This document shows, piece by piece, positions 1 to 50,729 of a DNA stretch of 50,729 bases (position 1 is its first letter; the number at the start of each line of letters is the position of its first letter). Source of the DNA: Actinomycetota bacterium (lineage in GTDB: Bacteria; Actinomycetota; JAICYB01); assembly GCA_035536535.1 (NCBI GenBank), contig DATLNZ010000025.1, positions 1 through 50,729 of the forward strand. Direction: 5' to 3'. Below the pieces are notes generated by a model. That model saw only the letters and a list, made by a program, of their open reading frames with translations, ran no database searches and was not told the origin of the DNA. A program made the position numbers and the translations under genes.

Positions 1-117
1 GTGCTGGGCCCGGCGGGGGCCGGACCGTCATCCGCGAGCGGATCCGGGGCCACGCCTGCACCAGAGGCCGGCGCAGACGCAACGCTGAGGTCGATCCGCA
101 AGAAGCTGGGACGGTAG
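1..117 (+). CDS. C-terminal end of an unidentified protein (5' truncated)
   Basis: The frame is open from base 1 and ends at a TAG at 115-117, giving the last 38 residues of a protein that begins outside the window. The tail is rich in Ala, Gly, Pro and Ser and finishes with a short basic stretch (LRSIRKKLGR). This looks like a disordered linker plus a short helix and contains no domain I can name. The same gene order in other Actinobacteria often has ftsK near rodZ-rimO-pgsA, so an FtsK-type protein is possible, but nothing in these residues shows it. A strong hairpin follows at 133-160. Confidence 0.5.
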   Translation: MLGPAGAGPSSASGSGATPAPEAGADATLRSIRKKLGR

Positions 118-132
118 AGCTCTCCGCCGGAC

Positions 133-160
133 TGCCGGGGGGTCTTTGTGCCCCCCGGCA
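133..160. terminator. Hairpin between convergent genes
   Basis: TGCCGGGGGG (133-142) and CCCCCCGGCA (151-160) pair perfectly over 10 bp around an 8-base loop (TCTTTGTG). It lies between a plus-strand stop at 117 and a minus-strand stop at 169, so it can end transcription from both sides. No long T-run follows on either strand. Confidence 0.65.
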
Positions 161-168
161 CGTCGGCA

Positions 169-1689
169 TCACCCGGCGCGCCGCGTCCCGATCGTCAGGA
201 CGCCGGTGACCGGGCCGCCCGCCGACACGGCTGCTGCCGCTGCCGCCAGCGCGAGCAGCGCCGCCGCCATCAGCGGCATTCTGGCCGCCGTCCCGGCTCC
301 CGCACCGCCGGCTGCGGCAGGCCGGGGCACGACCGCGGGAAGGCCACCGGCGGGGTCGGAGGCGGGGTCGGCGGGAGCAGTCATCGCCAGCGTGACGACC
401 CGCGGCAGATCGATGCTGCCCGCTGCTCCGAGGGCGGGAGACTCGGGAGCCGGGGCCACGGTGCCGGACGTCTTGGCCACGATGGCCAGCGCCACGACCA
501 CGGGACGCTCCACCGATCCGAGCACCTCGTCGCCTGCCTTCGGGGAGTGGGAGAGGAGCTCCCGGCCCGCCCGGCGCAGCAGCCGGTCGCTGGGCCTGTT
601 CGCGACGGCTCCGCCGGCCACAAAGGTGGTGGACCCGCCGCCGTCGAGGTTGATGGCATCCGCGGTGCCGAGCGCGATCATCAGGTCCGCCGCCTCAGCC
701 AGGCTCATCCCCTCGCTGTAGCCCGGCTGCCGGCCGTCCACGGTGAGCAGCAGGGTGTCGCCGCCGCGGGTCCATCCGACGATGGTCCGCGGGTGCCTGC
801 CCCGGACGAAGTTGTCCGCCACGTCGCCGAAAAAGCGGCGTCCCTCGCGCACCAGGATCGGCGAGCCCCCCACGCTCTCGGACGCAGGAGGGTCGGTTTC
901 GACGCGCAGCAGCGCCTCCCGCCCGGCCGTTCCCGCCTGGACCCGCGTCCACAGGTCGGCAAGGGCGGCCGCGCCCTTGCCGTGACCGGACAGGACGGCC
1001 CCGTTGCGCGGGATGGTGCTGTCGCCGGCGGCCCGCAACTCCAGCAGCTTCACGGCCGACGTCTGGCCGGCGCGAATGGCCCCCGCCGGCCGCAGGACCT
1101 CGACGACGAGCTCGGTTCCAAAGGCGTTGGTCGCCGTGGAGGGGCCGAAGGAGGGCGTGTAGAGGACGAGCCGGTCGGTCCCGCGCTCGGCGTTGAGGTC
1201 CTCGACGGAGACCTGGCGCAGGTCGCTGGACATCAGCGTGCCCTTCCAGGCCAGCGGGCCCGCAGTCAGCGACCCGCCGGGCCCCACGACGAGCTGGCCG
1301 TGCGGGATCCCGGGCGACCGGGTCAGTTCGCCCGCGGAGACAACGGCCCCCACGGGGTGGCCGGAGGGGTAGGTGAAGTCCGCGTTCACAGCGGCCAGGC
1401 ACCGTACACGGGCGCACATGGAGCTCGTCCTTTCAAGCCTCGGCGCCGGACCTCCGATGGTCTCGTTGGACAGGACCGCTCGAAGCGTCACCTCGGCCCC
1501 CGGGGACATCCTCGCGATGTTGACGACCTGCGCGGGCTGCGCCCTGACGAGGGTCAGATGCTCCAGACCCGGAGCAAGCTGGCGCCGGGACTGGACGGAG
1601 TAGCCCTGGGGCAGCGACTGTGCGGACGCAGCGGGCGCCAAGGCGCCCAGGACGGCCACAACCGCAAGGATGCGAATGGGGCGGTACAT
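169..1689 (-). CDS. Secreted phosphodiester glycosidase-family protein (NAGPA / DUF2233-like)
   Basis: A protein of about 506 aa with an N-terminal signal peptide (MYRPIRILAVVAVLGALAP then ASA), then a domain resembling the NAGPA/DUF2233 phosphodiester glycosidase family. The family signature is visible in the middle third: RTIVGWTRGGDTLLLTVDGR and, later, DAINLDGGGSTTFV. Members remove GlcNAc-type groups from phosphodiesters, mostly at the cell surface; the substrate here is unknown. A Pro/Ala-rich linker and a hydrophobic C-terminal segment (MPLMAAALLALAAAAAAV) suggest it is retained in the membrane. The ATG at 1689 is chosen because it begins the signal peptide and has AGGAG upstream; a GTG at 1731 would add 14 residues. 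It lies downstream of tmk on the same strand, about 110 bp away. Confidence 0.8.
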   Translation of the reverse strand: MYRPIRILAVVAVLGALAPAASAQSLPQGYSVQSRRQLAPGLEHLTLVRAQPAQVVNIARMSPGAEVTLRAVLSNETIGGPAPRLERTSSMCARVRCLAAVNADFTYPSGHPVGAVVSAGELTRSPGIPHGQLVVGPGGSLTAGPLAWKGTLMSSDLRQVSVEDLNAERGTDRLVLYTPSFGPSTATNAFGTELVVEVLRPAGAIRAGQTSAVKLLELRAAGDSTIPRNGAVLSGHGKGAAALADLWTRVQAGTAGREALLRVETDPPASESVGGSPILVREGRRFFGDVADNFVRGRHPRTIVGWTRGGDTLLLTVDGRQPGYSEGMSLAEAADLMIALGTADAINLDGGGSTTFVAGGAVANRPSDRLLRRAGRELLSHSPKAGDEVLGSVERPVVVALAIVAKTSGTVAPAPESPALGAAGSIDLPRVVTLAMTAPADPASDPAGGLPAVVPRPAAAGGAGAGTAARMPLMAAALLALAAAAAAVSAGGPVTGVLTIGTRRAG

Positions 1690-1801
1690 CTCACGCGTCG
1701 TCTCCTGCCTCGACTCTGGCCGGACGGCCACCCCTGAAACGTCGCCGGCAACCCAGCGGTTCCTGACAAACGGCGCATTCAGGCGGCGGCGTTTGCCCTG
1801 G

Positions 1802-2410
1802 TCAGAGCGGCAGCAGCGCGAGGATCTCCCGCAGGACGTCCTGCTCGGCCCCCGCGGAGCTGACCACCTCGACCCGCTGGCCGGCCTCGCGAAGCAGGCG
1901 GATCGATTCGGAATATGAGGCCCGCAGATCCGCTGCCAGATCGGGAGGGTCCCAGCGGTCGACGTGGGTGCGCGACTCCAGCCGCTGCCTTCGCGCCGGC
2001 TCGGGCAGGTCCAGAAAGACGGTCACCGCCGGGATGTCCAGGCCCGACGATGCCCGCAGGATCCATTCCCGGTCCACCCCTTGCGCCCCCTGGTAGGCCA
2101 GGGTCGACAGCAGGTAACGGTCGCAGACCACGTCCATGCCCCGGGCCAGGGCCGGCCGGACGGTCCTGGTGAGGTGGTCGGCGCGGTCGGCCGTGAAGGC
2201 CAGGGCCGCCGCCTGGGGGTCCAGGTCCAGTTCCCCCCGGACGTGGGAGCGCAGGAGCCGCCCGATGGGCCCGTCCGAGGGCTCGGCCGTCAGGTGGACG
2301 GGGCGTCCCGCCTGGCGCAGGGCGCCGGACAGCAGGGCCGCCTGGGTCGTGGTGCCGGCCCCGTCGAGGCCTTCCACGACGAGCAGCCGAGGCTTGTGGC
2401 TCAGGTCCAT
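1802..2410 (-). CDS. tmk: Thymidylate kinase
   Basis: A 202-aa protein, normal for the family, that phosphorylates dTMP to dTDP with ATP in DNA precursor synthesis. Seen directly: the P-loop EGLDGAGTTTQ (residues 13-23), the substrate-binding DRY-x2-S-x2-AYQG segment (DRYLLSTLAYQG) and the RLESR-type lid region. The ATG at 2410 puts the P-loop at the usual distance from the N-terminus; the open frame continues far upstream, but that part overlaps the rodZ-like gene and is antisense shadow. It diverges from the rodZ-like gene with 48 bp between starts. Usually tmk sits next to holB; here it does not. Confidence 0.93.
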   Translation of the reverse strand: MDLSHKPRLLVVEGLDGAGTTTQAALLSGALRQAGRPVHLTAEPSDGPIGRLLRSHVRGELDLDPQAAALAFTADRADHLTRTVRPALARGMDVVCDRYLLSTLAYQGAQGVDREWILRASSGLDIPAVTVFLDLPEPARRQRLESRTHVDRWDPPDLAADLRASYSESIRLLREAGQRVEVVSSAGAEQDVLREILALLPL

Positions 2411-2458
2411 GTCAGATAGGCTTTCTTCGACCCGGCTATGCAGTCGGTTCAACTTCGT

Positions 2459-3187
2459 ATGACCACGCAGACTATCGGCCGTACCCTGCGCGTGGAGCGA
2501 GAGCGCAAGAGGCTCTCGCTCGAAACCATCTCCCGAGCGACGATGGTTCGCGCCGACTATCTCCAGCTCATAGACGACGACCGCCTCGAACAACTGCCGT
2601 CGGGGGCCTACGCCAAGGGGTTTATCCGCGCCTATGCCAACTACCTCGGCATGGATCCCCAGCCGTTTATGCGTGAGTACGACGAGACTTTCTCCGGTGG
2701 GCCCGAGCTGTCCGCGGTGGCCCGGGGGCCGGTCCGGGTCCCCCAGCCGGCGCACCCCCGCGCTTGGCGCAATGCTGCGGCGACCGCGGCGGCGGCTCTG
2801 GTGATCCTGGGACTGGTAGGAGGGTTCCGTTCCCTGGACGAGCCGGCGAACCCCCCCGGCGAAAGCCTGCGGCCTGCGTCGGCCCAGAGGGCGACCGTCC
2901 CCTCGCCGGCCGCCAGCGTTCTCGGAGCGGTGGTGCGGGTTGAGGTGACCGACGGCGAGACCTGGGTGACGGCCGCAGCCGACGGAGAGCAGCTGTTCGA
3001 CCAGCTGATGGTGCAGGGCGAGAGAAAGACGTTCCACGCCGAGGAGGCGGTCGACCTCGTCGTAGGCAACCCGGAGGCGGTAAAGCTGTATGCCAACGGC
3101 GTGGAGCTCGACCCCCCGCTGCAGGACGTCTACAAGGCCACGTTCACCCCCGACACCACCTCGCTGCCTCCCTCCCAGGCGCTCTGA
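2459..3187 (+). CDS. RodZ-like helix-turn-helix membrane protein
   Basis: A 242-aa protein with the RodZ plan: an N-terminal Xre-type helix-turn-helix (about residues 5-70, including RRDYL-like RADYLQLIDDD and GFIRAYANYLGMD), a Pro-rich linker, one membrane helix (about 107-124, AAATAAAALVILGLVGGF) and an extracytoplasmic DUF4115-like beta domain (about 145-230). RodZ links the rod-shape machinery to the membrane; in Actinobacteria the role is less clear. I prefer the ATG at 2459 because it begins the family-like MTTQTIGRTLRVER; an in-frame ATG at 2438 adds seven residues. No clear ribosome binding site precedes either. A TAGGCT hexamer at 2417-2422 is a possible -10. The gene directly precedes rimO, as in many Actinobacteria. 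Confidence 0.8.
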   Translation: MTTQTIGRTLRVERERKRLSLETISRATMVRADYLQLIDDDRLEQLPSGAYAKGFIRAYANYLGMDPQPFMREYDETFSGGPELSAVARGPVRVPQPAHPRAWRNAAATAAAALVILGLVGGFRSLDEPANPPGESLRPASAQRATVPSPAASVLGAVVRVEVTDGETWVTAAADGEQLFDQLMVQGERKTFHAEEAVDLVVGNPEAVKLYANGVELDPPLQDVYKATFTPDTTSLPPSQAL

Positions 3188-3203
3188 CGGGCCCACGAGG
3201 CCC

Positions 3204-3216
3204 TACTGTTTGTCCA
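3204..3216 (+). promoter_or_regulatory. Leaderless-type -10 element of rimO
   Basis: TACTGT at 3204-3209 ends six bases before the rimO ATG at 3216, so a transcript starting about 7 bases downstream would begin at or next to the start codon. No Shine-Dalgarno sequence precedes the ATG, which fits. No convincing -35 is visible. Confidence 0.5.
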
Positions 3217-4577
3217 TGACCCGCCGCGTGTTCATCCGCACCCTCGGCTGCCCCAAGAACGAGGCCGACTCGGAGCACCTGCGCGGAATGCTCGAGCGAT
3301 CCGGCTACAAGACCGTCTCGGACCCCGCGCGCGCCGACGTCGTCATCGTGAACACGTGCTCGTTCATCGAGGCTTCTCGACGCGAGTCCGTCGACGCGAT
3401 CCTCGACGAGGCGGCTCGCAGGCGCGACGGGCAGGCACTGGTGGTGGCCGGATGCCTCGTGGAACGGTACGGCGAGAAGATGGCCGACGAGCTGCCGGAG
3501 GTCGACGCCTTTATGAGCCTGGGCTCCTACGGCAGGACCGTGCAGGTCGTGGACGACGCGCTGCGCGGTGTGAAGCAGCGGTGCTTCGACCCCGGCAAGG
3601 TCCCGCTCGAGCTCGACCGGCCCGCCGTCCCGGAGGGGGCCACAGCCTTTCTGAAGATCTCCGAGGGCTGCGACCGTGTCTGCACCTTCTGCGCGATCCC
3701 CGCGATCCGCGGGCCACACCGCTCGCGGCGTCCCGAGGCGATCGAGGAGGAGTTGAGGTGGCTCGCGTCCTGCGGGGTGAAAGAGGTCATCCTGGTCGGG
3801 CAGGACATGTCCCTGTACGGCCGGGACCTCTCCGGACGCTGGATGCTCCCGGCCCTCCTGCGGCGGCTGGGGCAGGTCGAAGGCATCCGCTGGATGCGGA
3901 TGCTGTATCAGTACCCGCGTTTCGTGGACGACCGGCTGCTTCAGGCCATGGCGGACACTCCTTCGGCCGTCGCCTACCTCGACCTGTCCCTGCAGCACGC
4001 ATCCGGGCGCCTGCTAAGGCGCATGAAGAGATGGGGTGACGCCGACCGCTTTCTGGCGATGATCGGCAGAATCCGGGAAGTCCTGCCCGACGCGGTCCTG
4101 CGGTCGGCGTTCATCGTGGGCTTCCCGGGCGAGACCGAGCGCGACGTCGAGGAGCTCGCGGCCTTTATGCAGGAGGCTCGGATCGACTGGGCCGGCTTCT
4201 TCTCCTATTCTCGCGAGGAGGGCACGGAGGCGGGGGCTTTCAGGCGGGGGCTCGTCCCGCGTGCCGTCGCCAACCGCAGGTCGGAGTCTTTAACGGCGCT
4301 CCAGTCCGAGATCGCCGAGGCAAAGCGGGCTCAGCTCGTGGGCCGTCGGGTGGAGGTGCTCGTCGAGGACCGTTCGGGCACGATGGTCACCGGACGCACA
4401 TGGCGCGAGGCGCCGGAAGTGGACGGCGTCGTCACCGTACGCGCCGCCCGCGCCGCGCGCAGGGGCGACTTCATAGAGGCGACAGTCACTGAGACCGACG
4501 GCGTGGACCTTGTGGCTTCCGCGGGTGAGCGACGGGCTGTGGCCCTGCCGGTGCGGACGGCGGCGTCCTCTCGGTGA
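3216..4577 (+). CDS. rimO: Ribosomal protein S12 methylthiotransferase RimO
   Basis: A 453-aa radical-SAM enzyme that methylthiolates a conserved aspartate of ribosomal protein S12. Domains: N-terminal UPF0004 with cluster cysteines 12, 48 and 80 (TLGCPKNEADSE, VNTCSF, AGC); radical-SAM core with Cys152, Cys156 and Cys159 in CDRVCTFC; and a C-terminal TRAM domain (about residues 375-440). The CPKNEADSE form and the charged TRAM region fit RimO rather than MiaB, which is present separately at 14.5 kb. The frame continues 42 codons upstream but inside rodZ; ATG 3216 starts the family N-terminus. It overlaps pgsA by GTGA. Confidence 0.95.
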   Translation: MTRRVFIRTLGCPKNEADSEHLRGMLERSGYKTVSDPARADVVIVNTCSFIEASRRESVDAILDEAARRRDGQALVVAGCLVERYGEKMADELPEVDAFMSLGSYGRTVQVVDDALRGVKQRCFDPGKVPLELDRPAVPEGATAFLKISEGCDRVCTFCAIPAIRGPHRSRRPEAIEEELRWLASCGVKEVILVGQDMSLYGRDLSGRWMLPALLRRLGQVEGIRWMRMLYQYPRFVDDRLLQAMADTPSAVAYLDLSLQHASGRLLRRMKRWGDADRFLAMIGRIREVLPDAVLRSAFIVGFPGETERDVEELAAFMQEARIDWAGFFSYSREEGTEAGAFRRGLVPRAVANRRSESLTALQSEIAEAKRAQLVGRRVEVLVEDRSGTMVTGRTWREAPEVDGVVTVRAARAARRGDFIEATVTETDGVDLVASAGERRAVALPVRTAASSR

Positions 4578-5143
4578 CCCTGCAGGCTGACCCGCGGAGG
4601 GTACGGAGGCTGAACCTGGCCAACGCCTTCACCTTCCTGCGCGTGGGTTTGGTGCCGGTGTTCGCATGGCTGCTGCTGGTGAGGGAGCCGCCCCTTCCGG
4701 TCCTGGCAGCGGTGGTGTTTGCGGTCGCGGCGGCGACCGACGGCCTCGACGGGTACGTGGCCAGGCGACTGGACCTTGTGACGGGGCTGGGCCAGTTTCT
4801 GGACCCTCTCGCGGACAAGCTGCTCGTGGGCACCGCCCTGGGCGCTCTGGCCGTCGCCGGCCGGATCCCCTGGGGTGCCGCCCTGGTCATCCTGTTTCGC
4901 GAGGTGGCCGTGTCCGTTCTGCGTGTGGTGCTCGCCCGCAGGGGGCGGTCGCTGCCGGCCTCGTCGATGGGCAAGGCCAAGACCGTCCTGCAGATCATCG
5001 CCGTCGTGGCGTTGACGGCCCTTCCGCGCCAGCACCGCCTTTCGGTGGGGCTGCTGGCGCTGGCGGTCGGGGTGACGGTGATCTCGGGCTGCCAGTACTT
5101 CGCGGATGCGCGCGGTGGCCGGGCGGGAGTCCCCTGGAGCTGA
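4574..5143 (+). CDS. pgsA: CDP-diacylglycerol--glycerol-3-phosphate 3-phosphatidyltransferase
   Basis: A 189-aa multi-spanning membrane enzyme making phosphatidylglycerophosphate from CDP-diacylglycerol and glycerol-3-phosphate. The CDP-alcohol phosphotransferase signature D-x2-DG-x2-AR-x8-G-x3-D-x3-D is complete, with Asp56, Asp59, Asp77 and Asp81. Four or five hydrophobic segments follow the family pattern. The GTG start overlaps the rimO TGA by four bases, so it is translationally coupled. Another CDP-alcohol transferase activity (such as phosphatidylinositol phosphate synthase) cannot be fully excluded, but the rimO-pgsA-cinA order supports PgsA. Confidence 0.9.
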   Translation: MTLQADPRRVRRLNLANAFTFLRVGLVPVFAWLLLVREPPLPVLAAVVFAVAAATDGLDGYVARRLDLVTGLGQFLDPLADKLLVGTALGALAVAGRIPWGAALVILFREVAVSVLRVVLARRGRSLPASSMGKAKTVLQIIAVVALTALPRQHRLSVGLLALAVGVTVISGCQYFADARGGRAGVPWS

Positions 5144-5155
5144 CGGCGCCGCCGG

Positions 5156-5168
5156 TAGGGTGATGCGG
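5156..5168 (+). promoter_or_regulatory. Leaderless-type -10 element of cinA
   Basis: TAGGGT at 5156-5161 is followed by exactly six bases and then the GTG start of cinA at 5168. It lies in the short gap after pgsA, so cinA may have its own promoter inside the rimO-pgsA-cinA run. Confidence 0.5.
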
Positions 5169-6415
5169 TGACGGCGGTCATCGTGTGCATCGGCGACGAG
5201 CTGCTCTCGGGCGTGGTCGTGAACTCCAACGCGGCGATGATCGGAGACCTCCTGTCGCGCCGCGGCGTCCGGGTCGTGCGTGAGGTGTCCGTCGGAGACG
5301 ACGAGGACGCCATAGTCGAGGTCCTTTCCTCAGCGGCCGCGGCCGCGTCCACGGTCGTGGTGACGGGGGGCCTGGGGCCTACCGACGACGACCGCACCAG
5401 ACACGCCCTGGCGCGGCTGACGGGCGCAGCGCTGGTGCGCGACGAGCCGGCCGTGACCGCGCTGCGGGAGCGGTTCGCGCGCTGGGGCCGGGAGATGCCG
5501 GACTCGAACCTGCGCCAGGCGGACATGCCCGCCGGCGCGACGGCCATACCCAATCCCATAGGGACGGCCCCGGGCATCCGCATTGAGCGGCAGGACTGCG
5601 TCCTGTACGCCATACCGGGGGTCCCGCGCGAGGCGAGACGGATGATGGACGAACAGGTCCTTCCCGACCTCTACTCCCGGGGGGTCGTGGGGGAAGCCGT
5701 GCGGACCCTGGAGATCTCCTGCGTGGGGATACCCGAGGCGGAGCTGGGCGAGCGGCTGGCCGACCTCGCCGCCTCACCCAATCCCGCACTCGCCTTTCTG
5801 CCTTCCGGCGGTCAGGTCAGGCTGCGGTTCGTAGCGCGGGGATCCGCTGCGGACGAGCTGGCCAAGCTGCTCGCGGAGGCCGAGGCCACCGTCCGGCAGC
5901 GATGCGGCTCGGCGGTGTTCGGAACGGACGGGCAGACGCTGGAGGCGGTCGTCGGACTGCTGCTGGCCGGCGCCGGACTGACCGTCGCCACGGCTGAGTC
6001 CTGCACCGCCGGACTGGTGGCGTCGCGACTGGCGTCGGTCCCCGGAGCGTCGGCATACCTGCGCGGGGGCCTTGTGGCCTATCACGAGGAGGTCAAGGCG
6101 CACGGGCTGGGAGTGTCGCGGTCCCTGATCGAGGCGGCCGGCCCCGTGTCCGGAGAGGTCGCGCTGGAGATGGCCCGCGGAGCCCGCTACGCCCTCGGAG
6201 CCGACCTCGGACTGTCCGTGACCTGTTCCGCGGGTCCGGAGCCGCAGGGAGGTGCAGAGGTCGGGACCACATTCCTGGCTGTTTCCGGGGCGACGGGGGC
6301 CGGGGTCGTGCGGGGTCTCCGGCTGCCCGGCGAGCGCCAGCAGGTGTGCGAGCTCGCGGCGACGTTCGCCCTGGACCTGCTGAGACTTCACCTGCTCGGG
6401 GAGCGACCTCGATGA
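5168..6415 (+). CDS. cinA: CinA-family protein (nicotinamide-nucleotide amidase)
   Basis: A 415-aa two-domain protein. The N-terminal half is the MoaB/MogA-like (COG1058) domain, seen in the start TAVIVCIGDELLSG, in VTGGLGPTDDDRT (about residues 67-79) and in IPGVPRE. The C-terminal half is the PncC deamidase domain with the catalytic-serine motif TAESCTAG near residue 279, plus SAGPEPQGG. The enzyme recycles NMN to nicotinic acid mononucleotide and may clean damaged nucleotides; the competence role of the name is not implied here. The family-typical GIAGP appears as CSAGPEP, a mild divergence. The GTG start is supported by the family N-terminus and by a -10-like hexamer six bases upstream. 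Confidence 0.93.
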   Translation: MTAVIVCIGDELLSGVVVNSNAAMIGDLLSRRGVRVVREVSVGDDEDAIVEVLSSAAAAASTVVVTGGLGPTDDDRTRHALARLTGAALVRDEPAVTALRERFARWGREMPDSNLRQADMPAGATAIPNPIGTAPGIRIERQDCVLYAIPGVPREARRMMDEQVLPDLYSRGVVGEAVRTLEISCVGIPEAELGERLADLAASPNPALAFLPSGGQVRLRFVARGSAADELAKLLAEAEATVRQRCGSAVFGTDGQTLEAVVGLLLAGAGLTVATAESCTAGLVASRLASVPGASAYLRGGLVAYHEEVKAHGLGVSRSLIEAAGPVSGEVALEMARGARYALGADLGLSVTCSAGPEPQGGAEVGTTFLAVSGATGAGVVRGLRLPGERQQVCELAATFALDLLRLHLLGERPR

Positions 6416-6440
6416 ATGGTTCGCGCCGGAGGACCGGCCG

Positions 6441-6989
6441 GTGAGGCTGTTCGTCGCTGTGGACCCTCCGGGCGATATCAAGTCGGCCTTGGAGCGCGAC
6501 GTCGTCGGTCCGCTGCGACAGGAGCTCCCGGCGGCGAGATGGACGCGCAGCGACGGCCGGCACCTGACCCTGAAGTTCCTGGGGGAGGTGGACGACTCGC
6601 GGGTCGCAGAGGTGGCGGGGGCGGTGCGAGACGCGGCCCGGCGCCACACTCCGTTCGATGCCGCCTTCGACAGGATCGGGGGGTTCCCCAACCTCAGGCG
6701 ACCGAGGGTGGTCTGGGTGGGCATCGGACCGGGGGCCGAGCCCATGTCGGCTCTTGCGGCATCGGTGGAGGAGGGACTGGAGGACCTCGGGTTCGAGCCG
6801 GAAGGACGTCCGTTCAGGCCGCACCTGACACTGGCCCGGTTCAAGGTCCCCGACCGTGTCTCGGAGCTGCCGGACATCGCTGTCCCGTCGGACACCTTTA
6901 CCGTGCGGGGGGTGGTGCTGTTCAGGTCGCAGCTTCGACGTGAGGGGACGGCGTACACGCCCCTGGATGAGCTCCCGCTGGGGGAGTGA
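6441..6989 (+). CDS. thpR: RNA 2',3'-cyclic phosphodiesterase
   Basis: A 182-aa 2H-phosphoesterase that opens 2',3'-cyclic phosphates at RNA ends. Both catalytic H-x-T/S-hydrophobic motifs are present: HLTL at His41 (RHLTLKFLGEV) and HLTL at His128 (RPHLTLARFK), the usual spacing. The GTG start gives the canonical MRLFVAVDPP N-terminus and follows cinA by 25 bp, with GGAGGA upstream. It is the last gene of the rodZ-rimO-pgsA-cinA-thpR run and converges on a metalloprotease gene with only nine bases between the stops. Confidence 0.93.
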   Translation: MRLFVAVDPPGDIKSALERDVVGPLRQELPAARWTRSDGRHLTLKFLGEVDDSRVAEVAGAVRDAARRHTPFDAAFDRIGGFPNLRRPRVVWVGIGPGAEPMSALAASVEEGLEDLGFEPEGRPFRPHLTLARFKVPDRVSELPDIAVPSDTFTVRGVVLFRSQLRREGTAYTPLDELPLGE

Positions 6990-6998
6990 ACGCTAGGC

Positions 6999-8270
6999 CT
7001 ACTCGGGGCAGTACCAGCGGTAGGGAATCCCTCCAGGGAGTCGAGCGCTTCCCGTCGTCCTTTCCCACCTCTTGGCCGGAGTGTCCAGCCAGCGGTAGAG
7101 CACGGCCATCCCATACAGGTTCAGGCTGGTGAGGCAGTGGATGGTGGTGCGTTCGCCACCGTCGCCCGCGGCCGATCCGTCGCCGTAGACGAACGCCGCG
7201 GGGCTGTTCATGAGGTCGAAGCCCAGCACCGGGTCCCACGTGGTGGTGTGTCCGAGGCCGAAGGTGTGGCCGAACTCGTGCATCGTCACCATCTCGAGGT
7301 CTGCCAGCTCGGGGAAGTCGTAGGCGACCTGTCCTGCGCGTGGCGAGGACCCGAAGAGGCTGAGGGCGATGTAACGCCCGGAGTAGCGGACGTGTCTGCC
7401 GGCGCCGATGTTGTCCAGAAGCCCCTGGGTCCAGTCGTCGGTGTCGGTGGCGACGCCCCTGAAGGCGGGACCGGCGGCGACGTAGCCGATGATGACCTCG
7501 TAACCGGCCGGGTCGACGGGGCTCACCCCGTCGAAGACCTCGATCTCGACCTCGATGTCGCGCAGGTAGTCGTACTGCGGGTAGTCCCTCGCGAACTCGG
7601 CCATCGCGGTCTTCCAGCGACGCATGCCGCGAAGCGTTGCGTCGATGTAATCGGTGACCGTGGGTCCGAGGGGATTGCCCAGATCGCCGTGGCTCGGCGG
7701 TACGAGCAGCACGCGGGTCTGCGCCGTGGGAAGCGAGCCTCCGAAGATGAAGTCGATCGGCGCGGACTGCGTGCCCTCGCAGTTCATAAAGCAGAAGCTG
7801 TAGGTGCCGAGCGCGAACCGCTGAGTCCGGAGGTGGAGGCGGTACTCGCCCTCGACCACGGCCCGGTGGACGGCGAGGCGCAACTTTGCGGGTTCGCCCG
7901 TAAAGGCGGTCGCCGCCGCGGCGCCCTGGCCGAACACGGCGGCTCCCGTGTCGACCGGGACACCGTTGGGGTCAAGGACCGTGATCGGATCGGTCGTGCG
8001 GGCCGGGGTTTCGATCAGGACCGAGACCGAAGCCCCCGCGGGTAGGAAGAACCGGTAGAAGTCGTCGTTGTCCCCGCCGGTGGTGTCCAGGGTTCCCGAG
8101 TACCGCCCGCTGGTGGGGACCAATGTCGCGGAGGCGAAGGAGTTGCCGGCGTCCGTCCCGGAACCCGCGTCGTTCTGTGACGCGGCCGCCGGTGTGGCGG
8201 ACAGAACGGAGGCGATGGACAGGACGGCGACCAGGACGGATACGGCGCGGCGAGGCATGGGGTTTGTCAT
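6999..8270 (-). CDS. Exported matrixin-type zinc metalloprotease with PPC-like domain
   Basis: A 423-aa protein with a signal peptide (about residues 1-30), a region resembling the bacterial pre-peptidase C-terminal (PPC) beta domain (about 42-150, including GDNDDFYRFFLPAG), and a metzincin catalytic domain with HEFGHTFGLGH (His331, Glu332, His335, His341) and a Met-turn LMN near residue 354. It probably cuts extracellular protein or peptide; the target is unknown. Four cysteines (FCFMNC plus two later) could form disulfides. ATG 8270 is chosen for the signal peptide. The start region carries a perfect hairpin overlapping the ribosome binding site (separate entry). It is followed on the opposite strand by thpR. 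Confidence 0.85.
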   Translation of the reverse strand: MTNPMPRRAVSVLVAVLSIASVLSATPAAASQNDAGSGTDAGNSFASATLVPTSGRYSGTLDTTGGDNDDFYRFFLPAGASVSVLIETPARTTDPITVLDPNGVPVDTGAAVFGQGAAAATAFTGEPAKLRLAVHRAVVEGEYRLHLRTQRFALGTYSFCFMNCEGTQSAPIDFIFGGSLPTAQTRVLLVPPSHGDLGNPLGPTVTDYIDATLRGMRRWKTAMAEFARDYPQYDYLRDIEVEIEVFDGVSPVDPAGYEVIIGYVAAGPAFRGVATDTDDWTQGLLDNIGAGRHVRYSGRYIALSLFGSSPRAGQVAYDFPELADLEMVTMHEFGHTFGLGHTTTWDPVLGFDLMNSPAAFVYGDGSAAGDGGERTTIHCLTSLNLYGMAVLYRWLDTPAKRWERTTGSARLPGGIPYRWYCPE

Positions 8271-8272
8271 GA

Positions 8273-8288
8273 CCGGAGTCTTCTCCGG
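8273..8288 (-). promoter_or_regulatory. Inverted repeat covering the ribosome binding site of the metalloprotease gene
   Basis: On the minus strand CCGGAG-AAGA-CTCCGG forms a perfect 6-bp stem with a tetraloop. Its 5' arm contains the GGAG that serves as Shine-Dalgarno for the ATG at 8270. Folding would hide the binding site, so translation could be restrained. This is inference from sequence only. Confidence 0.45.
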
Positions 8289-8341
8289 CACCGTCCGCAT
8301 TCCTGCACCAGCGTCTCGATGCGCTGAGAGCCGAGCGGCGG

Positions 8342-9037
8342 TCAGGAGTCCAGCGTGCGCCAGCGGACGATCCGGACCGGGACGTTGAACCACCGCATGT
8401 CCGTGGGCGTCCGGACCGTGGCGACGCCCCCCAGGTTCGGGTCCGCTGAGATCCACCGGTTGCCGTCCACGTAGGCAAGAGCATGTACGCCGTCGCGGGT
8501 GACCGCGAAGTCCCCGGGCAGCAGGCGGTCCGTGGCGACCGAGTTCAAGCTTGCGGCCTCCATGACCACTCTCGTCTGTCCGAGGTGCCCCTGCGCGAGG
8601 GCGCGGGCCGAGGCGTCGTTCCACCAGATCGAGGCGGCGCGACGGACCAGTCCGCCGTCGAGGGTCCGGATCCCGCGTCGCAGGGCCGCCCGCAGCAGGC
8701 CCTGACGGACCAGCCCCGAGCAGTCGACGCCCGTGCGGGCCTCGCCGCCCCACACGTAGCGCACCCCCTCAAAGGACTGCATCTGTTCGACCGAGGAAGC
8801 CCTCAGCGTGGACACCCGCGCCTCCCGCGCGGGAAGGGCCAGGAGGACGACCGGGACGATCAAGGCGGCTGCGGACGCCGCCCGGATGGTCCGCGACCGG
8901 GGCCATAGCACCAGCGGTGCCACCATGGCCCCCGCAAGAGCGAGGAGCTGGGCGCCCCGGATCGGGCGGCTGCTGATCGGGTGCCAGAACAGGGCTGCCG
9001 TCGCCACCAGGCTAAGGACCCAGCCGCCCAGGACCAA
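8342..9037 (-). CDS. Membrane-anchored NlpC/P60-like hydrolase
   Basis: A 231-aa protein with three hydrophobic segments in the first 70 residues and a C-terminal papain-like NlpC/P60-type domain. The nucleophile motif is [10 protein letters not shown], preceded by VRYVWGGE, as in peptidoglycan endopeptidases (Y-x-W-GG). The likely catalytic His is in [11 protein letters not shown]. The third polar residue is not clear. Such enzymes cut peptide stems of peptidoglycan outside the membrane. The start is uncertain: TTG at 9037 keeps the whole first hydrophobic segment, while a GTG at 9007 is also in frame. It diverges from recA. Confidence 0.72.
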
Positions 9038-9153
9038 CGGCCGACACGGCAGCGAGCGAGGCGCAGGGGGTTCGATCAGATTTTCCTCCGGGAGCGGCTG
9101 GGGTGACTGATCCTCGCATGCGACCGGCCGGAGCGGGCATCAGATCCTGGAGC

Positions 9154-9167
9154 CGAACACGCGTTCG
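9154..9167. promoter_or_regulatory. LexA binding site (SOS box) of recA
   Basis: CGAACACGCGTTCG is a perfect match to the Gram-positive LexA consensus CGAAC-RNRY-GTTCG. It sits 94 bp before the recA ATG and two bases before a TAGCTT hexamer (9170-9175) that can serve as -10, so bound LexA would cover the promoter. This predicts DNA-damage induction of recA. No lexA gene is in the window. Confidence 0.9.
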
Positions 9168-9261
9168 TGCTAGCTTGCCTGTCGTCGGCGGTGGATACGG
9201 TGCCTCGCACAACCTTTCCACACCGCTTCCCCAGGCAAACGGCAAGGAGGCTGGACAAGAA

Positions 9262-10296
9262 ATGGACAAAGACAAGTCTCTGGAGACGGCGCTGAGTCAG
9301 ATCGAGCGCCAGTTCGGCAAGGGTGCAGTGATGAGACTGGGCGACCACGCCCAGCGGCTTACGGTGGAGTCGATCCCCACCGGCTCGATGGGCCTGGACA
9401 TAGCTCTGGGTGTTGGCGGGCTGCCCCGCGGGCGGATCATCGAGCTTTTCGGCCCGGAGAGCTCCGGCAAGACAACCGTGGCCCTCCAGGTGATAGCGGA
9501 GGCCCAGAAGCTGGGCGACGTGGCGGCTTTCGTCGACGCGGAGCACGCTCTGGACCCTGCGTACGCGCGCAACATCGGGGTCGATATCGACTCGCTTCTG
9601 GTCTCCCAGCCGGACACCGGAGAGCAGGCGCTGGAGATAGCGGACATGCTCATCCGGTCCGGTGCCGTCGGCGTCCTGGTGGTGGACTCGGTGGCCGCCC
9701 TGGTTCCGCGGGCCGAGATAGAAGGCGAGATGGGTGACACCCATGTCGGGCTGCAGGCGAGGCTGATGTCGCAGGCGATGCGGAAGCTGACGGCCTCTGT
9801 GTCCAAGTCGTCCACGTGCGTGATCTTCATCAACCAGATCCGGGAGAAGGTCGGTGTCATGTTCGGCTCCCCGGAGGTCACCCCCGGGGGCCGGGCGCTG
9901 AAGTTCTACTCGTCGGTTCGGCTGGACGTCCGCCGGATCGAGTCCCTCAAGGACGGAGCGGACTTCATCGGCAACAGGGTCAGGGCCAAGGTCGTTAAGA
10001 ACAAGTGCGCCCCGCCGTTCAAGACCTGCGAGTTCGACATCATCTTCGGCAAGGGGATCTCCAAGGAGGGGTCACTGCTGGACGTGGCCGTCGAGCGTGG
10101 CATCGTGAAGAAGTCGGGTGCCTGGTTCACTTTCGAGGGCGAGCAGCTGGGACAGGGCCGGGAGAACGCCAAGGTGTTCCTCGGCGACAATTCCGACATC
10201 GCCCGCGGGATCGAGGCCCTCATCAAGGCGCAGCTGGCACCGGTCGTCGAGGTCGACCCGGTGATGAACGGCGAGCTGGAGCCGGCTCCCGCCTGA
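9262..10296 (+). CDS. recA: Recombinase RecA
   Basis: A 344-aa protein of normal length that forms filaments on single-stranded DNA, drives strand exchange and triggers LexA self-cleavage. Walker [10 protein letters not shown] spans residues 64-72; the Walker B region [13 protein letters not shown]-like loop EGEMGD and the conserved [15 protein letters not shown] are all present. The ATG at 9262 has AGGAGG 11 bases upstream; the frame is open further upstream but without a start signal. Codon use is typical of its neighbours. No recX follows, which is unusual since many Actinobacteria have recA-recX; a hairpin follows instead. Confidence 0.98.
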
Positions 10297-10305
10297 CGCC
10301 CACCT

Positions 10306-10342
10306 CAGCAGGCGCCGCAGGTAGATGGCGCGGCGCCTGCTG
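10306..10342 (+). terminator. Stem-loop downstream of recA
   Basis: CAGCAGGCGCCG (10306-10317) and CGGCGCCTGCTG (10331-10342) are perfect 12-bp complements around a 13-base loop, ten bases after the recA stop. There is no T-run, so it may be an inefficient terminator, a 3'-end stabiliser, or need a factor. Confidence 0.6.
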
Positions 10343-10438
10343 GATGGCGACCGCATCAAGAGGTGTGCGATGACGCCCCTCTGGTCAGGGGAGGCGACCA
10401 CTGTGAGCATCGCCTTCGACACTCCTGGTGGCTGTTCC

Positions 10439-10468
10439 TTGCCCGCTTCCTGCGGCTGGCCGTAAGAT
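10439..10468 (+). promoter_or_regulatory. Sigma-70-like promoter in the recA-rny gap
   Basis: TTGCCC (10439-10444) and TAAGAT (10463-10468) are separated by 18 bases. A transcript from about 10475 would carry AGGAG at 10481-10485 and a GTG at 10491, and could continue into rny. Confidence 0.5.
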
Positions 10469-10490
10469 GTCCGGGAACGCAGGAGCGTTT

Positions 10491-10616
10491 GTGCGAACCG
10501 AACACTCGAAATCACTGAAGCCTCCAAAGGGACAGGTTGAAGACGTGACACCGGACGTAAACACAAAACCCCAGGTCAGCGGGCTAGTGCTGTACCAGGG
10601 CCACTCGCCCGTGTAG
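10491..10616 (+). CDS. Candidate 41-aa peptide upstream of rny
   Basis: A short frame starting with GTG 10491, five bases after AGGAG (10481-10485), and ending at TAG 10614-10616. The peptide begins VRTEHSKSLKPPKGQ and ends SGLVLYQGHSPV. It has no signal peptide or membrane helix and I recognise no family. Its codons (AAA, TCA, GTA, ACA) are poorer in G/C than the neighbours, which argues against a highly adapted gene, but the promoter / binding-site / start arrangement is orderly. It could be a leader peptide for rny or part of an untranslated RNA. Confidence 0.35.
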   Translation: MRTEHSKSLKPPKGQVEDVTPDVNTKPQVSGLVLYQGHSPV

Positions 10617-10656
10617 TCCCGGACCCACCCTGCTTCGAGTCGCACGGCTCTCCTGC

Positions 10657-10686
10657 GGTCCGCGCGCGATCGCGCGTGCGCAGACC
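10657..10686 (+). other. Palindrome-rich leader just before the rny ribosome binding site
   Basis: The gap 10297-10705 holds the recA stem-loop, a promoter and peptide candidate, and here CGCGCGATCGCGCG (10663-10676), a perfect 14-bp palindrome flanked by GGTC (10657-10660) and GACC (10683-10686), giving an extended hairpin ending just before AAGGAGG of rny. It could affect rny expression or mRNA decay. I see nothing else in the gap. Confidence 0.4.
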
Positions 10687-10705
10687 AAGCTAAGGAGGGG
10701 ACGCG

Positions 10706-12259
10706 GTGGACATACTCATCGCATCCCTCGTCTGCCTTCTCATAGGAACCGGGCTGGGCGTAGCCCTGAGGAAGTGGTCGACCGGCCGCAGGGTCGAATC
10801 GGCTGAAGGGCGCGCCTCGCAGCTTCTCGAACAGGCCGAGCTCAAGGCCCGGGAGCAGACCAGCACCTCGGTCGCCCAGGCACAGAAGCAGAGCGAAGAT
10901 TTCCGCAGGCAGGTCGAGCGGGAGCTTTCTCTGCTTCGCACAGAGCTCGAGCGGCGGGAAAAGACGGTCACGGGTCTGGAGGGGGCGGTCGAGGCTAGAG
11001 CCACGACGCTCGACCGGCGGGAGCAGAAGCAGGAGCAGCGGGAGAGCGAGTTCGCTCAACGGGAACAGGATCTGGAGCGCCAGCGCGACCAGATGACCGG
11101 CGCGGCCGAACGGGCCAGAAAGGCGTTGGAGCAGGTCGCGGGGCTGTCCGCGGCAGAGGCCAAGGCCCAGCTGATCAAGCAGATCGAGGACGAGGCCAAG
11201 CGGGATGCCCTGTCGATCGTACGTGACTTCGAGACACGCGCCAGGGAGGAGGCGGAGCGCAGGGCTCGCAAGATCGTGGTGACGGCCATTCAGAGGCTCG
11301 GCTCCGAGCAGGCTCAGGAGGCGTCCGTGTCCGTCCTGCAGCTTCCGTCGGAGGACATGAAGGGCCGCATCATCGGCCGCGAGGGGCGCAACATCCGCCA
11401 CTTCGAGCAGGTGACGGGCGTGAACCTGATCATCGACGACACGCCGGAGGCGGTGCTGCTGTCGTGCTTTGACCCGGTGCGCCGCGAGGTGGGACGCCTG
11501 ACCCTGGAGGCGCTGGTGTCCGACGGTCGTATCCACCCCGCTCGCATCGAGGAGCAGTTCGACCGGGCGAGGGCCCAGGTGGAGGGAGAGATCAAGTCCG
11601 CGGGCGAGGACGCGATCCTGGACGTGGGACTGACCAGCGTCAACCCCGAACTGGTCAGGGCGCTCGGACGGCTCAAGTACCGGTACAGCTACGGACAGAA
11701 CGTGCTGCGCCACTCCATCGAGGCATCCCACGTCGCGGGGATGATCGCCGCGGAGCTGGGTTCGGACGTGAAGCTGGCCAAGCGGTGCACCCTGTTTCAC
11801 GACATAGGCAAGGCCGTGGCGCACGAGGTCGAGGGTTCACACGCGTTCGTGGGGGCCGAGCTGGCCAGGCGACTGGGGGAGCCGGGGCCGGTGGTCCATG
11901 CCATCGAGGCCCACCACGGGGAGATCGAGCCCCGGACCCTGGAGGCGGTCATAGCCCAGGCCGCCGATGCCATCTCCGGGAGCCGTCCCGGGGCGCGGCG
12001 GGAGAGCTTTGAGGCCTACGTCAAGCGCCTGCAGCGGCTGGAGGAGATCGCGACCAGCTTTGAAGGCGTGGAGAAGTGCTACGCGATGCAGGCCGGGCGG
12101 GAAGTCCGGGTCATGGTGTCCCCGGGCGACGTCGATGACGTGGGGGCCCAGGTGATGGCCAGGGAGATCGCGAAGAAAATCGAGGAGGAACTCCAGTACC
12201 CGGGGCAGATCCGGGTGGTCGTCCTCCGGGAGATTCGGTCGGTGGAGTACGCCAGGTAA
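10706..12259 (+). CDS. rny: Ribonuclease Y
   Basis: A 517-aa membrane-anchored endoribonuclease that starts mRNA turnover. Order of parts: one N-terminal membrane helix (residues 3-20), a long charged coiled coil (about 30-200), a KH RNA-binding domain with GRIIGREGRNIRHFE (about 220-235), and an HD domain with HDIGKA at His365-Asp366 and a second metal-site region AIEAHHGEIEP. The length matches the family. GTG 10706 has AAGGAGGGG upstream. A strong terminator follows, then spoVS on the other strand. Rny is common in Firmicutes and some deep Actinobacteria but missing from Streptomyces and Mycobacterium. Confidence 0.95.
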   Translation: MDILIASLVCLLIGTGLGVALRKWSTGRRVESAEGRASQLLEQAELKAREQTSTSVAQAQKQSEDFRRQVERELSLLRTELERREKTVTGLEGAVEARATTLDRREQKQEQRESEFAQREQDLERQRDQMTGAAERARKALEQVAGLSAAEAKAQLIKQIEDEAKRDALSIVRDFETRAREEAERRARKIVVTAIQRLGSEQAQEASVSVLQLPSEDMKGRIIGREGRNIRHFEQVTGVNLIIDDTPEAVLLSCFDPVRREVGRLTLEALVSDGRIHPARIEEQFDRARAQVEGEIKSAGEDAILDVGLTSVNPELVRALGRLKYRYSYGQNVLRHSIEASHVAGMIAAELGSDVKLAKRCTLFHDIGKAVAHEVEGSHAFVGAELARRLGEPGPVVHAIEAHHGEIEPRTLEAVIAQAADAISGSRPGARRESFEAYVKRLQRLEEIATSFEGVEKCYAMQAGREVRVMVSPGDVDDVGAQVMAREIAKKIEEELQYPGQIRVVVLREIRSVEYAR

Positions 12260-12287
12260 CTGACGGCCTCTTCGATCGGATGACCCC

Positions 12288-12322
12288 ACCGGGCCCGCCC
12301 AGCGGCGGGTCCGGTGCGTTTT
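12288..12322 (+). terminator. Rho-independent terminator of rny
   Basis: ACCGGGCCCGCC (12288-12299) pairs with GGCGGGTCCGGT (12304-12315) over 12 bp with one G-U pair and a 4-base loop, followed by GCGTTTT. It lies between rny and the convergent spoVS gene. Confidence 0.8.
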
Positions 12323-12350
12323 CGGGGGCGTGGTGGGGCCGGTCCCCGGA

Positions 12351-12758
12351 CTAGACCCCGCCGGCCGCCCGTCGTTCGGCCTCGGCCCTGGAGTCCATCT
12401 CGGCCCTGGAGCCCGACTCAGGACTGCTGGCGCTGATCTCAGACTCGGACACCGGGTCAAGCGTCACCGCCGACGCCTCGTCCAGGTTCACCGTGGACTG
12501 ACGGTCGTGGAGGGCCAGTCGAATGGCCGTCCGGAGCTGGCCTTCGATGAACACCTCCGCGAACGAAGGCACGCAAACCAGCTCGATGCCGTCGGACGCG
12601 AGGAATGTGCGGGCTATGGCGACCGCCTTGATGGCCTGGTTGAGGGCTCCGGCGCCGATCGTCTGGAGCTCGGCGGCGCCGGTCTCTCGCACCACGCCGG
12701 CGATGGCGCCCGCCGTGGAGTTCGGGTTCGAGTGTGAAGAAACGCGAAAAAGCGTCAT
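12351..12758 (-). CDS. Stage V sporulation protein S family protein with C-terminal extension
   Basis: The first 85-90 residues are a close SpoVS match: conserved VSSHSNPNSTAGAIAG, ETGAAELQTIGAGALNQA and KAVAIARTFLA. SpoVS is a small Alba-like protein that may bind nucleic acid; it is widespread outside spore formers. Its gene is often linked to rny (and ymdB), and here it faces rny tail to tail, so a joint role in RNA turnover is plausible. Unusually, a Ser/Glu/Arg-rich tail of about 45 residues follows the core, with a repeated SRAE element (SGSRAEMDSRAEAERRAAG). The start codon is ATG at 12758; no strong binding site is seen. The 258-bp gap to the next gene holds an imperfect inverted repeat CAGGTC/GACCTG but no clear promoter. 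Confidence 0.92.
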   Translation of the reverse strand: MTLFRVSSHSNPNSTAGAIAGVVRETGAAELQTIGAGALNQAIKAVAIARTFLASDGIELVCVPSFAEVFIEGQLRTAIRLALHDRQSTVNLDEASAVTLDPVSESEISASSPESGSRAEMDSRAEAERRAAGGV

Positions 12759-13016
12759 CTGGTTGTCCGTCCGCTCGTGTGCACCACCTACTTCTTCGCC
12801 CCGGAGCCATTTCCTCTTGCGGTGGCCGTCAAAGCTTGCCGCAGGTCAGGGGGCATATCAACGACCTGACGCAGGACCCCCGACGGCTCTGGGCCCCTGG
12901 GCCGTTTGTATGGCTGTCGGCGGGAAGGACCGCCGGGGCAGCGCAACAAGGGGTGCGTTCCTCATACGGGTCCGGCTTGGGGAGTCGGACAAAGGCAGCA
13001 GCAAGGAGGAACGGAC

Positions 13017-13937
13017 ATGGCAATAGGGTTGAGGGACCCGTCCGTGGAAAGCCCACGCGACGAGGCTATGACCGGGGGCCGCGCGACGCGCGGGTTCTGG
13101 ACCAAGCGCAAGCGCACGGCGACCTCGCTGATCACGGTGATGGGACTTATCGCCGGGATCGCAGTCGCGTACAAGCTCTTCGAGCGAGCGGTGCCGAACA
13201 ACGTCGTCCGTGACGCCTCGGCGTTCAGCTACGACATCACCGCAAAGGACCTGGCTGCTCAGGAGACCAACTTCAGGGCCGTCACCGGGACCGGGGACGA
13301 GGTCATCTTCCGTCAGACGATGGCTACCGCCAACTGCGGCGCCGCTTCCACGGCGCCCGAGTGCAACGTCGACACCTTCCCTGGTGACGAGCGCAGGACG
13401 GACGTCATCATCAAGAACACTCAGGCGCCGGCCCACAAGGCCTCGTGGACGGTCTACGTCAACAACACCCCGACCGACCCGATCCAGGTGCTGAGCTACG
13501 ACAAGGCCACCAACTCCTACACCCAGGTGCCGGCCACCAACCCCGACTACAACCGCTACCTGAACTTCTGGAAGCTGAGCGTGGACAAGCAGACGCTGTT
13601 CAACCTCAGCCCGGCCTCCAGCACACCGTACGAGAACGACCCGGCCAAGGACGGCAGCTACTCGCCGGCCTGCGCCGCTTCGGGGCTCAAGGAGCTCACC
13701 CGGCAGAACCCCTGCAACCTCGGCACCATCGAGGGCGCCGGCACGATGGGAAGTTCCATCGGGCCGCTGACGTCGAAGCCGCTGGACGACCGGCAGTACC
13801 GGTTCTTCATGGAAGAGGCCGACGACGGCACCGACCAGTCGAAGTTCCAGGGCTGGAGGGTCGTGTTCACCCTGGTCTTCGCGGCCAAGGTGCCCGCCGA
13901 CGCCGAGACAGGCCGATTCTCGACCATCCCTCAGTAG
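13017..13937 (+). CDS. Exported TasA/camelysin-like protein
   Basis: A 306-aa protein with a basic N-terminus (WTKRKRTATS) and one hydrophobic segment (SLITVMGLIAGIAVAYKLF, about residues 40-58), then an extracellular part. PGDERRTDVIIKNTQAP (about 123-139) resembles the PGD...V.VKNTG motif of TasA/camelysin (SipW-processed) proteins, and the end QSKFQGWRVVFTLVFAAKV resembles their closing QG...F.F.A strand. These proteins make biofilm fibres or surface layers in Firmicutes. Insertions with two cysteine pairs (NCGAASTAPEC; CAASGLKELTRQNPC) are extra. AAGGAGG lies ahead of the ATG, codons are strongly optimised, and a strong terminator follows, which together suggest a highly expressed single gene. 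No SipW-like peptidase is nearby. The family call is by eye. Confidence 0.55.
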   Translation: MAIGLRDPSVESPRDEAMTGGRATRGFWTKRKRTATSLITVMGLIAGIAVAYKLFERAVPNNVVRDASAFSYDITAKDLAAQETNFRAVTGTGDEVIFRQTMATANCGAASTAPECNVDTFPGDERRTDVIIKNTQAPAHKASWTVYVNNTPTDPIQVLSYDKATNSYTQVPATNPDYNRYLNFWKLSVDKQTLFNLSPASSTPYENDPAKDGSYSPACAASGLKELTRQNPCNLGTIEGAGTMGSSIGPLTSKPLDDRQYRFFMEEADDGTDQSKFQGWRVVFTLVFAAKVPADAETGRFSTIPQ

Positions 13938-14016
13938 AAGGACATCAGGGGCAACCACCACCAACCACGAGGGCTGACAACCACAGAGCTACCCCCCAGT
14001 AGCCCCTCAACCCCAG

Positions 14017-14054
14017 AGAACGGCGCCCAATGCCCCGGGCGCCGTTCTCCTTTT
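14017..14054 (+). terminator. Strong Rho-independent terminator
   Basis: AGAACGGCGCCC (14017-14028) and GGGCGCCGTTCT (14037-14048) form a perfect 12-bp stem with an 8-base loop, followed by CCTTTT. It ends the exported-protein gene. The EVE-domain gene starts only 30 bp later. Confidence 0.92.
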
Positions 14055-14072
14055 CCGCAGAAGTCCCGGCGA

Positions 14073-14084
14073 TAGCATCGGACG
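14073..14084 (+). promoter_or_regulatory. Leaderless-type -10 element of the EVE-domain gene
   Basis: TAGCAT at 14073-14078 lies five bases before the GTG at 14084, with no ribosome binding site. A weak -35 (TTTCCG, 14052-14057) would overlap the T-run of the preceding terminator. Confidence 0.4.
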
Positions 14085-14539
14085 TGGCCCACTGGTTGCT
14101 CAAGACAGAACCCCACTCCTTTTCCATCGACGACCTGCAGCGGATGGGGGAGTCGCCCTGGGACGGGGTCCGCAGCTACCAGGCCCGCAACAACCTGATG
14201 GCGATGAGGCAGGGCGATCTCGCCTTCGTCTACCACTCCAGCTGTGAGGTACCCGGAGTGGCCGGCGTCTGCGAGGTCGTGCGCGAAGCCTACGCCGACC
14301 ACAGCGCGTGGGACCCGAACTCGCCGTACCACGACCCCCGGTCCTCGCCTGACCGGCCCCGGTGGTTCATGCCCGACGTGCGTTTCGTGTCCCGGCTCCC
14401 GAGGCTCGTCTCATTGAGCGAGCTGCGCGCGGTCGACGAGCTGGAGGGGATGGTCCTTCTCCGGCGGGGTTCGCGCTTGTCGGTGCAGCCGGTCAGCGAC
14501 CGGGAGTGGGACATCGTCCTGGCGCTGGGGTCAAACTAG
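14084..14539 (+). CDS. EVE-domain protein
   Basis: A 151-aa protein with a single EVE (PUA-like) fold. The typical N-terminus HWLLKTEPHSFSIDDL is present, then WDGVRSYQARNNL, MRQGDLAFVYHS and a late PRLVSLSELRA. EVE domains bind modified bases in DNA or RNA, and the bacterial single-domain form is of unknown function. The GTG at 14084 gives the family N-terminus; an upstream frame would start inside the terminator. MiaB follows after four bases, so the two are probably co-transcribed, an interesting pairing of a modified-base reader with a tRNA-modifying enzyme. Confidence 0.9.
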   Translation: MAHWLLKTEPHSFSIDDLQRMGESPWDGVRSYQARNNLMAMRQGDLAFVYHSSCEVPGVAGVCEVVREAYADHSAWDPNSPYHDPRSSPDRPRWFMPDVRFVSRLPRLVSLSELRAVDELEGMVLLRRGSRLSVQPVSDREWDIVLALGSN

Positions 14540-14543
14540 TCGG

Positions 14544-15857
14544 ATGACCCGGACCTACTACCTGCAGTCCTTCGGCTGCCAGATGAACGAGCACGACTCG
14601 GAGCGGATGGCGGGGCTGCTGGAGGTGGCCGGGTACCGCAGGGTCCAGGATGCTGAGGACGCAGACGTCGCCGTGTTCAACACCTGCGCCATCCGCGAGA
14701 ACGCGGACAACCGCCTCTACGGGCATCTGGGCAAGCTCAAGCCCGTGAAGCAGAAGACGGGGCTGAAAATCGCCGTCGGCGGATGCCTCGCCGAGAAGGA
14801 CCGTGACGGGATCCGCGACCGCGCTCCCTGGGTCGACGTGGTGTTCGGTACGCGCAACATCGACCGGCTGCCGGCTCTGCTGGCATCGGTGGAGCGGGCC
14901 GGAGTTCCCGTGGTCGAACTGGCTGAGGCGTTCGAAATGTTCCCGTCGGCGCTTCCTGCGCGACGTGGGTCCGCCTTTCACGCTTGGGTGGCCATCCAGT
15001 ACGGGTGCAACAACTCCTGCTCGTTCTGCATCGTGCCCCACGTCCGGGGCCGCGAGGTGTCCAGGCCCCCGGCGGAAGTGGTCGAGGAGGTGCGCCGCCT
15101 GGTGGACGACGGGATCACCGAGGTCTCGCTGCTCGGCCAGAACGTCAATTCCTACGGCCGGGACATCGCCGGACGCCCCATCTTCTCGTCGTTGCTGTAC
15201 TCGCTGGATGAGATCCCCGGCCTCCGGCGCGTCCGATACACGTCTCCTCACCCCAAGGACTTCAAACAGGACACCGCGCGGGCCATGGCCGAGTGCGCCA
15301 GCGTCTGCGAGCACCTGCATTTCCCGGTCCAGTCGGGGTCGGACAGCTGTCTGCGGCGCATGAAGCGGGCGTACTCGCGCCGCACCTACCTGGACAAGGT
15401 CGCCATGGCCCGCGAGCTGATTCCGGGGCTGGCGATGACCACCGACATCATCGTGGGGTTTCCCGAGGAGACCGAGGACGAGTTCGAGGACACGATGTCG
15501 CTCGTGGAAGAGGTCCGGTTCGACTCCGCCTACATGTTCCAGTACTCACCGAGGCCCTTTACGGCCGCCGCCGAATTCGCCGGGCAGGTGCCGAAGGGCG
15601 TTGTCCAGAGGCGCTTTGACCGGTTGGTGAGGGCCCAGGAGCGGATCTCCCTTGATAAGAACCGCGAGCTCCTGGGGGTCACTGTCGAGGCGACCGTGGA
15701 GCTTGCTGCGTCGAAGACCGATGCCGAGCGTGCCACCGGCAGAACCCGCACCAACAAGCTCATCCACGTGGCAGCGGATGGCCCGGAGCCTGGACAAATG
15801 GTGCGGGCGCGGGTGGTGGACGCGCACGCGCACTACCTGGCCGGGACCACGGTCTGA
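14544..15857 (+). CDS. miaB: tRNA-2-methylthio-N6-dimethylallyladenosine synthase
   Basis: A 437-aa radical-SAM methylthiotransferase that turns i6A37 into ms2i6A37 in tRNAs reading UNN codons. The N-terminal UPF0004 domain has Cys12, Cys48 and Cys81 (QSFGCQMNEHDSE, NTCAIRENA, GGC); the radical-SAM motif is Cys155, Cys159 and Cys162 (YGCNNSCSFCIVPHVRG); a TRAM domain ends the protein. The paralogue RimO at 3.2 kb has the CPKNEADSE signature instead. Its partner miaA is at 20.8 kb. The last bases CTGA appear to hold the start of the next small gene. Confidence 0.96.
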   Translation: MTRTYYLQSFGCQMNEHDSERMAGLLEVAGYRRVQDAEDADVAVFNTCAIRENADNRLYGHLGKLKPVKQKTGLKIAVGGCLAEKDRDGIRDRAPWVDVVFGTRNIDRLPALLASVERAGVPVVELAEAFEMFPSALPARRGSAFHAWVAIQYGCNNSCSFCIVPHVRGREVSRPPAEVVEEVRRLVDDGITEVSLLGQNVNSYGRDIAGRPIFSSLLYSLDEIPGLRRVRYTSPHPKDFKQDTARAMAECASVCEHLHFPVQSGSDSCLRRMKRAYSRRTYLDKVAMARELIPGLAMTTDIIVGFPEETEDEFEDTMSLVEEVRFDSAYMFQYSPRPFTAAAEFAGQVPKGVVQRRFDRLVRAQERISLDKNRELLGVTVEATVELAASKTDAERATGRTRTNKLIHVAADGPEPGQMVRARVVDAHAHYLAGTTV

Positions 15858-16048
15858 CCGCGTTTCGATGGCTGTATCGGCAGTCACCGGCCTCTGCCGC
15901 CGGTGAGTCCGAGCAGTTCGCGTCGCAGAAGGAGGCCGAGGACTGGCTGGGGGCCGAGTTCGCGCGCCTGCTGGATAGAGGGGTACTGGCGGTAACGCTG
16001 GTTGAGGGCGACGCCGAGCTGTACACGATGAAGCTCACCGAGGAGTAG
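15854..16048 (+). CDS. Small conserved actinobacterial-type protein, apparent CTG start
   Basis: Directly after miaB a frame encodes TAFRWLYRQSP, then QFASQKEAEDWLGAEFARL, LLDRGVLAVTLVEG and LYTMKLTEE, ending at TAG 16046-16048. The pattern WLYR ... eAE-WL ... Ll-x-Gv-aVtLvE ... Y-M-L is what I recall for small uncharacterised proteins next to miaB in Actinobacteria. No ATG, GTG or TTG is in frame at the right place. CTG at 15854 overlaps the miaB TGA as CTGA, giving 64 aa, and would be coupled to miaB. It looks like a small soluble alpha/beta protein. Its function is unknown. The acyl-CoA ligase starts three bases after it, and its GAGGAG codons act as that gene's binding site. Confidence 0.7.
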   Translation: MTAFRWLYRQSPASAAGESEQFASQKEAEDWLGAEFARLLDRGVLAVTLVEGDAELYTMKLTEE

Positions 16049-16050
16049 CG

Positions 16051-17682
16051 GTGGACGGCCTGATGATGGACACCCAGCTGCTGCTGATCGGGCTGCTGCA
16101 GCGCGCGGCGAGGCTGTTCGCAAAGCGGGAGGTGGTCTCCCGTGCGTCCGGTGGCGTTCACCGGTGCAACTACGGCGAGGTTTACGAGCGCAGTGGACGT
16201 CTTGCCGCCGCCCTCGCGGCCGCTGGAGTGGGTCCGGGAACGCGGGTCGGCACTTTCGCGTGGAACCACCGGCGCCATCTCGAGGCCTACTTCGCCGTCC
16301 CGGGTATGGGCGCCGTATGCCACACGATCAACGTCCGCCTGTTCCCCGAGCAGGTCGCCTGGATCGTGGACCACGCGCACGACGAGGTGGTCCTGCTGGA
16401 CGAGGACCTGCTTCCGCAATGGCTGATGATCGCGAATTCGCTGACCGCCCCCCGGCTGTACGTGCTGATGGGGGCGGACGGCGAAAGCAGGCCGGAGTCC
16501 CGGCTCAAGCTCGCCGAGGCCACGGGGGCCGAGGTCGCCGACTACGAGCGCGAGGTCCAGGCGCACGATCCGGTCATCCGGTGGCCGGAGTTTTCGGAGA
16601 GCCGCGCGGCCTTCATGTGCTACACGTCCGGAACGACCGGGGCGCCGAAGGGGGTCGTGTACTCCCACAGGGCGATGTACCTGCACACCCTGGTCCACGG
16701 ACTGACGGACGTGCACGGCATATCCGAGGCTGACGTGGTCCTGCCGGTCGTCCCGATGTTCCATGCCAACGCGTGGGGCGTCCCGCTGTCGGCGACGATG
16801 GCCGGTGCGAAGCAGGTGCTCCCGGGCCCGGCGCCCACGCCTGCGGATGTCGTTCGGCTTATCCGGGACGAAGGGGTCACCATCGCGGCGGGCGTCCCCA
16901 CTGTGTGGCTGGGGGTCCTGGAGGCGGCGGGCAGCGGAGGACTCGGCTCCCTGCGTCGGATCGCATGCGGCGGGTCCGGCGTTCCGCGCTCGCTCATCGC
17001 GGCGTACCGCGACCGGTTCGGAGTCACGATCCAGCAGGGTTACGGCATGACCGAGACGGGCCCGCTCGCCACCCGCGCGCATGTGAAGTCCCATCTGGCG
17101 GCCGTGCTGGACGAAGACGGCGTCCTGGACCTGCGGGCCACCCAGGGGACGCTCGTACCGGGGCTGGACATGAAGGTCGTGGACGGCTCGGGGGCCGAAG
17201 TCTCGTGGGACGGCTCGACCATGGGCGAGATCTGCCTGCGCGGCCCCTGGATCGCCTCCGGCTACTACCGTGACGAGACCGGCTCGGACAGCTTCCGCGA
17301 CGGGTGGCTGCACACGGGCGACGTGGCCGTCGTGGACCCGGAAGGCTACGTGCGGATCGTGGACCGGATCAAGGACCTGGTGAAGTCCGGCGGCGAGTGG
17401 ATTTCTTCGGTGGACCTCGAGAACCGGATCATGGCCCATCCGAAGGTCGCGGAGGCGGCGGTGATCGGAGTTCCCGACCCCAAGTGGCAGGAGCGTCCGG
17501 TAGCCATAGTGGTGCCGCGTCCGGGGGAGTCGCCGACCGCGGAGGAGATTCTGGGCCACCTGGGGGAGTCGGTCGCGAAGTGGCAGCTTCCGGACCGGGT
17601 GGAGTTCGTGGAGGAGATCCCGAAGACCAGCGTGGGCAAGTTCGACAAGAAGGCTCTGCGCGAGAAGCTGACGGGGTCCTAG
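16051..17682 (+). CDS. Fatty-acid--CoA ligase (AMP-forming)
   Basis: A 543-aa member of the ANL adenylate-forming family, of full length. The AMP-binding P-loop is YTSGTTGAPKG (residues 191-201); later YGMTE, HTGDVAVVDPEGY and DRIKDLVKSGGEWI give the hinge and the C-terminal domain. The catalytic lysine near the end is in KTSVGKFDKK. The overall pattern (VVPMFHANAWG, KSGGEWISSVDLEN) is that of medium/long-chain acyl-CoA synthetases of the AlkK type. Its GTG follows the small gene by two bases. It ends in a CTAG shared with the convergent DUF2087-like gene. Chain-length preference cannot be read from sequence. Confidence 0.87.
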   Translation: MDGLMMDTQLLLIGLLQRAARLFAKREVVSRASGGVHRCNYGEVYERSGRLAAALAAAGVGPGTRVGTFAWNHRRHLEAYFAVPGMGAVCHTINVRLFPEQVAWIVDHAHDEVVLLDEDLLPQWLMIANSLTAPRLYVLMGADGESRPESRLKLAEATGAEVADYEREVQAHDPVIRWPEFSESRAAFMCYTSGTTGAPKGVVYSHRAMYLHTLVHGLTDVHGISEADVVLPVVPMFHANAWGVPLSATMAGAKQVLPGPAPTPADVVRLIRDEGVTIAAGVPTVWLGVLEAAGSGGLGSLRRIACGGSGVPRSLIAAYRDRFGVTIQQGYGMTETGPLATRAHVKSHLAAVLDEDGVLDLRATQGTLVPGLDMKVVDGSGAEVSWDGSTMGEICLRGPWIASGYYRDETGSDSFRDGWLHTGDVAVVDPEGYVRIVDRIKDLVKSGGEWISSVDLENRIMAHPKVAEAAVIGVPDPKWQERPVAIVVPRPGESPTAEEILGHLGESVAKWQLPDRVEFVEEIPKTSVGKFDKKALREKLTGS

Positions 17683-18572
17683 TCGCGGGCGGGAATTGCC
17701 TCGTCCCAGGGGTCGGGCCGGCCGATCGGGACGCTGTAGATTCCGCCACTCCTGTGAAGCAGGCCCTCGTCGATCAGGTACCGGCGCAGGGCGGCGTGGT
17801 CCGGGTGGAATTGATTCAGGATCCTGTTGACCTCGGCCTCCGAGTAGGCCCTGCCGGTGCGGAAGCCCTTCGCGAGACGGCGCAGGACGAGCCTGCGTTT
17901 GGTCAGGTTCGCCGGAATCTCCCGCAGCCGGTCCCCTTCAAAGAACCGCGCGAGGACGAGCCCGTCGTCGCCGCCGTCCTCCGTGCCCAGGATCGCGCCA
18001 TCCTTGCGCAGGACCCGCGAGGCCTCGCGGAAGATCTCCTTCGTAAGGCGGCTTGTCCCCTGTTCCAGCGAGGTCAGCATCCCGACAAGCGTTTCGTGGT
18101 GGGGGGCCCTGCGCAGGACCTCGTCCAGCACGATGCGATGACGTATGGGCTCCGGAAGTGCCCACAGGGCCTCTAGCTCCTCCAGGCGTCGGCCGTGGTG
18201 GTGGGACCACGTCACTAGCCCGTGGGGGGCGGGTTGCCGGCGACCTGATGAAGTTCCCGGACCCGGGGGGTTCGCCCACGTCACCACCTGGGGCGCCGTC
18301 GATCGGGCCCCCTGTGGGACAGAGCGCCGGAGACCCTGCCGGCGCGGGTTCTCCTCGTCTGTGCCCAGTAGCGAGACGAGGTCGACTCCTCCGCGGCTCC
18401 ACGTCGCGGCCACGAGCACGCAGTAGGGCGCGTCGGCCCCCAGCGCCAGCGCCGTCAGCTCCGCAGTCTCGTCATGGTCGGGGGCCAGCAGCCGGCCCTC
18501 GGCCCAGACGATGGTGTGGGCCGAGGATCCGCAGGAGACAGCAGCACTGACTTCGGGGCGAGTCTCCTTCAA
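17679..18572 (-). CDS. DUF2087-domain protein
   Basis: A 297-aa protein whose C-terminal 80 residues carry the DUF2087 pattern: LTKRRLVLRRLAKGF, GRAYSEAEVNRILNQF, DHAALRRYLIDEGLLHR and a final Y. This domain is usually attached to helix-turn-helix or ArsR-like regulators. The middle region (HRIVLDEVLRRAP ... LTKEIFREASRVLRKDG) could be a winged helix, while the first 110 residues match nothing I know. A regulatory role is a guess. The start is doubtful: TTG at 18572 is the furthest option, and no good binding site precedes it. The stop codon overlaps that of the acyl-CoA ligase (CTAG). Confidence 0.62.
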   Translation of the reverse strand: MKETRPEVSAAVSCGSSAHTIVWAEGRLLAPDHDETAELTALALGADAPYCVLVAATWSRGGVDLVSLLGTDEENPRRQGLRRSVPQGARSTAPQVVTWANPPGPGTSSGRRQPAPHGLVTWSHHHGRRLEELEALWALPEPIRHRIVLDEVLRRAPHHETLVGMLTSLEQGTSRLTKEIFREASRVLRKDGAILGTEDGGDDGLVLARFFEGDRLREIPANLTKRRLVLRRLAKGFRTGRAYSEAEVNRILNQFHPDHAALRRYLIDEGLLHRSGGIYSVPIGRPDPWDEAIPARD

Positions 18573-18597
18573 TGTGACGCGACCGGTGCCCAGTGCT

Positions 18598-19245
18598 TCA
18601 CGGCGAGGTGACGTTCAGCTCCCTGCCGGCCAGCCCAGAGGAGAAGTTCGCATACGCAGAGTCACACGGGGACTGGCAGGGTCCCGAGGCGCTGAAGGGA
18701 CGGTCGGCCGCGATTCCCCTCACGCCGTAGCCATACCGCTCGATGCCGTAGGTGAAGTCCCCGGAGGCCGCCACGGCGCCACTTGGATCGGCGTATGCGT
18801 TCGGCAGCCCCTCGTTGTCAACGTTTGAGTACTTGGGCCGGGAGATCTCCAGGCTGAAGGCATGGGCCTGCTGCTGAGTGTCGATGAGGGTCACGTCCAG
18901 CGAGACCGAGTTGCCGACCGGGTCGGCGACCATCGCGGTCGCCGCAAGCGTCTGCTTGGCAAAGAGGGACTCGGTCCCCGAGCAGCATGGGCTCGACACG
19001 AAATCGATCATCCGCCCGTACTCCAGGGTCACCGCGTCCACAGTGCCCGGCGAGGAAAGCGAGCCGCCGGTGTGACGGGACACCCTCAGCTCGATGTAGC
19101 GCGACCCCTGCGGCACGGGCGAGTAGATGGTCAGGTTCAGATACTGCCTGTACCCGGCCGTCCCTGAGGACGTACTCGCGCCTGCAGGCGCCGTCCCCGC
19201 CAGAACTGCCAGAAGAGACGCGACAGACACGAAGACTCTCTTCAC
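18598..19245 (-). CDS. Secreted protein of unknown function
   Basis: A 215-aa protein with a clear signal peptide (MKRVFVSVASLLAVLAGTAPA, cleavage after GAS near residue 24). The mature part is probably all beta (YRQYLNLTIYSPV, SRYIELRVSRH, DAVTLEYGRMI) with a CC pair (SSPCCSG) and a C-x3-C pair (GPCQSPC). No catalytic motif or known family is recognised. GTG 19245 is supported by GGGGGGAA upstream. It is on the same strand as the DUF2087-like gene and 25 bp ahead of it, possibly in one transcript. Confidence 0.72.
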   Translation of the reverse strand: MKRVFVSVASLLAVLAGTAPAGASTSSGTAGYRQYLNLTIYSPVPQGSRYIELRVSRHTGGSLSSPGTVDAVTLEYGRMIDFVSSPCCSGTESLFAKQTLAATAMVADPVGNSVSLDVTLIDTQQQAHAFSLEISRPKYSNVDNEGLPNAYADPSGAVAASGDFTYGIERYGYGVRGIAADRPFSASGPCQSPCDSAYANFSSGLAGRELNVTSP

Positions 19246-19327
19246 GATTCCCCCCAGACTCGGCCCCCGTTCCTGCCAGTTCTATTCGCTCGCGGAGCGG
19301 TCAAGTCCTGCCTCGGGCGGCGAGGGG

Positions 19328-19864
19328 CTACTCCGGAAGGCTCTCCTCCGGGATCTCCTGGCGTTTGGGGTTGTCCATGTCCCGCGGCGACAGGATCGGG
19401 TCCGCAAGCGGCCACGGGATGCCCGCGTCGGGGTCGTCCCAGGCCAGCCCGTTTTCGTCCGACGGGTCGTAGTAGCGGTCGACGAGATAGGTGAGGGTCG
19501 CGTCCGTCAGGGCCTGGAAGCCGTGGGCCACCCCGGGCGGGATGTACACGCCGAGCTCGGCCCCCTCTCCGATCTCAAACCACTGGCTGGCCCCCCGGGT
19601 GCCGGAGGATCTCCTCAGGTCGTGCATCGCCACGAGGATCCGTCCGAACGGCGCGTACCAGTAGTCCGCCTGGTGGCGGTGAAAATGCAGTCCCCTCAGC
19701 ACGCCGCGGCGGGAGTCGGAACGGTTGCCCTGGACGAGCGGGGGCCGGCCCTCGAACCACTCCTGGCGGAACGTCTCCATGAACCGTCCGCGCTCGTCGG
19801 AGCGGCCCTGGAGGTCCACGATCAGGACGCCGTCGATCAGGTCGCTTCGCTTCAGATTCGCCAC
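19328..19864 (-). CDS. dTDP-4-dehydrorhamnose 3,5-epimerase-like protein
   Basis: A 178-aa cupin protein of the RmlC/RfbC type: DLQGRSDERGRFMETF, the catalytic-His segment GVLRGLHFHR, and IPPGVAHGFQAL near the middle. RmlC epimerises C3 and C5 of dTDP-4-keto-6-deoxyglucose for rhamnose. Against a straightforward assignment, the usual QxxK before the sugar site reads QADYWYAP and no rmlA, rmlB or rmlD gene is near. It may therefore act on another nucleotide sugar. GTG 19864 is preferred to the upstream in-frame start because it begins the family N-terminus, and AAGAAT lies six bases ahead of it. Confidence 0.8.
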   Translation of the reverse strand: MANLKRSDLIDGVLIVDLQGRSDERGRFMETFRQEWFEGRPPLVQGNRSDSRRGVLRGLHFHRHQADYWYAPFGRILVAMHDLRRSSGTRGASQWFEIGEGAELGVYIPPGVAHGFQALTDATLTYLVDRYYDPSDENGLAWDDPDAGIPWPLADPILSPRDMDNPKRQEIPEESLPE

Positions 19865-19913
19865 GCCCCTATTCTTACTGTTCGACCGGAACCATTCGCG
19901 CCAAGGGGGCCTG

Positions 19914-20783
19914 GTGGGGCTTACATACGGATGCGTCGTACCCCACTCGCCGAACCTCGTCCCAGAGGTGTCGCCACGGGCGGCCAAGGCAGCTCAGACG
20001 CGCGAGGCGATGAGCGAGCTCGGAATGCTCATTGGCTTGCGCGGCCCCCGCACCTGCGTGGTCGTGTCTCCGCACAGCCCGTTTCTCGCCGAGGCATTCG
20101 GTGTCTGGGACGCGGGACGGCTGCAGGGGTCGATGGAGAGGTTCCAGGCGCCCGACGTGACCGTGGAGGTGCAGGTGGACTCCGAGCTCGCGGAGGCCAT
20201 CGTGGACGTCACTTCCAGGATGGGGCTTCCCGTGGGCCGGATGGACGGCGACTGGCAGCTGGACAGGGGGATCACCGTTCCTTCGCTGTACCTCCTGAAG
20301 TCAGACGAGATCCAGGTAGTTCCGGTGTCCCTTTCGATGGCGGGCTGGGAGGAGCACTGGCTGTTCGGCACCGCGATCGCAAAGGCGGCCGCGATGGTCA
20401 GGGGCGACGTGATGATCCTTGCCTCGGCCAACTTCTCGCACCGGGTCGTTCCCGACTCGCCGCACGGATACTCGCCGAGGGCCAGGGAGTTCGATGCCCG
20501 GGTGCGCGATGCGGTCGCCCGGGGCCGGCTCAACGACCTGCTGGATATCCCGACGGAGATGGTGCGGGACGCATCCGAGTGCGGGTTTGTCCCGATGCTG
20601 GTGATGGGAGGGGCGTTCGACGGGCGGACGGTGACGGGGCGCGTGCTGTCCTACGAGGCCCCCTTCGGCATCGGCTACCTCGTCGGGGAGGTCACGCTGG
20701 CCGAGGGCGAGCATGAGCCACAGCACGCCTCAGTGGGGGCCGAGGCCACCCAGGAGGCATCCGCCGCCCCGCAGGGGTGGTGA
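19914..20783 (+). CDS. MEMO-like / class III extradiol dioxygenase family protein
   Basis: A 289-aa protein of the MEMO / LigB-like fold. Metal-binding-type histidines lie in YGCVVPHSPNLVPEV at the N-terminus and in VVVSPHSPF; SANFSHRV is the third conserved segment. Actinobacterial relatives annotated as class III extradiol dioxygenase subunit B-like are typically found next to miaA, as here, but their reaction is not known. GTG 19914 has AAGGGGG just upstream and gives the family N-terminus. The C-terminal 35 residues are extra and low-complexity. The miaA start lies inside its last codons. Confidence 0.82.
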   Translation: MGLTYGCVVPHSPNLVPEVSPRAAKAAQTREAMSELGMLIGLRGPRTCVVVSPHSPFLAEAFGVWDAGRLQGSMERFQAPDVTVEVQVDSELAEAIVDVTSRMGLPVGRMDGDWQLDRGITVPSLYLLKSDEIQVVPVSLSMAGWEEHWLFGTAIAKAAAMVRGDVMILASANFSHRVVPDSPHGYSPRAREFDARVRDAVARGRLNDLLDIPTEMVRDASECGFVPMLVMGGAFDGRTVTGRVLSYEAPFGIGYLVGEVTLAEGEHEPQHASVGAEATQEASAAPQGW

Positions 20784-21763
20784 GGGGAACCCTCGGGCAG
20801 CGGCCGCCGCTCGCGGCGCTGGTCGGTCCCACCGCATCGGGCAAGTCGCGCATGGCCCTGGAGGTCGCGCTCGAACTGCGATCGACGGGCGTTGAGCCCG
20901 AGATCGTCTCGTGCGACTCCATGGGCGTGTACCGGGGGCTGGACATCGCGGCGGACAAGCCTTCCACTTCGGATCGGCGGCTTGTTCCGCACCACATGTT
21001 CGATGTCGTCCATGCCTCGGCCGACTACACCGCCGTCGCCTACCGGCAGGCGGCGCGAGACGCGATAGCCGGCATTCACGCGCGAGGCGGGCTTCCCATG
21101 CTCGTCGGCGGCTCCGGGCTGTGGTTCCGGGCGGTCGTGGACCACTTGGAATTCGCTCCCACCGACCCGGCCTTGAGGTCGTCGCTGGAGCGTCAGGACC
21201 CTCACGAGCTTCACAATCGGTTGTCGCTGGCCGATCCCGAGTCGGCGGCCCGGATCGATCCACGCAACCGCAGGCGGGTGGTCAGGGCGGTGGAGATCCT
21301 GGAACTCACCGGCCGTCCCCCCAGCGAGCTGCGCGGCGCATGGGAGCGCCGCGAGGGACCGTATTCGGTGATGGTCGCGGGCCTGACGTGGTCGCGGGAG
21401 GAGCTGTTGGAGCGGGCCGGCCGCAGAATCGGCGAGGAGCTGGAGGCTGGGCTTCTCGAAGAGGTTCGCGCCGCACTGGACGCAGGGATCTCACGGACGG
21501 CCAGACAGGCGCTGGGCGTCAAGGAGATGCTCGAGCACCTCGAGTCGGGCCTGCCGCTGGAACAGGCGCGGGACCTTCTGGTCCGCAACACCAGAAGCTT
21601 CATCAGGAGGCAGCTGTCCTGGTTCCGCGCCGACCCCCGGATCGAGTGGGTCGACGCGTCGGAGGTGGGTTGGGAGTCGGCCCGCCGGCGAATCGTAGAG
21701 CTGATTGCGCGGGCAGCACCGGGGGAGGGGTCAGATCCGGCTGCCCACCCTGCGGCCCGCTGA
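20777..21763 (+). CDS. miaA: tRNA dimethylallyltransferase
   Basis: A 328-aa enzyme that transfers dimethylallyl from DMAPP to A37 of tRNA, the substrate step for MiaB. The P-loop is VGPTASGKS (residues 16-24). Further conserved parts are SCDSMGVYRGLDI, ADKPS, the PHH-x-FD motif (VPHHMFDVVH), LVGGSGLW and the C-terminal RNTRSFIRRQLSWFR. GTG 20777 or GTG 20780 can start it, both inside the end of the upstream gene. The 3' end overlaps the convergent J-domain gene by 33 bp. Confidence 0.95.
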   Translation: MVRGTLGQRPPLAALVGPTASGKSRMALEVALELRSTGVEPEIVSCDSMGVYRGLDIAADKPSTSDRRLVPHHMFDVVHASADYTAVAYRQAARDAIAGIHARGGLPMLVGGSGLWFRAVVDHLEFAPTDPALRSSLERQDPHELHNRLSLADPESAARIDPRNRRRVVRAVEILELTGRPPSELRGAWERREGPYSVMVAGLTWSREELLERAGRRIGEELEAGLLEEVRAALDAGISRTARQALGVKEMLEHLESGLPLEQARDLLVRNTRSFIRRQLSWFRADPRIEWVDASEVGWESARRRIVELIARAAPGEGSDPAAHPAAR

Positions 21764-22858
21764 CCGCCGGAGCCGCTGGCGCCTGGTGCGAGCGTGCAGC
21801 CTCTGTCGTGCGGCCATCGGGCGCGTACGCGACCCGGCCCAGTCGCTGGTCCTCGCGGCGTCGCGCTGCCGCCTCGAGATCTCGGCCCCCGCGCGCAGGG
21901 CCGCGTCGGCCGACCGGCCCAGGGCCCACAGCACGCTTCTGCCCAGCCACATCACTGCGGATCCGGCGGTGCCCGGCCCGCGCCGCATGACCAGAGGACG
22001 GCTGAACCCGCGGCTGACGACGAGCGGGTACAGGCCCATGGCCGTGAGTGCCACACCGGCCGTCAGGAGCCACCCGGACGCCTGGCCCGGGCGAAACCCA
22101 AGCCGTCCTCTGGCGAGCGCGACAAGAAGGATCGGAACCACCAGCCCCCCTGTCGCCCAGTGGGACACCCGCCTCCATCGCTCGCGCCCGGAGATCCGCC
22201 GCGCTCGCGACGAAGGATGCCGGCCCCGCGCCGCCTCCGGTTCCGTCCACACCTGAAGCTCGGTGGTGTGGACCACGAACCGGACGGTGCCAGACGCCGT
22301 CCCCCACCGGGCCGGCAGGTCGATGGCATATCGCCGGTGCTCGGCGAGCAGGCTGGTGTCGAGGCGAACGCGGACCCGGGCCCTGCGCGAGGAGCGGGCG
22401 ATGACCTCGACGCCTACGGCCGGTCCAGCCCCGGGGGCCGGAGCGACGGAGGGTCCCGAGTCCTGAGCAACGGAGGACTCGAAGGCGAAGATCGCGACGA
22501 CGGGTTCGCCCGGCGTTACGTCCGCCACCTCCACGACTTCCGGGACGACGCGCAGGGGCACCGGTGGCGGCGGAGTCTTCGCGGCCGCGGGGGGGGATGC
22601 AGGGGGTCCGGACGGGGTCCTTCGCAGGTCCAGGTCGTAGACGGCTCGTTTGGTGGGATCCGACAGCGTGTCGCGCGCTTCGTTCAGAAGCGACATGAGC
22701 TGCCCGGCTGCTGCAAGTACTGCGGGAGACGATGACGACAGTCGGTCTGGGTGGCAGACCTGGGCGCGCAGCCTGTACGCGGCGGCTATCTCGTCGGGTG
22801 GGGCGTCGCTGCGGACGCCGAGCAGCCGGTAGTGGTCGAGAGGCGGGAGGCCGGACAC
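21731..22858 (-). CDS. J-domain membrane protein
   Basis: A 375-aa protein that begins with a DnaJ J-domain (residues 5-75: LDHYRLLGVRSDAPPDEI, the HPD motif in VCHPDRLSS, then DTLSDPTKRAVYDL). A Pro-rich linker, a beta-type middle region and two membrane helices (about 245-290) follow, with a very basic tail. It lacks the Gly/Phe and zinc-finger parts of DnaJ, so it is a specialised J-protein that may bring DnaK to the membrane. GTG 22858 is chosen because it immediately precedes the J-domain; longer frames run into the upstream gene. It probably shares a transcript with the two upstream minus-strand genes. Confidence 0.75.
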   Translation of the reverse strand: MSGLPPLDHYRLLGVRSDAPPDEIAAAYRLRAQVCHPDRLSSSSPAVLAAAGQLMSLLNEARDTLSDPTKRAVYDLDLRRTPSGPPASPPAAAKTPPPPVPLRVVPEVVEVADVTPGEPVVAIFAFESSVAQDSGPSVAPAPGAGPAVGVEVIARSSRRARVRVRLDTSLLAEHRRYAIDLPARWGTASGTVRFVVHTTELQVWTEPEAARGRHPSSRARRISGRERWRRVSHWATGGLVVPILLVALARGRLGFRPGQASGWLLTAGVALTAMGLYPLVVSRGFSRPLVMRRGPGTAGSAVMWLGRSVLWALGRSADAALRAGAEISRRQRDAARTSDWAGSRTRPMAARQRLHARTRRQRLRRSAGRRVGSRI

Positions 22859-22862
22859 CGCG

Positions 22863-23345
22863 CTAGGACGACCATGGCAGGCGCTGCCACGGAAGATGCG
22901 AAAGCGCCCAGACGACCCCGGCCGCGAGCGCGGGCGAGGCGACCGCGGTCGCAAGCCACCTGCGCGTGAAGCTCAGGGGGAGCACCGCCTGAAGGATGTC
23001 CGCCACCACGAGGCTGAGCAGGGCCCAGCCGAGCGGTCCGAGGAGGTGGGGGCCGAGGACCCAGGTCCCGGCCCCCGTGGCCGCCCAGGTCGCCGCCCAA
23101 ACGACGGCCGCCACTGGGGTCAGCAGAGCCCAGGGGATCCAGCCGAGCCACCGGACGGGATCGGATGCCGGCAGGCCCAGGACGCCCAGCAGGAGGCCGA
23201 TCCCGGCGGCGCACCCGAGCTCCGCCCAGGGGCTTGTGTGGGACAGGGGAAAACCCCACAGCCACGGCCCGCCGTCGAAGTCCAGCCTGGTGCGGCTGGT
23301 GCCGGCAGGAAATCCGGTAGCGGGAATCACGCGCTCGCCGAGCAT
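22863..23345 (-). CDS. Small integral membrane protein of unknown function
   Basis: A 160-aa protein with four hydrophobic segments (starting at about residues 40, 68, 105 and 133) rich in Trp, Leu and Ala. The N-terminal 35 residues are soluble and probably exposed. I recognise no family. It ends four bases before the J-domain membrane protein and starts six bases after the stop of the 279-aa protein, so the three look like one operon, perhaps a membrane complex. Confidence 0.65.
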   Translation of the reverse strand: MLGERVIPATGFPAGTSRTRLDFDGGPWLWGFPLSHTSPWAELGCAAGIGLLLGVLGLPASDPVRWLGWIPWALLTPVAAVVWAATWAATGAGTWVLGPHLLGPLGWALLSLVVADILQAVLPLSFTRRWLATAVASPALAAGVVWALSHLPWQRLPWSS

Positions 23346-23351
23346 GTTCGT

Positions 23352-24191
23352 CTAGTGGCGCCAGCGGTCGAGGATGAACCACTCCCCGGACCGCCCGTCC
23401 GGGGAGATCACTCCGATCAGGCACGGATCCGGCATCACGATCGCCCGTGACGTGGCGGCTGAGGCCAAGGCCGGCGCGGATACGATCGCCGAGGCCACTC
23501 GACCCGCGGCGCCCGCCAGTGCACCGGCCGCCCTGCCGGCACCCGTGGCGGCGGACCGCCCGGCCGTGACGGCGGCCGCGGACCCGGCCTTGGCGGCATG
23601 CAGGGTCACCAGGCGCCCTACGGCGGCCGAGGCGGGTTCCGGCACCTCGTCGGCGAGGTAGTAGCGGTCGAAGACCCCGCCTTCGGTGTCCCATGCCGCC
23701 TTGACGCGGGCGGCCCGTTCGGGCAGTTCGATTCCGTGGAAGCCCTCCAGGGGGTAGATCCTCCAGGCCAGTCGGCGCTGCTGGTGCAAAACGGGATGGT
23801 CCAGCAGCGGACCTCGCCCGGCCCGCTCCATGCGCAGGCCCCGCCGGCGCGCGGCCGCCTTGGCGCGCGCAACCCGGTCCCCCTGGACCGCGGCCAGGAA
23901 CAGCATCCGGACGTGCTCGGCCCTGCGCAGGCGGCCCGATGCGACCGCCTTCTCGAGCCGCCCCAGAAGGACGTGAGCCCGGCGACGGTTGGCTTCGTGA
24001 AACCAGGTGCGGGTGACGAGGTCCTGCTCCGCGATCAGGACCGACGACGAAATGGCGGCGTCGGCGCCCTCCAGGTCCCTCTCGAGATTCATCTGCGAGA
24101 TCGACACCAGATCTGCCTCTGGGGCGTCCAGCCGTATCTGGTCGCGGCCCGCCCTCCCACGCAGCTGCACCGGCCTACGCATCGCCGACAT
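23352..24191 (-). CDS. Hypothetical protein, first gene of a three-gene minus-strand operon
   Basis: A 279-aa protein of unknown function. The N-terminal half is charged and helical (LERDLEGADAAISSS, RRRAHVLLGRLEKAVASGRLRR). The middle includes RIYPLEGFHGIELPER, and a long Ala-rich stretch (about 190-245) may form a helix or membrane-associated segment. No signal peptide or known motif is seen. The ATG at 24191 has AGGAGG nine bases upstream, a good start; the frame remains open for 240 codons further but antisense to dapF. The two following genes (membrane protein, J-domain protein) are within seven bases of each other. Confidence 0.68.
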   Translation of the reverse strand: MSAMRRPVQLRGRAGRDQIRLDAPEADLVSISQMNLERDLEGADAAISSSVLIAEQDLVTRTWFHEANRRRAHVLLGRLEKAVASGRLRRAEHVRMLFLAAVQGDRVARAKAAARRRGLRMERAGRGPLLDHPVLHQQRRLAWRIYPLEGFHGIELPERAARVKAAWDTEGGVFDRYYLADEVPEPASAAVGRLVTLHAAKAGSAAAVTAGRSAATGAGRAAGALAGAAGRVASAIVSAPALASAATSRAIVMPDPCLIGVISPDGRSGEWFILDRWRH

Positions 24192-24314
24192 CGAATCCTC
24201 CTGCCTCAGAAGTTCACAAAGGATGACAAATAAAGCACCAGACACACCGGGACACAAGGCTCTGATGCCCCGCCCGCTGCGATTAGGCTTTCGGGACCCT
24301 TCAGGAGGCTCGGA

Positions 24315-25232
24315 ATGGACTTCACCAAGTACCACGGCATCGGCAACGACTTCGTGATGCTGGCCGATTACGACCGCGTCATGGGCCCAGCGGGCTCGCT
24401 GGTGCCGGCGCTGGTGTCGGCCTTGTGCGACCGCCGGAGGGGCGTGGGCGGCGACGGCCTGATCCGGCTGATCGCCCCGCACGCCGACCCCGAGACCGCC
24501 GCCGCCGGCGCGGTCCTCAGGATGGACTACTACAACTCCGACGGCGCTCCGGCCGAGATGTGCGGCAACGGGATCCGGTGCCTGGCGGTCCTCGCCCTGG
24601 AGACCGGACGGATCGCGCCGGGTGAGCATCGGATCCTTACGGGCGACGGGGTGAAGCTGGTGCGCATCGACGCGGCCAGGCCGGAGCGCGTGACCGTGCA
24701 GATGGGGGCTCCCGGTCTGGACTGTGAGGACGTCCCCATGGCCGGAACCGGCCCGGCCACGCTCGTCGGTGTCGAGACCCCCGGGTTCGGGGTCGTGGAG
24801 GGCACGGGGGTTTCCATGGGAAACCCCCACTTTGTGGTTTTCGCACAGGACCTCGGCCGGACTCCGGACGACCGTCTCGTCACCACGCTCGGCCCCCAGA
24901 TCGAGCGGCACGCGGCCTTTCCGCGACGCACAAACGTGGAGTTCGTGACGGTCCTGTCGCAGACGGCGATCCAGATGCGCGTGTGGGAGCGGGGGGTCGG
25001 GGAGACCCTGGCCTGCGGGACGGGGGCCTGCGCGGCCGCCGTGGCTTCGGCGCTCCTGGGTCGCACCGGGCGGCAGGTCGAGGTCCGTCTTCCGGGCGGA
25101 ACCCTGGAGGTGGACTGGACGCCCGACGGCGTCGTCTGGATGAGCGGTCCGGCCGAGAAGGTCTTCGAGGGCAGGCTGGATTCGCGATGGTTGTCCTCGG
25201 CGGGGGTCCGGCCGCTCGAGGAGGTCAGATGA
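24315..25232 (+). CDS. dapF: Diaminopimelate epimerase
   Basis: A 305-aa enzyme converting LL- to meso-diaminopimelate for lysine and peptidoglycan. The two catalytic cysteines are Cys83 (EMCGNGIRCL) and Cys234 (LACGTGACAA). The N-terminus TKYHGIGNDF, NSDGAPAEMC and GNPHFV are all family signatures. AGGAGG precedes the ATG by seven bases, and TAGGCT at 24283-24288 is a plausible -10. The TGA overlaps the ATG of the aminotransferase gene (ATGA), consistent with consecutive steps of one pathway. Confidence 0.96.
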   Translation: MDFTKYHGIGNDFVMLADYDRVMGPAGSLVPALVSALCDRRRGVGGDGLIRLIAPHADPETAAAGAVLRMDYYNSDGAPAEMCGNGIRCLAVLALETGRIAPGEHRILTGDGVKLVRIDAARPERVTVQMGAPGLDCEDVPMAGTGPATLVGVETPGFGVVEGTGVSMGNPHFVVFAQDLGRTPDDRLVTTLGPQIERHAAFPRRTNVEFVTVLSQTAIQMRVWERGVGETLACGTGACAAAVASALLGRTGRQVEVRLPGGTLEVDWTPDGVVWMSGPAEKVFEGRLDSRWLSSAGVRPLEEVR

Positions 25233-26407
25233 AGAGTGCGGTGTTTCGACCTGCGGCCCGCGTCCGCGACATCCCGCCCTACCTGTTCGCGGAGATCGAC
25301 AGGATGATCGGCGAGCTGAAGGCCCGGGGCGCCGACATCATCTCCTTCGGCATCGGCGATCCCGACTTCCCGACGCCGCCCCACATCGTCGCCGCCTTGC
25401 AGGAGGCGGCTGCCGACCCCGCGACGCACCGGTATCCCTCCTACTACGGACTTCCGGAACTGCGGGAGGGCATCTCCGACTGGTTCTCGGCCCGCTTCGG
25501 CGTGTCGCTCGACCCTTCGCACCAGATCCTGCCTTTGTGGGGGTCCAAGGAAGGTGTGGCGCACCTGCCCTGGGCGGTCATCGACGAAGGGGACGTGGCC
25601 CTGTGCTCCGACCCCGGATATCCGGTTTACGACGTCGGGACGAGGCTGGCGGGCGGCACGCCCGTCGCCGTCCCCTGCCGCATCGAGGACGGGTTCCTTC
25701 CGGACTTCGACTCCATCGACCAAGGCGTCGCCGCCCGGGCGAAGCTGCTGTGGCTCAACTATCCGGGCAACCCGACCTCGGCTACGTGCGACCTGGAGTT
25801 TTTCGAGCGCGCGGTCGACTTCTGCCGGCGCCACGAGATCCTGCTCGCCCACGACGCCGCCTATTCCGAGGTCACCTACGACGGTTACGTGGCCCCCAGC
25901 GTGCTGCAGGTGCCCGGGGCCTCGGAGGTCGCGGTGGAGCTTCACTCGTTTTCTAAGACCTACAACATGACGGGATGGCGGATCGGGTGGATCTGCGGGT
26001 CTCCGGCGGTCATCGAGGCCCTCGGCACCCTCAAGACCAACCTCGACTCCGGCGTGTTCAACGCCATACAGCGCGCGGCGATCGCCGCCCTGCGGGGGCC
26101 GCGGGACTTTTTGGACGGGCAGCTGCGTGTGCTGCAGGCCCGCCGCGACCGCGTGGTGGACGCGCTGACCGCCTCCGGACTCGACGTCACCGCCCCCAGG
26201 GGATCGCTTTACGTGTGGGCTCCCGTCCCCGACGGAGAGACGTCCGCGGGCTACGCCAAGAGGATGCTCGAGGAGGCCGAGGTGGCGATCACTCCCGGCA
26301 GCGGGTACGGCCGGCACGGCGAAGGCTACGTCCGGCTGTCACTGACGCTCGCCGACGACCGTCTGGATGAGGGCCTGGCCCGTATCCGAGAGGCCTCCGG
26401 GGCGTGA
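25229..26407 (+). CDS. dapL: LL-diaminopimelate aminotransferase-like enzyme
   Basis: A 392-aa PLP enzyme of fold type I. The PLP lysine is Lys243 in SFSKTYNMTGWRIG. IPPYLFAEIDRMI, SFGIGDPDFPTPPHI, RYPSYYGLPELRE and WGSKEGVAHLP match the DapL2-type LL-DAP aminotransferases, which make LL-DAP directly from tetrahydrodipicolinate. Coupling to dapF (ATGA overlap) supports this role. N-succinyl-DAP transaminase (DapC) or a general aminotransferase are alternatives. Finding dapD/dapE elsewhere in the genome would weaken the call. The next gene overlaps by four bases. Confidence 0.8.
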   Translation: MKSAVFRPAARVRDIPPYLFAEIDRMIGELKARGADIISFGIGDPDFPTPPHIVAALQEAAADPATHRYPSYYGLPELREGISDWFSARFGVSLDPSHQILPLWGSKEGVAHLPWAVIDEGDVALCSDPGYPVYDVGTRLAGGTPVAVPCRIEDGFLPDFDSIDQGVAARAKLLWLNYPGNPTSATCDLEFFERAVDFCRRHEILLAHDAAYSEVTYDGYVAPSVLQVPGASEVAVELHSFSKTYNMTGWRIGWICGSPAVIEALGTLKTNLDSGVFNAIQRAAIAALRGPRDFLDGQLRVLQARRDRVVDALTASGLDVTAPRGSLYVWAPVPDGETSAGYAKRMLEEAEVAITPGSGYGRHGEGYVRLSLTLADDRLDEGLARIREASGA

Positions 26408-27210
26408 CGGCCGCACTCGCACGCCGGGTCGCGCTCGCCACCCTGGGGACGGTCCTGGCGGGCGCAGGTTGCACGAGCGACCCGGGGGACAAGGTCGCCG
26501 CTGCTGCCAGCAAGGCGTCCGGGCTCAGGACGCTCGAAATGGCCTTGTCGCTGGAGCGCAGCACTGGGAGCGAAGCCGCCGGCGTTAGATCGTCCGTGGC
26601 CTCGGCGTTCGACATGTCGCGCGGCGTGGGACGGCTCAAGCTCCAGACGAACGTGCCGTCCCTCCCACCCAGCTCATGCGAAGGGGTCGTGTCGGGCAAG
26701 TCGCTGTTTCTGCGCGTCCCCGAGACCAGGCGCGGTGACTACGCAGGAAAGGCTTGGGTCAAGACCGACGCATCCGGCCTTTCGGCGGCCTTTCCCAGCG
26801 ATCCGCAGAAGATCCTGCAGCTCGGGAGCAGGGCCAGGAACCTGAAGCAGCAGGGCAAGGAGAAGGTCCGCGGCACGGCCACCACGAGGTATGACGGGAA
26901 GATCGCAGTGAGCGACCTCGTCGCCCACCTCCCGCGCGACCTCAGGAGCCAAACGGTTCGCAGCTACAAGGAGTCCGGCGTGGACGTCGTGCCGTTGAGC
27001 ATCTGGCTGGACGGCCCCGGGCTGGCCCGCCGTCTGAGGCTGGAGATCACGAGCCGCAGGCCCGGGATCTCCTCAACCGACGTCACCGTCGTGGAGTTCT
27101 TCAACTACGGCAAGCCCGTGCGCGTGGACCTGCCCGAAAAGGCGGACGTGCTCGATGCGCACGAGGGCAACGCGGCCGGCAACCTGTGCGTCGCCCGTCG
27201 GCCGTCCTGA
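26404..27210 (+). CDS. LppX/LprG-like exported lipoprotein candidate
   Basis: A 268-aa protein with a hydrophobic N-terminus (ARRVALATLGTVLAGAGCTSD); Cys23 could be lipidated, but the residue at -3 is Gly rather than Leu, so the lipobox is weak. The rest (KASGLRTLEMALSL, GKAWVKTDASGL, long beta-rich repeats) resembles the LppX/LprAFG type of cell-envelope carrier proteins, which bind lipids outside the membrane. The start overlaps the dapL stop as GTGA. Its stop lies in a hairpin shared with the opposite-strand oxidoreductase gene. Confidence 0.6.
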   Translation: MTAALARRVALATLGTVLAGAGCTSDPGDKVAAAASKASGLRTLEMALSLERSTGSEAAGVRSSVASAFDMSRGVGRLKLQTNVPSLPPSSCEGVVSGKSLFLRVPETRRGDYAGKAWVKTDASGLSAAFPSDPQKILQLGSRARNLKQQGKEKVRGTATTRYDGKIAVSDLVAHLPRDLRSQTVRSYKESGVDVVPLSIWLDGPGLARRLRLEITSRRPGISSTDVTVVEFFNYGKPVRVDLPEKADVLDAHEGNAAGNLCVARRPS

Positions 27211-27234
27211 CGGCGGCGCGTGCAGGACCGTCAG
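27207..27234. terminator. Bidirectional hairpin containing both stop codons
   Basis: CTGACGG (27207-27213) and CCGTCAG (27228-27234) form a 7-bp stem. The TGA stop of the plus-strand gene (27208-27210) lies in one arm and the stop of the minus-strand gene (27231-27233) in the other, an economical convergent end. There is no T-run. Confidence 0.5.
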
Positions 27235-28187
27235 GCCCGGGGAGCCAGGGCGCGCAGGGTCCGCAGGATGCTCTGGGCCGGGTCGTCTCCGAACGGGACC
27301 GGGTAAAGGATCGTGGCGTCCAGCCCCGACTCCTCGAAGCGGGTGAGGTCACTGCGAACGATGTCGGCGTCGCCCCAGCAGCACAGGCTGTCCACGAGCT
27401 TCCCAAGCCCTGAGTCGTCTCCCGAGCCCAGGCGGTCGACGGCGTCGCCGAGTCCGGCGCTGCGCATCGAAGCGGCGTAGCTCGGAAGGATCGAGTACGA
27501 GTACGTGTGCTCCCGCAGGGCCTGCTCGGCCTCCTCGCGCTGATCGGGCCCTTCCGTGACCGCAACCCTGACGTAGCCCATCACCTTCACGCTGCGTTCT
27601 GCGTCGGCGGCGGCTTCCCTTGCCAGCAGCCCGGCCCGCTCCATTCCGTCCGGCGGCAGCCAGTTCAGGAGAACGCCGTCGGCGATCTCACCGGCCATCC
27701 GGAGGGTGGCCGGTCCGAGCGCGGCGAGGTAGATAGGCACCCGAGGAGGCTCGCACCCCAGGTGGAAGCCGTCCACCGTGATCTGCCCGTGATGGGTCAC
27801 CCGCTCGCCTGCCAGGATCCGCCGGGCCACCTCCACGGTTTCGCGGAGCCTTGTCTTGGCGTGGCTCCAGTCGCGGTCGAACCACGCTTCGGTCGTGAAC
27901 TGATGCCCGGCCCCCAAGCCCAGGACAAACCTGCCCTCGGTGGCCTCGGCGGCGGTCGCCGCCGCGAGGCACAGCGACACGACGTTGCGCGAGAACACCG
28001 GCACAACCCCCGTGCCGACGGAGGCCTTGTGGGTCTGCTGTCCCACGAGCGAGGCCAGAGCTATGGCGTCCCGGGAGCCGACCTCCGGGAACCAGATCGA
28101 CCGGTACCCCATGTCGTCGGCGGCGCGGGCAAGGACGCAGACGTCCCGCAGGCCCAGTCCCGAGTCCCTCAGCGCCACTCCGAGCAT
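27231..28187 (-). CDS. LLM-class (F420-type) oxidoreductase
   Basis: A 318-aa TIM-barrel protein of the luciferase-like monooxygenase family. Seen: LARAADDMGYRSIWFPE at the start, VGTGVVPVFSRNV, FVLGLGAGHQF, PRVPIYLAALGPATLRMAGEIADGVLLNWLPP. Actinobacterial members mostly use coenzyme F420 for hydride transfer; substrate unknown. A CC pair (DSLCCWGDAD) near residue 260 is unusual. The start ATG 28187 is preceded by TAGCAT with six bases between, suggesting leaderless transcription, divergent from hflX. Confidence 0.86.
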   Translation of the reverse strand: MLGVALRDSGLGLRDVCVLARAADDMGYRSIWFPEVGSRDAIALASLVGQQTHKASVGTGVVPVFSRNVVSLCLAAATAAEATEGRFVLGLGAGHQFTTEAWFDRDWSHAKTRLRETVEVARRILAGERVTHHGQITVDGFHLGCEPPRVPIYLAALGPATLRMAGEIADGVLLNWLPPDGMERAGLLAREAAADAERSVKVMGYVRVAVTEGPDQREEAEQALREHTYSYSILPSYAASMRSAGLGDAVDRLGSGDDSGLGKLVDSLCCWGDADIVRSDLTRFEESGLDATILYPVPFGDDPAQSILRTLRALAPRA

Positions 28188-28199
28188 GTCCTCATGCTA
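28188..28199 (-). promoter_or_regulatory. Leaderless-type -10 element of the LLM oxidoreductase gene
   Basis: On the minus strand TAGCAT occupies 28199-28194, followed by GAGGAC and the ATG at 28187. This is the exact TANNNT-N6-start geometry seen at several genes in the window. Confidence 0.5.
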
Positions 28200-28244
28200 C
28201 GGCGGCGGGGACGACGCGGGCTCACGTCGCCCGTGGGCCCCGCC

Positions 28245-28256
28245 CATACTGAGGTG
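28245..28256 (+). promoter_or_regulatory. Leaderless-type -10 element of hflX
   Basis: CATACT at 28245-28250 lies five bases before the GTG at 28256. It deviates from TANNNT in the first base. No ribosome binding site is seen. Confidence 0.35.
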
Positions 28257-29620
28257 TGCCGAGACAGCGCGGAATAGTAGACGAGGCCCCTCGCGACTCC
28301 GCCCCGCCCCCGGAGAAGGTCCTTCTGGTCGGGGTGCAGTTCGATGGCGCGCACTCCGAGTCGGTCGACCGCAGCCTCGACGAACTGGCCGCGCTCGTCG
28401 AGTCCGCCGGCGGCCAGACCGTGGGCCGCGTGGTTCAGCGCCGATCCAAGCCCGACCCCGCGACGTTCATCGGCAAGGGCAAGGCCCACTCGCTGGTGGA
28501 GGAGGTCCGCAGGCTGGGCGCCGACACCACGATCTTCGACGAAGAGCTGTCCCCGGCCCAGCTCCGGAACCTGGAGGAGATGATCAGCGGGAAGGTCATC
28601 GACCGCACGATCCTGATCCTGGACATCTTCGCCCAGCGCGCTCACTCCAGAGAGGGCAAGACACAGGTGGAACTCGCCCAGCTGACGTACGGACTGCCGC
28701 GGCTGCGCGGATGGGGAATCGCGCTGTCCAGGATCGGCGGGGCCGCCGGCGGTGGGGGCACGGGTGGCGGGGGCCGGGCCCCCATCGGCACCCGCGGGCC
28801 CGGCGAGACGCAGATGGAGGTGGACCGCCGCAAGATCGAGCGGCGCATCCAGAAGCTGCGGCGCGACCTGGAGTCGCTGTCCCGGCAGCGTCAGACCAGC
28901 CGCAAGCAGAGGACCCGCAGGGTACCGACGGTGTCACTGGTCGGCTACACCAACGCGGGCAAGTCCACGCTGCTCAACCACCTCACCGAGGCCGAGGTGC
29001 TGGTGGAGGACAGGCTGTTCTCCACACTGGACCCCACTGCCCGGCGCCTCAAGCTCCCGGACGGGCGGAGCATCGTCCTCAGCGACACGGTCGGGTTTAT
29101 CCGCAAGCTGCCCCACGGACTGGTGGAGGCCTTCAAGTCCACGCTCGAGGAGATCGTGGGAGCCGACGTCCTGCTTCACGTCGTGGACGCATCGCGGGCT
29201 GAGCCCGACCTGGACGTGGCCGCGGTCGAGGAGGTCCTCACGGAGATCGGCGCGACCACGGCACCGCGGGTTCTCGCGCTCAACAAGCTCGACCTGCTGC
29301 CGAAGGGCGAGCAGGGGTCCCTGAACCACAGGTTCCCGGGGGCGATTCCCATTTCGGCCGTCAGCGGCCAGGGTGTTCACGAACTCCTGACGGCGGTGGG
29401 AGCCCAGCTGGAGTCGCGGGTCGTTGAGGTGGAGGCTGTCGTTCCCTACCAGCAGGGGACTCTGCTCGCCAGGCTGCACGACGAAGGCCGCATCGCCCGT
29501 TCCGAGCACGAGGACGAGGGCGTCCGGGTGCTGGTGCGGGCGCGGATGGCGGACCTGCCCGCCCTGGAGCCCTACTTGGTGGAGGTGGGTTCTACGCCAG
29601 ACGAGTCGTCACCGACGTGA
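28256..29620 (+). CDS. hflX: GTPase HflX
   Basis: A 454-aa ribosome-associated GTPase that splits or rescues stalled 70S ribosomes under stress. The N-terminal HflX domain carries [14 protein letters not shown] and [12 protein letters not shown]; a glycine-rich segment (GGAAGGGGTGGGG, 161-173) precedes [13 protein letters not shown]. The G domain has G1 GYTNAGKS (230-237), G3 DTVGF and G4 NKLD. The GTG start is supported by a -10-like hexamer just upstream. The last 29 bp overlap the convergent KimA-like gene. Confidence 0.95.
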
Positions 29621-31871
29621 CGACCACGTTGGGCTCGTAGAGGAACATCCTCTTCAGCTCGATCGCGTTCTGGTTGTGCAGGATGCCGTGCCACCACTTC
29701 TTGACGATGAACTCCGGGAGCACGACCGTCACGATGGTGCGACCGTCTGCCACCAGCGACCTGACGTGCTCGAGGATGGGCTGCGCGAGGGTCCTGTAGG
29801 GAGAGTCGAGCACCTCGAGCGGGAGGCCCGGGCTCCAGATGTCCCAGTCCAGGGTCACGCGCCGCGTGTCGTCGGGATCGACGGACACGTGGACCGCATG
29901 AAGCTCGTCGGCGTGCAGTGAGCGCGCGTACTCGATCGCCTTCATGGTCCCGTTGTGGACGCCGCTGACCGTCACCATGCAGACGTGGCGCGACGTCCTG
30001 CCCAGCTCCAGCGCGCTCTGCGGCTGCTCCTCCTGGTAAGGGACGTCGGTGACGACGACGTCCGGCGTGTAGAGCAGGCGCAGCTTGGCGAGGAACGTCT
30101 GGCGCGTCCCGATCATCCCGCCGATGCCCCCGCGGATCCTCTCCGGGATGATCACGGTCAGAAACGCGCTCGGTCCGATCCTGCTCCGCAACTCGCGGAC
30201 ATAGTCGTGGATGTCCTTCTGAAGGCTGCCTTTCGTCGGGACGATCTCCAGTGACGGAGCGTGGTCCAGCACCCGGCTCCACTCCCCGATCAGGCGCGGC
30301 GAGTCGTCGGGCTTGGCGAAGTGCACGCAGTGAAGCTCCGCTCCACGCAGCTCCTCCGCGTAGCCCAGCGCCAGCCTCTCCTCGTCGCCCGGCCAGCCGA
30401 CGAGCATGACGACGTGGTGGCCCAGAGCCCGCTGGGGCCTGCCGCTGGGGTCCCTCAGGTGGACGGCGATCTTCCGGTAGTGCCGGTTGGTCATGTTGAG
30501 CAGAGCGCTGAGGACGGGGATCGCGACCACGACGATCCAGGCCCCCGCCAGGAACTTGGTGGCTACGACGATGCACAGCACGACCAACGTCACAGTCGCT
30601 CCCAGGCCGTTGATGAGGGCGTAGCGCCTCCAGCGGGACTCTTCGTTGCGGTGGTCCCACCAGCGCCGGACCATGCCGCTCTGCGACAGTGTGAAAGCGG
30701 TGAAGACGCCGACCACGTACAAATGGATCAGACGCGAGACCTCGGCGTTGTAGATGATCAGCAGCAGCGACGAGAAGACCGCCAAGCCGATGATCCCGTT
30801 GGAGTAGGCGAGGCGGTCGCCGCGGTTCATGAACTGCCTCGGCGCATACCGGTCCCGTCCGAGTATCGCGGCGATCCGCGGGAAGTCCGCGTAGCTCGTG
30901 TTGGCGGCCAGGATGAGGATCAGAGCCGTCGCCGCCTGGACCGCGAGGAACAGAGGGCCGTTGCCGAACACCCGGAGGGCCACGAGGGCGACGACCGTCC
31001 GGTGAGGGTGCTCGGTCGGTCCCTGGACGCGGTACAGGTGCGCGAGGACCGTGAGCCCGATGAACAGGACGGCTAGGATGCCCGCCATGGCGGCCAGCGT
31101 CTTGGCGGCGTTGCGATGGGCCGGCTTGCGAAAAGCCTGGACGCCGTCTGAGATGGCCTCCACCCCCGTGAGGGCCGTGCACCCGTTTGAGAACGCCTTC
31201 AGGAGCAGCACGAAGGAAAATGCCTGTGCCGCCTCCTCGGCCCCGTGGCCCCCGATGGGACCACCCGGGTCGTGTCCCATCACGAAGTGCTTTATGAGGC
31301 CCCAGGCGAGCATGCTGCCGATCAGCGCAATGAAGCCGTAGGTGGGGACGGCGAATATCCGCCCTGACTCCTTGACGCCTCGCAGGTTGAGGATGGTGAT
31401 CAGGGCGACAAGCGCCAGCGCCAGCACCACTCGGCGCCCGTGCAGGTCCGGGAAGGCCGACACCACAGCGGAGACCCCCGCCGCCACGCTGACGGCGACC
31501 GTGAGGATGTAGTCGATCAGAACGGCGGACGCCGCGACGAGCCCGGGGGCCTTGCCGAGGTTGTCGTGGGCGACGATGTAGGCGCCTCCGCCGTTGGGGT
31601 ATGCGTGGATGGTCTGGCGGTAGGAAAAGGAGACGACTCCGAGGACGCAGGTGATAAGGATCGCTATGGGGATCGAGAACTGCAGGGCCGCGGCTCCCCC
31701 GGCGATGAGAACCAGGAGGATTTCTTCGGTCGCGTAAGCCGATGAGGACAAGGCGTCTGAGGCGAACACGGCGAGCGCGACCTTCTTGGTGAGCCGCTCG
31801 TGCTCGAGCCCCGCCGTTTCCTTGGGGCGGCCCACGAGGATCGTCTTTGCATAGCCCAGCCGCGAAGGCAT
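29592..31871 (-). CDS. KimA-like APC-family potassium/amino-acid permease
   Basis: A 759-aa transporter. The N-terminal 490 residues form about twelve membrane helices of the APC fold ([31 protein letters not shown]). A long cytoplasmic C-terminal region of about 260 residues follows, with universal-stress-like folds ([19 protein letters not shown]). Length, the SSSAYATEE motif and this tail match KimA (formerly YdaO), a potassium importer controlled by c-di-AMP in Firmicutes. An amino-acid permease is the alternative. The gap of 69 bp to the divergent phosphatase gene leaves no room for the c-di-AMP riboswitch often found before kimA. The start has TAAGCT six bases upstream. Confidence 0.8.
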
Positions 31872-31883
31872 CGAGGGAGCTTA
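31872..31883 (-). promoter_or_regulatory. Leaderless-type -10 element of the KimA-like gene
   Basis: On the minus strand TAAGCT (31883-31878), then CCCTCG, then the ATG at 31871. The divergent gene at 31941 has the same arrangement, so the 69-bp gap holds two face-away leaderless promoters. Confidence 0.5.
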
Positions 31884-31928
31884 ACCGAAGGTTTGGGGTG
31901 TTTCGCGGGGAGGGCGGGAGCAGCGATG

Positions 31929-31941
31929 TAGGGTACTTGCA
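31929..31941 (+). promoter_or_regulatory. Leaderless-type -10 element of the phosphatase gene
   Basis: TAGGGT at 31929-31934, six bases (ACTTGC), then ATG 31941. The same hexamer and spacing occur at cinA. Confidence 0.5.
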
Positions 31942-32597
31942 TGAGCCAGCTCGTACTGCTCATCCGCCACGCGCAGAGCCAGTTTCCGCCGCACCGGCTG
32001 GTCGGCTGGACCCCCGGAGTCGGGCTGTCGGAGCAGGGCCGCCAGCAGGCTTCGGACCTCGCCGGGCGCCTCAAAGGCGTGCGCCTCGCGGCGCTTTACT
32101 CCAGTCCTCTGGACAGGTGCCTGCAGACGGCACAGGCCGTCGCGGAGGGCCGGAAGCTGGAGGTCGTCGTGGAGGAGCAGGTGGGGGAGGTGAAGCTGGG
32201 GGCCTGGCAGGGACGTGCCCTTTCTTCGGTGGCCAGAACGCCGATGTGGCGGCTGGTGCAGTTCGTCCCGTCCCAGGCGCAGTTCCCTTCCGGAGAGACC
32301 ATCCGCGAGCTTCAGCGGCGGGGGGTTGAGGCCGTCGAAAGCATCCGCGGCCGGCACCGCCGGGGGACCATCGCCATCGTCAGCCACGCCGACACCATCA
32401 AGGCCGTCGCGGCGCATTATCTGGGCATGCACCTGGACCTGTTCCAGCGCCTGGTAATCGCCAACGCATCCGTGACGGCCATCGGCTTCGGGGACGGGTT
32501 CCCGCGTGTCCTGCGACTGTCGGATACCGGCGCCTACGACGACTTCGTTCCCTCCGGACCGCGGTCCGGCGCTCCGCGACCGAGGGGGCGGTCCTGA
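31941..32597 (+). CDS. Histidine phosphatase-family protein (MSMEG_4193 type)
   Basis: A 218-aa phosphoglycerate-mutase-like protein. The catalytic motif is RHAQS (His10), in place of the more common RHG; the second part VGEVKLGAWQGRAL carries the conserved Glu, and IAIVSHADTIKAV the second catalytic His. It is first in an actinobacterial trio with DUF3090 and a SCO1664-type kinase-fold protein, so the three probably act together on one unknown substrate. The next gene may begin within its stop codon. In many relatives mshC of mycothiol synthesis lies beside this trio; it does not here. Confidence 0.88.
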   Translation: MSQLVLLIRHAQSQFPPHRLVGWTPGVGLSEQGRQQASDLAGRLKGVRLAALYSSPLDRCLQTAQAVAEGRKLEVVVEEQVGEVKLGAWQGRALSSVARTPMWRLVQFVPSQAQFPSGETIRELQRRGVEAVESIRGRHRRGTIAIVSHADTIKAVAAHYLGMHLDLFQRLVIANASVTAIGFGDGFPRVLRLSDTGAYDDFVPSGPRSGAPRPRGRS

Positions 32598-32605
32598 CGT
32601 CCCGG

Positions 32606-33139
32606 GTGGACTGGATAACTACCGGAGCGGTTGGGGAGCCGGGGGAAAGGACGTTCTACCTGCAGGCGAGCGTCGACGGCCAAGTGCTGACGCTGCTTTT
32701 GGAAAAGGAGCAGGTGGACGCGCTGTGCCGCCACGTCCAGGCCCTGCTCATCAGCATCGGCGAGGAGCAACCAGGCAAGGCCCTGCCCGCCCCGGTCGCG
32801 CCGGATCTGCAGGAACCGCTGGAGCCCCGTTTCCGGGTGGGGCAGATGGGGCTGCGCTTTGACCCCGACCGCGACCTGGTCCTGCTGCAGTGCCGGGAAT
32901 TGAGCGAAGACGATGAAGAAGAAGCCGACGACGACGAAGACGACGTCGATGACCTGGACGACAACGAGCCTCTGGAGGAGGGGGAGGGCGTGTCCCTATG
33001 GGCGGCTCCCGCCCAGATGAGGTCGCTTGCCGTAGCCGGTGCCGCTGCCGTGGCGGCCGGACGACCTCGCTGCAAGCTGTGCGGACAGCCACTGACCCCG
33101 GAAGGACACTTCTGCGCGGCCCAGAACGGCCACCGCTAG
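32606..33139 (+). CDS. DUF3090-family protein with acidic insertion
   Basis: A 177-aa protein with the DUF3090 signature GAVGEPGERTFYLQA near the N-terminus, a middle region RVGQMGLRFDPDRDLVLLQ, and a C-terminal zinc-ribbon-like C-x2-C ... C (CKLCGQPLTPEGHFC). Between them is a stretch of about 30 residues made mostly of Asp and Glu (EDDEEEADDDEDDVDDLDD), far more acidic than I recall for the family. The function of the family is unknown. The GTG at 32606 is the listed start. A CTG at 32594, overlapping the previous stop as CTGA, would add four residues, as with the small gene after miaB. Confidence 0.85.
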   Translation: MDWITTGAVGEPGERTFYLQASVDGQVLTLLLEKEQVDALCRHVQALLISIGEEQPGKALPAPVAPDLQEPLEPRFRVGQMGLRFDPDRDLVLLQCRELSEDDEEEADDDEDDVDDLDDNEPLEEGEGVSLWAAPAQMRSLAVAGAAAVAAGRPRCKLCGQPLTPEGHFCAAQNGHR

Positions 33140-33168
33140 ACGGGGGCCACGGGGCACCCCTTCCCCGC

Positions 33169-33855
33169 GTGCTCCACCTGCTGAGAAGCGGCGCTCTGGA
33201 GCCGCTGGGATTCCTTCCCAGGGCCTCCAACGCGACGCTGCTGGCGCGGGTGCGCGATGACGAGCACGAGGCTCTGGCCGTCTACAAACCCCGGCGGGGA
33301 GAGTCGCCGCTGTGGGACTTCCCGGACGGCACCCTGTGCCTGCGAGAGCAGGCGGCCTGGGTTGTGGACGCCTGCCTGGGGTGGTCGATCGTTCCCCCCA
33401 CGGTGCTTCGCGAAGCCGTTGCCGGGTTTGGCGCCGTCCAGCTGTTCGTCCACGAAAACGACTCGGTGGACCCGGACGACCTGTTGAAGACCCACCCGGA
33501 GGACCTCCTCCGGATCGCGGTCTTCGACGTGCTCATCAACAACGCCGACCGCAAGGCCGGGCACCTGATCGCGGATGGGCGGGGAAAGCTGTGGGGAGTG
33601 GACCACGGGCTCGGCTTCCACGAGGAGCCGAAGCTGAGGACCGTCATCTGGGCCTTCGCCGGGGACCCCATCCCGCCAGACCTCCTGCGCGACCTCGAGC
33701 GCTTCCAGGCGGACGAGTCGGTGGACGAGTCACTGGAAGCCCTCCTCAGGATCCAGGAGGTCAAGGCGCTGCGGGCGCGCGCCGACAGGCTGCTGCGCAC
33801 CCGGCGCCTGCCGGACCCCGGGTCCGGCCACAACGTCCCCTGGCCCCCGTGGTGA
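33169..33855 (+). CDS. SCO1664-family protein (PI3/4-kinase-like fold)
   Basis: A 228-aa protein of the SCO1664 type, a compact lipid/protein-kinase-like fold. Visible kinase-like elements: the lysine in EALAVYKPRRGESPLWDFP, the catalytic loop DVLINNADRKAGHLI and a metal-binding-type DHG in WGVDHGLGFHEE. It is the third member of the phosphatase-DUF3090-SCO1664 trio, an arrangement implying opposed phosphorylation and dephosphorylation. GTG 33169 gives VLHLLRSGALEPLGFLPRA, matching the usual N-terminus; no strong ribosome binding site is visible. Confidence 0.82.
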   Translation: MLHLLRSGALEPLGFLPRASNATLLARVRDDEHEALAVYKPRRGESPLWDFPDGTLCLREQAAWVVDACLGWSIVPPTVLREAVAGFGAVQLFVHENDSVDPDDLLKTHPEDLLRIAVFDVLINNADRKAGHLIADGRGKLWGVDHGLGFHEEPKLRTVIWAFAGDPIPPDLLRDLERFQADESVDESLEALLRIQEVKALRARADRLLRTRRLPDPGSGHNVPWPPW

Positions 33856-33914
33856 TTGACCTTTCCGTCCACGGGTAAGGACGCGCCGGAAATCGCTACG
33901 AAAAGGAGGAGAAC

Positions 33915-34181
33915 TTGCTTCAGTACATCCTGGTCCTGGTTGTCGTGGGGCTGATCGCCGGGGCTCTCGCGCGCCTTCTGGTGCCCGGGCCCGACCCCAT
34001 GAGCATCCCGGCGACAATCCTTCTCGGGGTAGTGGGGGCCATGCTCGGCGGGCTCGTAGGCAGGCTGCTGTTCAACGACAACGAGCCCGGCTGGATCCTT
34101 GCCGTCCTCGGGTCGGTCGTCGCCCTTCTGGTCTACCGCAAGGTCCGGTCCCGTAGCGCGACCCCGACGGCGCTCAGGTAG
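33915..34181 (+). CDS. GlsB/YeaQ/YmgE-family small membrane protein
   Basis: An 88-aa protein with three hydrophobic segments, glycine-rich as in the transglycosylase-associated / GlsB family (VVGLIAGALARLLVPG, LLGVVGAMLGGLVGRLLF, WILAVLGSVVALLVY). Members are stress-induced inner-membrane proteins of uncertain role. The TTG start is supported by AAGGAGGAG at 33903-33911. It ends three bases before the convergent amidase stop. Confidence 0.85.
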   Translation: MLQYILVLVVVGLIAGALARLLVPGPDPMSIPATILLGVVGAMLGGLVGRLLFNDNEPGWILAVLGSVVALLVYRKVRSRSATPTALR

Positions 34182-34184
34182 GGC

Positions 34185-35354
34185 TCAGGCAGGCTCCACG
34201 CACTTCGGGCCCGGCCCCGAGTCCGGCGCGGACGTTCTGGGGTTCGGCGTGACGAAGCCGGACCCCGGGTCACCCGTGGAGGCGTACCTCGCGAGCGCCC
34301 GGTACATTGCCGCGGCGACCGAGTCCTGGACCTCCGGCTGGCCGAGCAGTGTTTCCTCGGGCGGGTTGGAGATGAACATGACCTCGAGGATCACCGCGGG
34401 GACCCCGGAACGGCGCAGGATCGCGTAGTAGTCCTGCCCGCGTGCCGACGTCCTCCACTTGGCCCCCGCGTCGCGCATGGCCTTCCATTGAGCTCGAAGC
34501 GGCGTGAGGGACCTTACGACCTCCTCGTTAGCCAGTCCGGCCAGCCGCTTGGACTCGGGGGACCGCCGCTGATAGTAGGCCTCCGTTCCCGGCTTTTCGG
34601 AGGAAATCTCCGGCGCGGCGTTGCTGTGGACCGACAGCAGGGCATGCGCCCGCAGGGAGTTGGCGATCTCGGTGCGATAGCCCAGCTGCGCGTCGTGATC
34701 GGACTGCCTGGTCATGAACACCCTCGGGACCCCGTGCGACTTGCCCGCGACGACGGCCCCGGTGCGCTTGTCGATGTCCCTGGGAGCCCCCAGAAGCTCG
34801 TCCAGCCGGCGGGCCAGAGCCAGGTTCACATCCTCCTCGGAGGTCCCTGCCCGGCCCACGGCGCCCCTGGCGGATCCACCGTGGCCGGGGTCGATGACGA
34901 TCGTGGCGTCCTGGAGCGAGCGGGGCTTGGCCGTCGTCGCGGGAGCGTGAAGCGTCACCTGTCCCTGCGCGACCCACCCCTTCGCCTGACAGGGCGACAG
35001 AACGGACAGGAACCCGCCGCTTCGCCCGCTCACCGGCAGGAGCACCCCCTGCCTGAGGCGGAACAGGACCTGGGCCGAGGCGTCGGCGGCCGAGCGCACT
35101 TCGGTGGTCCCGTTTGTGACCGCCACTCCCTTGCTCCCCTGCGGCGCCGGGGTCTCCGGAAGGACTTGAGGTGCGGCTGTCACCGGTGGATTCGATGCCG
35201 GGTCGGGTGGTGACAATCCAGCCGGGGAGGGGCTGGCAACCTCCCTCGCGGTCGTCGTTCCTGCTCCTCCGGAGGCCACGGCGGTCCCGGCCAGCAGGGC
35301 GCACGCGGCCGACAGGGCAACCGCCGCCCACTCCCTTCGCAGCATCCGTGTCAT
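34185..35354 (-). CDS. Secreted N-acetylmuramoyl-L-alanine amidase
   Basis: A 389-aa exported protein. A signal peptide (about residues 1-32) and Pro-rich linker are followed by a small SH3-like domain (about 85-145: NGTTEVRSAADASAQVLFRL, ending GWVAQGQVTLH) and an Amidase_3 catalytic domain. Zinc ligands and catalytic residues are visible: His in VIDPGHGGSARG, Glu in TSEEDVNLALARRL, His in ALLSVHSNAAPE and the late Glu in AVILEVMFISN. It cuts the lactyl-peptide bond of peptidoglycan. TAGGCT six bases upstream of the ATG suggests a leaderless transcript. Confidence 0.9.
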   Translation of the reverse strand: MTRMLRREWAAVALSAACALLAGTAVASGGAGTTTAREVASPSPAGLSPPDPASNPPVTAAPQVLPETPAPQGSKGVAVTNGTTEVRSAADASAQVLFRLRQGVLLPVSGRSGGFLSVLSPCQAKGWVAQGQVTLHAPATTAKPRSLQDATIVIDPGHGGSARGAVGRAGTSEEDVNLALARRLDELLGAPRDIDKRTGAVVAGKSHGVPRVFMTRQSDHDAQLGYRTEIANSLRAHALLSVHSNAAPEISSEKPGTEAYYQRRSPESKRLAGLANEEVVRSLTPLRAQWKAMRDAGAKWRTSARGQDYYAILRRSGVPAVILEVMFISNPPEETLLGQPEVQDSVAAAMYRALARYASTGDPGSGFVTPNPRTSAPDSGPGPKCVEPA

Positions 35355-35366
35355 CGATCAAGCCTA
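35355..35366 (-). promoter_or_regulatory. Leaderless-type -10 element of the amidase gene
   Basis: On the minus strand TAGGCT (35366-35361), TGATCG, then ATG at 35354: the TANNNT-N6-start geometry. Confidence 0.5.
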
Positions 35367-35823
35367 TCGGTGCGACCCGGCTCGGAAGGACCCCCGTCGC
35401 AAAAAACTTTTTCGTTCTTTACCTCGCTTCCGACCACCGCTAACGCTGTTGCGAACATTCACAATCCGCGCTGCGTAGGCGAAAATTCGGGGATTGACGC
35501 ATCGCGAAACTCGCTCTACTTTGTCATTGTTCTCGGGCTGCAGACCGGGGACGAGGCCTCAAGGAAAATCGGTTGGGTTCGGGGGCAAAGGGGAAGGGTC
35601 TCCGCGCACCGGCCGATTTTTCCTTTTCCGGGGCGTGTTTCGGTGGAAAACCTGTGCAAACTGTGGATGAAAGCCTGCTGGGAGCGGGCCTCGGCATGCC
35701 CCTACGGGGCAGCTGATGAGGGGCCGGAGTCAACGACCCGGAGGCCACGCGCAATAAATTCATAGATCAGACGCTGCCCAGCGCGCGCAAAAATGCGCTG
35801 AAATTCGAGCCGGTATCAGCGCT
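35367..35823. other. AT-richer 457-bp gap with hairpins and DnaA-box-like repeats
   Basis: I find no convincing gene here. Seen: A- and T-tracts (AAAAAACTTTTTCG at 35401); an imperfect inverted repeat AAGGAAAATCGG (35561-35572) / CCGATTTTTCCTT (35612-35624); three DnaA-box-like 9-mers in a row, GGTGGAAAA (35642-35650), TGTGCAAAC (35653-35661) and TGTGGATGA (35662-35670), each one or two mismatches from TGTGGATAA-type boxes; and a hairpin TGCCCC-TAC-GGGGCA (35697-35711). A structured RNA, a DnaA-controlled site or simple promoter DNA are all possible. Confidence 0.4.
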
Positions 35824-36156
35824 TCAGGATGCTGTGGACTCGCTCCTGTAGGAGGACTCCGGAGCTTGCGCGGGGCATCTCCCCAGAGCACTGAGGACGA
35901 CCTCCAGGTCGGCGGGCCGGACCCCTTCGCACCCGCGCATCAGGTGCAGCGCTGCTTCCAGGGCCTGTCTTGGGCCGGCCTCGCCCGAAAGGACCTGGGC
36001 CGGGTTCAGGAACACGACCCGGGCGAGGCGGCCGGTGGCGTTGTAGCCGAGGATGAGGCTGTCGCCCGCGTCAGCCGTGTGCCAGATCCGTCCAAAGCTG
36101 ACGGTGAGGCTCGCGACGTTGTGGCGCCGCATCCACACGAGGCTCGGTACGCGCAT
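35824..36156 (-). CDS. Small hypothetical protein
   Basis: A 110-aa protein. The central part (VSFGRIWHTADAGDSLILGY, NATGRLARVVFLNPAQVL) has the strand-turn-strand look of DUF2283-type small proteins, then a helical, Ala-rich end (RQALEAALHLMRG, LEVVLSALGR). The resemblance is weak. GGAGGGG six bases before ATG 36156 fixes this start; the longer frame from 36198 would place that binding site inside the gene. A perfect hairpin GTCCGGGC-GACA-GCCCGGAC (36173-36192) sits just upstream of the binding site. It probably follows the receiver-like gene on one transcript. Confidence 0.6.
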   Translation of the reverse strand: MRVPSLVWMRRHNVASLTVSFGRIWHTADAGDSLILGYNATGRLARVVFLNPAQVLSGEAGPRQALEAALHLMRGCEGVRPADLEVVLSALGRCPAQAPESSYRSESTAS

Positions 36157-36172
36157 CCGGCTCCCCTCCACC

Positions 36173-36192
36173 GTCCGGGCGACAGCCCGGAC
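36173..36192 (-). repeat. Perfect 8-bp hairpin in a 5' leader
   Basis: GTCCGGGC and GCCCGGAC flank GACA, 4 bp from the GGAGGGG of the small hypothetical gene and about 100 bp after the receiver-like gene. No T-run follows, so an intercistronic stabiliser or attenuator is as likely as a terminator. Confidence 0.45.
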
Positions 36193-36288
36193 GCCCATGC
36201 AAGGGCATACGACGCACGCACAGAGTGAGCCATCTCACATCCGTGCCGGAAGCGGCCCCCATTGAAGGCCCTCCCGTACCGGCTGCGG

Positions 36289-36600
36289 TCAGGCGCTGGC
36301 TGCGATCCTGAGCACGGGAGCCTGAACCGCCTGGTCCTCCGGCCTCATCTCGCGCACAACGGTGGCCTTGGGCCACGTGCGCTTGATCATCCGAGCGACC
36401 TGGACGGAGCTGGTCCCATCGAAGGTCGCTCCGACGAGGACGGTGGCGGGGGCCGAGTCGAGCTCGGCGCACGCGTTGATGAGCTCCGCGATGTTCCCGG
36501 CTTCGCCGGTGACGGCCCAGCCGCGGTTTTCGAGAGCGGAACGCAAAAAGCCGCGCCGTTCGGCGCTGGCGTCTACCAGAAGGACTGTTGCCTGCTGCAT
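36289..36600 (-). CDS. Stand-alone degenerate response-regulator receiver domain
   Basis: A 103-aa protein with a receiver-like layout: QATVLLVDASAERRGFLRSAL at the N-terminus with an acidic-pocket Asp10, WAVTGEAGNIAELINAC, then a strand PATVLVGATFDG where the phosphate-accepting Asp is expected but Gly56 stands. The later T/S and Lys positions are also not clear. It is therefore likely a pseudo-receiver acting by protein binding rather than phosphorylation. ATG 36600 with GGGGAGG upstream is preferred over the longer frame to 36708. A LexA-like site lies about 100 bp upstream. Confidence 0.65.
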   Translation of the reverse strand: MQQATVLLVDASAERRGFLRSALENRGWAVTGEAGNIAELINACAELDSAPATVLVGATFDGTSSVQVARMIKRTWPKATVVREMRPEDQAVQAPVLRIAASA

Positions 36601-36701
36601 GAGCGCACCTCCCCAGGTGTCTGCGACGTCTGCTGCGTACCTATCGACCGTCAAAACGCGTCCCGTCCCCGCTCCCGTCGGGTCAATTTCGAACGAGTTT
36701 C

Positions 36702-36714
36702 CGAACACCTGTTC
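36702..36714. promoter_or_regulatory. Second LexA-box-like site
   Basis: CGAACACCTGTTC contains a perfect GAAC-N4-GTTC palindrome and matches the mycobacterial-type inner consensus GAACANNTGTTC; the outer 3' base differs from CGAAC-N4-GTTCG. It lies in the 253-bp gap between the receiver-like gene (minus) and the thiolase gene (plus). Which gene it would control is unclear. Confidence 0.5.
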
Positions 36715-36853
36715 CCTCCTGCAGCCCCACGGTGGGAGCGCGGGAGGCGCACCGGGGGGTCCTTTCGCGCGAATATGGGGCGCGGCACCTCCCCCGGGTG
36801 CCCTCTTTTCAGGATTCTGCGGGGACCGCAGACGAACTCAAGGAGGACACTCG

Positions 36854-38014
36854 ATGCCCGAGGCCGTGATCGTTGCTGCCGGACGCACACCCATCGGCAG
36901 GGCCAAAAAGGGATCCCTGGTCGATGTTCGCCCGGACGACATGCTCGCTTACGTCATGCGCACGGTCGTGGAGCGGTCCGGGGCCGACCCCAGGCAGATC
37001 GCGGACACCTACGTAGGTTGCGGCTTTCCGAACGGCGAGCAGGGGATGAACGTGGCCAGGGTCTCCGTCCTGCTGTCGGGGCTCCCCGAGACGGTCCCCG
37101 CGACCACCGTCAACCGCTTCTGTGCCTCGTCTCTGCAGGCGATCCGGATGGGATACCACGCGATCCGCAACGGCGAAGGCGACGTCTTCCTTTGCGGAGG
37201 CGTTGAGTCCATCACGCGCGTGGACAACCTCCCCGGGGGCTTCGAGGCGCTCAACCCCGAGTTTGTCTCGGAGAAGCCGCCCTGGAACGTCTACCTGCCC
37301 ATGGGGATGACCGCCGAGAACGTCGCTGACCGCTACGACGTGTCGCGCGACGACATGGACGAGTTCGCCCAGCGGTCACAGGAACGGGCGGTGGCCGCCC
37401 AGAAGAACGGGTTCTTCGAGCGCGAGATCATCCCGTACCCCAAGCCCGACGGAACCACCGTGGATGTGGACGACGGTCCGCGCCCGGACTCCACCCTGGA
37501 GAGGCTGCGGAGCCTTCAGCCCGTGTTCAAGCCCGACGGTGGAAAGGTCACGGCAGGCAATGCCTGTCCGCTCAATGACGGCGCCGCGGCCGTGGTGTTG
37601 ATGTCCGAGGAGAAGGCGCGCGCCGAGGGGATCAAGCCGCTGGCCCGCATCGTCGCTTCGTCGGTGTCGGCCCTGGACCCCGCGATCATGGGGGTGGGTC
37701 CGATCGAAGCCTGCCGGACGGTACTCCAGCGAGCGGGGATGACCCTGGACGACATCGACATCATGGAGCTCAACGAGGCCTTTGCCGCACAGGTCCTGCC
37801 GGTGTGCCGGGAGCTGGGGATGGACCCGTACTCGGAGCGGTTCAACCCCCACGGCGGCGCGATCGCGCTCGGCCACCCGTACGGCATGACGGGGGCCCGC
37901 ATCATGTGCACGCTCCTAAACGGCCTGCAGAGTCAGGACAAGACCATCGGTCTGGAAACCATGTGCGTCGGCGGGGGACAGGGGATGGCGATGATCGTGG
38001 AGCGTATGTCTTGA
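36854..38014 (+). CDS. Acetyl-CoA C-acyltransferase (thiolase)
   Basis: A 386-aa thiolase of normal length. The acyl-accepting cysteine is Cys90 (VNRFCASSLQAI); the catalytic His and second Cys are in NPHGGAIALGHPYGMTGAR and METMCVGGGQGMA-like CVGGGQGMA. It catalyses thiolytic cleavage of 3-ketoacyl-CoA in beta-oxidation, or condensation of acetyl-CoA; which of these cannot be told. AGGAGG precedes the ATG by eight bases. Its TGA overlaps the TTG of the next gene (TTGA), although the two enzymes belong to different pathways. Confidence 0.93.
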   Translation: MPEAVIVAAGRTPIGRAKKGSLVDVRPDDMLAYVMRTVVERSGADPRQIADTYVGCGFPNGEQGMNVARVSVLLSGLPETVPATTVNRFCASSLQAIRMGYHAIRNGEGDVFLCGGVESITRVDNLPGGFEALNPEFVSEKPPWNVYLPMGMTAENVADRYDVSRDDMDEFAQRSQERAVAAQKNGFFEREIIPYPKPDGTTVDVDDGPRPDSTLERLRSLQPVFKPDGGKVTAGNACPLNDGAAAVVLMSEEKARAEGIKPLARIVASSVSALDPAIMGVGPIEACRTVLQRAGMTLDDIDIMELNEAFAAQVLPVCRELGMDPYSERFNPHGGAIALGHPYGMTGARIMCTLLNGLQSQDKTIGLETMCVGGGQGMAMIVERMS

Positions 38015-39438
38015 CCGCCGCCGGCAACACGGGAGCCGACCCCGCTGCGATGGCCTCAGCGGGAGGCCAAGGCCTCGATGCCGCGGAGTCGCTGCTGGAT
38101 CTCGTCGGCAACACGCCGCTCGTGCGCTTGGACCGTATCGGCTCGGGACTGCCGTGCACGCTTGTGGCGAAGCTTGAGTTCCTGAATCCCGGCGGCAGCG
38201 TGAAGGACCGCCCCGCGATGGCGATGGTGGAGGCCGCGGAGAAGGCGGGGAAACTGCAGCCTGGCGGGACGATCGTGGAGCCCACGTCGGGCAACACGGG
38301 CGTTGGGCTGGCCATAGTCGCGGCCCGCAGGGGCTACAAGTGCATCTTTGTCATGCCCGACAAGATGAGCCAGGAGAAGATCTCGCTGCTCCGGGCCTAC
38401 GGCGCGGAAGTCGTGGTCTGTCCGACGGCCGTCCCGCCCGACCACCCCGACTCGTACTACTCGGTGGCGCGCCGTCTGGCGCAGGCGCCGGGTGCGTTCC
38501 AGCCCGACCAGTACCACAACCCGGTCAACCCCCTGTCACACGAGCAGTCCACCGGTCCCGAGATCTGGCGGCAGACGTCCGGAGCGATCACGCACTTCGT
38601 GGCGGGCATCGGCACCGGCGGGACCATCACCGGCGTGTCCAGGTACCTGAAGGCCCAGAACCCGGCGGTCCAGGTCGTGGGGGCCGACCCGGAGGGGTCG
38701 GTGTACTCCGGCGGCACAGGACGGCCCTACCTCGTCGAGGGTATCGGCGAGGACTTCTGGCCCACCAGCTACGACCCGGCCTCCGTGGACCGGGTGGTCA
38801 TGGTCTCAGACCGCGACTCGTTTCTCACCGCCCGACGGATTACGCGCGAGGAGGGGATCCTGGTCGGCGGCTCTGCCGGCACGGCCGTCTGGGCAGCGCT
38901 GCAGGTCGGCCGCGACCTGGGGCCGGACGACGTCGTGGTGGTCCTGATCCCGGACTCCGGCCGCGGTTACCTTTCTAAGCTGCACAACGACGCTTGGATG
39001 TCCGAGTACGGGTTCCTAAAGGCTACGGGCCCAACGGTGGGAGACGTTTTGGCGCGCAAGGGCACGGATGTCCCGCCGCTCGTCCACGTCCACCCGGACG
39101 AGTCGGTCCGCAACGTCATCGAGGTGATGAGGGAGTACGACGTGTCCCAGGTGCCGGTGCTTTCGGAGGAACCCCCCCTTGCCGTGGCGGAGGTGGTGGG
39201 AGCCGTCCGCGACCGCGACCTGCTTGACCGTGCCTTTCGCGATGCGTCGGTGCTCGATGCCCCCGTGCGGGACGTGATGGGCCCGCCCCTGCCGACCGTC
39301 GGCGGCGGCGAGTCGGTGCTGTCGGTCGTCGAGCGCATGGAGAAGGCGCCGGCGATGCTGGTGGTCGAGGCGGGCCACCCTGTCGGCATCGTGAGCCGTT
39401 CGGACCTTCTGGAGTTCCTAGCGGGACAGCCGTCATGA
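38011..39438 (+). CDS. Cystathionine beta-synthase with C-terminal CBS domains
   Basis: A 475-aa PLP enzyme. The fold-type-II core has the PLP lysine at Lys65 (EFLNPGGSVKDRPAM), SGNTGVGLAIVAARRGY, GTGGTITGVSRYLK and VLIPDSGRGYLSKL. Residues from about 340 form two CBS motifs (VRNVIEVMREYDVSQVPVL; VLSVVERMEKAPAMLVVE ... GIVSRSDLLEFL), the regulatory pair that separates cystathionine beta-synthase from plain cysteine synthase. With the next gene it would form the reverse transsulfuration route from homocysteine to cysteine. TTG 38011 overlaps the thiolase stop and has GGAG eight bases upstream; ATG 38050 is an alternative. Confidence 0.9.
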   Translation: MTAAGNTGADPAAMASAGGQGLDAAESLLDLVGNTPLVRLDRIGSGLPCTLVAKLEFLNPGGSVKDRPAMAMVEAAEKAGKLQPGGTIVEPTSGNTGVGLAIVAARRGYKCIFVMPDKMSQEKISLLRAYGAEVVVCPTAVPPDHPDSYYSVARRLAQAPGAFQPDQYHNPVNPLSHEQSTGPEIWRQTSGAITHFVAGIGTGGTITGVSRYLKAQNPAVQVVGADPEGSVYSGGTGRPYLVEGIGEDFWPTSYDPASVDRVVMVSDRDSFLTARRITREEGILVGGSAGTAVWAALQVGRDLGPDDVVVVLIPDSGRGYLSKLHNDAWMSEYGFLKATGPTVGDVLARKGTDVPPLVHVHPDESVRNVIEVMREYDVSQVPVLSEEPPLAVAEVVGAVRDRDLLDRAFRDASVLDAPVRDVMGPPLPTVGGGESVLSVVERMEKAPAMLVVEAGHPVGIVSRSDLLEFLAGQPS

Positions 39439-40643
39439 GCGCCGGAGGCGGAGTGGGAACAGAGGGCACCGGCGGCGCCCACGGGCCCGGTGACGCGTTC
39501 ACGGGGGCCGGCTTCGAGACGAGGGCGATCCACGTCGGGTCCGACCCGGACCCCACCACCGGCGCCGTGGTCACCCCCGTGTACCTGACGTCCACCTACG
39601 CGCAGGAGGCGGTCGGAAAGCACAAGGGGTACGAGTACTCGCGCACGGGCAACCCGACGCGCACGGCGCTGGAGCGGTGCGTCGCCTCTCTGGAGGGCGC
39701 TGACTATGCGCTCGCGTTCGCCAGCGGCCTTGCTGCGTCGGACGCCGTCCTTCGCCAGCTTTCGCCGGGCGACCACATCGTGATTCCCAACGACGCATAC
39801 GGCGGGACCTTCAGGCTGGTCTCCCGTGTCTTCGAGCCTGCGGGTTTTCCGTACGCGCCGGTGGACCTGACCGACCTGGACGCCCTTGCGGCGGCGTGGC
39901 GCCCGGGCACGAAGCTGCTGTGGGTCGAGTCGCCTACAAACCCACTCCTGTCGGTGGTGGACATCCCCGCCGTGGCCTCCTTCGCGCGGGAGCGGGGCGC
40001 CATGTGCGTGGTGGACAACACGTTCGCCACCCCCTACCTCCAGCGGCCACTGGAGCTGGGGGCGGACGCGGTCGTGCATTCGTCCACCAAGTACCTCGGG
40101 GGGCACTCCGATGTCGTCGGAGGAGTGGTCGCGACGAACCACGAGGACCTCGCGACGCGTCTCGCCTTCACTCAGAACGCCGTCGGTGCCGTCCCCGGCC
40201 CCCTGGACTGCTACCTGGTCCAGCGGGGGATCAAGACTCTGGCCGTGCGCATGGACCGCTCATGCGCCAACGCAAGGGCCGTGGCCGAGATGCTCGAGTC
40301 GCACCCGGCCGTCGAGCGGGTGCTGTACCCGGGCCTGGACTCCCACCCGACCCACGCGGTTGCCGCGAAGCAGATGCGCGACTTCGGGGGCATGGTGTCG
40401 TTCATCGTCGCCGCGGGAGCGCAGGCGGCGGTGGACCTGTGCGGACGCACCCGCGTGTTCACGCTCGCTGAGTCACTGGGAGCCGTGGAGTCGCTGATCG
40501 AGCACCCCGGACGCATGACCCACGCCTCCGCCGAGGGGTCGCCGCTCGAGGTGGACCCGGCCCTCGTCCGGCTTTCAGTTGGAATCGAGTCGCTGGACGA
40601 CCTGCTGGACGACCTGCGTCAGGCCCTGGACCGCGTCTCTTAA
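39435..40643 (+). CDS. Cystathionine gamma-synthase/gamma-lyase
   Basis: A 402-aa Cys/Met-metabolism PLP enzyme. The PLP lysine is Lys219 (VHSSTKYLGGHSD). Other signatures: FETRAIHVG, YEYSRTGNPTR, FASGLAASDAVL, ESPTNPLLSVVDI and SLGAVESLIEHP. Gamma-synthase (methionine direction) and gamma-lyase (cysteine direction) cannot be separated by eye; coupling to cystathionine beta-synthase through ATGA favours a lyase role. The first 22 residues are a Gly-rich extension. Its stop TAA overlaps the stop of the convergent glycosyltransferase (TTAA). Confidence 0.9.
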   Translation: MSAGGGVGTEGTGGAHGPGDAFTGAGFETRAIHVGSDPDPTTGAVVTPVYLTSTYAQEAVGKHKGYEYSRTGNPTRTALERCVASLEGADYALAFASGLAASDAVLRQLSPGDHIVIPNDAYGGTFRLVSRVFEPAGFPYAPVDLTDLDALAAAWRPGTKLLWVESPTNPLLSVVDIPAVASFARERGAMCVVDNTFATPYLQRPLELGADAVVHSSTKYLGGHSDVVGGVVATNHEDLATRLAFTQNAVGAVPGPLDCYLVQRGIKTLAVRMDRSCANARAVAEMLESHPAVERVLYPGLDSHPTHAVAAKQMRDFGGMVSFIVAAGAQAAVDLCGRTRVFTLAESLGAVESLIEHPGRMTHASAEGSPLEVDPALVRLSVGIESLDDLLDDLRQALDRVS

Positions 40644-41935
40644 CGACGCGACGCTGCCGACGGCGGTCGTTGTCCCGCGATTACGTCGAGGTAGACGGCC
40701 TCGGTATTGCGTGCGGTTTCGGTCCAGGTGAATCGGTCGAGGACGCGTTTGCGTCCGGCCGAACGCAGCTTCCGCCGGAGAGCTTCCGAGGCCAGAACCC
40801 GTCCGAGCCCCGACGCGAGCGCGGACGAGTCGCCCGCGGCAACCAGGACTCCCGCGTCGCCGACCACCTCCGGCATGGCCCCGGCGTCAGTCGCCACCAC
40901 CGGCAGCCCGCAGGACATGGCCTCGACCGCCGGCAGGCAGAAGCCTTCGTAAAGCGACGGGACGGCGAGGACCTCGGCTTCCGAATACAGCTCCAGCAGC
41001 CGCCGTGCGGACACGCCGGGCTCGAAGGTCACGGCCTGGTCCAGGCCCAGCCGCCGGACCGACTCGAGCGTCGAGGGCGAGGGACGGCACACCGAGACCA
41101 GCGAGACGTCCGGACGCTCGGCCCGGAGCTTGGCCACAGCGTCCATCAGTACCCCGAGAGCCTTGAGCGGCACGTCCGCGCTGCACACCGACAGGATCCG
41201 CCCGGGCACCCGGGTCCTGGACCGGATCCTTCGGAACCTGTCCGGGTCCACGCCGTTGTGGACGACCTCCAGCCGGGCGGCGTGAAGTCCGAGCTCCCTG
41301 GCGACGTCCCGGCGGCCGGCCTCGGTCGGGACGATCAGTCGCGGGAGCCTGCGGGCGACCTGTTGCTGCATCCGGACGAACCCGAACCACCGGCGCATCC
41401 CGGACTTCGCCTTCGGGTCGTCCATGGACTCAAGGACGATCCTGCGGTCGATGGTGATCGCATGGTGGACCGTGGCCACAACCGGCACCCGCCGTGACAC
41501 CGGCAAAAGCCCGTAGCCGAGGACCTGGTTGTCGTGCACCACGTCGTAGCGGTACCGGCCACCGGCGATCCACCGCAGCGCCCGGAGGCTGAAAGTGAGC
41601 GGCTCCGGGTACACACCGGCACTCATGGCCGACCATTCCAGCAGGTCCGTGGCCCCGGACGGACGCCGGTGCGGGCGGAAGGGGTCGTCCGGGCGGTACA
41701 GCTCGAGGCTCGGCAGCCTGACCAACTGCACGCGGGAGTCCAGGTCCGGGTACGGGGGCCCGCTCAGGACGTCCACCCGGTGGCCGCGGTCGGCGAGGGC
41801 CGCTGACAGCTCCTGGACGTAGACCCCCTGTCCCCCGGTGTGCGGGTGCCCCCGGTAGGTCAACATCGCAACCCGCAGTGGCGCGGTCCCGCCTTCCGGG
41901 GCCGGCACGCGGTCGTGCGCGAGCCCGGGCGCCAT
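40640..41935 (-). CDS. GT4-type glycosyltransferase
   Basis: A protein of about 431 aa with the GT-B fold. The N-terminal sugar-acceptor half has YRGHPHTGGQGVYVQELSAAL; the C-terminal half has the EX7E motif EGFCLPAVEAMSCGLPVVATD. Members move a sugar from a nucleotide donor onto lipids, glycans or small molecules; the acceptor is unknown. A GTG and an ATG are adjacent at the start (GTGATG); the kinase stop TGA lies across them, so translation is coupled to the kinase gene. ATG 41935 is chosen. This link suggests a regulated envelope process. Confidence 0.87.
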   Translation of the reverse strand: MAPGLAHDRVPAPEGGTAPLRVAMLTYRGHPHTGGQGVYVQELSAALADRGHRVDVLSGPPYPDLDSRVQLVRLPSLELYRPDDPFRPHRRPSGATDLLEWSAMSAGVYPEPLTFSLRALRWIAGGRYRYDVVHDNQVLGYGLLPVSRRVPVVATVHHAITIDRRIVLESMDDPKAKSGMRRWFGFVRMQQQVARRLPRLIVPTEAGRRDVARELGLHAARLEVVHNGVDPDRFRRIRSRTRVPGRILSVCSADVPLKALGVLMDAVAKLRAERPDVSLVSVCRPSPSTLESVRRLGLDQAVTFEPGVSARRLLELYSEAEVLAVPSLYEGFCLPAVEAMSCGLPVVATDAGAMPEVVGDAGVLVAAGDSSALASGLGRVLASEALRRKLRSAGRKRVLDRFTWTETARNTEAVYLDVIAGQRPPSAASRR

Positions 41936-43239
41936 CACGGGTCGTTCTGCCCGGGCGGTTCCTCGTCTGGGTCCGGCAGGGGAGTAACTACGGGCGTTCT
42001 CGGCACCCTTAGGGTCCGCGTCGGTGTCACGAGGGGGGTCACCTCCGGTGTCGCTGTCACCGTTGGTGTTGCCGTCACCTTGGGAGTGGGCCGCGGAGTT
42101 GGTGCTGGAGTCGGCTCTGGAGTCTCAGGCAACTCGTCGAAGATGATGTTGCCGGGTGTCCGAAGGGACGGGGGCGGCGTCGTTTCCTCCGGCCCCTTGT
42201 CCTCGCCGAGCACTGAGACGAGTGCCACCGCCAGCCACAGAAGCGCGGCCACTGCAAGTCCGACTGCGGCGAGGCCCAGGATTCGTCCGGTCTTCGACGG
42301 CGGCGGCTGGCGGCGTCTGATCACCTGCGTCGAGGACGCGGTCGACGCGTAGCCCGCAGACATGGCCACGGTAGGAGCGGCGGCCACCGGCGCCAGCACC
42401 GTCGGCTGCTCGTCGGGGTTCAGGTCCAGCCCCGTGGCGGCGATTGCCGCGTCCATCTCGGCCGCCGACGCGTAGCGGCGGGCCGGGTCCTTCTCCAGCG
42501 CCCGGTTGACGACCGCATCCAGCCCCGCGGGGACGTCCGGCCTGCGCTCCCGGAGCGGCGGCACGGGGTCCCTCTGGTGTTGCACGGCGACGGCCACGGG
42601 CGTATCGCCGGTGAAGGGGGGAGTGCCGGTGAGGCATTCGTAGAGAAGGCAGCCCGTGCCGTACAGGTCCGAGGCCGGCGTCGCCGGCTGGCCGCTGGCC
42701 TGTTCCGGGGACAGGTAGGAGGCGGTGCCCATCAGGGTCCCGGTCTGAGTGAGCCCGGACACCTCCTCTAGGCCCTTGGCGATTCCGAAGTCGGTGACTT
42801 TGACGGTTCCGTCCGAAGCAACCAGGACGTTGCCGGGTTTCACGTCGCGGTGAACGAGGCCCCTCGCGTGCGCCTGGCCGAGCGCGGCGAGGATGGCGCG
42901 AGCGACGCGGGCGACCTGCTGGACCGGCATCGGCCCCCCCGACTTGAGGATGCGGTGGAGGCTCGAGCCGTCAACGAGCTCCATGACGATAAAGGGGGTC
43001 CCGCTGTCGCCGGTGTCGTAGACGGCCGCGACGTTGGCGTGGGACAAGGACGCCGCATGACGCGCCTCTCTGCGGAATCGCTCCACGAAGTCCGCGTCGT
43101 GGGACAGCCCGGGGTGAAGGACCTTGACGGCGACCTCCCTGCCCAGCAGCCGGTCCCGTGCCTTCCAGACGACGGCCATGCCGCCGGCGCCAAGCCGTTC
43201 GACCAGCTCGTACCTGTCTGCCAGCACCTGCGGTTCCAT
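41935..43239 (-). CDS. PknB-like membrane Ser/Thr protein kinase
   Basis: A 434-aa protein with a Hanks-type kinase domain (residues 10-270): Gly loop LGAGGMAVVWKA, Lys39 in VAVKVLHPG, catalytic loop HRDVKPGN (Asp132) and DFG (150-152), GTASYLSPEQASG. One membrane helix (about 320-344) follows, then an external tail of about 90 residues rich in Thr and Pro with VTATP repeats (KVTATPTVTATPEVTPLVTP). PASTA domains of PknB are absent, so the sensing part differs. GGAGGG five bases before ATG 43239 fixes the start. The kinase may regulate the coupled glycosyltransferase or wall genes. Confidence 0.92.
   Translation of the reverse strand: MEPQVLADRYELVERLGAGGMAVVWKARDRLLGREVAVKVLHPGLSHDADFVERFRREARHAASLSHANVAAVYDTGDSGTPFIVMELVDGSSLHRILKSGGPMPVQQVARVARAILAALGQAHARGLVHRDVKPGNVLVASDGTVKVTDFGIAKGLEEVSGLTQTGTLMGTASYLSPEQASGQPATPASDLYGTGCLLYECLTGTPPFTGDTPVAVAVQHQRDPVPPLRERRPDVPAGLDAVVNRALEKDPARRYASAAEMDAAIAATGLDLNPDEQPTVLAPVAAAPTVAMSAGYASTASSTQVIRRRQPPPSKTGRILGLAAVGLAVAALLWLAVALVSVLGEDKGPEETTPPPSLRTPGNIIFDELPETPEPTPAPTPRPTPKVTATPTVTATPEVTPLVTPTRTLRVPRTPVVTPLPDPDEEPPGQNDP
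42000..42100. repeat. Degenerate tandem repeat coding VTATP-type units
   Basis: On the plus strand the region holds repeated GGTGT-x-GC(T/C)GTCACC units (for example around 42046-42080). They code, on the minus strand, for the Thr/Pro-rich repeats of the kinase's external tail, a candidate site for strand slippage and length change. Confidence 0.55.
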
Positions 43240-43373
43240 CGCGCCCTCCTGCGGCGCATGGTATCGCGCCGTCGCCGCCGCTCCCGCCCCGAAGACCGGG
43301 GACCAGTGCGGGCGCTTCCAGAGCAGGTTCGGGCTGGGCAGGAAATGACCCCTGGTCGCCGAACTCCTCATCC

Positions 43374-44438
43374 ATGCAAGTCGTACGGGGGTTGGTGGCG
43401 CTCGTCGTCTGCGCTATGTCCGGCGTCACTCCGGCCGGTGCCTACCCGCTTGAGCGGGCTCCGGTGCTTGACCTCGGCGCCACCATGACCTCGACGAAAC
43501 ACCTCCGCGACGCCGAGCTCCTCGCCTCCGACAAGCCTTTTACCGTCCGGGTTCCCTTTGAATGGTCCGATCCCGCGCACGTCGCCGAGCAGCGAATGGA
43601 GGTCGTCAGAGCCGCCGCCGACAGAAACTGGCGGATCGTGGTCAATCTCCGGTACCGGGCACCCAAGAGCGCAGCGGGGCCGGAGCTGCTGAGCGGCTTC
43701 GGCTCGTGGGCCTCCGAGACCGCCTCACGCGTCGCCGCCCTGGCGCCCGCTTCATTCGACGTGAGCAACAGGCCCAACTCGCTGGTCCCCGACGATCCCG
43801 GGTCCGACCCAGCCTGGACAGCTTCGGTGCTGGTCGCCGGAGTGCAGGCCGTGTCTCAGACAGTTCCGGACGCCCGGGTCGGTTTCTCATGGCTGGCCAC
43901 AGGCGACCCGGTCGAGGACGCAGCGTGGTGGGCCGTCATTCGGAGCATGGGCCGCGAGCTGCTTTCCCCTGTGAGCTTCGTCGACGTCCAGCTTTTCCCC
44001 GGGACGCTCACTGTCGGCACTCCATGGGCGCTCGGCGGTCCGCGGGACCAGGTAAGCCAGATCCTGCGCCAGACGAGAAGCATCTACATGCCGCGCGCAG
44101 GACTCGGCCCCGAGATCGACATCGAGGTCGGGGAGTTCGGGGGTCACGCCGGCCAGTACGACGACACCTTTCCGCTGGACGTGGCGCAGCCCGACGCGGA
44201 GGCCCTGATCGCTACACAGGCGGCTCAGCGCCGTCTGCTCGAAGCCGTCCTGGAAGGGGTCAGGGACGCTGCCATGTCGTCGCGCGTCACGTCCGCCGTC
44301 TGGACCTCGCTGGCAGACGAGGGCGGGTGTTCCCTGGCGAAGTGCTGGGGGCTGCTGACGGAGTCGGGGGCCCCGCGGTCGGCGTTTGACGAGATGCGCT
44401 ACCAGATCATTCGCGCAAGCCTCGCCCGCAACTCCTAG
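43374..44438 (+). CDS. Exported TIM-barrel-like protein, possibly an inactive glycosidase
   Basis: A 354-aa protein with a short signal peptide (MQVVRGLVALVVCAMSGVTPAGA). The body resembles a glycoside-hydrolase-type barrel: strands such as WRIVVNLRY, FDVSNRPNS, RVGFSWLATGD, SFVDVQLFPG and EIDIEVGEFGG. In clan-A glycosidases the fourth strand reads NEP with the acid/base Glu; here the matching spot reads NRPN, so that Glu is Arg. The Glu of VGEFGG could be the nucleophile counterpart. It is divergent from the kinase by about 135 bp. The next gene starts ten bases after its stop. The fold call is by eye and not secure. Confidence 0.5.
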   Translation: MQVVRGLVALVVCAMSGVTPAGAYPLERAPVLDLGATMTSTKHLRDAELLASDKPFTVRVPFEWSDPAHVAEQRMEVVRAAADRNWRIVVNLRYRAPKSAAGPELLSGFGSWASETASRVAALAPASFDVSNRPNSLVPDDPGSDPAWTASVLVAGVQAVSQTVPDARVGFSWLATGDPVEDAAWWAVIRSMGRELLSPVSFVDVQLFPGTLTVGTPWALGGPRDQVSQILRQTRSIYMPRAGLGPEIDIEVGEFGGHAGQYDDTFPLDVAQPDAEALIATQAAQRRLLEAVLEGVRDAAMSSRVTSAVWTSLADEGGCSLAKCWGLLTESGAPRSAFDEMRYQIIRASLARNS

Positions 44439-44448
44439 AATCCCCGCG
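44436..44448 (+). promoter_or_regulatory. Leaderless-type -10 element of the chimera gene
   Basis: TAGAAT at 44436-44441 (overlapping the previous stop TAG), CCCCGC, then the GTG at 44448: exact TANNNT-N6-start spacing. Confidence 0.5.
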
Positions 44449-45320
44449 TGCCTTCGGCTGGCGCGGTCCCGGTGCGTCCCCGTGCCTCCTCGGCGCGCAT
44501 GCCCTTGGCAGCTACCGCCGCGTCCGCTCTGCGTCCGTCAGGCCGGGTGCTCCTGATCGACATGGACCCCACGGCCTTGAAGCGAGAACTGAGAGTGCTG
44601 GGCAAGCGGTCCGGCGGGGTCGTGTCGGCGACCTTCGGCAGACCCGTCGCTCGTCGGCTGACGGTGGACCCGACCTGCCTGCCGATGAAGGACCAGTTGT
44701 TCGACGTGATCTCGCTGGAGCCCAGCATCGCCGTGGACCCGGTGCGCACCGCGCGTGAGCTGATCAGGGTGAGCCTGCCTGGAGGAACGATCGTCACAGC
44801 GGGGGAGACCGCGGCGAGCGCGGTAAAGCGCGCGCTGGTGACGCTGGGGTGCCGCCCTCTGCAACGGCCGAGGGATGCCGCCGTCCGGTTGCCCGGCCCC
44901 CGAGCGGGCGCGATGCCCGTCCGCACGACTGGCTTGCCCGGACTGACCGCTGCTCGCGTCCGAGCATGCATCGCCGGGCTGCCGGTCGCCCACGGGTACG
45001 AGGTCGTCGTGAAGCCGCTTCGGTACCGGACGCGTCCGCACGTCCAGGCCTTCTGCGAGTTCGACGCGCGCCTGATCACCATCCAGGTGCCTGTGCCGTT
45101 CCGCCCGTTCGTCGAGCGGGTGCCGTACCGCGCCAAACGCATCAGAGGGAAGGGACTTCGCTTCCGCTGGTTTGAAAGACAGCTGACCTTCGACGACCCG
45201 GAGACGCTGATCAGGTACCTGTACCTGCACGAGTACTACCACTGGTACCTGCGCGAGGTCCTCGGGAGGCCCAGCGCGGCGGAGACGGCCTGCGACCGCT
45301 TCGCGCTCCAGCGCATGTGA
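44448..45320 (+). CDS. Methyltransferase-like / HEXXH metallopeptidase-like chimera
   Basis: A 290-aa protein of mixed make-up. Residues 30-120 resemble part of a class I SAM methyltransferase (GRVLLIDMDPTALKREL; LPMKDQLFDVISLEP; ARELIRVSLPGGTIV), but the glycine-rich SAM loop is missing. Residues 195-290 contain HEYYH (His261, Glu262, His265), followed 13 residues later by Glu279 in AAETACDRFAL, an arrangement similar to SprT or ImmA/IrrE-like zinc peptidases. The domain ends three residues after FAL-QRM, at the stop. I do not know this combination. It could be a DNA-damage or protein-quality protein. GTG 44448 has a -10-like hexamer just upstream. Confidence 0.6.
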   Translation: MPSAGAVPVRPRASSARMPLAATAASALRPSGRVLLIDMDPTALKRELRVLGKRSGGVVSATFGRPVARRLTVDPTCLPMKDQLFDVISLEPSIAVDPVRTARELIRVSLPGGTIVTAGETAASAVKRALVTLGCRPLQRPRDAAVRLPGPRAGAMPVRTTGLPGLTAARVRACIAGLPVAHGYEVVVKPLRYRTRPHVQAFCEFDARLITIQVPVPFRPFVERVPYRAKRIRGKGLRFRWFERQLTFDDPETLIRYLYLHEYYHWYLREVLGRPSAAETACDRFALQRM

Positions 45321-45324
45321 GCGC

Positions 45325-46413
45325 CTAAAGCGAAAGCACCGTCCGGATGACCTTGCCGGCCTGCATGTCCTCGAAGGCGTCGTTGATGTTCTCCAGGACC
45401 GAGCGCTGCGAGATCAGGCCTTCGAGGTCGAGCTTCCCGGCCCTCCAAAGGGACAGGATCCAGGGGATGTCGCGCCTGGGGTCGCACGACCCGTAGAAGC
45501 ACCCGAGGACCTTCTTCTCGCCGAGCGTCAGGAACAGGCTCGGCAGCGACACCTCGTCGCCGAATGGAGCCACCCCGACGAAAACGGCGGACCCCCCGCG
45601 ACGCGTCATGTCGTACACCTGGCGCTGGAGCTTCACGTTGCCGACGACCTCGAAAGCCGCGTCCGCGCCGCGGCCCTCCGTCAGCCCGAGCACCGCTGCG
45701 GCGGCATCGGTCTCCGAGGCATTGACCGTGTGGGTCGCGCCGAACCGCTGCGCCATCTCCAGCTTCCCGGCCACGGCGTCGACGGCCACGATCGGGTCGG
45801 CACCCGCCAGCCTCGCGCCCTGGATGACGTTGATGCCCACGCCGCCGCAGCCCACTACCACGACCGAGTCGCCGGGCCGTACGGACGCCGTCTTGACCGC
45901 CGCACCAACCCCCGTCAGGACCCCGCAGCCGACTACGGCGGCGATCTCGAACGGGACGTCGTCGGGGATCTTCACCACCGAGTTCTCACGCAGGACGGCA
46001 GCCTCGGCGAACGTCGCCGCGTTGATCGCGTGGTACAGGGTCTCGCCGTCTCGCGACAACCGCGAGGTCCCGTCCTCCATCAGGCCGAGGACCTGGCTGG
46101 TCTCGCACAGGTGAGCCTGGCCGCGGAGGCAGTAGAAGCAGTGACCGCAGATCGGCGACCACACCACGACGACGTGGTCCCCGGGGGCGACTGAGGCGAC
46201 CCCCGGTCCGACCTGCTCCACGACGCCGGCGCCCTCGTGGCCCAGCACGCAGGGCAGGGGGTAGGGCAGCTTTCCCTGCTGCATCGACAAGTCCGAGTGG
46301 CAGACTCCGGTGGCGCGGATGCGCACGAGCACCTCGCCCGCCTTCGGCGGCGCCAGCTCGACGTCGGTGATGGTGACAGGCTCTCCGAAAGCCTGCAGCA
46401 CGGCTGCCTTCAT
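45325..46413 (-). CDS. Zinc-dependent alcohol dehydrogenase (class III type)
   Basis: A 362-aa medium-chain dehydrogenase. Catalytic zinc residues are in GVCHSDLS and GHEGAGVV. The structural zinc set C-x2-C-x2-C-x7-C is complete (CGHCFYCLRGQAHLC). The NAD site reads VVVGCGGVGINVIQGA. The pattern matches NDMA-dependent or glutathione/mycothiol-dependent class III enzymes; formaldehyde or another aldehyde/alcohol could be the substrate. AAAGGAG is seven bases before ATG 46413, which decides against the longer frame. It converges on the chimera gene with four bases between the stops. Confidence 0.9.
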   Translation of the reverse strand: MKAAVLQAFGEPVTITDVELAPPKAGEVLVRIRATGVCHSDLSMQQGKLPYPLPCVLGHEGAGVVEQVGPGVASVAPGDHVVVVWSPICGHCFYCLRGQAHLCETSQVLGLMEDGTSRLSRDGETLYHAINAATFAEAAVLRENSVVKIPDDVPFEIAAVVGCGVLTGVGAAVKTASVRPGDSVVVVGCGGVGINVIQGARLAGADPIVAVDAVAGKLEMAQRFGATHTVNASETDAAAAVLGLTEGRGADAAFEVVGNVKLQRQVYDMTRRGGSAVFVGVAPFGDEVSLPSLFLTLGEKKVLGCFYGSCDPRRDIPWILSLWRAGKLDLEGLISQRSVLENINDAFEDMQAGKVIRTVLSL

Positions 46414-46492
46414 GTTCGCTCCTTTGGATGCGTGACGGAACACGGTAGAACACAGGTCGAACGCGCTGCGATGTGGGACCGGGGGCTGGCGG

Positions 46493-46987
46493 TTAGGTGA
46501 CGTCCGCGGCGGCCAGGGAGACCACCTCGTAGGTGAAGGTGCCGCCGGGTGCGTTGTAAGTGACGCGGTCACCGATCTTCTTGCCGATCAGGGCTTGACC
46601 CAGTGGCGACTGGGGGGACAGCACTCGGGCTCCGGTCACCCTCTCCTCGGACTCGGCGATCACGTAGGAGTCCTCGAACTGCGGCGAGTCCACGTCGCGC
46701 ACGGTCACCAGAACGCCCCGGCCGACGCTGGAGATGTCCTCGGGCGCCTCCATGACGACGGCACGCTTGATCAGGTCCTCGAGCTTTGCTATCCGGCCCT
46801 CCATGAGGGCCTGGTCCTGCTTGGCCGACTCGAACTCGGCGCTGTCGCTGACGTCCCCGAGTTCTCGCGCCGCCAGCAGTCGTTCGGACATCTGGCGCCT
46901 TCCGTCTTCCTTCAGCGACTCCAGCTCGGCGCGCAGGGCCTCGATGGCCGGCTGGCTGAGTATCGGGCGATCGGACTCTGTCACCAT
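46493..46987 (-). CDS. greA: Transcription elongation factor GreA
   Basis: A 164-aa factor with an N-terminal coiled-coil and a C-terminal FKBP-like domain (about 85-160: SPLGQALIGKKIGDRVTYNAPGG). It restarts backtracked RNA polymerase by stimulating transcript cleavage. The tip, normally GDLSENAEY, reads GDVSDSAEF: the first acidic residue is kept and the second is Asp rather than Glu, with Phe for Tyr, still acidic and probably active. The gene order greA followed by a dehydrogenase is not diagnostic. A 16-bp gap separates it from the 100-aa gene upstream. Confidence 0.93.
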   Translation of the reverse strand: MVTESDRPILSQPAIEALRAELESLKEDGRRQMSERLLAARELGDVSDSAEFESAKQDQALMEGRIAKLEDLIKRAVVMEAPEDISSVGRGVLVTVRDVDSPQFEDSYVIAESEERVTGARVLSPQSPLGQALIGKKIGDRVTYNAPGGTFTYEVVSLAAADVT

Positions 46988-47003
46988 TTGACTCTCGCTT
47001 CTA

Positions 47004-47306
47004 TCACTGGACCTCGTCCACCGGAAGGGCCGCGTCGTCCAGGGCCCTTTCGATGCGCTCCGCCAGGTCGGAGTAGTCCATGGCCTCGCTGGTGTTGCGC
47101 TGGTCGTAGGCGCGCTGCAGCAGTGAGTTTCGCAGAGCGTTGGCCTGCAGTGGTTCGAGCACCAGCGTCCCCTCGCGGTTCTTGATCGCGATGAGCACCG
47201 ACCGCTCGACCTCCGCCAGCACCTCGGCGTCCGGCTCCCGCTTGCGGGCGGCGTTGATGGCTGCGGCGATGTCGCGCAGGCTCTCGGGATTCACTTCAAG
47301 GATCAT
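47004..47306 (-). CDS. Small hypothetical protein upstream of greA
   Basis: A 100-aa, mostly helical, charged protein (NPESLRDIAAAINAARKR; PDAEVLAEVERSVLIAIKNR; LQANALRNSLLQRAYDQR; AERIERALDDAAL). No family recognised and no signal peptide. ATG 47306 is preferred because TATGCT lies exactly six bases upstream and longer frames lack a start signal. It is 16 bp ahead of greA, so both genes are probably on one transcript and it may have a link to transcription. Confidence 0.65.
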   Translation of the reverse strand: MILEVNPESLRDIAAAINAARKREPDAEVLAEVERSVLIAIKNREGTLVLEPLQANALRNSLLQRAYDQRNTSEAMDYSDLAERIERALDDAALPVDEVQ

Positions 47307-47318
47307 GGTCCGAGCATA
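47307..47318 (-). promoter_or_regulatory. Leaderless-type -10 element before the greA operon
   Basis: On the minus strand TATGCT (47318-47313), CGGACC, then ATG 47306. The remaining 250 bp to the next gene hold no other feature I can support. Confidence 0.5.
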
Positions 47319-47568
47319 CCCTCCTGCCTCGAAACCGATGCCTGCCGCGCAGCCGTCCGGTCCTTGGATCGATGGCCTTCGACGGTGGGGCCCAATGCCT
47401 GGGGGGCCGAGCCGGCGCCACACCGTGCTTCGGCGGGTTCCCGAGGAGGGCGTATCCGGAGGCGTCGTCGGATCGCTGTATGACTGAGCCCGTAGACAAG
47501 GGCGGCGGCTGAGCGTCCTCCGGGCGTTGAAGTGGTCAGCGGTTGGAAAACGAGGACGGAGAAGAGAC

Positions 47569-47766
47569 ATGGCCATTCTGGTTGATCGGGCGATTCTCGC
47601 GGCTCGCCGCGGGGAGCTCGAGGAGTTGGAAGTGTGTTTGGCGAAGTTGCGTCAGGCGGCTCCTACGACCGCGAGGGAACTCGAGGACAAGCTTCGCGGC
47701 ATCGCCCGCTGCGTGAGGTCTCACCCGGCCTACCGCGGCGCGCAGTCGCAGCGCGCAGCTAGCTAG
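47569..47766 (+). CDS. Small helical protein
   Basis: A 65-aa protein (MAILVDRAILAARRGELEEL ... ARELEDKLRGIARCVRSHPAYRG) predicted to be two helices, with two cysteines. No family recognised. GGAG lies about 8-10 bases before ATG 47569. An upstream in-frame start at 47527 lacks a binding site. The gap 47307-47568 between it and the greA operon is otherwise empty. It is tail to tail with the cyclic-nucleotide-binding gene. Confidence 0.55.
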   Translation: MAILVDRAILAARRGELEELEVCLAKLRQAAPTTARELEDKLRGIARCVRSHPAYRGAQSQRAAS

Positions 47767-47806
47767 GGTCATCCCGCCCGGACGTACGGCGCCCGGGCGG
47801 TCGCTG

Positions 47807-48232
47807 CTAGTGCGTCGGCGCCTTTTCGATCTCGCGCAGACGCTGGGCCATCACGCGCAGGATCTTGCGCGCCACCGCCGGGTGTTTGTCCAGCAGCGTC
47901 GAGAAGCTGCGCCCATCCAGCACGTACAGCCGCATCTGGCTGTCCGCCGTCACTGTGGCCGCGCGCGGGCCTTGGTCCAGCAGCGACATCTCACCGAAGA
48001 AGGCTCCCGGGCCGAGCGTCGCCAGCTTCTTGTTTCGCAAGGTGACGTTCGCGCGCCCGTCGATGATCGCGAAGAACTCGCGGCCGGGCGCGCCCTCCTT
48101 TGTCAGTACCGCCCCCGACGGCACGTCCACCTCGTCGACGAGCGAAGCTATGTGCCCGAGCTCCTTGTTGGTGCAGGCCGAGAACAGGGACACGTTCTTA
48201 AGGACGTCGATCTTGCTCGTCTTGAACGGCAT
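47807..48232 (-). CDS. Cyclic nucleotide-binding domain protein
   Basis: A 141-aa protein consisting only of a CRP-like effector domain: VSLFSACTNKELGHIASLVDEV, GAVLTKEGAPGREFFAIIDGRANV, LGPGAFFGEMSLLDQGPRAATVTA (the phosphate-binding cassette FGEMSLLD-x3-RAATVTA) and a helical end. The cassette is close to that of cAMP-binding proteins. No DNA-binding domain follows, so it must act through a partner. ATG 48232 has GGAGGG seven bases upstream. It diverges from the prenyl synthase gene. Confidence 0.9.
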   Translation of the reverse strand: MPFKTSKIDVLKNVSLFSACTNKELGHIASLVDEVDVPSGAVLTKEGAPGREFFAIIDGRANVTLRNKKLATLGPGAFFGEMSLLDQGPRAATVTADSQMRLYVLDGRSFSTLLDKHPAVARKILRVMAQRLREIEKAPTH

Positions 48233-48317
48233 CAGCGACCCTCCGGGTTTCGGACACGCGTTGCCGGGATTGTACCGGCGACTCCCGAGCCCGCGACCGC
48301 AGCAGGACGTCTGCCGT

Positions 48318-48339
48318 GAGGCGCCTCAGGTGGCGCCTC
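48318..48339. repeat. Perfect inverted repeat between divergent genes
   Basis: GAGGCGCC (48318-48325), TCAGGT, GGCGCCTC (48332-48339): an 8-bp perfect dyad in the gap between the cyclic-nucleotide-binding gene and the prenyl synthase gene. It could be an operator for a dimeric regulator or an RNA hairpin. Confidence 0.45.
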
Positions 48340-48432
48340 CGTTGAGCGAGCGCTTAACATCGCCTCCCGAGACCTGCGACCGCTAGTGTGACCGAGCGCT
48401 TTTTTCGCACCGTCCGGAGTCGGATTGGAGCC

Positions 48433-49434
48433 ATGAGCCAAGGCGAGCAGAGGCGACAGACGTCGGAAGGACCTCCAGCCGCGCTTGCGCTTGTGGAGGA
48501 AGAGCTCCTGTCGACCGAGGGGTTCCTGCTGGAATCCGTCTGGTCGGAATTCCCATTCGTGACCGTCATGGCCCAGCACCTGCTGCGCGCCGGCGGCAAG
48601 AGGCTGCGTGTGGCGCTGACCTACCTGGCCGCCGGCTTCGGGCGGCGCGACCCCTCGGCGGCCGAGTCGATCCGCAAGCTGGCAGCGGCCATCGAGCTCA
48701 CGCACCTGGCGACCCTTCACCACGACGACGTGATCGACGAGGCCGACACGCGCCGCGGTGTGCCGTCGGTAAACGCCAACTGGACGAACACACTGGCCGT
48801 GCTGTCCGGCGACTACCTGTTTGCCAAGTCCTCCCAGCTGGCTGCCGAGGTCGGCGGTGAGGCCCCCGGGATACTGGCGTCGACGATCGCGGCGCTTTGC
48901 GAAGGCCAGGTTCGCGAGATCGAATGCGCCTTCAACGTGCAGAGGTCGATGGACGAGTACCTCAAGGTCATCGAGCTCAAGACTGCGAGGCTGCTGTCTG
49001 CGGCGACGTACCTCGGCGCGCGAGTGGGCGGCACCGACGACGAAACGGCAGCTTCGTTGCGTGACTACGCCACTTCGTTCGGCATCGCCTTCCAGGTGGC
49101 CGACGACCTCCTGGACTTCCTGGGAGACGAAGGCAGGACCGGCAAGCCTTTGGGCACGGACCTGAAGGAGGGCATCTACACGCTTCCTCTCCTGCACGCG
49201 ATCAAGGAGGACGATGCAGTTGCGGAGATGCTCGGCAGCGGTGGGGATCTAGGACGCATCGTCGGCGCGATGCAGCGGACGGGATCGTTCACCTACTCCC
49301 GCGATGTGGCTCGTGGGTATGCCGACCAGGCCCTCAAATCGCTCCAGCCCATTGCGGACTCGCCCCACCGGCGCGCGCTGGAGGACCTGGTGGAGTTCGT
49401 CCTTCAGCGGATGCCGGTCTCGCCGGCCGCCTGA
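48433..49434 (+). CDS. Polyprenyl diphosphate synthase
   Basis: A 333-aa all-trans prenyl transferase. GGKRLR near the N-terminus, the first Asp-rich motif in LHHDDVIDEADTRRG, and the second in VADDLLDFLGDEGRTGKP followed by GTDLKEGIYTLPLL are complete. It chains isopentenyl units to make a C35-C50 menaquinone side chain or similar. A GTG at 48388 is in frame but overlaps a -10-like TAGTGT (48384-48389), so I prefer ATG 48433. The binding site is poor for both. No menaquinone gene is nearby. The 3' end overlaps the convergent formiminotransferase gene by 31 bp. Confidence 0.92.
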   Translation: MSQGEQRRQTSEGPPAALALVEEELLSTEGFLLESVWSEFPFVTVMAQHLLRAGGKRLRVALTYLAAGFGRRDPSAAESIRKLAAAIELTHLATLHHDDVIDEADTRRGVPSVNANWTNTLAVLSGDYLFAKSSQLAAEVGGEAPGILASTIAALCEGQVREIECAFNVQRSMDEYLKVIELKTARLLSAATYLGARVGGTDDETAASLRDYATSFGIAFQVADDLLDFLGDEGRTGKPLGTDLKEGIYTLPLLHAIKEDDAVAEMLGSGGDLGRIVGAMQRTGSFTYSRDVARGYADQALKSLQPIADSPHRRALEDLVEFVLQRMPVSPAA

Positions 49435-50243
49435 ACGACGCCCCTGGCCGGGACCCGGAGGGGGACCGCCTCCAACTGAGGCAGCAGGGCGTCCGGCACG
49501 AGGCCCACGACCTCGGCCTCCACGATCTGCAGTCCTGCGTCGCGAGCAAGCTCGCTCGCTCGCTGGAACGCGAGCAGGGGACCGGTCGCATGCGGCTCGA
49601 CCAGGTTCATCGACACCTGGACGAGACCGCGTGAGTCCAGGGCGAGGCCCAGGGCGCGGACCCCGGGCAGCGACCGGCTCCCGCCCGAGCTGGACCTCAT
49701 CGTGGCCGCGACCTGCCTGGCTGCCTCCACAGGCCCCCGGAGGTTGACGTTGAAGGCGACCAGCGGCGGCCTTGCTCCCACGCAGACAACTCCCGCGGAC
49801 GGGTGGGGCTTGAGGGGGCCGAGGTCCGGCGCCACCCCCGCGGCGATCTGCCTGCGCAGGTCCGGCAGCGATCTGCGTCCTGGGTGTGCGGCCCCATACA
49901 GGTAGACCGGCAGCCTCAGCCCGAGTGCCAGCTCCGAGGCCGCCTCGGCCGCCAGTCCGCGCGCGAGCTCTTCCTCGGAGTCCTGGACGAAGGGCAGAAC
50001 GTCCAGGACGCCGGTCGTGGGATGTACTCCCCGGTGCGTGCGGAGGTCGAGCACCTCCACAGCACGCTTAGCCATATCCAGGCACGCCGTCAGGAGGGCG
50101 TTTCTCGACGTGCCATAAGTGAGGACGCTGCGGTTGTGGTCGGCGTCCGTGTGCAGGTCCAGCAACGGTGGACCGGGGCCCGCGATGCGCGAGACGACGA
50201 TCGAGTCGCGGCCCTCGGCGAGGTTGGGGGCCGCGATCAGCAC
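49404..50243 (-). CDS. Glutamate formiminotransferase-like protein
   Basis: A 279-aa protein with the FTCD N-terminal folds: APNLAEGRD at the N-terminus, DLHTDADHNRSVLTY (28-43), and THRGVHPTTGVLDVLPFVQD (about 69-88), which matches H-x-G-x-HPR-x-GA-x-DV-x-PF. FTCD moves a formimino group from formiminoglutamate to tetrahydrofolate in histidine breakdown. Here Arg of HPR is Thr and GA is GV, so the activity is a little uncertain. No other hut genes are near. The GTG start is seven bases after the upstream gene's stop region; the two are probably co-transcribed. Confidence 0.82.
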   Translation of the reverse strand: MLIAAPNLAEGRDSIVVSRIAGPGPPLLDLHTDADHNRSVLTYGTSRNALLTACLDMAKRAVEVLDLRTHRGVHPTTGVLDVLPFVQDSEEELARGLAAEAASELALGLRLPVYLYGAAHPGRRSLPDLRRQIAAGVAPDLGPLKPHPSAGVVCVGARPPLVAFNVNLRGPVEAARQVAATMRSSSGGSRSLPGVRALGLALDSRGLVQVSMNLVEPHATGPLLAFQRASELARDAGLQIVEAEVVGLVPDALLPQLEAVPLRVPARGVVQAAGETGIR

Positions 50244-50249
50244 CCGGGT

Positions 50250-50720
50250 TCAGGCCGGACGGCGCCCGCAGAGGCTGTCGATGACCGCCTCGATCGCGGC
50301 ATCGGACTCCTCGTGCCCTACAAGCGCGCATCCAAGCAGGACCTGCTCGGCCGGGTCCGAGGTGTCCACGACCAGTACGACAACCGCGCGCCGTCCGGCG
50401 AGTGCGGCCACCTGGAGGTCCACGAGTTCCACGGCACGCTCCTGTTCGAGCAGGTCACCCATGGCCTGCAGGGCGGCTCTCGCAGCCAGCCGGGCCCGGC
50501 CGACCGTGGCCGCTGATCCTGCGGCCTCGCCCGTGGATTCCCGGCCGTCGCTCTCCAGGCGCACCGTGCAGCTTGTGCGCGCCCCCTCAGCCACCCAGGT
50601 GACGGAGGCGACGCAGACAACGGGGGACGCGTTGACCGGGTTCAGCATCGCGGGGGGCGACTCGTCGAACTTCACGACGCTCACGACCCTGTAGTCCAGC
50701 TCGATGCCGAACTTGGCCAT
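50250..50720 (-). CDS. Hypothetical protein upstream of the formiminotransferase gene
   Basis: A complete 156-aa protein (ATG 50720; the window ends nine bases further). The N-terminal part (GIELDYRVVSVVKFDESP) and middle (VVCVASVTWVAEGARTSCTVRLESDG) look like beta strands, followed by helices (ARLAARAALQAMGDLLEQ) and a second hydrophobic strand (RRAVVVLVVDTSDP). I do not recognise the family. The stop is seven bases before the formiminotransferase GTG, so the two are probably an operon. The upstream control region is outside the window. Confidence 0.65.
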   Translation of the reverse strand: MAKFGIELDYRVVSVVKFDESPPAMLNPVNASPVVCVASVTWVAEGARTSCTVRLESDGRESTGEAAGSAATVGRARLAARAALQAMGDLLEQERAVELVDLQVAALAGRRAVVVLVVDTSDPAEQVLLGCALVGHEESDAAIEAVIDSLCGRRPA

Positions 50721-50729
50721 CGCGACGGT

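Follow-up and report, generated by a model that had tools for sequence, protein, structure and literature searches.

On balance, we favor the reading that the open reading frame at positions 44448–45320 (+) of the window, which is the whole 50,729-nucleotide stretch of DNA that was analyzed, has as its product a putative metallopeptidase with a single zinc, of the minimal HEXXH...E type and working like IrrE or the minigluzincins, in front of which a class I SAM-dependent methyltransferase survives as a remnant. The frame is real: it is open from a GTG start and specifies 290 residues. The fusion of its two parts is also real, being common to two genera. In its present form, the product would most likely act as a zinc metallopeptidase whose N-terminal domain is vestigial, its putative proteolytic activity being read from its motif.

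The C-terminal ∼135 residues (residues 156–290, positions 44913–45317, +) were delimited by alignments and form a conserved domain with the pattern HEXXH-x13-E-T-x-C-D-R-F-A-L. The sequence HEYYH at residues 261–265 (positions 45228–45242, +) contains two predicted zinc-binding histidines and the catalytic glutamate, and it is followed after 13 residues by E279 (positions 45282–45284), the predicted third zinc ligand, within AETACDRFAL (positions 45279–45308, +). This HEYYH-x13-E motif was part of the original prediction and was borne out, whereas the second domain, which had been placed from residue 190 onward, actually starts near residue 156. The H, E, and H of the first segment and the E, D, and F of the second were invariant in 22 of 22 aligned sequences, and the HEXXH-x13-E spacing was the same in all of them, including three distant ones; the relatives do not lack the HEXXH. 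On the basis of composition, only ∼0.002 HEXXH motifs would be expected per protein of this kind, and because both the motif and its spacing are kept throughout the alignment, we conclude that HEXXH-x13-E did not arise by chance.

The domain was searched for in 60 genomes of the phylum and then in 396. As a standalone protein of ∼150 amino acids it was found in 19 other genomes of the same phylum, the gene being present in 15 of 27 genomes of one class and in 4 of 5 of another, and a standalone protein is its usual form. Identity to the window domain was 47 to 58% for the standalone proteins and 68% for a fused ortholog in the genome G002, and an alignment of standalone and fused forms showed that conservation spans the whole domain. 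The standalone proteins continue for a further ∼20 residues, a tail that is missing from the fused ones. The window protein does stop right after the motif, at residue 290, as had been observed previously, but this end reflects the loss of that tail. Members of the domain family gave no meaningful match in Pfam, NCBIfam, PHROGs, or PADLOC, and a PDB sequence search with the domain gave none either; the family is undescribed in these libraries, and this strongly conserved putative metallopeptidase family could deserve an entry of its own. The parts of the fusion protein are of known kinds. A weak hit to HapK/REDY, seen in Pfam for one member (E 0.017) and in the PDB (E 0.23), was judged to be chance. 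A defense system was set aside with no match in PADLOC, as was a viral or plasmid origin, for which IMG/VR held no relative and only two weak Sinorhizobium plasmid matches were seen (E 0.06–0.3). Profile searches also reached a second, distant HEXXH-x13-E clade in family f11 (hhalign link 94.8%, E 5e-8), with members at L037:1069-1716, L090:1465-1872, and L091:1480-1866. This clade is sporadic (3 of 39 genomes), and the L091 member, which has a LexA-like repressor frame nearby, may therefore lie on a mobile element.

Structure prediction gave a divided picture, with the C-terminal domain confident in the AlphaFold2 model of the whole protein and at a pLDDT of 92.4 when modeled alone, but with the N-terminal half poor in the whole-protein model (block pLDDT 31–71). 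The domain model consists, in order, of five strands (of at least 5 residues), a long helix with HEXXH, and a helix that begins at E279. Foldseek searches of the PDB gave no significant match with either the full-length or the domain model; for the domain model, a single metallopeptidase, jannalysin, ranked high in the list (E 1.4, prob 0.14). Among the BFVD viral models, the highest-probability matches to the full-length model were a peptidase (0.98), a SprT-like protein (0.93; target-normalized TM 0.61, E 0.27), and an IrrE-like protein (0.92), all of them not significant at E 0.06 to 0.27. These viral matches are suggestive, short of proof. The domain could instead be a metal-binding hydrolase or a structural protein, as the lack of significant matches to peptidase families or solved peptidase folds might imply, but we consider this unlikely given the HEXXH-x13-E motif with its glutamate invariant in 22 of 22 sequences, a strand and helix layout as expected for zincins, and the peptidase nature of the most probable structural matches.

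Within the HEXXH zincins of the Glu-ligand type, defined by HEXXH and a downstream invariant glutamate, the domain belongs by sequence in all 22 aligned cases, and the original prediction had likened it to SprT and IrrE peptidases. The comparison with IrrE holds in part. The zinc ligands of IrrE are His82, His86, and Glu113 (PMC5552922), and the window protein resembles the ImmA/IrrE group (IrrE of Deinococcus, COG2856; Peptidase_M78) in having HEXXH with a downstream glutamate as predicted third ligand and in counting an IrrE-like protein among its best viral fold matches; it differs in that the glutamate comes 14 residues past the second histidine, compared with 27 in IrrE, and Pfam M78 matched none of the 9 scanned family members. 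The comparison with SprT fares less well. SPRTN coordinates zinc through His111, His115, and His130 (PMC5128726), and the likeness consists of a small HEXXH domain and the SprT-like viral match mentioned above, whereas the third ligand in the present family appears to be an invariant glutamate, there being no invariant histidine after HEXXH in the aligned members and no match to Pfam SprT-like in the 9 scanned. The apparent Glu ligand argues against strict SprT membership, which is not supported. WLM and SprT domains have been described as similar to minigluzincins (PMC4559962), and with these (jannalysin, 4jix; abylysin, 4JIU) the domain would share a minimal soluble HEXXH peptidase scaffold, the fold match to jannalysin being not significant. 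The nearest description of the domain is IrrE-like or minigluzincin-like, and it is filed in none of the named families of the class.

The fusion was looked for in relatives and was found in G002, a genome of the same family as the window, where a 393-aa protein (L015:4893-6071, on contig JAICYB010000038.1) has a methyltransferase domain with the intact SAM site VLDVGCGTG followed by the same HEYYH domain. Its match to Methyltransf_11 was strong (E 9.6e-22, 77.9 bits; cut-off, 21.2 bits), and the window ORF matches it from about residue 29 on. The kinase and glycosyltransferase neighbors occur in matching order in the window and in G002, and on this basis the two genes are orthologous. The junction RLPGPRAGAMPVR of the window protein can be aligned with RVPGPRTGSMPIR of the G002 ortholog, and synteny together with this homologous junction argues for shared descent of the fusion. 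From these two genomes, it would appear that the fusion is older than the split of the genera and that the loss of the SAM loop was secondary; the intact form is taken as ancestral because its motif is the one seen across the wider methyltransferase family. The claim that no protein of this layout is known holds insofar as no library used recognizes the C-terminal domain and our literature search found no paper describing such a fusion, but not within the family, where G002 has it. In a third genome of the family, G001, the gene order is the same (thiolase, glycosyltransferase, kinase, secreted protein), but the contig stops 132 bp after the secreted gene, exactly where the fusion would start, so this genome is uninformative on its presence. 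The corresponding gene in the window (positions 43521–44438, +), upstream of the fusion gene, codes for an orphan protein, probably secreted, that matched no Pfam family above the cut-off. Among 60 genomes, a relative was seen only in G001 (46% identity, same gene order); the gene is absent from G002, where the fusion gene directly adjoins the kinase gene. Another methyltransferase gene (L058:4377-5543, +) lies ∼2 kb from the G002 fusion gene, and its product is 36% identical to the methyltransferase half of the fusion protein; the fused copy may have come from this gene.

On the basis of profile and ortholog alignments, residues 31–120 of the window protein (positions 44538–44807, +) correspond to a degenerate class I methyltransferase core. 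The N-terminal part aligns with residues 76–140 of the L015 protein (44% identity, E 2.6e-7), and tblastn with residues 37–139 also finds the ortholog (E 1e-7). Matches of residues 24–121 to Methyltransf_31 and Methyltransf_11 were weak and below the cut-off (E 0.03–0.06), the Methyltransf_11 score of 14.4 bits falling short of the curated threshold of 21.2, and both profiles were entered after motif I. At the motif I site the window copy reads GRVLLIDMDPTAL and not GRVLDVGCGTGFVL (VLLIDMDPT compared with VLDVGCGTG in the ortholog), and it has neither GxGxG nor the strand-2 acidic residue of class I SAM methyltransferases of the UbiE-like Methyltransf_11/25 type, which L015 matches strongly; motifs that follow the SAM loop are kept (LTVD..LP..DQ.FDVI..DP...RELIRVSLPGGTIV). 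By its sequence, motif I is altered or lost. A clean deletion was considered, because the Pfam matches start after the motif, but in-place alteration fits the L015 alignment at least equally well (GRVL...GKR.G.VV). Relative to L015, the N-terminal ∼36 residues are lost, the core is ∼15 residues shorter, including the strand-2 acidic stretch, and the linker (residues 121–155, positions 44808–44912, +) between core and junction is shortened by ∼73 residues, so that ∼90 residues and the N terminus have been lost, always in frame. A frameshift masking an intact methyltransferase was rejected: tblastn with L015 residues 1–275 gave matches in the same frame only, and nothing for residues 1–36. Judged by these alignments, the N-terminal third is what decay has left of a class I methyltransferase, and through the syntenic ortholog with its intact domain it shares common descent with Methyltransf_11 members. 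A methyltransferase-derived segment without its SAM loop had indeed been predicted, but the loopless layout is not a standing architecture; since the G002 ortholog still has the loop, the window copy is the eroded form.

We propose that a ∼150-aa HEXXH protein, standalone in other lineages, was joined to the end of an intact methyltransferase in an ancestor of the window's family. The methyltransferase of the window lineage has since lost its SAM loop, N terminus, and ∼90 residues by in-frame changes, while the HEXXH domain retains 68% identity to the ortholog and every predicted catalytic residue. Going by the motif and the known chemistry of zincins, H261, H265, and E279 would bind zinc, E262 would activate water as general base, and a protein substrate would be cleaved in the cytoplasm. 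What is left of the Rossmann fold would be unable to bind SAM, and any role would be limited to docking or structure. The Rossmann motifs that it keeps could nevertheless mean that the N-terminal part still functions. It is possible, though not our preferred view, that the truncated part is a maintained pseudoenzyme module, for docking of substrate or nucleic acid or for regulation, that steers the peptidase: the core motifs LTVD..LP..DQ.FDVI..DP..RELIRV.LPGG are kept with a coding-like GC pattern, and every deletion is in frame, but this half is modeled with low confidence (block pLDDT 31–71), the truncated form is known from a single genome, and a decaying domain 5′ of a selected one would likewise stay in frame. 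Rather doubtful is the broader proposal that these minimal zinc peptidases form a new family limited to a few little-sampled actinobacterial classes, and that in one lineage an acquired methyltransferase was turned into a pseudoenzyme, blind to SAM, for targeting or regulating the peptidase. Together, the G002 and window copies offer a clean example of two domains becoming fused and one of them then decaying, and they would permit testing whether a dead methyltransferase fold persists for targeting.

The beginning of the reading frame differs from the remainder. Residues 1–30 (positions 44448–44537, +) are probably untranslated or unconserved, with no homology, a pLDDT of 31–41, and a GC content by codon position of.77/.80/.73, which is noncoding-like, compared with.64/.46/.90 further in; the coding pattern is kept in residues 31–120 and 156–290. 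Alternative starts exist at residue 18 (ATG, 44499) and residue 34 (GTG, ∼44547), and the true start may be near one of these instead of the drawn GTG, the base composition making residue 34 possible. This noncoding appearance, together with a draft assembly of 205 contigs, might suggest a pseudogene in the window, or an odd N terminus produced by an artefact of assembly or start calling, either of which we regard as very unlikely because a frame of ∼260 codons is open with coding GC3, the catalytic residues are fully conserved, and several separate in-frame changes occurred with no frameshift.

Near the standalone gene, a tRNA-Pro(TGG) was present within ∼5 kb in all seven f7 loci examined, together with genes for TetR (5 of 7), trigger factor (4 of 7), and ClpX (3 of 7). 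This neighborhood hints at, without showing, a proteostasis or regulator-cleaving role, and the position may be merely inherited. No methyltransferase gene was a conserved neighbor of the standalone gene, only L069 having one within 2 kb. A second HEXXH frame lies at ∼7280 (−) of the window and reads HEFGHTFGLGH; the extended HExxHxxGxxH motif is typical of metzincins.
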